Positions 1 through 64,000 of a stretch of 64,000 nucleotides of DNA are shown piece by piece (position 1 is the first letter of the stretch; every line of letters starts with the position of its first letter). A model generated the notes under the pieces. That model saw only the letters and a list, made by a program, of their open reading frames with translations. It was not told where the DNA came from and ran no database searches. This DNA is from Apophysomyces variabilis. Taxonomy: Eukaryota > Mucoromycota > Mucoromycetes > Mucorales > Mucoraceae. The position numbers and the translations under genes are program-made. Location of the stretch: the NCBI GenBank assembly GCA_002749535.1, contig MZZL01000390.1, positions 447,778-511,777 on the forward strand, read 5' to 3'.

Positions 1-39
1 TGCAACTTGTGCTTTTTGTGACCGTCCATACATTAACCT

Positions 40-180
40 CATACTTTTTTTTTGCGGAAACATTTGCGCTGCTCGAAACCCCTTTATTCGAGTAGCGCAA
101 ATATCTTTACAAAATACTGTAAGCTTGAACTAGTCCTTCTGCACTCGCTTCGCTCCTTCCGTTACAGCCGCGTGCGGCTG
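40..180. repeat. Transposon terminal module with hairpin end
   Basis: A T-run followed by GCGGAAACATTTGCGCTGCTC recurs almost unchanged at 9139-9180. Here it forms an imperfect palindrome: positions 62-77 pair with 87-102 with a single mismatch. The right arm ending in GAGTAGCGCAAAT resembles the element ends at about 28835-28862 and 57070-57091. Next to it, at 165-180, is a perfect 7-bp GC-rich stem (CAGCCGC, GT loop, GCGGCTG). No coding sequence is recognised in 1-650. I read this as the end of a TIR-type mobile element whose body lies to the left of the window or has been lost; that reading is inference from the repeats. Confidence 0.55.
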
Positions 181-661
181 CAGTAAATGAATTTGTGGCT
201 ATTTTTAACATATGCTTACGTTAATATAAGATATTGCTAAAAATGAAGTCTTCGTTTTAATGCAAGATATTCAAGAGGTGTACCTAAGTGACTGATATGA
301 TATGGTGTTGGGAAATAAAGATGCACCATGTAAGATAAATGGTCTAAAACGCGAAAAACGATCTGGAGACATAAGAACGCAAATAAGCCAGTATCGCTTG
401 TGGGCAACAATTTCATATAGGCAAAAAAAGAGCAGAATGAATGTTTGAAGCCTAAGTACCTGCCTCGTATAACATAGCTTATGGACCTTGATCTTACGTT
501 GAAAAAATACAGAGCGAATGACAAAGTTAGCATAGGAATGGTTACTTCTGTTTGCAATAGAATATGGAAGAAACAGAGATAAATTGACAATGTTCACTGA
601 AGGTACATGCCTAGTTGAACAAAGCAATAGTTCTCCATATAAGAATCCTATCATTGAGCAA

Positions 662-922
662 TTTCGTCATATATAAAACGGGTGGAGGTCAATTAGACAA
701 TATATTCAACTACTCATTGCATTGGTAAATCACTTCATTCTTTTCATTACTGCTGAAGTTTTTACACGAATGGCTTTTAATGATCTTTTTAATATTCTTC
801 TACTCACTTATTGCAGCTCAACTTTCTTGACCCACACATCAGGATTGCGCCCAGCTACCAAAATGCTACTAAGAGCAACTCGACCCTTTGGGCCTTGTTG
901 GAAAGCGTCAGATAATATCTAA
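662..922 (+). other. Possible exon remnants, unrecognised
   Basis: Two coding-looking stretches flank a plausible GT-AG intron: one ends near 725 before GTAAAT and the next begins after TTATTGCAG near 814. Two frames of the second piece are open to stops at 897-922. I do not recognise the product and no start codon can be assigned. It could be the 3' end of a gene broken by the element to its left, or chance. Confidence 0.15.
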
Positions 923-1189
923 GACTAATTTATTCCTCTACTTCATTGCTAGACGTATACTTTTCTCCTAAATAAAGACTTCTATATATCAACTGGATAG
1001 TACTACGGTCGAACCAGCTTGCAAGAAACTAGTTGTAATACCGGCAAAATGTTTTTGCGCCCAAAAATTACTGTATACTAACAGAGAGAAAAGTTGATGA
1101 CGTAACAGAAGTAAGAACGCTTGCGGCCGCAACAGATTGTGTTTTTTTCGAAGCCGCTCATTGTTTAACCTCCCCACTCTAGGTCCAAC

Positions 1190-1682
1190 ATGGTAATCCA
1201 TCGTCTAAGCAGTATAATGTTAGTCCACTACTGCTAATAGCTTTCTTTATGTAGCCTGTTCCTTTCGAAGCATTGTTGCCATTTGCCATGATTGGCACCT
1301 TCTTTGTGATCACCGCCTCTGGTTTGTCCGTCACGAAGTACTATGCCAACGAAAGAAAGGTAAATCGCACGCGTATAAACTATCATGCCACTTTATTTCT
1401 AAATGTAATTGCTTTTAGCCTACCAGACACAATCTTGATAACTGGGATATTCAAATGATGGAACGCGACAGACGTCTAACAGGAACGATTCGTGGTCAAT
1501 CGGTAAACGCTACTTATGTCTAAAATATTTTTCTTATCAAACCTTATAGTCAAACCCTGTTGCACCGTTGCCATTTGCAACGAATAGGTAAGGACACCAT
1601 AGATATAAAAAGATTTCTTCACTCACATCTCATTTTTATCTGTTACAGTGCATGGTACTTGGAAAAATTCAGATCGAACTAG
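1190..1682 (+). CDS. NADH:ubiquinone oxidoreductase MWFE/NDUFA1-type subunit (complex I)
   Basis: A five-exon gene encoding about 87 aa: exons 1190-1192, 1255-1359, 1419-1502, 1550-1587 and 1649-1682. The first intron falls immediately after the ATG codon. The protein starts MPVPFEALLPF, has one membrane helix at about residues 8-26, then the family hallmark MERDRRLTG at about residues 51-59 and a C-terminal NPVAPLPFA segment. The start and the NPVAP tail resemble fungal 9.8-kDa subunits of the complex I membrane arm. It would act in the inner mitochondrial membrane as an accessory subunit. All introns have GT-AG ends and keep frame; the branch sequence TGCTAAT precedes the first acceptor. 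Every exon is too short to stand out as an ORF, so a simple ORF search misses this gene. Identification rests on the MERDRR motif, size and topology. Confidence 0.85.
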
Positions 1683-2523
1683 AATGGTACATGTAGAAGA
1701 ACAATGACGAAGGATATAAAAAAAAGTCGAAACAAAGTATCATAAACTTAAGACAGCATCAGACATTGAAGAAGAGGAAGGCATGAATATGCCGCTTGGG
1801 TTTATAAAAGATAAAGGTCATTGATCAACTGCTGACGGCGTCCTCTTTGCTCTTTGGTCTCCCAGCACGTTCCATGGTGAGGTTCTGTAATCTAGAATTG
1901 CAAAGAAGTCATGGCGACTTTTATGTGATGTTCGCATGTTTCAATGCAAGATACCATATCGGGGTTAAGGATGGATAGATGAAAGCAATTATAGTATACG
2001 ACACCATGCATCAATGGCTTACTAGTTATGATGCTATTGAGAGGTGAGGATGACATCGTCTGATGATGCAGATCCCTGTCAAATCTTTTTTGTCAGACTT
2101 TCCCCAGCGACAATCCGACGTTTCCCCTTTTTGAAAGATGAAAATCAAGCACGGGTTATTTAACTTTTCTGGTAGCATTGTACTGTTATTTTTGCTGCGA
2201 TCTTAGTAAATAGAAATGAGCTGTAGTCCTATTAAATATTTGCAATTTCAATGTAATTCATTAGGAGCCACAATTTCTGCAGTGATTGTATGGTAAGACT
2301 GCCGAAAACGAGTAGTAAGCGAAAATAGATGTGTATATGGATCAATTTAGAATCGCCGACAAACAAGCATGCCCATAAATGAGAGCAGGAGTAAATCAAA
2401 GAGTCTGGACAGGCGGTAAACGAACCATTTAATTCGGACTATCAATTGCATAGGGCCAGTTGTTTAAACAGTTCGTTTTCCAGTTCCGAGCTTACCAGTT
2501 GCTTTTCCTTCATTCCCCAAACC
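1683..2523. other. Intergenic spacer upstream of the SulP gene
   Basis: About 840 bp with no supported gene. It presumably holds the 3' UTR of the complex I gene and the promoter and 5' UTR of the transporter. No repeat or RNA gene is visible. Confidence 0.5.
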
Positions 2524-4952
2524 ATGACAACTCCCCATCGTCGTGGGCTCTCTTCAGCTAGTAGTGGGTATTTTCTTCTTTGTTTCTGGTATGACTTGGA
2601 ACACTTATCATTAAGGGTAGGTTCAAGATCTCTGCATCTCGATGACAGTGACGACGACGAAGTACTTATGCCCCGCAACGCACTGGAAACCAGCAACTTG
2701 CTCGCCGTTGAAGACCATATACCCCGTTATATGACCGCCTCCCCCAGTAAGCTACCTCCGGCTACCTTATTTACGTGTATTCACAAAATCAAATGGATTC
2801 CAAGTTCCTTCTGCTCGTATCCTGACAGAAAATACCCCAAAAGATAGTTGGAGTCTGTTTAAAGTTCGATCCAAGTACTATCTTCCCATTTTATATTGGT
2901 TGCCACTCTACAACACCCGCTTATTCTGGGGTGATGCTATTGCCGGTTTAACCCTCTCTTCTTTGCTTATCCCTCAAGGTTTGTCATATGCCACTGCTCT
3001 CTGCAAATTAGATGCCATCCATGGTTTATATGCTATCGCTTTTCCGGCTATCACCTATGCTATTTTTGGCATGTCAAGGTACAATGATGTTGTTTGTGAC
3101 CACTTTCTGACTTGAAATGTGTGGGGAGAATAGACAAATGTCCGTCGGGCCAGAAGCTACGCTTTCTTTATTGGTGGGTTCTTCTATCGCCCAGGTGACA
3201 CAACTGGACAGTGATACACCTGTGGATCCTTTAGCCTGGGCATGTCTGATATCATTATTTGTGGGACTGTTCACCTTTTTGTTGGGAATTTTCCGACTTG
3301 GATTTCTTGACAGTCTGATGAGCCGTGCGTTACTGCGCGGCTTTATTACCGGCGTGGCGTTGGTTGTGCTATTGCAACAGAGTATCATTCTGTTGGGTCT
3401 TGTGGAACAAAGTAAGGCATGGGGTATCACGGAAGCCTCATCTAGCATTGAAAGAGTGATATTCTTGATCAAAAACATCCGATTCGCACATACATTGACC
3501 ACTTGCATCTCCATCTTTTCCGTGACCTTCTTACTAAGCGTACGCGTCCTCAAATCGAAATTGAGCCAGTACAAACTTGCTCAGCTGTTCCCCGAGGTGC
3601 TACTGACGGTGATCGTATCGGTCATACTCACCCAATACTTTGCGTGGGACAGCCAAGGTTTGGGAATTCTAGGCGAGATCCAAAGTGCCGGTATCCCCCT
3701 TCCTTCAATCCCAGCCTTCCCCGACCGTAAACACATGAAGGACTTGCTGGTGACATCTGCCATGATTTCCGTGATCGGCTTTGTAGAAAGTGTTGTCATT
3801 TCAAAAACCTATAGCGGCATCCATCATTATCATGTAAGCGCTAACCGCGAGCTAGTTGGTCTGGGTGTGGCCAATATGATCGGCGGACTTTTCCAGGGTA
3901 TTCCGGCCTTTGGTTCGGTAAGTGTATTTCCTAGGACATGCTCCGTCGCGTTTTGCCGATAGCATGGTTTCATTCACAGCATCTGATCCAATCAATTCTT
4001 TTTCTTTTTGGTCTAACAGGTTGCCCGTAGTAAAATTAATGACAAGGCTGGGGCGCGAACACAGATGGCTGGTCTGATTGCTGGTGTGATGGCTCTCGTA
4101 GCCATCTTTTTCTTGTTGCCTTGTTTTTACTATCTTCCAACGGCAGTACTCTCGTCTATCATTTTCGTCGCTGTGCTGTCGCTGTTAGCCGAGCTTCCAG
4201 AAGACTTGCACTTTATTTTCAAGATTGGGGCATGGAAAGACCTGGCCTTGCTCACAGTGACATTTTTAGCAACTATTATCATCTCATTAGAATTTGGCAC
4301 CATGATCGCCGTCATTATCTCCTTGGTGCTTACCATTAAAGAAACCAGTTATCCTCGCATCACTATTATGGTAAGATCTCGGTATTACGCTGCTACTGTG
4401 GCTTATGAATCTGACATGGAGCAAACAGGGGCGTGTCAAGGGGACCAATAACAAATTTAGACCGATTGAAGATGGTCCAGAAGAAATCGAGCATTTGGAA
4501 GATGTTTTGATCGTACGCATCGAAGAACCTCTTTTCTTTGCGAATACGGGACAACTGAAGGATCGTCTCCGTCGGTTGGAGCAGTTTGGTGATATGTCGA
4601 TCCATCCTTCCGAAAGTCCGCGTCTTGCGGAATCGTCCTACATCATTTTTGATTTGGACCATATGCCGTACATTGATGCAAGGTACAGTGCATGAAAAGA
4701 CGCTCTTTCTTTATATATATGCTCATACTATGATATACTAGTGCGGTACAAATTCTCTATGAGGTTGTGGAAGCATACCATTCTCGACAAGTCCAAGTGT
4801 ATTTTGTCCGACTGCGTGAGCGACCCATGGAACTTTTCCAGCGATCTGGATTATTAGATTTAGTTGGCCAAGAGTGTCTGTTCCGCAAGGTGTCTGATGC
4901 TATCGAGGCCATTGAACAAGATATTATAAAATCAGCTTCTGACAGACCTTAA
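2524..4952 (+). CDS. SulP family sulfate/anion transporter with STAS domain
   Basis: Seven exons (2524-2567, 2616-2774, 2848-3078, 3134-3917, 4020-4370, 4429-4682, 4742-4952) give about 677 aa in one frame. After an acidic cytosolic N-terminus come the SulP core motifs IPQGLSYATAL (about residue 100) and MSVGPEATLSLLVG (about residue 145), a hydrophobic multi-helix region, and a VARSKINDKAGARTQMAG segment typical of the last transmembrane block. The C-terminal third reads as a STAS domain, with the characteristic FANTGQLKDRL and FDLDHMPYIDAS stretches. The predicted role is proton-coupled uptake of sulfate or a related oxyanion at the plasma membrane or vacuole; the substrate cannot be told from sequence. 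The start at 2524 is chosen because it opens the frame that splices cleanly into the acidic LDDSDDDE segment. The exon 2/3 junction is the least certain. Confidence 0.88.
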
Positions 4953-7900
4953 TTGCTGCAGCCATAAATTATAAACATGAGAAAATAAAGCAAAGTATTT
5001 CTAATCTTGAGCGTAAAGGTGGTACTTTTTCCAGGTACGCTGGTTCCATATAGTACATATTAGGCTACGTGCTATTTTCTTAACGGTTGACAACCTGGAC
5101 TGAAGCGTGGCACAGATCGTTGTCCTACCTTTCAAGAAGTTCCATGTCTCTCCCGTACTTATCTATATGTGGATAGTCGGCATGAAACGAGAGTTCTCGA
5201 TGGTTAGAACCAAAAAATTAAGAACCTAACTCAGTTTTTCTTTTATCGAGATTTAGTGCCATTGGTTAATAGAACGCTAAGCTCACAAAACATATTGTTG
5301 GTTGGTGTCAGACCATGATAGTATTTTGGCATCCATACTATTATAGAAAGAAAAACAACAACAATAGCAGCTTACGAAGAACTCCTTTTGCCGTTTGACC
5401 ATGCTAACGACATAACAATTTCCTATTGGCTTTCACGATCACTCTCCAAATGAAATGCAGGGGAAGTCGAGCTCTTATGACCGACATGGCTGAGGCGAAA
5501 AAAACAAAGGGTTCATGTCGAAAAAGGGAACCAAGAAATGAGTTTCCGACGGCGTAATTTCTTGCTGTGAGAACGTGTGCTGTAGCTGCAAAAAAACTTT
5601 CTCAAGCAAAAAAAGCATTATGTGGCACCTTTTCGCTGAGTTTCTTTAGCAATGAAATTGTGTAATGGATTCGTCATGCTTGTTGGGGAGGAATAACGGG
5701 CAACGAGACAAAAAGCTCCTACTTCAGCTTCCTCCTTTTCCTATTTTTTTATTCCATGATATCTGCTTCTCCGACCCCTCTAGCCAACTTTTCGGTATTA
5801 ATTCGATCAACTGAAGTAATCGCATGTCATTTTATGGTAAAAAAAGAATGAAGCTAAATAATAAAGTTTAGATATATCCAGAAAGTTTTTCCATGACAAA
5901 ACGCGTCATAAAGGTAGTACATCGGTAAGTAACAGACAGATAGTCTTGCAATGATGGTTATGATAAACAAAAAACATTGAGAATTTGCTGGTAGATCAGG
6001 ATGAATAAAGGAAACAAACAAATATACTATAGAAAAAATAGAGAGAAAAATGGCTTACTTTTACCGCCATAGATTTTTTTTTCTTTATCAACCTGTTTGA
6101 TTCCTCTATTTTTTCTCGTTTACACCTGTATCCCTTCTGACTGGAAATGCTGGTGCAACAATAATATTACTAACTTTATTCCATAAGAAACTCATCCCCT
6201 TTTTCTTTGTCCCTTTCTAAACATTGATGACTTACACACACACCTAAGCTGATTCACGTGCCCGAAGCGTTAATCGTACTACAAAGAAAACCGATTCATT
6301 CAGCCAATCACCCCATGCTTTCCTCGTGCTGACCTTCTTTCAAACTGCCTCTTTTTTTTTCTCTGCTTGTCTTGTGCTGCGATTAGAATCGATTGAAGAA
6401 TGATTTAATGAAACAAAAATATACGAAAAGAAAGAACGATCGTCGATCTTTCTATAGCGGCAGTTCATGTATCAGGGTCTGTGCGTTACGAGAGATCGTC
6501 CTTCACAATATGCACTAAAGAATAGCCTACATCCGACGCAAGTATAAGAGCAAGGGGTTTCGGGTTTCTAGCAAAAGAAAAGCACACAGTTTAACCAAAT
6601 CCCCCCTTGTTCCCCCAACTTTTTTTTTCATATCCTTTTTTTTCTTTTGCAGAAAGGGATCCGAAAGATAGGCACCTTAGCTTCTTTTTGATAGATGAGG
6701 GGAATAGGTATAACTTTACCGTATTATTCAGTGTTTTTAGCCATATATAGTATAAACGAAAGAGCACATGCGCATTTTTTCCCTATGCTGAGAAAAAATT
6801 TTTAGGATACGATGTCTAGTGAAAGCGATACAAAAGGCAAAAGTATAGAAAAGGCCCAAAGCAAGACAGAGAAATGACTCAATGCATGGCAAAGACGTAC
6901 AAAGGACAGGGGAATTACCATTTTTGGCAGATTCGCTCATCTCCCTTTGGAACAAACAACAAGAAAAAAAAAGATGAGCTTCTTACTAGGTAGTGATTTT
7001 ATTGTTCTTTATTTCTCGTTTATAACTTGAAATATTTTAAGAGAATGGTTTGTATAAAAAGAGCTCTTCTATGATCAAAAAAAATAACAATTCTTGGGAT
7101 AGTAAACCAAAAAGCTATATTGACCTTGGTCTGCTCTGTCCTTTACCCTTACTACTACCATTACTGCTACTATTACTACTACTAGGCTGCTACTATCACC
7201 ATCCTCCCTTTCTCTCTTTTCTTACTTTTTCTTTTCCTCTAACAATATCCCAAACGTTGACGATCGTTACACTACCTTTGATTTGCTCTGCTATCATGGA
7301 GTGCCGAAGACCAAGACCACAGAATCCTCGGCCAAGACCGCAGCCGGATCCACCTGTATCACCGTCCGATTCATCTCGCGAACGTGTTACTTTTTCCTTT
7401 GTCAAATCTAAACTAATGTGGTTCTTCTGTATCCCGCAGACCTCCTCAGCCTCTTCCTCTTCATGATGATAATATATGCCATCTCATTTTAGGTTTTCCT
7501 TCTTCTTTTTTCTAGTTTTGTTGTTTTACTTCACTTTTGCAACTTTTCAGATGACGATTATGATGGATAATTATTTATTTATTTCTTCACCCATTTTTAT
7601 GCACCTGTCTTCCCTAGCTTCTCTTGTTTTCTATGATTTTGTCAAATATGCTGGCTGCCAACGAATAGATCAAAAATTGATACATATTGTATATTTTCTT
7701 TTTCATTTCAAACTGTGTGCTCCATTTTATGATTTTCAATAAACTCAGGGAAAAAAGCATGTCTGTTCTCCAGATTTATCTGAGTGTCTGCAACACTTTG
7801 TGCAAAGGGTCATTCTACAATTTTTTATAACGTTGTTTCTTTGTTTTGCTAAAGAGCCGAACGATAGAGAGGCTACAAAACGCGTGATTTTCAGATGAGT

Positions 7901-9088
7901 GCTTGTCAGATGGTAAAGATCTCCTGAGTCTGAATTTACCATTTCTGCAACGACCGTTGCCAAGGACACCGAGGATAACAACGGCGCCCTTTGCTTTAGT
8001 TCGGTACTTGCACTAAGCACGCGTAGGATATGTCGTCGGTAAAGTTAAAAAGTGGCACTCTTTCTTATCAACAAGCTTGCTTAGCATGTGGTTTAACTTT
8101 AAAAAACTTTCTCCGCCCTATTGCAAGGACAGATAGATGTTTGCGGGAACCCTGAATTGTTTCATCCTGAGCATGACCATTGTCTTTCCCCAAAACGCTC
8201 CTATATTACGAGAAAGTATGGATAACTGGACTTATGTATCTTTTTTTCTTTGCTCTTCAGTTTGGCGAAATCCCATCTCCACCTCGACCCCTCTCCCCAA
8301 AGAATAAAAAAGAGGGACAAGCGGTGACAGTAAGCAAAGCCCGCTCCTAGCTGAAAAAGGAAAAAAAATAAGAACCCAAGACACTAAAAGAAGTACATCG
8401 GCCTATAACCTAACATGGAAAAGGGCGGAAAAAAATAAAATAATAAAAAAAAAGAAGAGAGCTGTTTAGCCGATAGGGACAATGAGACAGGCAGAAACAA
8501 GAGAGGAGTATCCTGAAACACCTTTAGATTGACATACTTGATTGAAAGCACGGGAATTTTCTTTGTCAAAACAAAAAAAAAAGCCTGTTGCCACCATGGC
8601 AATAAGCTTAACATGTTTACTTAATCCAAGCTTATTTTGATGCAGGTTTCTTTTTACAGATTTGGTATATAGGAAACCAGTCTGGCTTTTTATTGTTCCA
8701 AGGCTTTGGTTAGAAAAGGACGTCATTGATAGGGAAAGGGGTGGAGGAGAAAGCTGTAAAGCAGGAGAAGGAGAAAAGAAATGTGTGGAGCAGGACATGG
8801 ATTTCAGCTGTTGAAAAATGTCATTGCCAACGTAGCGACGATCGGAATTCTACGGTGCTTTGCCAAATAAGGTTAACCGAAGACGCATAATGAAAACTTC
8901 GGCGATCGGCAACATTAACAAAAAAAACGTGCTTTTTTGGCTCCGAACTTGAAAGGGACTGCCTATCTATGGCCAATACAGTGTTTTTATTGGACGATTT
9001 GATTTTTTGGAGACGAACTAATGGTGATATCAAACATCATGATATTCTTCCGAGTCGATTTGCGGTTTTACCAGACAAAATCATATAC
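4953..9088. other. Gene-poor 4.1-kb spacer
   Basis: No conserved gene is recognisable on either strand. The stretch is AT-rich with long T- and A-runs and pyrimidine tracts, and contains a TAC/ACT trinucleotide-rich patch at about 7145-7195. One weak small-ORF candidate (7296-7492) is listed separately. It may include long UTRs, an unrecognised non-coding transcript or eroded transposon DNA. Confidence 0.4.
7296..7492 (+). CDS. Possible small two-exon membrane peptide
   Basis: Exon 7296-7383 and exon 7440-7492 are separated by an intron-like segment (GTGTTA...CTAAT...CCGCAG). The joined frame encodes about 46 aa with a proline/arginine-rich first half (PRPQNPRPRPQPDPP) and a hydrophobic C-terminal run (LFLFMMIIYAISF) that could be one membrane helix. 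I do not recognise it. The surrounding sequence is low in complexity, so the model may be fortuitous. It is offered because it is the only coding-like signal in a long empty stretch. Confidence 0.22.
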
Positions 9089-9138
9089 TTATGAAACTCT
9101 TGCCATCGGACTATTTGAAATCAATCTCTCTTGACAGA

Positions 9139-9185
9139 CATTACTTTTTTTTTGCGGAAACATTTGCGCTGCTTGAAACTCCTTT
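9139..9185. repeat. Terminal repeat shared with window position 40-86
   Basis: The run of T followed by GCGGAAACATTTGCGCTGC and TTGAAACTCCTTTT matches positions 40-86 with only a few substitutions. It lies about 200 bp beyond the 3' end of the decayed Fanzor ORF on the minus strand and is the likely right end of that element. Confidence 0.6.
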
Positions 9186-9187
9186 TC

Positions 9188-9329
9188 ACGCCAATCGGAA
9201 ATTTGGTTTGTGTTACACAAACGACAAGTTGCACCTTTCAGCCAGATACTCATGAGGGATATTGATGCTACATGCCTTTCTCTTGCCCATGATTCAAAGG
9301 CAAGGCAAACCATAATTTTCAATTGGCGT
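9188..9329 (-). ncRNA. Candidate structured RNA (omega-RNA-like) at the Fanzor 3' side
   Basis: An 8-bp perfect closing helix pairs ACGCCAAT (9188-9195) with ATTGGCGT (9322-9329). Inside it are a 7-bp hairpin (GTTTGTG, TTA loop, CACAAAC, about 9205-9221) and a second 7-bp stem (TGCCTTT with AAAGGCA, about 9272-9302). The segment sits between the RuvC-III end of the Fanzor remnant and the element terminus, where guide-RNA scaffolds lie in known Fanzor and TnpB elements. The base pairing is visible; transcription and function are inference, and the same stretch is also partly open as an ORF. Confidence 0.3.
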
Positions 9330-9369
9330 AAGAAGGTCCCGCGCAGTGAAAACAACTCTCTGAAGTTTA

Positions 9370-11656
9370 GTGATAATCGAAGAGACTGGCATAATCACTT
9401 TCCACAAGTGTAACAATCCAAATCCTTCTGGAAAAGGAACCCGCATTCGAAATGGTGATATTGGCAACATTTTGACTATCCCTTGCCCGGCGAAATATAG
9501 CAGGTCTACTTCCGTCGGACCCAACAGACAAGGAAATTTCATAAAGATTTTTGGATGCATTCACGTCACGATCCCACAGTGTACCACAGTTCTTGCACCC
9601 AAGGACATCGTGGTGGGTAACGCCGTCCAAAGTCTTCATCTTCTGAAAAGTTCGCTGGTTGCAGCAATGACATATCTAAGCACAATACAAAAGTTATCCA
9701 TTACAAAAATGAGAAGGAAGAATAAACCTGATGGATTTACCTGTGAAGATAAGTATTCCTCTACAGTGACAACTAGAACCTGCCGTTGCCGCTCCCGTCT
9801 TTTAAGGCTGCTCTATAGCTTTCCAACCACCCCAGAAGGATGGCCCTTAAATTTTGTTTTTCTTTGATTGAACATCCCGTTACCAAACGCAATCAATGGC
9901 ATTTTTCCATCATTGTCAACTTTGACTTTCTGTTTCTTCCACCGAGGAAGTCTTCTGTTTGTGTTTGTTGACCTGATGGATGATTCAGGTCTTCTTATAT
10001 TACTATAGATTGTCATCAGTTATCATCGACTTGTCCTATTGTAATAAACCAAAGCATCGTTTACCTTTCGTGAGACGGTTCGGTCCTTTCGGGACTACCA
10101 GCCAATCTTTTCTGGCGTCCACGTACTCGCTTATCCTTCTTCTTTTTCCAATTTCGTTTAGTTTTCTTTCTTCGCCTTCGGTCATACTTTTTGCCGCCAT
10201 TGATCAGTATGTTTGCGATTTCGTCTCTAGCGCGTTGTCTCCCTGATAGTTGTAGAATCGGTCACGACCTCTGTCATAGTGATAAAAACCGAAAAGCTCT
10301 TCGCGATGCAGAAAAAAGTACTGCAAATACTCAGAGTATTGGACGCTGCTGCAGGTCTTTGCGGTTGGGAATTTTGATTCGATTTCTTTAATTCCAGCGG
10401 TCTGCTTTTCCTTGTTTAGTTGATTATTTCTGCGGGCAGATCCTGTTAGAGCATAGTATCCGCAGTGGAGCAGCGCCCAATCTCGTGGCTTTCTTCAGAA
10501 TAGCCATAGGACGCAGTGAACAAAGCACGAACACCAGGATCCAAGGCTGCTGGGCGAAAGTATTCTTGAACCTCCTCGATATTGAAGTCTTCAAGTTGGA
10601 TACCTTCATCCATGGTTGTCCTAACTGGTTTGGCGCGAGAAAACTGAAAATGAACAGTAAACCCGTCTGTCATAATTTGATTTCGGAATACTCGTTTTGA
10701 ATCGATTCTAACCAATATAGCTTAACTAAACCATGGCATCGTCGACAATCGAATTGAAGCTTACCTGTTGAACCCATATCGATCAAGGTCAAAACATTGA
10801 TTAAATAGGGCAAGATTACTGTCATAATCATTATTCCTTGGTAAACTAATTGACGCAAGAGTCGATAACGTTTGGGAATCGACCGTGACAAAGCGCCATT
10901 GAAATGATGGAAGCGGAGCTAATGAAAAGAGTTTTGGTAATGATATGCCCTGTTTATGTTGAGTGGTAGTTGTTGCTTGCAAGCGTCATTAGAATTGAGG
11001 CGGCCTCAGCCTCCTGATGTAGCTCCGTGTACCTAGCAAGGATATGCCGGAGAAGACGGATGTATCTCCCAGGCGATGTTGCCAATGCTGCTTGTTCGTA
11101 AGGTAGAGGAATAACTGCTTGTAATTCATCGTGGATGTCCCAAACCGAGTCAATAATATAAACGGAAACTAGGTGCACAACATGGACTGGCCATTTAGGC
11201 TCACCATTTGCGACAACTTCCATGATGAAGTCCCAAACAATCTGTCGAGCATAGCTCGTACTAAGTGCCTATCATATTTTATAAATACGTCAAGGTCGAT
11301 TTAATTAATAGTCGAGCTTACTGGCACGAGCCTTTGCAATTTGTATAAAGAATAAGTTGATATTCGACCGTAGAAATTGTCAACAATATGGCTTGTATAG
11401 GCCTCTGCTATGGAAAGCAGGCAGCCGACAGAGCATGACCGTAGCCAACAAATCCTCGGAGCGGGTATACAATCTCTGAATAAAGCGCTTGATACACCAA
11501 CCACTCTTGCCTGATCGATTCGGGAAAGTTTGGGTTCGTATTGGTGATTGTTTTGCCGAGAACTAATTGACAGACAGAATAGCAGAAATTTTGAAAGAAA
11601 ACATAGACGGAGATCTCAGACCGGGAGTGAATGATAATATAGCCATTAACAAACAT
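9370..11656 (-). pseudogene. Fanzor (eukaryotic TnpB-like RNA-guided nuclease), decayed copy
   Basis: Reading leftward, pieces of one Fanzor protein appear in order. They are an N-terminal helical region (about 10670-11656, including LFSLAPLPSFQWRF), then MTDGFTVHFQFSR, then RuvC-I ALDPGVRALFTA with its aspartate at 10539-10541. Next come AFGNGMFNQRKTKFKG (about 9900), RuvC-II TVEEYL (about 9755) and, after an apparent intron, the zinc-ribbon and RuvC-III region CKNCGTLWDRDVNASKN (about 9555-9600). The ORF is interrupted by a TAG at 9813-9815, in the position of a conserved tyrosine codon after VVGKL, by stops after RuvC-I and by a frameshift near 11410. Both catalytic acidic positions I examined are still readable, so loss is recent relative to the divergence from the second copy. 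Known Fanzors are omega-RNA-guided DNA nucleases carried by transposons; this copy cannot make a full protein. Confidence 0.8.
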
Positions 11657-12054
11657 CTGTGCTCTGCATATGACCTCCCGAACAAAAGCAGAGAGCTCTA
11701 CGATACGTGTTCATAATCTGTCTGCATGTTCTTGACGTACGACAGATTCATACGGCAACACTCGCGTATACATTTCGCTGTCAGATTGTAAAAGTTGTTG
11801 ACCTTTTCTTTGATATTTGTTTTGTAGTTTCTACATCTTGAGGATCTTGAAGTCAAGTGACCAGTTTCATTGCAAGATGCACAGGGACTAGGTGCATTCG
11901 GGTTCTCGTTTGCTTGATTTTGTTCGATTTTGGCACCTTTTTTTTTGTGCTTCTCGACACCATCCTTCCTCTTCCTCTTCCCTTAATTTCAAGTTATTTA
12001 GAAAACTAAGAGTGCCAGCATTTGATATAGCTTACCCTTAAATAATATACATCG

Positions 12055-12256
12055 TTAGTCTTGGCGAGATGTATGCCCCCAACCACCACAATCGGAACAG
12101 ATGGCTGCAAGCGGATACTGTAAGATAAGTATCAAATCGCAATAACTTTACCTCGTGCTTCCTCGTCTTCTTCTTGTAGTAGACGAATAGCATTGGTGCA
12201 TAGATCGGAATAGCCAAGGAAATCAGCAGTGCCGAAGTAAGCCAGAAGTCAATCAT
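12055..12256 (-). CDS. Small predicted membrane protein with a zinc-knuckle-like tail
   Basis: Exon 12152-12256 and exon 12055-12117 are joined by a 34-bp intron (GTAAAG...TTACAG), which is short but has good ends. They encode about 55 aa. The ATG sits in a strong CCACCATGA context. Residues about 5-27 are hydrophobic (LTSALLISLAIPIYAPMLFV), followed by a basic KKKTRKHE segment and a tail with CSDCGGWGHTSRQD. That is a CX2CX4H arrangement like a CCHC knuckle but without the final cysteine. I do not recognise the family. It interrupts the stretch between the Fanzor remnant and the 13.4-14.2 kb fragments. It could be a conserved organelle or ER membrane micro-protein; this is inference. Confidence 0.5.
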
Positions 12257-13428
12257 GGTGGAGAAGTCGAAAAAATGAAAACGTGTGAAAAAGGTGAAGA
12301 CGAGTGAAAAAGAAAACGGGTAGATTGCTTATTTGTTGTCCATTTGCGGAGAAGGAAAAGAGTCAACTATCAAGATGACTACAATAGAAATACGATAAAT
12401 GCTACTATGATTATAAACAAAATTGTTATGGAAGACACAACAGCTATACGGTTATCCGACGTTTTCGATGTTCCTCGTCTACCGGCCGTAATAACTGGTG
12501 GTGAATTTCAAAGTAGGTAGTTCCTCAAAGACATACAAAATGTTGACGATACTGTTTTTTGAAACAGCGCTTACGTGACCAGAAACATTTCTTTGCGCCA
12601 ACTAATATTCGTATTTGCGATGGCGATGTTTGATTGTAGACGCAATAACTATGTTGATTGACGTTGGACTCTTTGCCATTTCCTCCGTTGTTCTTGCTTT
12701 TTGGAGTCCAAGCCTATCAATTACGTTGTGTGAACAAATATTTAAAAACAATACTCCTCAGCATATCATCATCTTAATCGTTATTAGGGAACGGCACGAA
12801 TGAATACGAATACACGAATATTTTGCCGACCCCTAATCGTAATCAATTCTTACTTTGAAATAGACACCCCGCAAGAGTCTCGAAGTATTTTATACGCGTC
12901 TCTCTTACTAATTCTTCAGTTCCAGCATTTTTTTTTGATGCTTATTTCGAAGAATCATCGCATCTTTTGCAAATGTACCATCTCCTTCAACATAAACATA
13001 AGGCTTAACCAACTGCAGATCTTGCTCATTTTCTGAAGCACTTCATTTCTCTCCTTCTGTACGACTGTGACACAATGGAAAATTCTGGCATTATAGAGCC
13101 TTATCAGTTCGATGTTCATTGAACAAATATGGCTGGTATAATAACGCTATGACAGCCTCAGGGCAAGTCTTTCTAATGTCGTACTGTAGTATTTGGCTAT
13201 TATTTCCTTTGGATACCAGGGATGTTTTTTGATGTAATGCCTAGTAGATTCGATGACTCTATTGATGCTTTTTATAGTCCGTCTTTCTTCCGTAGAATAT
13301 GTTAGTTATATAATCCTCAGACCACTGTATCCGTTGCTATTCTTTCGCTTCTTTGCTTGAACATCTGATCATGTCTCAGTAAGATGAACTATCAATTGGA
13401 AGAGTGTTCGTAAACGAATCGATATCCA
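12257..13428. other. Spacer with one coding-like patch
   Basis: Nothing conserved is firmly recognised. At 12430-12526 (+) an ATG-initiated stretch reads LSDVFDVPRLPAVITGGEF, and at about 12569-12625 another reads LRDQKHFFAPTNIRICDGDV. They look like two exons of one protein but do not splice in a shared frame, so this may be a gene remnant. The remainder is AT-rich. Confidence 0.3.
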
Positions 13429-14242
13429 TTACCATTTTTCGTATGTGAAATTGGTTGGAACGCTAATTAGTGTGTACGTTCTCTTCGAATATGTTGGCAA
13501 ATGTACGGATAAAAGGTGAACTCTCATAGACAGAGGAGGATCAGCTCCCGTTATGTCACGGGAAGACAAGTAACGCAGAATTTCAATCATAGACATCACA
13601 AACCGTTGTATTCGAGTGGCCCAAATTTCTTTGCAGAATTGTATAGACCGGCAGACTTGTTCCAAGATTTGTGTCAAGGAGGGCATCTCTAACATCTTGA
13701 TCTTTGCAAACGACATCTTCTGTATACAGCTTGTATGCCAGTAGAAAGAGTTTTTTAAAGCACGGATCATTATACTCGTCGAATGCGGATATATGTCTTT
13801 CTTGCTGGGTGAGGAAATAGTTCAAGACAACGATTGGCTCCAGTGTTTCTTTGATAAAGCACAGCAATTGGTTCCGCATTCGGTATACATATAATGTCAA
13901 TGTACTTCATTTCCAAAAATTAAAGTCTCATCTAGCAAATTCACTTGGCGCATTTTGGAAACTGGGCTTGACGCTAACAAATTACATTAATTGTCGTGTT
14001 ATAAGAGTAGGAATTGACCAATGTTTACATACCTGTCATAAAATTGACGACGCCATACCCATCTCCCTGCCAACTGAATGCAAGATGCATATATGATATG
14101 CGGCTTCTGTGTGACGTATCAGTTTTTTGTCTCGTACTCGACTTCCTCTTCGTCTTTCAATCCAAGCTCTCACAAGTTTAGCATGGCTACAGAGATACAG
14201 TACAAGATAAGCTGGTGAATTCCATACATTAACATCATACAT
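13429..14242 (-). other. Unrecognised ORF fragments
   Basis: Three overlapping minus-strand ORFs (about 13429-13770, 13583-13900, 14036-14242) have coding-like composition, for example EYNDPCFKKLFLLAYKLY, but shift frame and contain no start or family motif I recognise. They may be the far N-terminal part of the Fanzor element or another decayed transposon ORF. Confidence 0.3.
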
Positions 14243-14962
14243 TCTTCTCTTTCTGCCTCCTCTTGTAGCCGTTGGAACTTCCGGATTATTTTATTGATAG
14301 ACGCTTGTATAAGATAGGAGGATACAGAGGCAATCCAAGCATAGGCTAAGGAGCTTGTAGAAGAAGTGGAGAATTCATTATTAGCAGTGTGCCAAACGCA
14401 TCCAGAGAAGAAGCTGGGTAAGAAGCGAAAGAGAAAGAATTAGTGTGCTAACCATTTTAAAAGCCTGATATCCAGTCATTTTAATCGCTGTTTTATTGAC
14501 AACATTTTTCATAAGGCATTTTCCTCGAGTGTATGGGGAAAATGCAAGGACATGTTTCTTCAAATAACATATATGGATCCGAAAGATTACTTAGTTTGAC
14601 TTGAGAGGAACTATCTCGTTCAGCAGCTTAAACATGAAGATGAGCAAACCTTTAATTAAGTAGAACTTATGCTAGCCTGAGACATGACGACAACATACAT
14701 ATATATGTATATATATGTGAACCACTTGATCCATCACTAACCAGCTACTTGAAGTGCAGGATTCTGGGGCTCACACCAGCGTAACGGGGTCGGATGGAAT
14801 GGCTACAAACTTTGATTGGTCAACCTCTCACCGCTTAAAGTTCGAAACAGATGTCGGAAAGAGATTCGGGAAAATCCGATAGGCAGACGGCTTGGGTAAG
14901 GAAAAGAAGTCTCTCCTTTATCTCCTGTTTTCTTTGCGCGTTCGGTCTCGATTTTGCTCATC

Positions 14963-16004
14963 ATGGGTTCCATCGCGACGCCATTAAACCCTGCTCAGAT
15001 CATGGGCTGTGAATCCGATAGCGAAAGTGATAGTGGCCTTGCCAATCCTTTTTCCAAGTTGGAAGTGGAAGAGCGAAAGCCAGAAGTAGAGACGAGTGTG
15101 TCCACGGTGGAGGTGGGCGGTCAACAAGTCTTACTAAGCCAGGATTTGAGCGGTGGATGCGGTGGGAAGACTTGGGAAGCGGCCTTTGTCATGTCCGATT
15201 ATTTTGCATGGAAGAAAAATCTGGCAGGAAAGAGTATCATTGAACTTGGCAGTGGTACAGGTCTTGTCGGCTTGGCTATTGCAAAAATGTGTAACGTAAA
15301 GAAGATGTTGATCACGGATCAAATGTAAATGAAAAGAGAGAAGAAGACGTCCGATAACGATACTCATTATTTTGACATTTCGTTTTGTTAGACCTATGCT
15401 GGCTCTGATGCGGGAAAATATTAAATTGAATCATCTGTCAGAAAGTGTCCAGGCAGAAATACTCGACTGGTAAAGCTTTGACCCATAACTGCAAAGGGCG
15501 AAAAAGGAAGAAGAGGGAATTTCTTTCCCTGTTCTCTCTTTTTTTCTTCCTCCGTTGCGTCCAAACTAAGTTCACAACTGACTTGCTTTTTAACTTTTTT
15601 CCCTTTATTTCGTGGGTTCTTTATTTCATCTGAATTTTTTTTACTCACGGATAATAGGGGTGAACCATTACCTGACTATGCGAACTATGTCCCAGAAGTG
15701 ATCTTGGCATCCGATTGTGTGTATTTAGAAGTGGCGTTCCAACCATTGATAGATACGCTGTTGATGCTGGCTGATCAAAACACGGATATCTATATGAGTT
15801 ACCGGAAACGAAGAAAGGCCGACAAACGATTCTTTCAGATGGCACGCAAAAAGTTTAATGTAACAGAGGTAAATCATCAATTGTATCCTCTTTAATGCAG
15901 GTAATTTGATAGAAAAACGATTTCTGTAGATTATAGATGAGGTGCCGAATAACGAGCATTACAAGAAGCAAGGGCTGCATTTGTATCTATTTAAAAAGAA
16001 ATAA
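14963..16004 (+). CDS. EFM6/METTL21-like protein-lysine methyltransferase
   Basis: Four exons (14963-15324, 15392-15469, 15658-15868, 15930-16004) encode about 241 aa. The Rossmann-fold methyltransferase core is clear: a WEAAFVMSDYFAW segment, SAM motif I IIELGSGTGLVGLAIAKM (about residues 90-107), ITDQIPMLALMRENIKLN for motif II, and the catalytic-type ASDCVYLEVAFQPLIDTL motif. YRKRRKADKRFF follows. This architecture is that of family-16 non-histone lysine methyltransferases; YKKR-RKADKxFF-like sequence favours the fungal EFM6 branch, which methylates translation elongation factor 1A. The substrate is inferred from family, not visible here. An in-frame ATG lies nine bases upstream (14954); 14963 is chosen for its better context. 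Confidence 0.75.
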
Positions 16005-16111
16005 GAGTATAGAAAAGGCATTGGCATTCAAAGAGAAAAAGAAAAAAACGCTTCCTAACAACTGAATTAGTTATCGGATGAAATATCTTACCTGTCTTCA
16101 TCCCATGAAAG

Positions 16112-16143
<32 letters not shown>

Positions 16144-16653
16144 GAATGTTGTAAAACAGAAATTATCGTTCCTGCTTTAGCCACTGTGCTTTTAAGAGTC
16201 GTCAATTTCTGTCCACGGCGTTTCTGTAGGTGACCATGATCAAATAGGATAGTCCTGTCGTCTTTCTATATCAACTTTGCCATCTATTAGCTCAATTTTT
16301 CGCATCCACGCAAACAGTAAAAACTCCAGTCAACAGTGCTTAAAAGCGCTCTAACCAATTAAAATCACATCGAGGAGTTACGGATAGGTATAGACGCGCT
16401 GAACGAGTGTCGATCGGAACTGCGTATGAGCTTTTGAAAACAAACGCTATGGTTTGGTGATGCTATGGATGGAATACACTAGTTAAAGATTTATGGCCCG
16501 ATACCAGTGAACGTTGCTTTGATTTACGACCCGTTATGATTGCTGTGAAACACATATACTATATTACAAGACTTTTTTTTTTTGCTAGAGAATTACAAAA
16601 CAAAAGAGGCGGGAAATAATGAAAATAGAAGACAAAAAATGAAGGGGAATAAT
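16005..16653. other. Convergent intergenic region with CA/GA microsatellite
   Basis: No gene is seen between the 3' ends of the methyltransferase and LEU2-type genes. A short (CA)n then (GA)n run occupies about 16112-16143. The region probably contains both 3' UTRs. Confidence 0.6.
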
Positions 16654-17843
16654 CTAGTTCAATGCATCCAGCAATGGGCCCAATACCTCCACGACCTTAT
16701 CGCCCATTTCCGTGGTTGATTTATCACCCTTGATATCGCGCGTGCGGAATCCTTCATCCAATACCTTTCTTACGGCAGCCTCCACAGCAAGAGCTTCTTC
16801 TTGGAAACCAAGAGAGTATCTGAGCAACAAAGCAGCACTCAGAATGGTAGCAATGGGATTGGCAACATTTTGACCGGCAATATCGGGAGCGGATCCGTGG
16901 ATAGGTTCATACAAACCGACGCACTTGCTCTTACCATCCGGAAGACCGTTCAATGAAGCCGAAGGCAACAGACCGAGCGAACCGACGATGACAGAGGCTT
17001 CATCCGAAAGGATATCGCCAAACATGTTTTCGGTCAGGACCACACCGTTCAATTTCTTGGGGTTTTGCACCATGGCCATGGCAGCTGAGTCGACCAAATG
17101 ATGTTCAAATTTAATTTCGGGAAATTCGGCTTCCAATGTTTCGGTCACCACCTTGCGCCAAAGACGAGAGGTAGCCAGGACATTGGCTTTATCGATGGAG
17201 TGGATGACCTTGGGTCCATTCTGCTTCAGTGCCAGCAACGCAGCCAGGCGCGTAACACGCTGGATTTCCTCGGTCGAGTAAGGCAATGTGTCATAGGCCT
17301 TGCCATCTTCACCCGCCTCCTTGCGATCACCAAAGTAGATACCTCCCACCAGTTCTCGAACAAAGACAAATTCGGTGCCTTGCACCACATGATCCTTCAG
17401 GGGAGATAAACCCGTCAAACTGTCCGAGGCAAAGCTCACCGGTCGCAGATTGGCATACAAATCCAAGGACTTACGCAACTTCAAAAGACCTTGCTCAGGT
17501 CGAGGACCACTTCCAATTTGGGCACCTGGAAGACCTCCAACAGCACCGAGCAAAATAGCATCAGCCTGTTTGCAAGCTTCGAGAGCACTATCAGGCAACG
17601 GTTCACCTATGGCCATTAGAAAAGGGTTGAGCGACCACGGAATCGACGCGTTGCACCTTTGTTTCTATTACCTGTCTTTTCGAGAGCTGCAAGACCGATC
17701 AACTCGTTTTTAAATTCGAATTGCACATCACGCGCTTGAGATCGACGGGCAGCTACCAACTGGAGCACTTTGACTGCTTCACCAACAACCTCGGGACCAA
17801 CACCATCACCAGGCAGACACACGATAGAGATTTTCTTGACCAT
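16654..17843 (-). CDS. LEU2: 3-isopropylmalate dehydrogenase
   Basis: Two exons (17672-17843 and 16654-17606) give about 374 aa. The enzyme oxidatively decarboxylates 3-isopropylmalate with NAD+ in leucine synthesis. Visible family features are the N-terminal [16 protein letters not shown], the LLGAVGG loop, [33 protein letters not shown] and the isocitrate/isopropylmalate dehydrogenase signature [19 protein letters not shown]. The C-terminal [14 protein letters not shown] motif is also complete. Length and motifs indicate an intact cytosolic enzyme with no obvious targeting peptide. It is the first of three consecutive branched-chain amino-acid genes, and its start lies about 665 bp from the 3' end of the neighbouring ILV5-type gene. 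A long GAA/TTC repeat lies just upstream of the start codon. Confidence 0.96.
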
Positions 17844-17901
17844 GTTTGGATATAAAAAAATAAGGAATAGAAAGAGAAAGATTAAAGAAAAGGACGAGAG
17901 A

Positions 17902-17966
17902 GAAGAAGAAGAAGAAGAAGAAGAAGAAGAAGAAGAAGAAGAAGAAGAAGAAGAAGAAGAAGAAGA
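17902..17966. repeat. GAA trinucleotide repeat
   Basis: About 20 near-perfect GAA units lie roughly 60-120 bp upstream of the LEU2-type start codon, so on the coding strand the leader is a TTC (pyrimidine) tract. Probably in the 5' UTR or core promoter. Confidence 0.9.
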
Positions 17967-18507
17967 GAAAGCAACTTTACCTAATAAAGCTGCTCGCATT
18001 CTTATTTTCGATGGGTTGAGATGATTCATGTCGATGTGGGCCAATCGCATCCATGCAACTTTTGATTGGCTAACCACTTGTGTCATTCCAATTCAAATCG
18101 TTCTTTGGCGCTCAAGCAAAATAGCCCTGGTCTTGTGTGCAACCTCAAAAGGTAACGAACGGGTAAATGAATCCATTGGTGGAGCAAAACAAAAACCAAA
18201 GTGCGATTGCTCTTTCCGATGCACGATATGTACGGAAGTACGTGGTTGATCCCTCAATAACCAAGGATAAGCGTCCTTGTAGCACTCTCGCTTCTCTGTC
18301 CATAAAGAAATAATTGCAGATCACTGATTGTCAAAGCTTAGGTTTCTCTGGTAAGCAGTTTTTCGCGTTATATTTTTTTTATTGCTATTAGTAAATGCTG
18401 AAAGGGAAAGATGAACACTATTTTGTACTCTCAATCTTTTTTTTTTTGGAGGGAGGTGAAGGATGTAGAAATAAACGAGGGAAAAGATGAAATTTTTTTA
18501 CGATGAT

Positions 18508-19890
18508 CTAGTTCTTGCCAGCGTTTTCGGGTCGCAACTGTCTCACAGTTTGTCCAGCTCTCCAGAGTTCAGATTCACGGATCTCCTTGAGTTCCTCTTC
18601 CAACTTCTCTCGGTAATCTGGCTGGGAGTTGCGGTCCAAGGAACGAGCAGTTTCCGAGCCATCCTTGACAGACGCGTACAACTTTTCAAACACAGGCTTG
18701 GAGGCATCATGGAAAGGTCTCCACCAGTCCAAGGCACCACGCTGTGCTGTGGTGGAACAGTTGGAGTACATCCAGTCCATACCACGTTCACCGATCAAAG
18801 GATACAAGGATTGTGTGGCTTCTTCGACGGTTTCATTAAAGGCTTCGGAGGGGGAGTGACCATTGGCTCGGAGAACTTCATACTGAGCCTGGAAAAGACC
18901 CTGGATGGCACCCATCAAAACGCCACGCTCACCAAACAAGTCGGAATAGACTTCCTTTTCAAAGGTGGTCTCATACAAATATCCCGAACCAATACCAATA
19001 CCCAAGGCAATAGTACGCTCCTTGGCCTTGCCACTAGCATCCTGATAGACAGCGAAAGAGGAATTGATACCACGGCCTTCCTGGAACAAACGTCGGACAG
19101 TGAAGCCGGAACCCTTAGGAGCAACCAGAATAACATCGACGTCTAAAAAAAGAGACAACAAACATAGCGTATCAGTATCCGTGGACCATACATTGAACCA
19201 ATAACCCGTGAGCCCACGTCCTTTTCCTTTTTTATTTTTAATCTTTCTGGTTCCCTTACCCTTGGGAGGAATGACGTCTGTCTGATCTTTGTAGACGATG
19301 GAGAATCCGTGGGAGAAGTACAGTGTCTTTCCGGGGGTAATGAGTGGTTTCATCTGAGGCCAGATTTCCTTTTGATAGGCATCGGACAATAAGTTCATGA
19401 CAACAGTACCCTTTTCAACCGCATCCAAGACAGGGAAGAGGTTCTTTCCGGGAACCCAACCTTCTTCGATTGCCTGTTGGTAGGTCTTGCCTTCACGTTG
19501 ACCAATGATGACATTGACACCATTGTCACGCAAGTTGAGAGCTTGACCACGACCCTGAGGACCATAGCCTAGAACGGCAATGGTATCATTCTTGAAGGTC
19601 TCGAGAAGTTTTTCTCTGGGGACATCGGAGCGTTCATAGACGACTTCCTCGGTACCGCCAAAGTTCAATGTCTTAAAACCACGCAGCTGGGATGGGATCT
19701 TTTGAAATAAGGAAGAATGAATAAGCCCCAGAAAAAAAAACAATCACCATAAGTCCAGTAGATGTATACTTACGGTGGTCTTGATGGCGTTGGTGGGAGT
19801 GCAAACGCGTGTGATCACGGGTCTCGTCAATTGGGGACGAGCAAAACGCGACGCAGCACGCAAAGCAGTGGCGAAGATTCTCGAGGACAT
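18508..19890 (-). CDS. ILV5: Ketol-acid reductoisomerase, mitochondrial
   Basis: Three exons (19774-19890, 19260-19698, 18508-19142) encode about 396 aa. The enzyme converts acetolactate and acetohydroxybutyrate to dihydroxy acids using NADPH and Mg2+, the second shared step of valine and isoleucine synthesis. The first about 40 residues (MSSRIFATALRAASRFARP...) are Arg/Ser/Ala-rich like a mitochondrial presequence. The Rossmann motif is GYGPQGRGQALNLRDNG (about residues 77-93); HGF and DVDVILVAPKGSG mark the NADPH domain, and the helical knotted domain follows with EEATQSLYPLIGERGMD. The second intron (19143-19259, 117 nt) happens to be free of stop codons and in frame, so a naive ORF reads through it. 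The gene is divergent from the ILV2-type gene. Confidence 0.96.
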
Positions 19891-20813
19891 TGATTAAGAA
19901 AAGCGAAGAAAAGGAACAAAGTAAAGAAAGAGTAAAAGAACAAGTGACAGAGACGATCGACTTTTGTGGGTTTCCCGTTGGCGAACTTTCTTTTTAGCAT
20001 GACATTGTTCAACTCCGCTTCTCCGATATCCTCTCTTCTCTTTTTTCCCTTTCCCCACATTAAAAAAACCCTTTACTCTCCTTTGACTCAAGCTTCAAAA
20101 AGCTCAAAGGGAGTGAGTTTTAGAGAAATAAAAAGGCTGCACCATATATTGAACTCACTTATGGTATGGTATGTGTGTGTGCGTGAGAGAGAAGGAAAGG
20201 GAGAGAGAGAGGATGGTAGGGTTTTTTGATGTGGTAAGAGTCATGGAAAGTGAAGGGTTTGGATTGGATGGTGAAGGGTGGCGACACATCTTGCGTTTGA
20301 GCCAATCGTAAACAGGGATTTTCACTTATCTTATCAATGCAGAATGCGTCAAAAACGAGATTAACATGTGCAGAGCAATTTGATTGGTGTGACTCATCTC
20401 GCATTCAAAACTATATTTGTTATTTGGATAAGCAAGTTGGCTATGTAACATTTCAGAAAACAGAATAGTTTAACTTTTTCTACCTTATGTAAGTGAATGG
20501 TAGTAGTTAGGTCATGAGAGGAGATATGTCTTTAGGTCTATTGTTTCTTTCCTAACATTGAGAGTGACAGGGTGAAGTTGTGTCAGATACAGAAGAAAGG
20601 ATAGGGTGATGACAGCTTTGACTCACATTCATTCAGTCGCCGTCGCAAAGATGATTCGTCCCACGATTGAAGCAGTTGCAAAAAAAAATTTGGATTTTCA
20701 AATGCAGACTTATCCAAAGAGATTCATATAACGCTAACCAACTTTATAAAACCCAACATTATTTCATCCATCCCTTCTCCTTTTTTACGCTTCATTCAGC
20801 TTTTTCTTAACCA
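19891..20813. promoter_or_regulatory. Divergent ILV5/ILV2 promoter with three TGACTCA boxes
   Basis: This 923-bp interval separates two divergently transcribed biosynthetic genes. Perfect TGACTCA sequences, the binding site of Gcn4/CPC1-type bZIP activators of general amino-acid control, occur at 20084-20090, 20390-20396 and 20619-20625. A partial GAGTCAT lies near 20236. A CT/GT-rich tract (about 20170-20215) sits between boxes. Chance expectation for a 7-mer palindromic site in this length is about 0.1. Control by a Gcn4-like factor is inference. Confidence 0.7.
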
Positions 20814-23017
20814 ATGTTTACGGCAAGAAATCCATCAAGGTTCCTTCAACAATCACGTTCGACACTTTATCGACAACGTTTCGCTCCAGCAGCATCTTTG
20901 ATCCATACAACTCGCAAATCAAAAAGTGCAGCTGCCATCAAGTAAACTATCATTCTTCTTATTTTCCTTTAGAATTCAGGTTTGCCCTTACACTCTTTCC
21001 TTCTTAGTCTTAAACCATCATCGAACGATCATGCAACGGAACCCAAGCAACACAAGATTCAGCCCTTGGTTAAACCATCCAATCCTCCAGATGTCGATCA
21101 TTCCTTTGTCGGCAAGTCCGGTGGTGAAATCTTTCATGAGATGATGCTTCGACATGATGTCAAGCATATCTTCGGTTACCCAGGTGGTGCTATCCTGCCT
21201 GTGTTTGATGCCATTCATGAATCGAAATATTTCAAATTCATTTTGCCAAGGCATGAGCAAGGGGCTGGACATATGGCTGAAGGTTATGCACGCGCAACGT
21301 AAGTCATTGACCTTTTCTTCTTCTCTCTTATTGTTCAGACCATTAAACGTTAAATTTCATTTATTTAGCGGCAAACCGGGTGTCGTGCTCGTCACTTCTG
21401 GTCCAGGAGCAACCAATGTGGTTACTGCCATGGCCGATGCCTTAGCTGATGGTACTCCTCTTGTCGTTTTTACAGGCCAGGTGCCAACGACTGCTATTGG
21501 CACAGATGCATTCCAAGAAGGTAAAGTAGGAGGAAAAGCAAATGGATTTTCTATCATTTGCGAGTCCTAAAACATGTCGACTTTTTATAGCTGATGTGGT
21601 GGGCATTTCTCGAGGATGCACCAAGTGGAATGTTATGGTCAAGGATATCACAGAACTTCCTCGTCGTATCAACGAAGCATTTACGATTGCCACTAGCGGC
21701 CGTCCAGGTCCCGTCTTGGTCGATCTTCCTAAAGATGTCACAGCTGGTATTCTGAGACGTCCTATCCCCACCACGGCTTTGATTCCAGCACGACCTTCCC
21801 CCATCCCTAACACGGCTATTGGTGCATTTACCGAGGAAGCACGATCGCATCCTCATCCCTCCTTGCTGAAGGCGGCTCAGTTGATCAATCAGGCCAAGCG
21901 ACCTGTTATCTACGCAGGCCAAGGTGTGCTTGGTCATCCGGAAGGACACAAATATCTTCGAGCTTTGGCAGACGCCGGTAACATTCCTGTCACTACCACC
22001 CTGTGCGGTCTTGGCGCGTTTGATGAAATGGACCCCAAATCGCTTCACATGCTTGGTATGCATGGTTCGTGTTACGCCAATTTGGCGATGCAACATGCGG
22101 ATCTGATCATTGCCTTGGGCGCACGCTTTGATGACCGTGTCACAGGTAATGTCAAGGCCTTTGCCCCTGAGGCCATCAAGGCAGGAAAAGAAGGTCGTGG
22201 CGGTATCCTTCATTTCGAGATCATGCCCAAGAATATCAACAAGGTGGTTGAGGCCACGGAGGCCATTGAAGGAGATGTGACAGAAAACGTTAAGAAAATG
22301 CTGCCCCACATCGAGAGTTCGGAACGTAAGGAATGGTTTGACAGGATCCACTCATGGAAAGAGAAATATCCCTTCTTTTACGAAAAGCCAAAGTCGGATG
22401 ACGAACAACTAAAACCCCAGCAATTGATTGAAGAACTTAACAAACAAACCATGGACAGAAAAGAGGATGTGATTATTACCACTGGTGTCGGCCAGCATCA
22501 AATGTGGGCAGCTCAGTTATATCGCTGGAGACATCCAAGAACTTTTATTACTTCAGGCGGTCTAGGCACTATGGGCTATGGTCTGCCTAGTGCCATCGGT
22601 GCCAAGGTGGCTCGACCAGATAAAATTGTGATCGACATCGATGGTGATGCCTCCTTTTCCATGACAGCTATGGAACTTGCCACGGCTGCTGAATTCAACA
22701 TCGGTGTCAAGGTCCTGTTGCTGAACAACTCGTTCCAGGGCATGGTGAAGCAATGGCAGGATCTGTTCTACGAAAACCGGTATTCTGGTACGACCATGAA
22801 GAACCCTGACTTCTGCAAACTCGCAGAAGCAATGGGTGTCAAAGCTATCCGTGTGACCAAGACATCAGAGATTCCGGAGAAGATGGCCGAATTCCTTGCG
22901 CATGAGGGACCTGTTGTCTTGGATGCTGTTGTATGCAAAAAGGAACATCTGTTCCCTATGGTACCTGCAGGAAAAGCCCTTCATGACTTTATTATCCATC
23001 CCAAACTTCAAAAGTAA
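20814..23017 (+). CDS. ILV2: Acetolactate synthase catalytic subunit, mitochondrial
   Basis: Four exons (20814-20941, 21008-21298, 21369-21520, 21591-23017) encode about 665 aa. This ThDP-, Mg2+- and FAD-dependent enzyme makes acetolactate or acetohydroxybutyrate, the first common step for valine, leucine and isoleucine. The N-terminus ([20 protein letters not shown]) is a typical mitochondrial presequence. Core features are [12 protein letters not shown], the catalytic glutamate loop [39 protein letters not shown] and the ThDP motif from GDASFSM to LLLNNS near residue 560. Residues matching herbicide-contact sites of plant enzymes (Pro of GQVPTT, Asp of RFDDR, Trp of VKQWQD) are of the sensitive type. 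The gene shares a promoter region with the ILV5-type gene. Confidence 0.96.
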
Positions 23018-23253
23018 ATAGTTTTATTCCTCCTCTGTTTTTTCTAAATCTATACTTTTATTTTTTGTGTCATTCATTCTGCATGTTTTCTTTTTCTTCA
23101 TTGTTCAACATTTCTCTTTTTCCTTTTTCCCAGCGCGCGTTGTAAATTATTCTATGATTGTACTTATGCAAAGAGAAATACAGAGACCAAAAAAAAAAGA
23201 TCGCTAAGATCGCATTTTCTAAAGGAAATGAACTATGTATGTAATGGTGGTTA

Positions 23254-24048
<795 letters not shown>

Positions 24049-24439
24049 TCAATCGCCGCCCACGATCAGTGCAGTTTTACCTTGATGGCAAACCGCGCGT
24101 CTGTGCTTACAAGTATCGATTGATTATATAAAGCAAAAAACAAACTGAAGTGTTACACACGTAAAATAAACAGCGTGTATTTGCAATCTCAAAGCGTATA
24201 GCACACCCTTTTCCTCTTAGAAAGAGTACAATAATGTTTCTGGCCCCTTCCAACAAGGATTAAATGAAACTAAGTAGCGTAAAAAACCAGGAACTTGACT
24301 TTAAATGCCACGATTTCTTATTTCTCTCGATCAGATGGAGTCAGCCAGGAAACACATTCTGACAAATGAAAAGATAATCCCATAAGGTGGTATCAAAGAT
24401 TGCACTTTAATAAACAGAACAATCAAATTCTTTCCTCAA

Positions 24440-25850
24440 TCATGATGGCCCCAGCTGTATAGAGGCAAATGCTTCCTTCGTATCCTTCGATTTGTACGCC
24501 CATGCTACACAATAATGACCAGCAAGCAGTCGCCATTCTTCCAGTTCATCCAATATTTCCAATCGTGTCATTCTAGTAAGCCATATCAAAAAGTTAATCC
24601 TTCATTTCAATCCGATCCTGTTTCTTCTACCTGGCAATATCACTCTTAGCTAAATATTGATCATGGATCGCATTAACATCAACTGCCGTCGCATTATCCC
24701 AGCCTAGATTTTTGAATCGATTCTCCTGATCTACTAATGCCGGAAAAGCATGAATTCCTTTAAGTTCGATATTCCGGCTCTATATAAGGATAAAGATAAA
24801 AAGTTATGAGTATCCTTTTCCATAGGCATTTGTATCGTGTTGTGTGACTTACTCGAAGATTTCGAATCATCATCTGGCCAAAAGCATCTTCAGGTCTAAT
24901 CTGCTCGTAAAGAGCAAACATAGTATTGGTCATATTATGTGTAATCCATTCGAGAATGGTATTGGAATCTTCAGGTGCAAGATAGATAAAGACGCACTCG
25001 GACAGGAATAGGGTCGGTGCGCTACACACAACAAGTTTAGTTTGCCTACATCCAACCAAAAATAAAATGGCTTGCCTTTTGTCCAGACCATAATGGACTA
25101 GCCGTTCCACTACATTATTCCATGCCCTCAGATCTTCTCCAATCAAACAGTAATCATGACCAGATAACTCCATCCCTCCTTTGTCTTGAATCGCATCTCA
25201 ATGAATGAAATCTAATAGACCCCTTTTGCCCGAATATTTTACCTATTTTAATATTATCTGGAGGGCCTAGCAGTTGATGTAGGTCCTTATACCGTTTGAT
25301 GATCAACGCCTTTTTTGTAGCTAGTTCGGGGAAATCAACTTCAAAGTATCGTGCCAACTTAGTTGCAAGGGGAGCGCCCTGATCAAGATGACCTGACTAC
25401 AGGATATCCGTGAAAACCCAAAGCATTTCAGACAAACCATTTCTACCTTAATCATAAAATAACGTGTATCATAACCTGCACCGAGTGATACGATTTGTTT
25501 CTGTTGTTGGCCAGGCATTTCTAGAAACCGGCGTACCAATGTGTCCAACGCAAAACTCCGTATGTAAGATCCTACCATATGTATTCTTTTCTGTTATTCC
25601 AAGGATACTTTTGCTCTGCTATTGTTTTACCTCGGTTGATAATAGGCGAGCGACGTACAGGCCGTTTTACAAAGAATGAAACGAAAGGATCTTCAAAGTA
25701 GCCTAAGCGAACTGCCGATCTAATACAGAAACGTTTGGTGAATAACAAGAGTGATACTTAGGCCATTCTTCCTGCTTACAGCCGGCTTACGGTGGCATCG
25801 TCGTTTGTGCCGCGAATGGCATCGTCCTGGGTTTCTGAAGGAAAATGCAT
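24440..25850 (-). CDS. PPM1: Leucine carboxyl methyltransferase of PP2A (LCMT1/PPM1)
   Basis: Eight exons (25780-25850, 25631-25719, 25447-25571, 25243-25396, 25076-25184, 24853-25021, 24631-24779, 24440-24572) keep frame and give about 332 aa. The protein would methylate the C-terminal leucine of the PP2A catalytic subunit with SAM. Hallmarks are RGTNDDA near the N-terminus, GYFEDPFVSFFVKRP, the SAM motif SLGAGYDTRYF (about residues 83-93), YFEVDFPELATKKALII, APTLFLSECVFIYL and the C-terminal EEWRLLAGHYCVAWAY. The intron at 25022-25075 appears to use a GC donor (AG then GCAAGC); because it is 54 nt and stop-free, retention would also keep frame. The start codon is only about 118 bp from the oppositely oriented tRNA methyltransferase start, implying a shared bidirectional promoter. 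Confidence 0.9.
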
Positions 25851-25967
25851 GCTTGAAAGAAGCAGACCACATTCATCATCCGACAGGCAATGATCTAATC
25901 TGCATCGTGACTGATATTGGGCATCGTCTTTTTTTCTTTGTTGGCCTTTGCTCGTGTCTTTCGAGTC
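25851..25967. promoter_or_regulatory. Short bidirectional promoter (LCMT1 / TRMT61B-like)
   Basis: Only about 117 bp separates the two start codons. A pyrimidine-rich stretch (about 25926-25950) precedes the plus-strand start. No TATA-like element is evident. Confidence 0.5.
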
Positions 25968-27098
25968 ATGTTGCCCAGTTTCCTGAAGCATGCAGTGAAC
26001 TCACTATGTGGATCTGTTCCTCGACGCACTGCAAGTACCTTCCGTCAGGGCGATTTTTGCATGCTCCGAAACGTCAGAACGAACAAAAAGTTCTTTATTG
26101 GACCTCTAGAACACGATGGTCGTAGGGATCTCAAGGGCGGAATCATCGCCCATGAACAAGTGATTGACAAGCCTGTGCGGTCAATTGTAAGGACGCATAA
26201 CGGTAAGGCAAACTTGGTTATTTTAATTAGGCTGATGCTAAAATCTGCAGGATGAAAGATACTGCGTCGTACATGGTTCATTTTCCCACCCTCGATGAGT
26301 TAGTGTACTTCATACTTTCGGATGCATCCCGTTTGACATCGTTTGTCTTCTTCTAGATATGTACTGAACGTTCCACGCAGTTGTACACCCATTTATCCAA
26401 AGGATGCTTCCACCATTGTACTGTTTGTTGTTTCTTTTTTCTTTGCAGTGAGACCCGGTTTCTCACGATTTTCAACTACCTTATAGATTCAGCTCTTGGA
26501 TATCGAACCTGGGCATCGAATTCTCGAAGCAGGTACAGGCAATGGTTCTTTAACGCTCTATCTCGCTCGAGCTGTTGCTGGTGGAAAGGTCCATACATTT
26601 GATAACCGCGAAGCACACTCCCGCACGGCTCAAAAGCATGTACAACGTTATGCAAGAGGCCGTTACGCATCCACGGTAGATTTCCATCTAGGTCCAGTCG
26701 CAGAAACTCTGCCGACAGTGATCGATCAGTCGGCATATTTTGATGGGATTGTACTCGATATGCCTGACCCCAGCGAGGAGATCCCTCGATTAATCCCTTA
26801 TCTTCAAAACGATCGATTTTTGGTATGCTATTTACCAAACATGACGCAAGTTCTGGACCTTGCAAAGCAGATCAAAACATTGCCACTGGCAATGGAAGAT
26901 TGTATTGAAACGGAATGGAAAGAATGGGAAGTCAGATCCACGCAGATTCGAAGTAAACAGAAAGATGAAGAAAACCGAACAGCATGGGTATGCAGACCTA
27001 AGAACTATGATGTTCATGGCCATACAGCGTTTCTGGTGAGACTGAGAAAGTGCGAGGGTGTTCAAGAGATCGGAAAGGATGGAGAAGCAGCGATATAG
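25968..27098 (+). CDS. tRNA (adenine-58-N1) methyltransferase, TRMT61B-like, probably mitochondrial
   Basis: Four exons (25968-26202, 26259-26298, 26357-26417, 26487-27098) encode about 315 aa. The N-terminus (MLPSFLKHAVNSLCGSVPRR) resembles a mitochondrial presequence. The FPTLDEYVL element and YPKDASTI precede SAM motif I HRILEAGTGNGSLTLYLA; the family IVLDMPDP motif (position of the catalytic aspartate) and a C-terminal beta block VCRPKNYDVHGHTAFLVRL follow. This order is that of the Trm61 catalytic fold. The presequence and absence of a nearby Trm6 partner suggest the organelle-type enzyme methylating A58 of mitochondrial tRNA, as inference. The intron 1 acceptor (AAAG at 26258) is the weakest junction. 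A decayed copy of exon 4 lies at about 30590-31085. Confidence 0.85.
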
Positions 27099-27509
27099 AC
27101 CACCATACCCTCTGAACGCAGACAGAAGAAAGGGTCATCCACCCTACCATTACGATAAAACATTGTTATGACATAGATAAAAGTGAAGGATAGTTACGTC
27201 AAAAAATGATGTAGTAGCAATGACATGTTAATATCTTAATTAAAAATCCAGAATGCGTTCGCTCTGAAGGGCTACTTCATACACGCCAGTTGCGCTGAAA
27301 GCACTTTCTTAGTGAGGATTTCCACGCATGCTGCATCAGATCTTAACCATTATGGGACAAAAACAAATCCTATGGATACAGCTGCATGATTTGGAATGTA
27401 GAGAGTTTTGTAAGTAATGTGCGTCAGTCAAAAGTATGTTTGCGCTGACATAGTACCGTAAAAGAATGCTCAAGCCGCGCTTTTATTATACATAATACAG
27501 ATCCCTCTA

Positions 27510-27662
27510 ATGTCTGAGACAGAAATACATGGTCTTGCTACTTTACGTCAATGTCCATTCAAAAACCAATCTAATCGGGTACGACGAGAAGAACGATTGT
27601 CTATTACCGTTACTGCAGTCTTGCAACTTGAATTGGCCGAGGAAGATGTTGTTGCAGGTTAA
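27510..27662 (+). CDS. Small ORF with a decayed local copy
   Basis: An ATG-initiated 50-codon ORF (MSETEIHGLATLRQCPFK... ending LELAEEDVVAG). Its 3' part and the following about 35 bp reappear at about 35770-35887 with substitutions and frame-breaking changes (LALAEKDA...). I do not recognise the product. An AG acceptor-like TACATAATACAG lies just upstream, so it may be a terminal exon. The existence of a diverged copy says the segment was duplicated, not that it is coding. Confidence 0.25.
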   Translation: MSETEIHGLATLRQCPFKNQSNRVRREERLSITVTAVLQLELAEEDVVAG

Positions 27663-28161
27663 TAACAACATATAAGCTGGTTGATGACGGCCTACTACGG
27701 CCGCACAGATAGATAATCAATAAACAGACATAGGCTTTTGAAAATTTGATTGATTTACCTAAGGTATCTGGCAGTTCATGCCTGTAACACTTGTCGAATC
27801 AAAGAGACAATCATTCATCGATAAGTACATCATGATTCGGCGATGACTGTCTGCTTCTCCTTATGATGCTTTCAGTCTAGCCATACCTGAGTGTCATTGT
27901 TTTTGGAAGATCGTTTCATGACTTGAGTGACAAGAACTTGCCTATTTTCGCGACTACCCTAATACTCAGAAGTCATAATATGACGCGTCCCTCCATTGAT
28001 ACGACGACATATTGCCCCTTCATCCTTCCTTTTAGCTTTATCTCTTACTGCATCTTCAATTATGTAATCTATTGATAGCTCCATCAATGCAATGTACGAC
28101 AAACGTAAGTCGTAAGTCAAAACTGCACAGACATCAAAATACCTATTTAACCACACAATTC

Positions 28162-28385
28162 TAGTATACTAGACCAATTTTCCATGTATGAAAACGGAAC
28201 AATACAGAATGACATGTTGGACTCTCAACAGAAGGTAATTTCCTACTACTACTACTACTACAATTATCATTCATTAACGTTATCTTTCCAGAAAATGGAC
28301 ATAATTTTGAACAAAAGGATACGCACAAGGCATCGCTCAAGAGTAGCATTGCGTGAAACAAGATACAACAATGATGAATGTTGTT
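28162..28385 (+). other. Possible two-exon coding remnant
   Basis: An open stretch (SMYENGTIQNDMLDSQQK) ends at a GTAATT donor near 28222, and after an ACT-repeat intron and TTTCCAG the frame continues with KMDIILNKRIRTRHRS to a TAG at about 28387. No start exon or family could be identified. The intron contains a CTA/ACT microsatellite (about 28243-28261). Confidence 0.2.
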
Positions 28386-28479
28386 AGTAATATGCAGCCA
28401 TTTAACCTCAGGATACAATAGCTCTTGAACAACATACTTCAAATAACTCTCATTATACACTCTGTTTTGGTCAATTGGC

Positions 28480-28865
28480 GCAACTATCCGTCTCTGAGAG
28501 CAAGGACAACTTACAGTTCCGGGCATGTGCCGAATGTTCGTTCCCGGACTTTCTTCTTTCCTCCTTGATCGCACACGCCCATCATGGATTTGGTGCTGTG
28601 TGGGCGTCCCCTCAGTGGGCGGTGGGATACCGTTCGGGGGTAACTAAAGAAGACATCAATCATATCCTTACATTTACTAACTAGAAATGTACATTTTATG
28701 CTGCTCTAATCGATTTCGCGTCCATTGGAGGACAAAGCTGATTGTAAGTGAAATATGCTATTCGGTAGAACTTATCTACTAATAACGCATGTTTTATTAG
28801 CACTTTTAGCACATTTTTGGTCTTTCATGGACGGGAAATTTGCGTTAGAGTAGTGTGAAATTACA
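28480..28865 (+). repeat. Transposon terminal module, copy 1, with consecutive hairpins
   Basis: This segment aligns with 56700-57095. Shared landmarks are TTCGGGGGTAA, a following C/TTTACATTTACTAAC-like block, AATAACGCAT, and an end with GAGTAG and a T/A-rich tail. Upstream of the landmark a 7-bp stem (ACGCCCA 28575-28581 with TGGGCGT 28601-28607), a CCC/GGG stem (about 28608-28619) and a TACC/GGTA stem around the TTCG follow one another. The second copy has three stems in the same order built from different bases. Confidence 0.55.
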
Positions 28866-30589
28866 TGCGTTAAATATTAGACAAAAGAGCCATTCGATAT
28901 AGTTCCTTCACATTTGATGTCCATAACAAAACTTTAACAATCATAGACTACGCAACATTGCTATTTTTGACATTATATATCCTCTAATGCTTACTGGAAT
29001 AGAATCAAAAGCCTAAGACTGTAACATGTTATAGTCAAGGAAATTTTACTAATGTTAAGTGGCTGAGAACCATCAACGTGGAATAACAAGACAATATGTT
29101 ACAACCTTTGAAGAAAGGATTTATGATGTGTGAAGAGGCTCTTACATTGCCAGGCCAAAGCTAATTCTATAGCTTTCTTTTTGTACTCAAAGTTGTGCGA
29201 TAGGATGTTAACTTGCGTGTCTTCTTTGCTCCATATTTCGATGATAATGTCCGAATGCAAACTGATCGGTCCGTTTCTTGTGTTCATCGGGTCAGCGCAT
29301 GTTTTTTCCCTTTTGCTCTGTTTGGAAAATCCTGGACGCGCAAACGATTTTCCATCATATCCATATGCACGTTTATTGCAGCAGCCATAAGCATCCCTAA
29401 GGTGTTAAGCATACGGCTCCTTCCAGCCAGTGGTGTCTTTAACCGTTTAGTGGCGTCATTGATGTTGGAACATGGGAACATGCATCTGTTGTCATAGGAC
29501 AAAGTCGGCAACACCGTACGGTGCAGGAGACGACACTGAGCGATCATTATCTAGACGCACATTCCCCCCAGAGTGTACCTTGAAAGTGAAGCCAGTGCCT
29601 TTTGGGAGGACCAGTCTCTGCTTCTCAACAATCCATTCAATTCCATGCTATTATCAGAGTGTATATGTGATTTTGACAGGACTATGGCGAAGAGTTCATC
29701 CGTCTTCATGTCAGGCAGCAAATACTGTTCGCTGAGAAGCTCCTGCCGCTTTTACTCCTCGTTTTGCCCACTTGTTATGAGGCAAAATCAGGTCCGCACT
29801 TATGCAAGAGCAAACGCGATATAATCTCGAATCACTCACACCCTACCGGATAAGACAATGAGAGGAGAGGCATAGTAGCTTGTTAAACAAACTTGATCCC
29901 TTTTGGATGGTTTGTTGCGATTGCCTTGGACTCCCGTCAGTTGATATACTGTCTTTATTCATTTTCACTAGTCTGTGTTTGTCGATACTTGAAGAACAAC
30001 AGTCATTATCCTTGACATGCTAGATGGAATACCTTTCGTATAAAGTCGGTGCGTTTATTCATAACTAAGTGTACAATTCTGCGCTGCGACAGTATATATG
30101 ATCTCAATATATCAGCACAGGTTATGACATTCTTCATAATGGTAAGAATCAAAATAAATCCGAACTGCTCTTGTTATGCTATTTGACTAAAGTGGTTCGA
30201 TGGTATTTCTTCCTCGCATAAAACAAGGGTATTGATTTAGTACGATATGAAGGTAAAGCAAATAGGACCCCACAAAGAATGGCCCACTGGTCACCAACAC
30301 TGTTTGTGTACAGTAGTAACGGATATTTTTGGTCTAGTCACAGACAGATAAGGTATGGCAAACATTCGCAGCAGCCTAAAGAGGATCACCAAAAGCAGAC
30401 TCCCACTAAAAGAGTGAAGAAGTATAACCAGCTTTCGTGCTGAGGGGAGCAAGATCCAAAGTTTGGTGAGAAAAGGCCAGAAACGAACAAGAGAGATATA
30501 GTTTCATGGGATGGCGCCACGATAATCGCGTTAAGTTAGAATGAAACGGCAGCATGCCGGGGTTGGAGCAAGGTATGAGCCAGCAGTAT

Positions 30590-31085
30590 CTATCACCTTA
30601 ATGACAAATATCCCAACGCTAAGAGTGCAAAAAGTGTCTGTTTAACGCTTTATCATCTCCTAGCCGTTGTTCATGGGAAGATGCATGTATTTGATATCCA
30701 CGAGGCACACTGACGCACGGCTCAGTAGTATGTACAACGCTACGCAAGAGGTGCTTACGATTCTATGGTAAATCTGAGTATGGGAAACCTCTCCATGGTT
30801 ATCGATCGTAGTGGATATCCTTGACCTCAGTGAGCAGATCTTTCGGTTACTGTGTTCCGGTTTAAAAGCGATCATGCTTTTGGTATGGTGCTTTACCGGT
30901 ATGAACCGGTCGGAAACAGATTCATCCACCAGTGATAGAGCATTGTCATAGAGAGCAAAAAGCAAAAAATGGTTAGTTGAGGTGCGCAAGTGAAAAGTAA
31001 ACAAAAGTCAGATGGACACAATTGAGCAGCGTGGGTATGCAAACCTAAAGAAAGAAGTATGTTCTTGGACAAATAACATTTGTAC
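30590..31085 (+). pseudogene. Decayed copy of the TRMT61B-like exon 4
   Basis: From about 30590 the sequence follows exon 4 of the gene at 25968-27098: TTTAACGCT(C/T)TATC, GATA-CC-CGA-GCACAC, GCACGGCTCA, ATGTACAACG-TA-GCAAGAGG, TTTGGTATG and finally GCGTGGGTATGCA-ACCTAA. Many substitutions, small deletions and stops remove any frame. Only sequence corresponding to a single exon is present, so it cannot be told whether DNA or RNA was the template. It lies about 4 kb downstream of the parent in the same orientation. Confidence 0.85.
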
Positions 31086-31285
31086 GTTCACATTGAAGGG
31101 ACATGCGTGAGTGTTGGAAGAGACGGGTAAAAGTGAACAAAGAGCCGATCTGGAATTGTGTATGTTTCACAGCATAGAAACATCCACCCCAATCATTTGA
31201 TCCACAAAAAAAGAGGCTTATGGATATAAAAGAGCTTTCCCATCCTTTTCCGTCCATCCATTAGCTTTATCTTCCGACTTTTCCC

Positions 31286-31593
31286 ATGAATTCTGATACG
31301 TTACCTTCAACAAGTCATATACATCAACGTCCAAGCGACCATACTCAAAGGTTTGGTAAACTGGTTGACTACATCACCATGGTATCAAAAGAGACTGCAT
31401 AAAAAAAGTAAGGTTAATAAAAAGCCGTACTTTTCATTAGCAACACAACCGATCAAAAGAAAAGGAAATACTTCATCGCTTCGGCATAGATGAAAATGAT
31501 GGCACTGCACAAAAAGAGGTGACGCAGCGTTTTCGAAAACGATCCAGTAGTCCGATGCGAGAGGCCATACTGAAAGGGCAATTTTTGGATTAG
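31286..31593 (+). CDS. Small two-exon gene, unknown function
   Basis: Exon 31286-31381 and exon 31441-31593 join in phase 0 through a 59-bp GT-AG intron and encode about 82 aa. The protein is hydrophilic and charged: an N-terminal SHIHQRPSDHTQRFGKL, then QHNRSKEKEILHRFGID and a basic QRFRKRSSSPMREAILKG end. Codon usage and the clean splice support a real gene, but no family is recognised. It lies immediately upstream of the ferritin-like gene in the same orientation, with its stop only about 90 bp from the ferritin start. Confidence 0.45.
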
Positions 31594-31679
31594 CGCATGA
31601 TTAGTGGACAAACAAAAAAATCTGTATAACAATAATTGTTTGCTGCAGTTTTCACAGATTACCTTTCTTTTTCCTCATC

Positions 31680-32524
31680 ATGACTTCTGTTTCATCACTT
31701 GCTAGTCAAAATTATACCATCGCAGCCCAAGATGCTATTAATGAACAGATATTGATTGAACAAGTTGCTCAAAATACCTACTTGTCTGCTGCAGCTTACT
31801 TTGGACGTGATGATGTGGCCTTGCCTGTAAAGAAAGAAAGATGAAAGGGTCAGACCAACTTATGAAACTAACGATGATTGTTCCTTGTAAGGGTCTCCAA
31901 AAATATTTTTTAGAGCAAGTTGAACAGCAAGGAAAACGTGTTCAAATTCTGATTGATTACCAAAACATGCGAGGAGGAGCTGTTACCATCAAACAAGTGC
32001 CAGAACCCACGGTAAGGATGAAGCCCGAGTTTCAACGGTGCTTGTGTAACTCTTTTTTTGTTTTGGTCTCTTTTTCTTTTCTCAAGAACGCTTGGGCATC
32101 TGCACAACATGCCATCGGTAAAAGAAGAGAAACATGACACTTTGTTTCTTCTTTCTAAAACACCATCGTTATTTTGCGTTAGAGACGAGCCTTGCTATGG
32201 AAAAGGACATCAACTCGTCCTTGTTGACTTTGACAGGACTTGCTATTAATAACAAGGACATGCAGTTGAAACAGCATATCAAGTGAGTTTAAAACGCGGC
32301 AGCTTTCGAAAGGGGGAGGGCAAAACAAAAGATGGATTAGTTGATCCGATGTTTATTCCCTATTCCTCTTGCTTAAATCGTGTAGAGGAACTCACTTGTC
32401 GAAGAGAGTTGAGAACATTGAAAAGGTCGCAAAGGCGATCACACAGTTACAACGCGTTGGTGGTACTGGCCTTGGTCTACATTTGTGGGACGCGGAGTTG
32501 TACGAACACGGACTGACTGTGTAA
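31680..32524 (+). CDS. Ferritin-like protein with altered ferroxidase centre
   Basis: Five exons (31680-31826, 31892-32011, 32087-32117, 32183-32282, 32386-32524) encode about 178 aa, the normal ferritin subunit length. The four-helix order is recognisable: AINEQILIEQVAQNTYLSAA then YFGRDDVALP (helix A and loop), YQNMRGG (end of helix B), SLAMEKDINSSLL (helix C) and LSKRVENIEKVAKAITQL with a final LHLWDAELYEHGLTV (helices D/E). Relative to human H-ferritin numbering, E27, Y34 and E107 are kept but E61, E62, H65 and Q141 read Q, Q, R and R, so the diiron ferroxidase site looks lost. It may be a light-chain-like, storage-only or otherwise repurposed subunit. All introns keep frame and no stop interrupts it, so it is not an obvious pseudogene. 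Confidence 0.78.
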
Positions 32525-33656
32525 AGGACCTTGATAATCAAATGCATAAAGAAGATATCTAATGATTGGACTTGGTCAATAAAGTGATAAGTTAGTTTTC
32601 TTTCAACAACCTATTTGGCTATGGTCAAATATTTCTGTTGTCAATCCAGCGAATATTCCAGATATGCAGTCATCAGAAGCACAAAGAGAGACAAAGAGAA
32701 AGAGAGAAGAAAGCCTTAGTGTTAATGACCAAGCATTGAATGTCTTCCACAAGTTTTGCATTAGGGGGATACCTTGCATAGCTATATCCTTTGCTGTTTG
32801 GCAGGATAGGGCTATGAGGTTAAATGTTTTGATAACATCGCGAGATTTTCTCAGGAAAGACAAACATTCCTCATTTAGGGTTTCCATCGATGGTTTCGTG
32901 AATAAATCATATAGGAAATATCTGGTATTTTTCAAGTAAAAAGCCAGTTCACTCGACAAAGTCCGTTCATTTAGACTTGCTTATCTAAAACTCTCCCTCT
33001 CATTTAGAATGCTTTGAACCGTTTAAATGCCTTGAGATAAAAGCGGGATAAAGCATCAGTCTTATACGTTTATTCGCAGAAAAGAGAGGCACCTTTATCC
33101 GCTTGAATCACCGTGAATCGTGATCAATATCTATTGGCAACCCGTAGAAAGCGATTTAATTACTTTCTTGTAGCATCAATGCCCGTAACGCAGGCAATCT
33201 ATCGTCATGAGGCCGTGGGACGTTTCCAAAGTTTCTATGGTTATAGGAAAACCTGTAGGGAGGAGTTGCAGAAGGTCTTTCTCCGTTTGCACTCAGCAAA
33301 TATAAACCGATTTCATTAATAAGTTACAATTATATGGGAGATAGTCCGAGCTCATTAACTGACTTGCAGTGCTCCTGAACTCTCACCGGATTGTTTAGTA
33401 AACACGAAAGTTCCGAAACTGAGCTGAGCATTGAGGGATAACCTAGTATAAGAGTCGAGCATTCAGAAGGTGTTTGACTGATTCAATGTGCTGAATCGTT
33501 TGTCATACAACATGTGTGAGATAGTTACATTGGATAAGGGTAACAAATCTGTTCCGAAATGTACAAACCTTAACCCGTGTACAGGAGTTGGCTCCTCAAT
33601 TGCTGTCAATTTTTTTTATTCCTTCTTTGACTTGTGGAAAGTGAAAAGTACTAGTA
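32525..33656. other. Spacer between ferritin-like and arrestin genes
   Basis: No recognised gene. An open stretch at 33113-33319 (+), without an ATG start, reads FNYFLVASMPVTQAIYRHE; it is coding-like but unassignable. Confidence 0.4.
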
Positions 33657-35550
33657 ATGAACACAGACAGTACAAGAGGGTTTTCCCAGGCCATTCGTGC
33701 CGCTACAGGTGGAGTTAGCAGGCATCGCCAAGCGGCATCTATATCTGCATTCCCTGTACCTGTACCTGTACCTAACACGAATGGCCTTCATCCGCCTACC
33801 AATGGCCATCGGCAACGCCCTCGATCACAAGACTTGAGTAGCATTTCGGATCGGCGGATTCTATCACCCCCATTACAAAGCACTTTCGAACCTCAGAATT
33901 CCATCGCTATCGAATTCGAAGGCGGATGTCATCCCATTATTCGACCTAACCGCATCATTCGAGGTCTCTTTTTTTTCCCATTCTTCTGCTTTTCTCGAGA
34001 AAATACAAAATGAACCGCATAGCGAAATAGTTAAAGATGACTGACACTGAACGCTGCAGGCAAAGTGATATTACGTGCGACTGAACGAATATATGCATCG
34101 AGAATACGTATCAAGGTTTTGTTTCGAAAGTAACTTGCAGTAGACTTGGATTGCTGACATTGCATAAAAAGTTTCGTGGCGAGGAAACAGCCATGGTCAA
34201 AGTCGATGAAAGCGCTACATGCGATAAGATGAATGAACGGATACACCATACGATTACGTCTTTCTTTGAGACATATTGGAAGTTATGGGGACATGAAGCT
34301 TGCGGTAACCGATGAGTGCTATTGTGGCATAAATATATAGATAAGCGTGTATTATTTGTTTAGCTTACTCGCCTCCTCAATGGGATGAATTGGATCCAGG
34401 GGAACATACATTTCCTTTTGCATTAAAGGTAGGGTTTGAATGTCATTTTTCTTCTCACGAAAGGTTGTCTTTTCCAGTTTCCTAATGTAAATTATCCGCC
34501 GTCCGTTGAGGATCCACCTGGATTCAGTATCCGATATGTTTGGACAGCACAAATCGATGGCCCAGGTCTTCAATCGGGCATGAGAAGCAAAGAATACATC
34601 ACACCTTATCGTCCTATTATCGTTGCAACACCAGGTAAATGATTCGGCAAGTCAATGCTTATGATACTAAGCTGTACGTGCCATTTAGCGAAAGAATGGG
34701 TCTTCAAAACTACTTTAATGCGAGATAAAAAACAAGTGATAGCCGAAGTACATGCAAAGCTGCCTAAACAATCCTATTGTCCAGGCAAGAAATCTTCCAT
34801 TTTATGGCATCCAACTCGTATTTGCGTATTAACACGGTCACGACTCTATGTCGGTAACTTTTAGATGAACCTTTCTCAATGCAGCTGAATATGACCACTT
34901 TGAACTCGGATGCTAAAATAACCGGTATATCGTATAAATTCCGCAAACATCATGAGGGGCGTATGTTGATCCAGCGAGGCACAGCGGTCCAAGAACATGT
35001 GCGTATCGTTTTCCAAGGAACCTTAAATCTATCAAACAACAACTGCATATCCGAAAGTTTGGCATTTGATATACCTACCAAACTTGTTTCACCTTCATTC
35101 ACCAGTCGCCATACTCGTGTTCGTTATGATATCCAATTCCTGGTTACCACAGAATATGGAAGTCTATTCAAATCCGTTCATGTTGCCGAATTTAGCATTC
35201 CTCTTACGATCGCCAATCTGCCATACGATCAATTACTTTTAATACCAAATTTGACTACCGTGCAATGCTACCAAAAATCTTATGAAAGCCCGATCTTCTT
35301 TGACCCCACACTGGATGAACCTTTGACTGAATGGCCAAACGAACTTGCCGCGGTGCTTACACCACTAATAGCTACTCCACAGGGGGAAGATCCTCCGAAC
35401 TATTTCAGCTTACCGCAACAAATTTGCCGTAACCGAAAAGAAAAGACAACCTATCTGACGGGTTCTGCTAAAGCGTTCTATCGGTATGGGACAGGTCCTG
35501 AATTAACAGAGGCATCAGTCATACCAGGATTATTCCACGAAGAATGGTAG
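33657..35550 (+). CDS. Alpha-arrestin (arrestin N and C domains), endocytic adaptor
   Basis: Exons at 33657-33963, 34060-34115, 34172-34304, 34364-34428, 34478-34634, 34689-34784 and 34885-35550 follow one arrestin fold. After a low-complexity N-terminus (FPVPVPVPN) comes the arrestin N domain: IAIEFEGGCHPIIRPN, GKVILRATERIYASRI, FRGEET and FFETYWKLWG. The C domain is LNMTTLNSDAKITGISYKFR to LPYDQLL. Proteins of this class link ubiquitin ligases to plasma-membrane transporters. No PPxY motif is evident in the readable C-terminus, which ends ASVIPGLFHEEW. The junction between 34784 and 34885 is unresolved: a 17-nt stretch (about 34838-34854) would restore frame, but only with non-AG/GC splice sites. 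Either a noncanonical micro-exon or a mutation is implied. Confidence 0.75.
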
Positions 35551-36709
35551 GACTCGTAAAAACGGAAAAATACAGTATATGCAACTTAATATCCCAAGAC
35601 AACTTTGCACTGAAATTGGTAAATTTTTCACTAGTATGTTACCCTAATAGAATGCTCGAGGTTGAAAAAAAAAAGTCTTGGTCTTACTGTGCATAATTCA
35701 AATCTTCTCAGGTCTGATATAATAACAGGGTAGCATAATTCTTTTTGCTTTACGACGATATTCAATTAATCGAGCAGAACGATAAGAACAGATGGGTTGA
35801 GCACTGCTGCTTTACTTTCGCAACTTGCATTGGCTGAGAAAGATGCTCGCATCAATTAAGAACGATACATAAGCTAGTTGATGATAAAGAATACTTGAGT
35901 GAGAATATCTATTTTTCATTTCATTCCATGTTTCTCTTTTGTAGGTGCATTCTTGCACTATAAAATATCAATATTATGAGTACCTTGCGAATGACTCGTC
36001 CATAAAACCTACAAATACATGCGTTTTCTATACAAGTCATCCAGGTTTTGGATTTGTATTGTATCTCTCTCTGTGCTTTCCTCTTTTTACCTGCCATCTT
36101 ACACTGTATGAGCGATATCGCTTCCACTGTATATTAAGCGAGCAAACCCTTTCTTGTCATCATCTGTTGCTGATTAGTGTGGTTCAGATATGTTCCTTTT
36201 GTAAATGTGTCTGATATTTTTGTCGCTTTCTTTGCTTTTTGGGACTTTCTCCCTCGTTTATCAGATTTGTTCTCGTGTCGGTAGGTATCTGATGCTCTTT
36301 AGCTGTACTCTTTGACCTAGACGCACTTTATGTTGGACAGCATTCTCTTGATCGATGCCGTCGAGGTACATTCGCTCTCATGGTCCTGCTGCTCCCTCTT
36401 TTTCCTGTTTTCTTCGTGTTTCGCCCCAGGATGAGCACTACTGCCTCCTAATGGATTGTCCGCCCCGGATAGGGGATACATGTCTGTAAGTAGTTTATCT
36501 TTATTGAACGAACAATTGCATACTGAAAACTTTTTTTGAACTGTAGCTCCCGGCGACTTTTTAATCAATACACAGTAAAAATAGCGTGAGTATCATGCAT
36601 ATTTCGTTTCAATCTCACAAGAACCAGGATCTGTGATAATGCTCTATAAAACGTTGAATAAAGGAGAAGCATAATCTTTCTGTCTGAACTAAACGCTATT
36701 ATGAATATA
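35551..36709. other. Spacer with duplicated fragment and a possible small exon
   Basis: Contains the decayed copy (about 35770-35887) of the small ORF at 27510-27662. On the minus strand 36317-36481 reads DMYPLSGADNPLGGSSAHPG after a TTACAG acceptor and ends RMLSNIKCV before a TAG, which looks like a terminal exon of an unrecognised protein. Nothing else is supported. Confidence 0.35.
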
Positions 36710-39700
36710 TTACAAGTATTTTAAAAGCTGTAATTCTGCTTCCTTTTCCCGAAGTTGTATGTCACCAGTATCTTCTCCGATTGCCCTAATGTCTACCAAG
36801 AAATCTTTCAAGTCATCTTGGAATTTTGGTAATTCACCGCTATATTGAAACATGCCAAGTACCAAAACTTCGATTTGATTTCTATACAAGGCGTCAATGA
36901 CTAATTATTCTTCTTGTCTATTTTCTTGGTACCTTTGCAGCTGTGGAAACATGCTAAACAGTAGATTTCGCACATAATCTTGAACAAATTCGACATTGGA
37001 TACGTATTGTTTACCCGAGTGCCTTGGATCATAGAGTTGAACATATATCTCCCCTTCCTGTACCAATTCTAGCAACCGAGCTAAAATCTTGCTTTGCGTA
37101 TCAAAGCCTGGAAATTTAATGTAAGCTTCTTACCCATCATAACACAATCATACCGCTTCGATAATCAGAATCCGTTAGCACCACGATTATTTCACGAAGG
37201 ATCAATAAAAAATACGCAGAATAAAACTCGCTTGACATATCTTCATCTTCCATATGGCTTACGCTGTTTATGAGATCCAGTAGAGCATCCAGCGCCATAT
37301 GTGATACTTCCCTTGTAGCATCCTTAATACCCCACAGTAAACTTTGCATAAGTAAATTGAATGTATTTTGAGGAATTTTTAATAATTCTATGGATGCTTC
37401 AACTTTAGTACCTTTTCAATCTTCTTCGTAGCATACCTGTGAACCATTTCTGAACAAATACATAAACAAGTTTGTAAAAACCTTGACGGAAGTCCGGAAA
37501 ATCGACATAATTCTGGCCGATCATAGGAATCATTGGTTCAAACACAGACCAAAGAGTAGTCTCCAATACACCTGGCCATTGATCAATCTGTGACAAGTAA
37601 GGTATGCTGCGTAAATATTCATCCTGCTGTAGAAACGGAGACGGGACAAAGAAAGGCGTGTCATACATGCATGCTTTCGAGTTGATAAGACATAAGGCTG
37701 AGAACAGCTGGCTCTCGCAGGGACGCCGGTGAATTCTGGAAATCAACCATGAAAAGTTTGATGAACTCGGATAGCATCGCATGGTCAGTAGATTGGAGGT
37801 CTTGAATTGCTTTCATGTATGTTTCAGTAAGAAGGATAATTTCGCTTTTGATTTGGCGAAACAGTTGTAATGTCAATGCTTCCATTACTATTTCCATAGG
37901 TTAAGAAAAGTATGGCACCTTTTATGAGCAGTGTCATTCTTACGTACCTGCATTGCTGTCGGCCACCTTTTCCATTATTGTTTTGTATATCATGAGCAGA
38001 GAAGGATAGAGTCTCTGAAATTGGAATCGATAAACAGGACCAACTGTGGAGCATACAGCCGTGTTCATCTTTAGCGCATTGACTAGCTTACTCAGGGATT
38101 CGCATTTCTTTAAGGTTGGCGAAAGATCCTGCAATTCTACAGACGCAGCAGTATACTAAGTTTAACAGTTAGTTGTCCACTTTAGCTTAGTGGCGAAACA
38201 TTACTAGAGTGTTTGGTCCAGTCATTAATGCTGTCATTAACCGTTCTTGACTATCAGCAGCACTAGTAGATAAAACGAAACCAATGGCCTTAAAAATAGT
38301 GCAAGTCTGCTTCGAGTTAGTATAGCACGGCTACGCACGGACCATGGTACATACTTGGCTAGAGTTTAAGTCCGATACAAAAGCTTCCAGATTCGCTATG
38401 AAAGTATCCAGCATGGACGGTGATCCATCTGGTTGTGGGCACGCTAGCTCCCGGCTACAGTTCTGACATATTTTCAGAAATGTGTCAGAAGCCATATCAG
38501 TGATATGCTCGTCTTCAATGTGAACATAGGTGCTGATTTTAGCTAAAGAAAACTTCAAAAAGTCCCAATGCTTCTTTGAAAAACGTGGATTTTCGCCCGC
38601 AATGTACAATAAACAGGATGACCTGACGAACTCCTGATTCTCATTCGATATTTTGATGTTGACCAGTTCGTCAGTTAAGTACTTCAAGACCCTGTCTTCT
38701 TCAGCTTCGTCGATCAGGTTTGCGATGGCTCCTACAGCCCAACACAATTTACTCACGGCCGACCAGGACCAGTTTGCTTTGCCAAACTATCTATATATGA
38801 GCTCTCATTTTTCCCTCTTAATTGAAAATAACCGTTCCCGATAATTTTGACTTAAACACTTTTTTTTCTTCGAACAGTGCAATAAACTTACAAGGACCAT
38901 TATATACATTACCTGTTCAGCAAGCTGTTCTCGTATAACTTCCTCTGTATCCAGGAGATCAAGCTTTGCTAGATTACCAAGCAGACCTTTCATTGAATCA
39001 TGGAGTTCTGAGACGTTACTCTGTTTAAGAAACTCTCTGCTAATTTCGTCGTTCACATCTTGAACAATCAAAACCTAGATATAGTGTTACATCGTTTTTT
39101 GAACACCCACTCTAAATATCCTACCTCTTCAGGAGGGACCATTTGCTCCATAGTTATAATACGTAGTTTGTGTAAAACATCCCGATAAATTTCGCACCGC
39201 GTTTGGTATGATCGCTCAGTATTAGAATTATCAATTTGAAGCGTACTTTCGTACATGAATGTCACCTATTTCACAATATATCATTAGCATGCAGCCTTAG
39301 ACGTACAAAACTCACAAATTTTCCCCAATACTCCAGACATATCTTCCACAGCTCTTTGTCGTTTATTCGAGATACTTCCAGAAGGTAGCCATAGCTACGT
39401 AAAATAAGGGGATAGCCTAGGTTGCTTTCAATCAACTAATTAGAGGTGTGTCAGGTCAAATGAAATTAATCGGTTATGACCACTTACCTCGTAATATCGG
39501 CCTAGAGTTGTTGTCAAAAATAATGCCAAGTCTTGAACAAAAAATTGATCCTCTGTTGCTACGTTATAGTATGATCCTGAAATATCTGCGAAAAAATATT
39601 GTGAACTTCAATGGTTGGAAAATTACAGGAACCTGTACCTGATGGCACTGGTATCACTTCGGCAACCATGTTCATAACGTTTTTGAAAGTTGATAACAGA

Positions 39701-40778
39701 TTTTGAGTCAAGTCGGCTGGGATGTCACGAGATATAATTTGCAGAAAGCATTTCATTACTAGATAGCGGTGTATGCTGTTCCCACTAAACTTTAAAAAAC
39801 AAAGGAATCAGATAGTTGGCAGTCTCGATGCTTTTGTCAGGGTACCTTTGTCTTTAACAGATCAATTAAATCGGACTGGTATATATATTCGACAGGTATC
39901 CAATCTAAGAAACTCACGAGAGCCGCTAATGTCAATCCCACCAGTCTTGAGTTAGTCGTATGGTCTAGTCGCAAGATCTTCAGAAATTGGTCAAGAACAG
40001 GGATAAACTCTTTGATCATTTGTCGCTTCAACTCTAGCACTTTCGCCATGGTTAATTGACCGCTGGAATAATCGAAGATTTCTTCACTAAAAAAAGGGAT
40101 TAACCACGTTTCTAATAAGTTCATGCCATACCTCAACAATCCAAAGATGCTCACATTATTTTCCAGTACACTTAAACTTTCTTCTCCAATAGCAACCATC
40201 TCTGTAACAAAACTTGGCCAACCGTTAGGCCATTCCTTCTTGAGAATCTAACATAATCCTATGAGTCACTGCGGTAAGCTGAAAGTTTTTCTTACTTGCA
40301 CGAGCACCAGGTTTAATTTATTCAGATATGCTTGGTTGAACTCATCGCTTATTATCAGCTCTCTATGCATACATGCCTCGATAACGGCTTTATTAACATA
40401 ATCGCGAATTTCTGTCATATGCAGTGAGTTAGTGATCGTAATAGTGAGAAGCACGCACCTAGTTTTGGACAATCCGGATCATTCCACTGCTCAGACACGA
40501 TTCTTCCAAGAATTTGCAACGATATAAGCTAACATATGAGTGAGATCTTTATTACTGTCGATCACGTAGTTACCTTGGTGTAAATGCTTCGTGATTGATC
40601 TAGGATCTGTTTCACATGATCCCACCTGTAGATATAGCTGTTGAGTTGAGTAAGAAAGATTCCCGCCTCCATTTGCTATTACACCATAATCAGTAACAGT
40701 GGTGCGTTGCTCAAGCGAATCAACGTACCTTGGAAGGATCTCGGTAACACGCCTCTAGCGCGTTGTCCAAAATCTCCA
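36710..40778 (-). CDS. Exportin-1/CRM1-like nuclear export receptor, divergent
   Basis: Many small exons on the minus strand reconstruct a HEAT-repeat exportin in order. The N-terminal pieces are MEILDNALEACYRD (near 40740) and KQILDQSRSIYTK. The CRIME-like part contains KLNLVLVQ followed by LKKEWPNGWPSFV. LSEEVFDFSSGQ appears as EEIFDYSSGQ (40080), then FLDWIPVEYIYQ (39860), SKLCWAVGAIANL, GENPRFSKKHWDFL and DMASDTFLKICQNC (38330-38756). The C-terminal part ends QYSGELPKFQDDLKDFLVDI. CRM1 binds leucine-rich export signals with RanGTP. The cysteine used by leptomycin B in human CRM1 is not present in the aligned segment, and the acidic C-terminal tail after the DFLVxI block is short. The first coding exon is uncertain; an ATG at 40906 may be the true start. 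It could be a second, specialised paralogue. Confidence 0.8.
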
Positions 40779-42669
40779 TGTTTATCTCGTCATTGGAACG
40801 AAAAATTGACTATACAACATGGCAAATGTCAGCCATCGCTCGGCATCTTTGAGAGTGACACTTGCATTCACGTCCATCGTTGCATGAGCGCATAAACCAG
40901 AAAAAGGCGGTGTAAAGAAATATTTACTCAGAGTGCTGCGAAACAAATTTGGAAATTCTGCGGCGTCAAGACAATGGGCACTACTGCAGAAAAAATGCAT
41001 TGGGAAATCACTTAATGTGAAATCATAATAGTGCATTTGCTAGATGGATCTATACTTTACTACACTAATTACCTGGTTACTTAGCAGTTGAAAGCTGTGA
41101 AGCTTTTTCCATCGACTTATTTAGAATGAGCATGATTCAAAATCAACAACGCGAATTTGACAACTACTGAGAAAGATAGCCATTATATTATTCCAGTTTT
41201 AACGTCAACTCAATTTACGAAGAATAACATTGTAAGAGAGATAATGTATTTCACAAAAGAAGATGTCCGCTCAGCTGTCAATGCTTTTGGAGTTCAACGC
41301 AACCTTGTTTTCCGGCAGCAAAAGCTTCCGATGAGTATACTCTTGTACTGGCATGCTTTGCCAGATGAGATTGAAAAAGAAAAGATGATCAAAAGCAACC
41401 AAAAAATTGGCTGTGGCTGCTTTATTAATGCACCACAGTTTTGCTGTGACACTGAGAAGAATGAATAGAGGCTCTTGACTATTTTCAGGCTTTACAAAGT
41501 ATACTGAATCTAACCATTATCATACTACCACATTGAATCCTTAAGCCGAGTGGATCCCACATCATCAGGAGGGATATATCTAGAATAATAATGAAAGTAA
41601 ACCATAAAATAGGGAAATATCCCCTTTTTTTAGTAATGTTGACAGAACTACGTGATTCTAGTCGGATAGAGTATTTCATTAAGGGAAAATACCGGTTAAA
41701 TTGAACTGGTCTAGTACTTCAAGTAACGAAGGAATGGATAGGGAACGAACGTTACAATTATCAGTACTTTTGTCCTCAATCCATGAGTGATTAGCGCAGC
41801 GGCTCTGCTATCCTTTTCCTAGTTGCATGGAACCGAAGTGGTCCTGCAGGCATACCAACCTTATCCAATCATTTTTAAGTAGTCACTGGTCTGTTGTGAA
41901 GTCGATCAGCTTGTTGGTATGATGACTCCGACCGCGAAGACCAAGCTTCCTTCAAGCAAGCGTCATGTCAGACAACGAATCACCTTTCCCGTTGAATAAA
42001 CATAGTCGTGGTCCGAGTTCAGCACCGGATCCTCATCGATGTAATGGACATCTCGAGGACGTAATGGTTGGCCTCTCCAGTTGGCCTATGGATGTTGCAA
42101 AGCCTTTTTCCGTGTTTTGGAAGTGTTTGAAATCAAAACCAGGTAAGAGAATGCAGAAAGTGTAAGGTTCCTGCTATATTTACGTTTGGCATATAAAACA
42201 GGAAACGAACCCCCACGGTATTCAGAAACGAAGAAAGGGGCGCCGAAACAAGGCTGAAAAAATTACCATATTAGAGTGTCATTTAATGGGAAAAAACAAA
42301 AGTACACAAAATATAACATACAAGCACGCTGCATTATCACATCGTATTCGTATTTTAAGATTTCCTTCTTCCATAGAAAATGGACATGACATGATCGACA
42401 TGATCACTGCTGGGTTGTGGATATTCAGCAATGATTAAGCAATGTTAATATGACGTTGGGCATAAATGTGGATGTCATAATATAATCAGGCCCGTGGAAA
42501 TGTAACGTGCACAAATACAAAGTTAGTTGTTGTCATCCACAAAATACAATGTGGTTACCAGACAACATGACAGGTCACTAGTATCTACACCATATTTATC
42601 ATTGATTTTGCATGGAATTCGTTTCCCGAGCGCTTTTCCTCTTTGCTGCATATTATTCAGAATCCCACT
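40779..42669. other. Spacer with a possible MULE-type transposase fragment
   Basis: At 41157-41468 (+) an open frame of about 100 codons reads FTKEDVRSAVNAFGVQRNLVFRQ and ends IGCGCFINAPQ. That resembles the N-terminal zinc-finger region of MULE/FAR1-type transposases (inference, weak). At 41965-42165 an ATG-initiated 66-codon ORF has no recognised homology. The rest is AT-rich and appears empty. Confidence 0.3.
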
Positions 42670-45600
42670 ATGACAACCTGGGATAAACCCACTATAGACG
42701 ATCCTATACATCTGCATGTCACTGAAGATGCGTTTGTTCTTGTAAGAGACAAAGACATCCTCGAGATTGGCTTTGATGGACTACGAATGACACGAAAAGG
42801 TAAGTATGGTTTACCATGAGCCCAGCTTACGCATGGTATATGTTGTTCTAGAATCGTATGAACCTCCGAAAGACACACGCATGTACGAGATCTACGGTGT
42901 ACTTGGCATATTAGAAGGAATAAGGGGTAAGGATACTGTTTCGCATAATATCAGCAGTTTGACAACTGGTGTTTAGAGAAGTATCTCGTGGTTGTCACAA
43001 AAGTTCAGCTACGAGGACACATCTTGAACCATCCTGTATATGTAATCGAGAAAGTATTATGCTTGTGCTTTAACGCACGTAAAGCACGTGAAAAGCTCGA
43101 CGCAAGGGTAAAATTAATCAGAATAAATCCGGGGTCCTACTCACATTTCTACAGACGAAGGTGATCCATATCACTGAGGATTCTGATTCTGAAGAAGAAT
43201 CGGAAGGTATCCCTAGCGACGATCAAGCGCAGCATGCAAAATCGCACGTTGTGAGCCTGAGTGTTTCGTCAACAAGCGTTTCCTCATCTATACCCCAAGT
43301 TTCTTTTGCGGAGGCAGCGCCACCTGTACTAAGAAGATCGAATTCGTTTATGACGAGACTTAAGCTTTTTGGAGTGAAAAAGAAAGGCGAGGATAGTAAT
43401 AAAGAGGGTTTGACAGACGACGAGTCTTCGCAGAACGGTAACAAAGACAAAACCAGCAGTATAAGTAGCAATTCGGATTCTCCGCAAGTAGAAGAGACTT
43501 CGGCTACGCTTGCGAATAACGAAGAGGTGGCATTAGAGCAGAAAATAGTCAAACAAGTAGTAGAGCTTTTCAGCCGCTCTATGTTTATTTTTTCTAATGG
43601 TTTTGGTATGTTAGCCGTCTGGTTGCGACAACTAATTGTCTCTAGATATTACGAACAACTTCCAACGCGCTTACGACAAAGCGAAGGTTTCTGATTCCCA
43701 AAATGATCTTTCAGCACGGAAACAGGTACTGGTAGCTATTGACAAATTTAAAGCGATCACTGATGCGGGACTACGTCAAGATTGACAGACGCTTTTGGTG
43801 GAATGAGCATCTCTCTCATGAACTTATATCAAACAAGGTAAATACGGAGATTATTGTTGAAAAGTTGCTAATGATTGATATGGATTTACATCCAGCTTGA
43901 TGAATGGGTCACTGTGGCTATACAGGGCACGGTACAAATAGAACGCTGCGAGATAGAGGGATATGAGTTTGATTTTGTGCTTGTTTCCAGACGCAGCCGC
44001 GAACGGGCTGGTAAGCATTAATCGCGTGGAACTGATCTGATACGATAATAGGGATGCGATACCAACGACGAGGCGTCAATGAACGCGGACAAGTCGCTAA
44101 CTTTGTAGAAACAGAACAGATTATTATGTTTAAGGTACGTTTAAAGAAGGTGCATAGCTGTAAAGCATTGAAATTGCATAGAGGGAAGGAGTTCAGCACG
44201 TTGCATCCTTTGTTCAAACACGTGGATCTAGTAAGGCAACGTAAATACATGGAATGGAACATCATTAATAAGATGGTGCCAGTTCCCATTTTCTGGAGCC
44301 AATCACCTTACAGTCTACATCCCGTTCCTACGCTGGAACGCACAGAGGAGGAAAATAATGCGGCATTTGCGACTCATTTTGCAGAACAAGAAGAGATATA
44401 CGGCCGTCAAGTTGCTGTCAGTTTAACGGAGCTCAGCGGAAGGGAAGCAGTGGTTGGTTTGCAATACAGGAAACATGTTGAACATCTTGGTGACCCAAAT
44501 ATAAAGTTGGTAGTTATTTTCGTTGTATTGATTATCCAGAGACGGAGAGATACTAATGCAGCGAATTAAGATATGTAGAATTTGATTTTCACCGAGAAAC
44601 AAAAGGCATGCGCTTCGAAAATATTAGCAAGCTGAGTACTAGTCTTCATGATGACATGTCAAAAATAGCGTAAGCGTGAATTCCAAGGTTTCGGTATACT
44701 CATGTATGTATTAGATATTTTTGGGTTGCGAACGGGGATACAGTCTATTGCAGACAAAAAGGCGTGTTTCGCACGGTTGGTGGTTAAATACACAGTTAAA
44801 GATTAACCTTATTTATGTTATATCAAGAACTGTATGGACTGCTTGGATCGTACAAACGTTGTTCAGGTGCGCATAGTGCTTGTTTTTTTGTCGTAGTCTG
44901 ACGAAAATGATCCGTTAGAGTGCATTTGCAAGAAATGTTTTAAACATACAGCTAATGCGCTTCGGCATATCCGAGTACCCTGACAGAGGAATTAGGCACT
45001 ATGAAAAATTTGAACGGCTATTTAATAATGGTAAGGAATGGCAACTGAGTCATGGAAACACTAAGATTGTTACAGTATGGGCGAATAATGGCGATATGAT
45101 ATCCCGTATGTATGCTGGTACAAGTGCCCTTAAAGGCGATTTCACCAGGTTAGGAAGTACGATTGTTTTCTTTCAATGCTGACTTTGCATTCAGGACCGG
45201 GAAGCGTAATATAACTGGAATAATGAATGATGCCTCCAACTCGCTTGCCAGGATGTATTTTAACGCTGTGAAGGATTTCTGGAGGCAAGCTACTATTGAC
45301 TATGTTTTAGGTATGGAAAGAAGAACAGGAGACTAGCTAGCATCGAGCTTACACTTCTTCAAAGGTTACCATAAATCCGAAATTTTCCGCCATATCCCAC
45401 AAAGTGCATTAATGTCGGCAGAACCGGGCGTCGAGAAACGCTGGGCTAAAATTAGATCAAATGCTAGTGAGTAAAAGCGAGCATGCATGAACTGTCATAT
45501 GCTAATGCTGGCGTCAGTTGAGATCAGCAGCGAAATTGTGATTGCAGACGATGAGGTCATGATTGCCGGTTGGACCTTGTTGTCTCCAACGGAAGTTCAA

Positions 45601-46331
45601 AAAAGGTAACATTTGTAAGATGCAAGGAAAAAAAAGGAGATCTCAATCCGTACGATAGATATTCGAAGAAGTTTGAGGAAAAAGTTGTCCTTTTAACAGC
45701 AAAAGCGCTCTACGTTTGCAGTTATAACTACAAGTTCGAGAAAGTCATGCAATTTAAAAGGATCGGTCTGGACAGGATATACAGCATTCAAGTGGGTGAA
45801 TATATCCTCTCCTCCTTGACGCCGGAATCTTCCACGGCCGAACAGAATTATGGATTCCTAGTAAGATATCAATTGGTTGGCGAGCTAGATCGATGGAATA
45901 CTGGTAGCATTCGCAATCAGAGCCTCTATGATCTGAGTATTGAAGGCAACGAGAAACCCACCAATAACAATGAATCAGACAATAACTTAAGCGATTCGGA
46001 TGATAGTAGCAGCGACGAATATCTCAAGGATGAAAAGGCTTTCATAGTGTTTAAAGCAGTTCGTTATAATGTTCTGAAGGAGTTACCAGAGGATGAGGTA
46101 TTAAGCTGCCGTGAACAAGTCGAAGATATCATTACGCAAATTACCAAAGCATGTGGCTTTACGGTGGATCCAGAGGATGGTTTTATAAAGAGGAAGGCTA
46201 TTATTAGGTAAACTATATCCACCTGTTTTTTGCCTTGTTAACATGGTTATTGTAGTCTCGAACAAGCTAAAAAGATGGATGGGATATTTAAGAAGATGGG
46301 GTACAAAATCAAACAAGCTATTTGGCTTTAG
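42670..46331 (+). CDS. SAC2/INPP5F-type phosphoinositide phosphatase (SAC plus hSac2 domains)
   Basis: A gene of roughly 15-18 small exons. The N-terminal SAC half starts MTTWDKPTIDDPIHLHV and is interrupted by a Ser/Glu-rich linker (about 43170-43530, e.g. EDSDSEEESEG). It continues with ITNNFQRAYDKAK, RRFWWNEHL, the conserved RRGVNERGQVANFVETEQ (44060-44120), SFVQTRGSIPIFWSQSP, FDFHRETKGMRFENI and the catalytic CX5R loop NCMDCLDRTNVVQ (about 44826-44864). The downstream half has the hSac2 domain: TLLSPTEVQ, YDRYSKKFEEKVVLLTAKAL and IGLDRIYSIQVGEYI, then an acidic NNLSDSDDSSSDEY insert and a final KKMGYKIKQAIWL. Family members dephosphorylate PI4P or PI(4)P-related lipids on early endosomes. 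A 49-nt exon (44182-44230) restores the SFVQTRGS motif. Confidence 0.86.
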
Positions 46332-48567
46332 ATTTAGAGAAGGCTGCAGCATTACTTGCGCATTTTATGGCTATTGTTAAGTATGCACCAACAATAGCTA
46401 TTAAAGACATTCGCAAAGAACAGTGCTATGAAAACAAAACAGCTGTTTGACTCAATCCTCTATCTGCTGGAATAGCCACCCTAAAACTGGCCCACATCAG
46501 CAATCGATAGGATACTCTGCACTAGCATCGTAAAAGAAAGTTATATGCCTTTTTGTTATTTTAGAGCTCATCGACAATTTGCCCTGTTTTGTCTCTTTGC
46601 GGTGTAATCAAATGGGTAAGATATGCTTGGTAAATTTCTACCTGCTATGTTGTGCATGATCATGAATTACTTTGTCACCGCCACATTGTTCCCTTTCTCG
46701 CATGTCTAGTTCTTGTCACGTGCAACATCATTTTGTACCACGACTTCGCATTCAATGAGCAACTCAACTTAGAACCATGTGAAAATTCCGTGCTATTGCA
46801 TCAACATTAAGGGAGAGAAACACAAGAAATACCATTTTAGGGCATATTTACCTGTTGAGAAACCTCTTTAATCAGACACACAAACGTATTATTAAAGAGC
46901 CATAGAAAGTAAGGTCAGTATCTAGTTTGTGAGTCTAGATGCAAAACAGAAGAGACGTTCCTGCATATTCTGCAGCGCATCAATTTAACCAAACATGAAG
47001 TGCATAGAAGTCATCTGTACCGCTCGCAATAGAGCATATAGAGTCGCAAACTGTGTGACGGCGAGCTAAGCTACATCAATGTGCGGCTCAAGCAACAACA
47101 TCAACATTAGCACGAAAACAAGACCGGAGTCATAATGATGTACTCTTTAACTTTACTTTTGATCTATCGCCATGAACTTTTCGACTAATTTGGTTGTATC
47201 CGTTAGAGAATTTTGTTATTTGTTGTACGGTCTCTTGATTGTGTTCCGTAAGCCCTGTGACTTTTCTGTTAGATTCGTCACGCACATATAGCCACGTTAA
47301 GCATGAGTGCATACAACACAGTATGTAAAGTTTACAGTTCATGCTATTGTCATGAACCGGAAAACATCTATTGAAGATCTTTGTGCTTCTGTCTTCGATC
47401 AGTCTATCGTTTTGCTTCTCTTTTTTTTCTCCTTCTTGCCAACACTAGCTTAGAGTAAGCATCAGCTTAACTATACTAGTCATCTGTTGATTACGATGCT
47501 AGTCATCGTCACTCATATACACCGCTGGGTGCTACAAACAGCGTCACAACCGACCCTTGACCAAGTCATGGTTGTTGGCATGTCCATCTATGAGATGCAT
47601 AAACAATGTTCAAGGTGCTTTCCAGAATGCAAAGAGTTACCGATTTCCTGTATTACTCACCCTATTCTCCCGAAAAACTTAGGTGATTGTGCATTAAGAG
47701 CAATATAGCAAAAAGAAGAAAAGCATTGTTACGTGGTTAAAGATAAGAAAAAATGTACCTGTGCACGTGCGGCTGCTTTGTGTAGCACAGCATAAAAATA
47801 AGTTCACAAACCAGTCTTGTTGTGATCATTTCCGCTTCAAGCACAGTAAATTGAGAAAGAGCATATCCAGGAAGAACAACGCATAATAAGGTTTTACGCT
47901 TTAGAAGGTAAGCCGCTAAAAAAACGCGTATACATAGTAACACTTACCCGGAATAAACTATCAACAAGAGATTAGCTTTGCCCCTTTCTCTATGATCTAC
48001 GGATTACTACAAAATTATAGGTTACAACTTAGAGGTGCACATTTTTCGTTTCCAGGTAGTCCGTTCTTTTCCTTTTTCTTTGTTTTTCTGTGCAATCGAA
48101 ATTTAACGGTAACGCATACATTGTTGCCGATCGTGCATCATTTGAGATGCATGATTGGATTACGTTTTTCTGGATAAATGATGACATGTCACAGAGAAGG
48201 GAAAAATAGATGAAAGAGGTAGAAAGAGTCATTAGTGTTTTTTTTCTTACTAAGACAATTACGGCAGCTTTTCCCTATTATATTGAATCCAGGTCTTTCC
48301 TATTAAAATCAGGGCCGAATTATCTCAGCCCGGGGCCAGTGATTTTTTGTGCGCCCACAACACCTGGGTCTGGCATGACGATCGGATTTGTCGACTTGAA
48401 AAAAAAATTTTAGCCGGACGTTACCGTTCCACTGAAATGATACTCCATTGTGTTGCCAGAAAAATACTATCATTTGATGTAGAAAGCATAAAAGGTATAT
48501 AAGAACGTTAGAAGATTTTTTCATCAGCTTCTTTGTCAGATTCGAACGAACAGCAACGAAAAATAGT
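46332..48567. other. 2.2-kb spacer, nothing recognised
   Basis: Several short ORFs exist on both strands but none shows a family motif or a coherent splice model. The last about 100 bp carry TATA-like GGTATATAAG at 48493-48502, about 75 bp before the secreted phosphoesterase start. Confidence 0.5.
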
Positions 48568-49728
48568 ATGAAGTTCTCTGCATTGGCTTTTATTTCCTGC
48601 CTAACTGCTATGGCAACGGCTCTGCCCGTGAAGCGTGCCTTGGTGCCTGGCAAACATTTTGATCGTGTGATGATCATTATTTTTGAAAACCAAGACTACA
48701 GTACAGCCCATAACGACCCTTACTATGGACAACTAGCTGCAAAGCATAACGGTATTTGATCTAAAACCATCTTATCTGTCTGCTAATGAACCGTTTTGAA
48801 AAGGTGTCGTTTTGAGCAACTATATGGCTCTTACACATCCATCCCAGCCAAACTATGTACAAGAACCAATTCCTTTTCTTTGCTTATTTGCGTTCCTTAC
48901 ATATATATCCTAAATTGTTTTCTTGCATAGATTGGTCTGATTACTGGTTCTCTTAGCGGCGTCTGGAACGACCTTGAAGTCAATGTCGATCGCAAATCGA
49001 TCGTTGATTTGTTAGAGGCCAAGGGAATCACTTGGAAATCATATCAGGAGGCCTACACTGGTAAAACCATAGCATATCCGTAACGATTGTTATGACATGT
49101 TAAACACGAATACAATTACATTAGGTGGATGCGATACGAAAATGCGAATCGGAACATACGCTCGCAAGCACAATCCTTTTATGTCCATCGTCAATATCCA
49201 ACAGAATCCTGATCGATGTGCTAAAATTGTTAGCGCTGATCAGCTCGATACCGACATTGCCAACGATGAAGTTCCACAGTTTGTTTTTTATACCCCAGAT
49301 GTAAAGGACAGCTAGGAAGGAGATTTAATGTACTCTAAACAAAAAGAGATGTTATAGATGAACGACGACTCGCACGATACGAACATGCCTTATGCTTCCA
49401 AATGGTTTGAAGGATTCCTGGAGCCTCGCATTGGCAAGACTGAATTGAACAAGAACACCATGTTCGTCGCAACCTTCGATGAGAATTTCACCTATACAAT
49501 CAAGAACCAGATCATGACTGTTCTGTTTGGTCCTGACTTCAAGCGCTCGTCTAACAAAGCAGAAGATGATACCCCCTATAACCACTACTCGCTCTTGAGA
49601 ACCATTGAAGATAACGTAAGGACAAACGAACAGAAGCTGTTGCTTTTTTTTGATCTAAATGACTATTTTAGTGGGATCTTGGTAACCTTGGACAGAAAGA
49701 TGCCGATGCAACACCCATCCAACTATAA
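48568..49728 (+). CDS. Secreted phosphoesterase / acid phosphatase-like (PF04185 type)
   Basis: Six exons (48568-48751, 48804-48856, 48931-49060, 49125-49300, 49358-49615, 49672-49728) encode about 285 aa. A signal peptide (MKFSALAFISCLTAMATA) is followed by a dibasic KR that could be cleaved by a Kex2-type protease. Motifs of the alkaline-phosphatase-like phosphoesterase fold are IIIFENQDY, NYMALTHPSQPNY (the Thr is the expected nucleophile), ITGSLSGVWND and FVATFDENF. The last two introns split NDDSHDTNMPYAS from the DEN block. The likely role is release of phosphate from extracellular esters. A TATA-like box is suitably placed upstream. Confidence 0.82.
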
Positions 49729-50138
49729 GTAAATCAGGGCTAAAATGACCTTGTCTATAAGTCCACTAATTAGGATTACATTTTATTGTTATATTATAAT
49801 TAAAGCTATGTTCTGCAACTTGGCTTATTCAAAACAAAGCTTTATTCGAATTAAACTACACTAACTGTGTAAAGATGAACCAAAAAAAAATGTTAAAATA
49901 CGGGGCATTCCCTTTTTTTTTCTTCCTATTTTTCTACCGCCGCCAATAATATGCATGCATGTGGGCGCGTGTGTGTGAGTGTATGTAATGTATACGCGTG
50001 TGTTCTGAGTCTGTAGTTGTATGGATAGTCATGTCTGCGCGTGTTGTACGCTTATTGATATCTTTTCTGGTTGTTGCGTGTTAAATAGATTGAAAGTTTG
50101 AGAAGAATATTTACGATAGAATAGGTGCTAGGGATGCT

Positions 50139-51548
50139 TTAATGCTGCACTCTGGAGATAACATCGTTAAATCCTTTGATTCTTGCGCATTCGCGTTTCA
50201 CGTTATCCGCAATGGAGGTTTCCCATTGACCTGCGGATATCATCATGCGGGCATATCGGAGACATGCTTCTTCTCGATAGTAATCGTACAGCTTTTTGTT
50301 GTAGCGTCGCTAGAAAGGGAAAGTGAACTGTTAGATTTGTTGTACTTTCGGTTATAGCAACGTCATTATCCCTTTACCTCTTTCGCTCTGGTCTCTTCTG
50401 GATAATGGTGGGTTTGATGAATCAGGAAATCGTTTGGCAAGACCCAGTAATCGATGCCAGCCAAGTAGATTTCATAAAGACACGCAGCTTTGTTCGCACC
50501 ATACCCAATAAAACGTTCATCACACCATGGCGTGCCTTCTTTTTTGAAGATGACATATGGTTCATAGGAGTAATTGTAATCGACGACCTTGTAGGTTTCC
50601 GAGCTAGCATACCAACGTGCATAATCTGTCGAGCCATGACCACGTTTCCACGATCGATGGAACATATCAATCTTTTCTGATTTCACAATCTCGAGTAATT
50701 CCGCTTTTGTCTTTGGGAATTCTCGCCAATCCTCGCCATCCTCTTCACGAATAAATTCAAACGCAGGTACAACAATAGCACCACGACCACTGCGGAGTTG
50801 TTCCATCAGGAAAGGACTGTCCTTCAAGGCCTTTCGGAAATCCGTGCACAAATGGAAATCGACGTCGAGCATCATCACATAGTCCGTCCTTGCAAAGAAT
50901 TTGGCTACGTTACGCCACATGTTGAATTGTCGGTCAAACTTGTCTACTACAAGATGGAGATCTACGTAGCGTCGCATATCTGGGTTTTCATCGTAGAGTT
51001 GATGCAAATCGGTCAGGATTTGCTGCTTGCTTTCGTCGTCATTCACATGGATAGCCACAGACACTGGGCCCTTGTAACGAGTAGCTAATCGACTGAGCAC
51101 TTTAAACCGGTTATGCGTCACCAAGGTTGCTATGGTCACTTCCTCGTGATGTGCGTTTTCCTCAGCCTTAAAATAGTATGGAATAACCTTGCTTGGTCCC
51201 ATCGCTTCCGAGAATACTTTGCTCAAAATGAGATCTTCAGGCATAAGCACCTGGTTGCCTACATAAAGCAAGATGAGAACGAAGTAAAACCAGATGACAA
51301 CACCACGCATTACCATCATTACTATCCCATGTCACCTGTTGAATGCCTTTGTATCTTCGCTGCAACTCAGCCACGCTTACACCTTCTTCATCCACCGTCG
51401 AACGAGGAACGTTGCGGTGCCCTAACGCTCGAGATTGCCCCAAACTAAGCAGATGAACAGTGGAATAAAGTAGAGACCCAGCCACGTATAATATCGCGAA
51501 GTATTTTAAAGCTTTGGTAAACATCGTTGGTAAAAATTTGTCGCGCAT
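50139..51548 (-). CDS. Golgi glycosyltransferase, GT49/LARGE-like
   Basis: Three exons (51323-51548, 50378-51258, 50139-50309) encode about 425 aa. A short cytosolic N-terminus and a hydrophobic signal-anchor (about residues 13-34, YFAILYVAGSLLYSTVHLL) indicate a type II membrane protein. The lumenal catalytic region has IATLVTHNRFKVLSRL, the DXD metal site in VMMLDVDFHLC, EFIREEDGEDWREFPKTKAE, YEPYVIFKKEGTPWCDERF, IGYGANKAACLYEIYLAG and NDFLIHQTHHYP, matching LARGE C-terminal / B4GAT1-type GT49 enzymes. Predicted activity is transfer of a uronic acid or related sugar; the donor cannot be told from sequence. Confidence 0.83.
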
Positions 51549-53047
51549 CAGTGTAAGTGTTGTTTGTGCCTGAGAAGTGTAGTGGAAAGCTGAGTTTCTC
51601 TTTTCTCTCTATCTCTCTTTCTCTTCAGTCAAAGAAAAAAAAGGGTAGTCAAATGAATGAATTAGTTAATAAGATCCACTATTGACAAGTAACAATGATA
51701 GCGGATGTCAAACGGTGTCGTCTGTTATGGGAACAACGAGACGTCAAGGGAGGGATAGAGAAACAGAGTGAAAGAAAAGACTTTTCTTCGCTTGTACTTC
51801 TCTGAGGGGAAAAATTGAATAGGCTTTTCAAACTCCATCTTGATTTGCAACAGCTAAAAGTCCGACAGTCTAAAGGGAGGCAGGGTCTGGAATCCGCCTC
51901 ACAACCCCTTGGGCGGTGCAGAACTTCCTTGGTACAGCAACAAAATGGTACTATCTAGCTTTAACATTCCATCTTTACCTTAGCGGTATCTTAGGAAATG
52001 GGATGACACGGAGCTAAAAATTTATCATGGCTCGTTTACGTGCCTCAGCTTGGTTATCAACTGATAAAAATAACATCAACTCTAACACGCAATACAGCAA
52101 GTCGCGGGCTGTATGTACGGCATGACAGGAGAAGTAACTAAAGGATACACTAATCCGGAGGATCGTCGCGATCAAATTACGGACAAAGCAATATGATAGG
52201 TGCTGAGATCAAAAGCTTTTATCTCGGGAAATGAAATCATGTTCGTGCAATCTCTTTAATTGCCCATTTTGCAGCTTGGTCTATCTAAACGCTGAAAGAA
52301 CTTTCTGAGTACGACTATGACAGACTCGTGGCATCTTGCTTTCAATACCATTAGCGGATATGGGCTATGTTGACATCTCGGTATAACATGTACACTCTTG
52401 GCCCCCTTGGCTACCACTTGGCATCGACGCCATTCTTTATTTCTTTCTGAAATATTTCCTCTTAGGGTGGGCACAGTGAAGATAAGAAGTATTCATGCTA
52501 TCTGAAGACTTATGTGGGTTTATAACAGAACGAGAATAAGTCATCAAGAATCGATATGAACGAGCAAACGACTGCGTTCTCCTGTGTTTTGTGTTGTTTG
52601 CAGAACAGATACGCATTTGCAGCGAGACAATCAAGTAATGACGATTTATCCGAACATATCTTGTATCAAACGAACAAGTCTTTCATGATCGGCTACTGCC
52701 TTTTATGATTCTCTCCACATATCAGACATGAGGAGAAGTAGAAAGAAAACAACTAAATCTATTGGCAGTCTTAGACATGGGTATTCATTGTTTTCTTCCG
52801 AGTCATTCACCGCAGCACCAACAACTCAAGGAAGACCGACTGCTGTTGAAACATCAAGACAGCTTTAACATACCCACCAAAGAAAAACACATTTTGACCT
52901 AATGTGGTAGAATCCAACTTGTCTGAACTGTGATTCCTCGAAAATACGTCTGTATAAATAGAACAGCAACCGTAGTTCATACACACACCGCGTCTTGAGC
53001 AACTCTTCATACTTAACAGAAATTGAAATATTTATTGTTAGCAAGGA
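51549..53047. other. 1.5-kb spacer, no supported gene
   Basis: Promoter side of the glycosyltransferase and 3' side of malate synthase. A CT-rich tract lies at about 51590-51635. Short ORFs have no recognisable family features. Confidence 0.5.
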
Positions 53048-54873
53048 TTATAATCGAGGTTTTGAACATGTGACAATTTCATCGTACAATAACGTCGTTA
53101 AAAAGTCGTCATAACGTTCTCCTGTGATATTGGTTGCAAATGCCCTTTTGGCTACTTCATACTTTGAATGGGCATATTGATCACCCATTTGTCGCTTAAT
53201 CTTTTCGGTTTCCTCATCTAATACTCGAAGCATGAATTCTGGCGTGACCTTGATACCTTCAGCAGTAGTTGTTCGATGACGTGCCCATTGCCAGAGTTGT
53301 GATCGCGAGATTTCTGCTGTAGCAGCGTCCTCCATGAGATGATGAATGGGAACACACCCCACTCCACGTAGCCATGATTCCATGTAGGTAAGGCCAACCT
53401 GAATATTGTCACGGATGCCATGTTCTGTGACCTTGCCGTCGAATTTGATATTTAACAGATCGGCTTGAGTAACCATTACATCATCTCGGCGTACAAAGAG
53501 TTGGTTAGGCTGGGGCATATGCTCATTGAAAACCTCCATAGCAACTTTGATCAGATCAGGATGAGCAACCCATGTACCGTCATGACCGGCCTTAACCTCT
53601 CGCAGTTTATCTGCTCGCACCTTGCGCAGTGCGGTCTCGTTTGCTTCAGGATCGTTCTTGATAGGAATTTGAGCAGCCATGCCACCCATAGCATGCACTC
53701 CGCGCTTGTGACATGTCTTGATTAGCAAACGTACATAAGCATCCATAAAAGGCACAGTCATGCTGACGCTTGCACGGTCAGGTAGGACAAATTCAGGATG
53801 CTGACGGAAGCATTTGATAAAAGAGAAGATATAATCCCAGCGGCCACAGTTTAATCCAGATGAGTGCTCCCGTAGCTCATAGATGATTTCATCCATTTCA
53901 AATGCTGCCAAGATTGTTTCTATCAAGACTGTGGCACGAATCGTGCCACGTGGAATACCTAGTCGATCTTGAGCCACGTTGAAAATGTCGTTCCACAGTC
54001 TATATTGTGGTACATAACACACATGTCAGAATATCGATGTCTATGATTAAATTTAAACTTAGAGTTTACCTCGCTTCCAAATGAGATTCCATCTTGGGGA
54101 GATAAAAGTAAGGTCCTTTCCCTCGCTTGATCAGTTCCTGGGCATTGTTGAAAAAGAAGATTGCGAAATCAAAGATGGAGGCCGAAACAGGTTCACCATC
54201 AATGGTGATATGTTTCTCCACCATATGCCAGCCTCTTGGCCTACATAGATTCAGTTAGACCTTTCGAAACCTAGAGAAAACGTAGCCCAGCGAATAGGTC
54301 GTACCGCACAAGAAGTGTAGCAACTTTATCTTTTAGTTGATAGGTTTTGCCGTCGGGATTACTGAAGCTAATTGTCCCTCGGACAGCATCTCTTAGATTG
54401 ACCTGACCATCGAGGTTATTTTGCCAGGTAGGCGCATTGGAGTCTTATGGATAGTTTACGAGTGAGGATCATGGGATTTATCCAAATTCTCTGTTTGGAC
54501 TGTTACCTTCGAAATCAGCCATGAAAGTGGATGCACCGGAGTTGAGAGCATTGATAACCATTTTTCTTCCCACGGGACCAGTAATCTCGACACGGCGATC
54601 TTGAAGTCCTGGTGCTGGAGGAGCAGCGCGCCATGTGTGATCGTTACGCACATGGGCTGTTTCGGATAAGAAGTCAGGAAGGATGCCATTATCAAGCTGT
54701 ATCTGTCTTTCTACACGTCTTTGTAGTAAAGCCTTGCGTCTTGGGTTAAATACTCGATGAAGTTCAGCTAGGAACTGTAATGCTTTGGGCGAAAGAACTT
54801 CGGACTGTGTTTCATTGACAGGAGCAAGCACGGAAATCTTGGAATCTGAGTATTGAGAGGATTGAACGGACAT
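53048..54873 (-). CDS. Malate synthase (glyoxylate cycle)
   Basis: Four exons (54507-54873, 54305-54443, 54070-54240, 53048-53999) encode about 542 aa, the usual length. The enzyme condenses glyoxylate with acetyl-CoA. Diagnostic segments are [25 protein letters not shown], the signature [55 protein letters not shown] and the catalytic-aspartate region around [18 protein letters not shown]. The C-terminus is SKPRL; the last three residues PRL are not a canonical SKL/ARL-type peroxisomal signal, so peroxisomal import cannot be assumed. Confidence 0.95.
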
Positions 54874-55780
54874 AGTGTGGTTGAATAAAAGATAACGAAG
54901 AAACGCTCTTTTATATGGACTGGATTAGGAAAGATTCGGAAACTTTTCTCAATGATATCGAAAGTGACGTGAGCTCCACTGAGTAAAAAAAAAAAAAAAA
55001 GAAAGACGAGCAGCAAAGACAGGTCGAAGCATGAATATTGTGTTTGTTTCATCGGTCGAAAAGAGCCACTCATCGTGTGTTGTTTATGCAACCTATTCCT
55101 GCAATTTAGAAAAGTGTAAGCTATTCCTTATATTTTCTTTATACCGTCTAAACAAACAAAACTCTTAGTACTAGAGGAAGAAGTATACATGAGCCCGTGA
55201 ACGTGCTATCATGCTTCATGGTCCCGATTCCTTCCATAATATATAACCGGCATTGTCAAATGATATCACCGTTATTCAAGGTCCGGAATTACTCACACTC
55301 ACCGATTTGTACGACGCTAGCCCCGCAATTTTCCCCTCCTAATTAAGCTCATCGGCTAAATAATTATATGCTAATGAACCTATGGCAGTCTGTTATCAAT
55401 GAGAAATTGCTTACCTTACCCAAATTTGTGTATTATATCCCGTGGGTAAATCCATCATTTAAAGTTTGTAAGCACAGCATTCATACATTGGATATCTACG
55501 TGAATACATCGACTTTGACATCCATTACAATCCAGTTGCTATGGGCATGCCAAATTCTACAATACAGATCGTCGGTAGTTCTATGCTTGTGTTTTTCCTA
55601 TTTGTTTGCGTGTTTCTATTTTTTATTTGCGGACTGGGGTTCAAGTTTTTGCGGAATCCAAAAAATGCTTTTGCATGATTGGATGAAAATACTTGCGGTC
55701 AGACTACCTTTCTTTGCGTACAGTCATGTCCTTGTTTAATATTTACTGATAGTTTATTTCAAACCACAGCAAGACGAGTT
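54874..55780. other. Malate synthase upstream region
   Basis: No supported gene. An ORF at 55368-55739 (+) is hydrophobic but lacks splice or family support. An A-run lies at about 54985-55000. Confidence 0.4.
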
Positions 55781-55799
55781 TATTTAAAGAAGTGGTTCT

Positions 55800-56115
55800 C
55801 TATTTTTTGCATTTAACGAAAAAGCTCTCAGCATGTCTGATCCATTCTTGACAGTCTGAGCGCTTTACTTTTCGCGCTGCTTGAACAATACGCTCTTGAA
55901 GGTATCGTCAACTCCGTAAGGACTCCCTTCTTACCCCAGCCTTCACTTTGGCCCAAAACTCTTTTATTTGGTTAAGAAAGGGAGAGTAGAGAGGAAGCTA
56001 GAGATATTTGCATCCTCTTTCTTCGACCAACTGCTTAACCTTGACTGGTGTATGGATGGGTGCATTATCCATGACAAGATAATAACCGTTCTTTCCGTGG
56101 CAATCCAATCTTTTG
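55800..56115 (-). pseudogene. Tc1/mariner-type transposase C-terminal fragment
   Basis: On the minus strand the sequence reads YYLVMDNAPIHTPVKVKQL, ERGCKYL, then a stop where LYLPPYSP is expected, then YSPFLNQIKEFWAKVKAG and a further stop shortly after. These are the second and third acidic motifs of a DDE transposase (DNAPIH and the IEEFW position, here IKEFW). The expected glutamate of IEEFW reads as lysine-glutamate. Stops and the missing N-terminus show a dead copy. Confidence 0.85.
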
Positions 56116-56699
56116 TGATTGCTTAATAGACAAAGATAAAATAGAAGAAAAGGAGAACATAACTACATTCAGGGAAAAGTAAAGTGGAATGTAAAGCAAT
56201 ACAATTGAGAAGAACCGGAACTGGGGTACATTGCCCTGACAGCTTCTAGTACCATAACTGATAGAAACGGATATGATAGCATCAAGACGTGTAGAAACAA
56301 ACGAAGAGGGTTTATTTCCTCTATAGATGTTCCATTCTGTCCCAGACTTTCTGTCAGACTGAGTCCATTTTTACTCTTGGGAGAACTGTTATCTTATCTC
56401 TGAATTGTTGTCATCCATAAGACATCCATCGAATTTCTTATCCATGACTGTGATTTTTGGTTTCAGTAATCCCGTACTATTTAAAAGCGAAGGGACAACA
56501 CCTTTTCAATTCTTTGGCTCTGTTCTCCAAAAACATCCCCGGTATGTACTTCGCATTGATCGTATGTACAGAATGACTGATGTCCCTCTTCTGTAACCTT
56601 TAGCCTGTATGACCTCTGTCCCGAACCACCTTGGTTGTGTGAGTAAGCTCCCTGCACTCCACTAGGTAAGTGAAAAAGAAATCTTGTCTGTTTATGCAC

Positions 56700-57095
56700 A
56701 GTGTCATTCATTATCTTCTGCTTCCCAGTCCTCGCCAGGTGTTGCATCGCTTCAAGTCCTCTGCAGTGCGTTACACACGAACCGGCCACTCTCAGATGCC
56801 GTGCCTGTCTCTCGCCGGCCCCACCGATACAGGTGCGGGGCCGGCCTCTGCCTTTGGGCAGGATTACCCTTCGGGGGTAAATAAAAAAGATGTCAAGCTA
56901 TCCTTCCATTTACTAACCATGAACATTCTTTTACGCTGCTCGAATGAATTTTGTGTCCACGGAAGGACCAAGTTGAGGTAAGTAAAATATATTTCCCGCA
57001 TAATCCATTTACTAATGACGCATATTTAAATCCCTTTTAGCGCAAACTTGATCCTTGCATGGACGCAAAATTTATTTAGAGTAGCGTAAAAAATT
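56700..57095 (+). repeat. Transposon terminal module, copy 2, with three strong hairpins
   Basis: Aligns with 28480-28865. It contains in order a perfect 9-bp stem (GCCGGCCCC 56814-56822 with GGGGCCGGC 56837-56845), a 5-bp stem (CTGCC 56848-56852 with GGCAG 56857-56861) and a stem closed by a cUUCGg loop (TTACCC 56864-56869, pairing to 56880). About 170 bp later it ends with ATTTAGAGTAGCGTAAA (about 57075-57091). The first and second stems differ in bases from the 28-kb copy but keep pairing, suggesting a structured RNA. It lies only about 90 bp upstream of the Fanzor frame. Confidence 0.6.
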
Positions 57096-57180
57096 GTTCA
57101 ATAAACAGTATGTATGCGAACTGTCATCCCAGTGTGTTATATGTGTATAGAATAAGGGACGGATAGAATCCTTTGATACT

Positions 57181-58284
57181 GTGAAGGTCCTACAAGAAAA
57201 GCTCAAGCAAGCTCGACGGGATCGTTACGTCCTTAACAAAGCGATGAGAGAAGTAAGCAAAAAAGGGAAGGGCAAAGAGAAAAGCAGCGCTTCGACAAGT
57301 CGCTCCCGAAAACGAAAGCGTAAAAGGCAAAAGCGCAGTAGCCAAGCAGCGTCATCCGCCAAACCAAAAATCACTGAAGGGTATATGCCACTGGTACGTA
57401 CACTTTAATCTGAAGAGATTATGAAAGATTGATAACTATTTTAGATGCTGTCTCTCGTGAAGCCACTTTTTGAAAAGAATTCGATCCCTGTTTGCGGCGT
57501 TGATCCCGGTATTCGGACCACCGGTGTGTCAACAAGTACGACATCTGCATGGATGACACAACGGATACGGAACTTTACCAGTAACACAACGACAGAGCTA
57601 CGACACGATATTTACAATACCTGGAGTCTCCGAGCATCAGCTGTCAACCATCACTCGCGCTCGAGCAGACATCGTCTGCGCAGAGAACGAGCCAAGAATG
57701 CTGAGAAAGAGGGGACCGAAGCTGAGAACAGGAGAATTGAACGTGAAAAGCGTACTAGAGAGGTGTTTACCCAGAAAGCATACCACAAGTATGCTGACAT
57801 CGAACGTATGCACTTCCCCCCCAGACATGATTTTTCAAAAGCTGTTCATTTTTACGGCCATTGGCAGCCCACCAATTCTCACATTCGAGGACATGCTCGC
57901 AGGGGACTCAAACGGTTACGTGGAGTACAACGACGAAAAGGCTTTTTAGTTATTGTGAACGAATACAACACTAGTAAGACCTGCCACTGGTGTCTCAAGC
58001 CTCTACAGTTGCAGAAATACCGAGGGAAGGACGGCAAGGTCAGGAAGTGTAATGGAGCTGTCTGCTGCGTGAACCCTAACTGTGTTACCGTCGTCAACGG
58101 CTGTAGCACGATGAACCGGGATGGCAATGCGTCGAAGAACATTGCACTCAAAGGCGTATCCATGATTGTCTCAAGTGATGGAAGTCCAATCCCGGTGTTC
58201 AGCTCTCAATACTCAAGCAATTACAAGCTTGCACAACAATTGGCTAGTCAACCAACCCCGGTTCGACTTCTGCATGGCCCATGA
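57181..58284 (+). CDS. Fanzor (eukaryotic TnpB-like RNA-guided nuclease), catalytic half intact
   Basis: An open frame from about 57157 to 57392 and, after a GTACGT...TTTTAG intron (57393-57444), from 57445 to 58284 (279 codons). The first part is a basic helical segment (VLQEKLKQARRDRYVLNKAM then a lysine/arginine-rich run). RuvC-I is PVCGVDPGIRTTGV with Asp at 57502-57504; RuvC-II is VIVNEYNTSKTC with Glu at 57961-57963. A zinc ribbon follows, with CHWC (58.0 kb) and CNGAVCCVNPNC, and then RuvC-III MNRDGNASKN with Asp at 58120-58122. All three acidic residues and the paired cysteines are present with no stop. The usual several-hundred-residue N-terminal region is not visible upstream; a terminal module ends at 57091, so the gene may be 5'-truncated or its first exons displaced. 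No ATG is fixed for the first exon. Confidence 0.85.
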
Positions 58285-58725
58285 AGGGCAATTACCTAGT
58301 AAGTACAAGCACTGCTCTATATCAGTAACTAATTTTTTGTAGATACCTCCGTCGGTATGAGTGTTGACTAATCTGCCAGTTTCCTTCGTCGGTTTTCGCT
58401 GTCTGATACTTATCGAGTAAATGGCGGTTAGCTATCCGTTTTATGCATCAGCTAGACCTGTTCTAGATCAACAATCTCCGTCAGAAACGTGCCATCCAGA
58501 AGTCAATATTTCGTTCCCATCGATCTGTCTCGACCTTTTAGCTCGATTTGTTGCTGACGTAACTGCTTTGCTTTATCTTTCCATCGATGGGAAACAATGA
58601 GATGAATCGATTTCAATTTGGGAACGGCAAATTCTCTGCCAAAACATTGCTGTTCCCATTCTCAGATGTTCAGTCGTATCGTAATAGTTTTGATATGGGT
58701 TACTTCCATCCAATGCGCCCAATAC
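58285..58725. other. Spacer between Fanzor and pyrophosphatase genes
   Basis: About 440 bp. It would hold both the 3' end of the Fanzor element and the pyrophosphatase promoter. I see no match here to the terminal modules found elsewhere, so the right boundary of the element is not identified. Confidence 0.4.
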
Positions 58726-59896
58726 ATGGTTCGATCTGTGGGTATTGCCGGATCGCTTGACTACAAAGTCTACTTTGGTAAAAAGAGGAAATTCGGAGGA
58801 AGTACATGCCCATCCTAAAGCACCCAATTCTCAGAAAATGTAGCTGGAGAGGTTATTTCGCCTTTTCATGATATTCCATTGAATAACGGGTCTGTCTTTA
58901 ACATGGTTGTGGAGATCCCTCGGTGGCACAATGCAAAATTTGAGGTAGTCACTCATATATAGAGAGGTTATTATTTTGGAAATGCTCCATAACACTTTAT
59001 GTTTCTTTCCTTATGTCAGATCAACAAAGAAACACAGTTTAACCCTATCGTGCAAGACCGAAGCAACCGAGCTCTTCGGTTTGCTTATAATATATTCCCG
59101 TACAAAGGTTATTTGTGGAATTACGGTGCCTTCCCTCAGGTATGAAAACAGAGAAGATTTAAGCTTGATATTCTACCATGATTTCATTAGACTTGGGAAG
59201 ATCCAAACCATATCACACAAGATCTTGATACTCGAGGTGATAATGACCCAATCGATGTGATAGAAATTGGAGACCGCGTCGCTATCCTGGGAGAAGTTTT
59301 GCAGGTTAAAATATTAGGTATTATAGCGTTGATAGATCAGCAGAAAACAGACTGGAAAGTTGTGGTTGTGGATATCAATGACCCTCTAGCAACTAAACTT
59401 CATGGTATGTTGAATCCGCGGGATTGAGTCGTGGAGGCTATTCTCATCTGGAAAAAAAGATGCCGGCGATATCGATATTTATAAGCCTGGACTCCTAAAT
59501 GCAACGGCTACCTGGTTTTGCATGTACAAAATGCCAGACGGTCAGGAACCTAATACGATTGCCTACAACGGCCAGATAAGGAACAAAACCTTTGCCACCA
59601 ATATCGTCATGAATACACACCAATACTGGAATGCGCTTATCAATGGTACAACTCCCAGGAAGAACATAGAGACGTAAGGCATCTTGTAGCCTGCAAGCAG
59701 ATTTTGCTAACTTCTTTAGCCATAGTATTAACGTCTCTGTAGACGGTTCCCCGTATAGAGTCCTTCCGAATGCCACTTTGCCTACGGTAAGCCTTTTCCT
59801 CCTCGGTGCATTAGACATCTTACAGTGTAAAATCAGGGACCTATACGAGACCCGCACCCCGTTCCTTCTTCCGTGGACAAATGGTATTACCTGTAA
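58726..59896 (+). CDS. IPP1: Soluble inorganic pyrophosphatase (family I)
   Basis: Seven exons (58726-58777, 58835-58944, 59020-59139, 59191-59404, 59460-59673, 59720-59786, 59837-59896) total 837 nt, about 278 aa, all in phase. It hydrolyses PPi to phosphate with Mg2+. The fold is clear: [37 protein letters not shown], the [17 protein letters not shown] block, the PPase signature [35 protein letters not shown] and a final DKWYYL matching the usual DKWFF end. The N-terminus begins close to the usual GxxNTLDYRVY motif, so a few residues may lie in an unseen exon. Transposon debris lies directly upstream, yet the gene is intact. Confidence 0.92.
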
Positions 59897-60334
59897 ATAT
59901 GTAATATGAGAGGATCTTTATCAGTATATATAAAGTGGGATTTTCATGACATAAGGCGGCTTCTCTCTAAATTGCGTCGCATATTGGAAGCTGTATGAAT
60001 GCCGAAAATATTGTGTTTGCAGCCGATTAGCTGGCCGCATATAAGCATGACAGCTTTGATACATGAACAAGCAGGCCTGATATCTGGATAATACTTGATT
60101 CAGTCATTTAGCAAGTGTTTTTCCATCAATGCACTACATTCTGATGCTTTCAGATGATTTTTAATCTCGGTCTTTAAGTGCACAACCATTTTATTTTGTT
60201 ACCGTGGGTGGATTCATCCATAGCGGGCTATGGTACCTAAATCTTCGACTCAGGGATTACATGAATGTTTTGTTATTAGAATAGTATAGTGCAATATTTT
60301 ATGACTGAACGATAACAAACAAAAGATGATCCGA
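59897..60334. other. Convergent 3' spacer
   Basis: 440 bp between the pyrophosphatase and Dsk2-type stop codons; AT-rich, no gene seen. Confidence 0.6.
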
Positions 60335-62192
60335 TTAATTCAACAAATATTCAATGGCTGCTTGAACATCACCCCCAGTTGCTAACAAGGCTCGTAGGTT
60401 GGCCTGCTTTTCTGAAAAGCCCATCTCTTCTAATTGTGCAAGTTGTGACTGGAATCGTGTTTCGGGTGGCTCGGATGGCGTAGTAGGAGTCGTATTTGTT
60501 TGGAAAGGTGAAAATCTAATAACTTTCTTGTTAGCTTGTTTAATATATATGATATCGTCCTTACCCGAAGTTCATCAGATTCTGACCGAGAAACGCAGGC
60601 ATCGGCGGAGTCGGTTGCGGCTGTGAATTTCCTGGCTGTTGTTGCTGTTGCTGTTGCTGTTGTTGTTGTTGTTGTTGTTGTTGTCTCTGATTCTCCATCA
60701 TTGCCTGATGAAACCGTAAGCTTGCTCGCATAAAGTTAGGATCAGTCCAAAACGGCGCACTTTGCTGTGTGGTTCCAGGGATATTGGTCGTATTGGTCGC
60801 ATTAGACACACTTGATGTATTATTCTGCCAAACATAGTCTCAGCATTCTCTTATAGTTCTTCAGTTATCCCTCACCGTCTGTTGTGGCAACGCAAAAGGG
60901 AGCCTCGAAAGTGCTATGAAACAGATAAATACAGTTGATCCGGTATAGCTATCAAAAATCCCCATTGTACCTGCAAGGGGATCTACCCCCCTCATAGGTG
61001 ATGTGGTGTTGTTGTTGGTAGTCGAGTTATTAGTATTTTGTGGAGCCCAAGGATTCGGCAGGGCTTGGGTATTCAATTGGTTTTCTAGGATAATAGCTAT
61101 CGTCAATCATCTCCTGCACACATAAGTAAGCTTAATCGGATTCCCACCTGGCACACTAGTAACATTGAGAGCTCGAGCCAACCGTTCATTTGCTTCTTCG
61201 GAGGTGGAATCTGTAGGTCTACTCGCCGAGTCAATTGGATCTTGAAAAGTGCTATACATCCTCCGCAAATAATTGAATCCTCCTGGCAAAGCCTAAAGTA
61301 TATCTAAGAACATGCTCCTATTATCATGCTTTCAATACCTCAATATTTGATAAGGCGCGATCATTGCTTCTCTGCATCTCTCTCATCAATTCTGGGTTTC
61401 TAGTGAGATGTTAGCATACATCTTCGGCTTTGTCACTGGATACGGTACCTCATAAGTTCAATCGACTGTCGTAAGAAAGAAGGATCGTTGATCACGTGGC
61501 CAACTTCTGGATTTTGTTCTACAAGTGCTCTCATCTGCGGATTGCTCATAAGGATTGTCCGGACAAACTCTATGGAGGCGAGTTAATACTTCGCTTGCTT
61601 TAGAGTATTAATGCTTGCCTGTGTCGCTTAGGAGATTTTGCATAAAGGGTGTTTCCATCATTCTTCGCATAGCCTCGGGATCCATAGAGGGCATATCGCC
61701 ACCTAACATATCTGAAGTGCCGCCTCGGAGGGCGGCGAACGGATCTGCTGCTATCGGTGATGCAGATGCGGCGCGCGATGCAGTAGATGGGATGACGGGA
61801 GTAGTATTTGTATTAGTAGAAGAAGGAGGAGTTACTGTGTTGGTATTTGCTACTGGAGTTGTAGCAGAGCGCTGAGTCGCTGGATTGGACGCCTTGGACA
61901 CCGATGAGCGTACAACATGTAGTGTATGTCCTTCTCGGATGGCTATTGTATGTTGCTTAATAAATCGGCCAACTAATGACCATAAATTCCTCATACCGTA
62001 AGTACTGCATATATCATCGTCGTTGAGGATACGTCCAGAATAGACCAGGCGCATTTGAGAAGCAGTTTGGCCATCCAAATTCTGGCTGATTCTCTCTTTT
62101 AATTGAAGAACAGAAGTAGTTTCTGGGTCAAATTCGATATCGAAGATAACTCCATTTGATGGCCTGATCTTCACAGTGATTAGGTTGCTCAT
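60335..62192 (-). CDS. DSK2: Ubiquilin/Dsk2-type ubiquitin shuttle protein
   Basis: A multi-exon gene whose order is UBL, STI1-type repeats, Q-rich linker, UBA. The UBL starts [20 protein letters not shown] and includes [14 protein letters not shown]; it is spliced to [12 protein letters not shown]. Methionine-rich helices ([58 protein letters not shown]) are STI1-like. A polyglutamine tract of about 16 residues (60640-60690) follows [13 protein letters not shown]. The UBA ends the protein: [20 protein letters not shown] then [13 protein letters not shown]. Such proteins carry ubiquitylated clients to the proteasome and chaperone membrane proteins. Splice sites in the middle (60.8-61.6 kb) are not fully resolved. 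Confidence 0.9.
60638..60690. repeat. CAG/CAA (polyQ) repeat inside DSK2
   Basis: An interrupted TTG/CTG run on the plus strand, encoding about 16 consecutive glutamines in the linker before the UBA domain on the minus strand. Length variation is likely. Confidence 0.9.
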
Positions 62193-62689
62193 CGTGTATG
62201 TTATCTATGGTAGGCCTTCTCTCGCACAGGAATTGAGCAGAGTGAAGGAAGACTCTCCACACAGTATTTAATCCCCGCTACATGATGTCACACACAACTT
62301 TTGGAGTTCTTTAAGTTTTTGGATAGGAAATCGACGCGAATCAGTATGAACAAACACAAATAAACGAATATGTTGCCGATCTCTATTCAAGCTCTACTGT
62401 TAGCTTACTTTTCCAATACGTAATATAGAAGAATGCTATGTTCGTAAATAAAAAGATGGTGCAATTGTACATAGTGAAAGAGCAAGAGAGTAATAACACA
62501 AAATATTAAAAACTCGAGTCATTGTTACCTAGTTATATTCAGCTTAGGATTTATCCAGTTCGAGGACCATTGCAATGCTGAGATATGATAATGATATCTA
62601 ATCGAGCAGCATATTTTTAGGCGGCGCAAATAACCTCTGCAAAAACGAGAAGGTCTCGTGTGTTTCTCATTGATTCTTTTACCTACAAT
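62193..62689. promoter_or_regulatory. Divergent DSK2/rhodanese intergenic region
   Basis: About 500 bp between two divergent start codons. It must contain both promoters; no clear shared motif is seen. Confidence 0.45.
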
Positions 62690-63411
62690 ATGTACGGTCG
62701 ACAGCTTCTCTCAAGAGCGTTGTTCTTTGGAACAAGAAGTACTTTGCGGCAGTTGCATGTACATGCTCGCCGTTCAGCGAACATGTCGCTCCACTATAGT
62801 CATGTTGCCCCAGTTTCGCCCTTCACAACAAGTCTTAGTCATCGTGGATACAGTACCGATGCGGCAATGTCGGTGGATTATGATGAAATCCGGTCGATCA
62901 TTTCCAGTGATCGTAAGGTAAAAGGGAGTTGGAATGTTTGCGTCCCAACAAACGCAACGTCTAGGACACGCACCTCATTGACGTGCGTGAGCCGGCCGAA
63001 CTGTCGCAAGGTTCTATCCCCACTGCTAAAAATATCCCATTGGTAAGAGGAAATTAAGATAGAAAACAGAATATGGACTGGAGGACGAGAAAAAAAGTTA
63101 GGAAGGCTACTACATTTGGATATTTAATGTGCCATTTTGTCCAGAGCAACTTTGCCAATGCATGGGCCACTTCTTCAGAGGAATTCTTAGATACCTTTGG
63201 GTTTCAAAAGCCGGGATTACAGGAAAACATTGTGCTTTACTGTCAGGCAGGAATAAGAAGTGCTAAGGCAGCAGAATATCTGCGTCAATTAGGGTATTCA
63301 CGGTAAGGTTATACTAGTTTCTTGTTAAGGAATTGCTAAGCTGTACCATATAGGGTACGTAACTACGATGGTAGTTGGGCCGATTATTCGGAAAAGTCAA
63401 AAAAGGTGTAA
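62690..63411 (+). CDS. Rhodanese-domain sulfurtransferase, mitochondrial
   Basis: Four exons (62690-62917, 62965-63042, 63145-63302, 63354-63411) encode about 173 aa. The N-terminal about 60 residues are rich in Arg, Ser and Leu (MYGRQLLSRALFFGTRSTLR) and look like a mitochondrial targeting sequence. The single rhodanese domain has HLIDVREPAELSQGSIPTAK, FGFQKPGLQENIVLYC and the active-site loop CQAGIRSAKAAEYL with the catalytic cysteine, ending VRNYDGSWADYSEKSKK. The expected role is transfer of sulfane sulfur, for example from thiosulfate or glutathione persulfide. Confidence 0.9.
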
Positions 63412-63739
63412 AGCAGTGTACAGCTATTAAAACATTTTGCATGTACGATCTAACTTGTTCCTTGTGCTCTCTCTCTGTGGCTAGTCCGTCAATAGCATAG
63501 AATGACTATATAAATGTTTGCTTTGGTTTTATTTAAGGAGAAATCAAGCGTGCTTAAGTGATAAGTTTCATTACCCTTAGCAGTCCGCCAAATCTTTAAT
63601 AACTTGCATACTACCACGAACGTCCGTAGTAGCAATGTCCTGTTGGTTTGCCATCAATGGGCGCAGAGCTATGAAAATGAGTTATTGCATAATAGTAAAG
63701 GGCATAAGTTAACCTTATTAGCCTATTTTAACTAGGAAG

Positions 63740-64000
63740 ATGAATTCAGCAACCAAGCGAATATCCCACAATCTTTTTCAAGTGCTTGACTTATCCCGTT
63801 TTGGATTGAACAGGTACATATTCCATCGAATTTAGCCCTACTATGCTAAATGCTATCAGTTTGTTATATGTTTCTACTTTAGACGACTTTACACAGAATG
63901 CTGATCGGCGTCTTGCTTGTCCAATCTTTACGGGTGGATTTGCAGTCGATTTACTCTTTGCGAGAAGGGCGAGGGGAGGTACATCAGATGCCGAACTTGA
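63740..64000 (+). CDS. 5' end of an unrecognised gene, cut by window edge
   Basis: Exon 63740-63813 (MNSATKRISHNLFQVLDLSR...) and exon 63860-64000 join in phase via a GTACAT...TATCAG intron. They continue with LYVSTLDDFTQNADRRLACP and FTGGFAVDLLFARRARGG, open to the window end. The protein looks globular and well-formed, but I do not recognise the family. The acceptor at 63859 is chosen because it is the one that keeps this frame open. Confidence 0.45.

What the first reader, a model, noticed from the sequence alone, without database searches (positions are those of the whole stretch)
57157..58284. Fanzor nuclease with an intact catalytic core
RuvC-I Asp (57502), RuvC-II Glu (57961), RuvC-III Asp (58120) and a paired-cysteine zinc ribbon are all present in one stop-free, intron-containing frame. 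Established: Fanzors are eukaryotic relatives of TnpB that use an omega RNA to cut DNA. The basic KGKGKEK/RKRKRKR segment before RuvC-I could be a nuclear localisation signal. The visible protein lacks the long N-terminal half, so it is either truncated or has hidden upstream exons; a compact version would be notable.
Basis: partly seen in the sequence, partly recalled or inferred. Interest (0 to 1): 0.9.

Follow-up and report, generated by a model that had tools for sequence, protein, structure and literature searches.

The report
Truncated relic of a Fanzor transposon
This is the broken-off last quarter of a gene for a Fanzor, a DNA-cutting enzyme carried by a jumping gene; the cutting residues are still there, but the rest of the enzyme was lost, while much longer copies survive elsewhere in the same genome.

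Summary
Other copies in the window's own genome show that 57176/57187-58358 is the 3' end of a roughly 5.6-kb element whose long copies encode a six-exon, 1310-residue Fanzor1-like protein (conceptual splice, open in 3 of 7 copies tested). The window keeps residues 963-1310 (27%): basic stretch, RuvC core, zinc ribbon. The preceding recognition half is absent; upstream lie other repeats, not hidden exons. The copy also has a compensated frameshift pair and a weakened splice donor. Best reading: a decaying 5'-truncated transposon copy, probably without nuclease activity; an omega-RNA role of its intact right end is possible but unsupported.

The parent family is the interesting part: four copies 99.5-99.8% identical, a protein longer than the ~800 residues I saw reported for Fanzor1, and an exon-4-like region upstream of 29 of 40 other-family RuvC/zinc hits. 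No transposase was found in its six exon frames, and no consistent target-site duplication.

The parts
57176..58358 (+). 3' end of the ~5.6-kb Fanzor element (secure homology from 57187; 57176-57186 ambiguous)
   Evidence: blastn to the 18 loci: 15 match from 57176-57209 on, L011 from 57406 (its contig ends there), L023 and L024 only the last 0.2-0.35 kb; matches end at 58345-58369
57187..57393 (+). remnant of exon 5: basic stretch, first in-frame ATG 57244
   Evidence: frame of 57151
57394..57444 (+). predicted 51-nt intron; donor CTG|GTACGT where 13 of 15 aligned copies have CAG|GTAAGT
57445..58284 (+). exon 6, 279 aa: RuvC-I to RuvC-III with zinc ribbon, stop at 58282-58284
57502..57504 (+). 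RuvC-I Asp in VDPG
   Evidence: D in 15 of 16 aligned rows (window included)
57815..57840 (+). one inserted and one deleted homopolymer base; a few residues read out of the ancestral frame (HFPPRHDFSK for HFPPDMIFQK)
57961..57963 (+). alternative RuvC-II Glu (E + 6 residues + C)
   Evidence: E in 16 of 16 rows
57982..58083 (+). four-Cys zinc ribbon CHWC ... CxxxxC
58120..58122 (+). RuvC-III Asp in NRDG
   Evidence: D in 16 of 16 rows
58299..58342 (+). intron-like stretch in the 3' untranslated part (GTAAGT ... TTTTTTGTAG)
   Evidence: seen directly; splicing not shown
58343..58358 (+). right end of the element; 58359 onward is flank without other match in the genome

Best explanation
The feature is a 5'-truncated, decaying copy of a mobile element whose only detected gene is a long Fanzor1-like protein. 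In full copies the 1310-residue protein would bind an omega RNA made at the element's 3' end and cut matching DNA with its RuvC core, favouring retention of the element (inferred from studied Fanzors and TnpBs). The element itself is probably moved by an enzyme supplied from elsewhere (inferred). The window copy lost the N-terminal 73% of the protein and everything upstream of it in the element, so it most likely makes no active nuclease.
For: Same-genome copies at 93-96% aa identity. Shared right end and copies about 5.6 kb long, four of them 99.5-99.8% identical. Six-exon 1310-aa frame open in 3 of 7 copies tested. The window homology begins only at residue 963. Other repeats lie directly upstream. 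Frameshift pair and weakened splice donor. pN/pS is 0.38-0.53 between C79 and four diverged copies, so past selection on the protein.
Against: The window frame is still open and all seven key residues are kept. The 9 private coding substitutions split 5 nonsynonymous to 4 synonymous, which does not separate neutrality from constraint (P = 0.12). The splice model rests on GT-AG signals, not RNA. The four diverged copies used for pN/pS hold 2, 2, 2 and 10 stops themselves. Structure models were too poor to use (pLDDT 40.5 and 43.3). The protein database could not be searched.
Confidence: 0.87

Rival explanations
1. The window copy is a live guide donor: its intact right end makes an omega RNA whose guide is read from the flank at 58359 onward, used in trans by the full-length protein, an idea suggested by the ghost elements of Spizellomyces.
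For: Right end kept and shared with other copies; the 74 nt from stop to end (58285-58358) resemble the ~80 nt of SpuFz1 (PMC10432273, passages).
Against: Predicted folds of the last 75 and 150 nt are no better than shuffles (z 0.78 and -0.34; in L014 0.74 and 0.05); the 3' untranslated part diverges within the range of the other parts (0.041-0.096); no RNA data.
Confidence: 0.12
2. A compact Fanzor of about 329 residues starting at ATG 57244, working without a recognition lobe, or a domesticated nuclease domain.
For: Open frame after splicing, catalytic residues kept.
Against: The preceding 962 residues of the parent are missing; donor weakened; a segment read out of frame; no clear sign of selection; parents are 1310 aa. 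A promoter was not looked for.
Confidence: 0.02
3. The long frame is two genes: a C-terminal Fanzor and a separate upstream gene.
For: Splicing not shown; no Pfam family above its cut-off in exon frames 1-5.
Against: An exon-4-like region lies upstream of RuvC/zinc hits of other families, 1.1-2.2 kb away on the same strand, in 29 of 40 places (11 of 40 have none); phase-compatible introns of 49-54 nt between all exons.
Confidence: 0.12

Closest known systems
SpuFz1, Fanzor1 of Spizellomyces punctatus (PDB 8gkh and others)
   Same: Only Fanzor among the solved structures matched by sequence; same order and similar spacing of D-E-D (153 and 53 residues here, 158 and 65 there from D383, E541, D606), CxxC...NPNC zinc ribbon, NRD motif
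   Different: SpuFz1 is 633 aa from one exon with 33-bp TIRs and putative TA duplications (PMC3627910, passages); the parent here is 1310 aa in six exons, with no consistent duplication; the window copy is a fragment
MCi-2 Fanzor1 elements of Mucor circinelloides (PMC3627910, section 12 read)
   Same: 6-kb 3' region encoding a Fanzor, no recognisable TIRs, near-identical copies, varying 5' parts
   Different: MCi-2A and 2D have 11-12-bp duplications ATAATTNNNN(N) and 2A a partial Crypton transposase; neither found here. Protein sequences were not compared
PpFz1 of Parasitella parasitica
   Same: Fanzor1 enlarged by an insertion
   Different: Insertion of about 100 aa inside RuvC (PMC11423790, passages); here the extra length lies before RuvC-I. 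No match to it (E up to 10), though I did not check that its chains are in that copy
Ghost Spu-1 elements (PMC10432273, passages)
   Same: Copies keeping the right end without the whole gene
   Different: Ghosts keep both ends and lack the gene; the window copy keeps only the right end with part of the gene

Membership tests
Fanzor (parent family and window fragment) | DPG at RuvC-I | tested here: met
   VDPG at 57499-57510
Fanzor (parent family and window fragment) | alternative Glu six residues before the first zinc Cys | tested here: met
   E-YNTSKT-C at 57961; of 7 E-x6-CxxC matches in six frames of the window, the only one with an uninterrupted run to an RD motif
Fanzor (parent family and window fragment) | four-Cys zinc ribbon followed by RD | tested here: met
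   second pair CxxxxC as in SpuFz1, not CxxC
Fanzor1 | recognition and wedge (REC/WED) half before RuvC | tested here: not met
   residues 1-962 of the parent are absent from the window copy, so the copy is not a complete Fanzor1
Fanzor1 | wedge with TDG motif, in the parent protein | tested here: inconclusive
   no TDG; an ADG at residues 788-790 may be its counterpart; model too poor
Fanzor1 | carried by a non-IS607 transposable element | tested here: met
   repeated ~5.6-kb element with common ends; no recombinase found in its exon frames
Fanzor1 | omega RNA at the 3' end | tested here: inconclusive
   folds not better than shuffles; no RNA data
Fanzor1 | RNA-guided DNA cleavage | not testable with these tools
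   needs biochemistry
MCi-2-type element | 11-12-bp target-site duplication | tested here: not met
   exact repeats of 6 (C79), 3 (two copies) and 0 bases (five copies) in 8 copies; 56 cross-copy controls gave 0 to 4. C79 alone could have an imperfect 10-bp repeat
Helitron-borne Fanzor | TC...CTRR ends (recalled) | tested here: not met
   ends TACGGTATC... and ...CGGTAT

The most novel reading that the evidence does not exclude
The window fragment samples a clade of recently mobile, oversized Fanzor1 proteins (about 1300 residues, with a long N-terminal extension and a basic, perhaps coiled insertion of some 200 residues between wedge and RuvC-I), spread in several families of one genome and moved without target-site duplication by an unknown enzyme; an intron-like stretch over the 3' end could even make splicing compete with omega-RNA formation.
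Probability: 0.4. Interest if true: 0.6.

Novelty: new member of a known kind. Interest (0 to 1): 0.33.

Why it matters
For the window copy, little: it warns that an intact catalytic triad in one open frame does not make a working Fanzor. For the parent family, it offers several near-identical natural copies of an unusually long eukaryotic RNA-guided nuclease candidate, useful for asking what the extra domains do and how Fanzor elements without a transposase gene move.

Tried and rejected
Compact Fanzor and hidden upstream exons: rejected by the copy comparison. A common 5' boundary of the window and L012 copies (both at ATACTG, 57176) looked like a true element end; they share no substitution of their own, L016, which groups with them, has Ns there, and microhomology would explain it as well, so I left it open and do not build on it. 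The junction string GATACTGTGAAGGT seen beside both: 7 places with up to one mismatch to the 16-base pattern against 3 in the reversed-pattern control; L038, fetched for it, shows no element right end by eye; dropped. Structure prediction: two models, both too poor to search with, so no fold search was made. L039 and L040 show only that the left 260 bp belong to a wider repeat family. Rfam: no match in the window at gathering scores.

Not possible: the protein database search (switched off), so I cannot say how widespread the long form is outside this genome.

Full report
Observation. Asp 57502, Glu 57961, Asp 58120 and four zinc-ribbon Cys codons lie in one frame. The frame consists of two open stretches joined by a predicted intron, 57394-57444, with a stop at 57406-57408 if it is not removed. 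Family searches give the Cas12f1-like TNB domain (PF07282, E 3.7e-4, 21.0 bits against a cut-off of 26.3), NCBIfam guided TnpB only weakly (E 0.017, 14.4 bits against 100), and among solved structures Spizellomyces Fanzor (E 0.0055; 7.3e-5 with an alignment; the only other row in each call had E above 1). In a genome-wide PF07282 search eight sister copies pass the cut-off with 26.5-27.6 bits when neighbours in the frame are added; the window copy itself is not in that list. Spacing of the triad, 153 and 53 residues (1051, 1204, 1257 of the parent), is close to SpuFz1's 158 and 65 (D383, E541, D606; PMC10432273 and PMC11423790, passages). The Glu sits six residues before the first zinc Cys, the rearranged Fanzor position (PMC10711439, passages).

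What it is. The window lies in a 38.7-Mb genome held as G000. Searching it with the 279-aa frame gave 108 matches: eight full-length places at 93-100% including the window itself (seven without stops), a tail of decayed copies, and many hits at 30-36% identity to other families. Eighteen loci were fetched. Their matches end at window 58345-58369, most at 58358, and in 14 of 18 the homology to sister copies goes on for kilobases to the left of the point where the window stops matching (57176, securely 57187); L011 ends with its contig, L012 stops where the window does, and L023 and L024 keep only pieces. With ten upstream stretches the element is about 5.6 kb: of nine copies compared, eight begin TACGGTATC (one of them aligned with one base more) and eight end CGGTAT; C94 differs at both ends, C78 has a gap of Ns and C81, a tenth, matches well only from about position 577. 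C79, C107, C27a and C95b are 99.5-99.8% identical to one another in the pairs measured. A conceptual splice gives six exons and 1310 residues, open throughout in C79, C107 and C27a; the other four of seven copies failed at the first junction string that did not match exactly and were not assembled. The window keeps residues 963-1310. An exon-4-like region lies upstream of 29 of 40 RuvC/zinc hits of other families, 1.1-2.2 kb away on the same strand; 11 of 40 have none at that threshold, among them the place fetched as L037, though L037 aligns to the exon-4 region at 22%.

State of the window copy. Fifteen other copies were aligned with it; three short loci (L011, L023, L024) were left out. Fifteen positions are private to the window by the rule used, three of them in the ambiguous left edge. 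Nine coding substitutions are 5 nonsynonymous and 4 synonymous (P = 0.12 against neutrality). One inserted and one deleted homopolymer base put a few residues (57815-57840) out of the ancestral frame. The intron donor reads CTG|GTACGT; 13 of 15 copies have CAG|GTAAGT, L020 and L022 do not. Of the seven key residues in 16 rows, losses are seen only in L021 (RuvC-I Asp), L026 and L020 (one Cys each). pN/pS between C79 and four diverged copies is 0.38-0.53, although these copies carry 2 to 10 stops; for the nearly identical C107 it is 1.43 from six changes, which says nothing.

Surroundings. From about 55.80 to 57.11 kb lies another repeat: about 40 copies counting the window's were scored in each of two searches, at 92-96% and 87-95% (40 of 517 and 40 of 268 candidates scored, so the true number is probably higher), with a broken DDE_3 transposase on the minus strand (PF13358, E 9.8e-14). 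Its 56874-57110 part is 75% identical to the stretch just after the stop of another Fanzor-type gene, L037, which fits capture of a Fanzor by a Tc1/mariner-like element (inference). A third repeat end covers 57133-57182. Right of 58358 the DNA has no other match in the genome at the settings used (query to 58700), and an inorganic pyrophosphatase gene or relic follows.

Mechanism. Shown: truncation, copy relations, preserved triad, no consistent target-site duplication (6, 3, 3 and five times 0 bases in eight copies, 56 controls 0-4; C79 alone may have an imperfect 10-bp repeat) and no Pfam transposase in the six exon frames (the 1.37 kb before exon 1 was not scanned). Inferred: the full protein is an RNA-guided nuclease; the element is moved in trans; the window copy is inactive because the half that should bind RNA and target is missing. 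The right end could in principle still make an omega RNA with a guide from 58359 onward, but folds are no better than shuffles and the 3' part is not clearly more conserved than the rest. An intron-like stretch (58299-58342, GTAAGT...TTTTTTGTAG) overlaps that region; whether it is spliced is unknown. Between the ADG of the parent (788) and RuvC-I Asp (1051) lie about 260 residues; in the other, more typical Fanzor of this window the same step (TDG to DPG) is about 45 residues by eye, so most of that stretch looks like an insertion, and L037 has a similar basic stretch there.

Known or new. Fanzor1 in transposons of Mucorales has been known since 2013 (PMC3627910, sections 6 and 12 read, passages otherwise), including elements that encode no transposase. 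In what I read, Fanzor1 proteins are mostly 600-700 residues (PMC11423790, passages) and reach about 800 (PMC10711439, section 28 and passages); PMC10432273 was seen in section 5 and passages. I saw no mention of a 1300-residue form there or in the listings of five library searches, none of which could ask for length as such; supplements could not be read, and the MCi-2 proteins may be of this kind. The window fragment is therefore an ordinary relic; the parent is at least a new member, possibly a long variant.

Noticed in passing
window 9367-10721, minus strand: Remains of a second Fanzor gene: LDPGVRALFTASYG with an MTDG motif upstream (10446-10721; no Pfam match of its own) and a zinc ribbon piece CKNCGTLWDRDVNASKN (9367-9675; PF07282 E 1.1e-5, 26.0 bits against 26.3). 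The pieces lie in separate open frames, so it looks broken.
   Followed up: partly
window about 55800-57111, minus strand for the transposase: Tc1/mariner-like repeat, about 40 copies scored and probably more, with a broken DDE_3 transposase; its right part resembles the 3' end of another Fanzor element (L037 3880-4119) and another window stretch (28628-28860, 74%).
   Followed up: partly
window 56815-56890: Hairpins inside that repeat (GCCGGCCCC...GGGGCCGGC, CTGCC...GGCAG, TTACCCTTCGGGGGTAA); fold of 56765-56914 z -1.62, two stretches after or around the L037 Fanzor stop z -2.00 and -2.21, but two further window stretches z 0.68 and -0.41: a weak candidate for a structured RNA.
   Followed up: no
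G000, whole genome: High Fanzor load: 73 PF07282 matches at E <= 0.001 (150 of 164 candidates scored) besides divergent ones; two of the 30-36% families have ten or more places with the same score to the query.
   Followed up: partly
L037 2587-3864: Related Fanzor-type gene with NEFRSSQLC and GRDQNAALNI but a damaged zinc ribbon (CPFR) and, by eye, GTDYG instead of DPG at RuvC-I.
   Followed up: partly
L030 9404-9663 (element left end): The first 260 bp of the element also occur in a wider repeat family (L039, L040, ~80%) that continues at element position 562; positions 260-500 occur separately at other sites.
   Followed up: partly
window 59191-59674, plus strand: Inorganic pyrophosphatase pieces (PF00719, E 8.3e-16 and 9.3e-5) right of the fragment; whether the gene is intact was not examined.
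   Followed up: no
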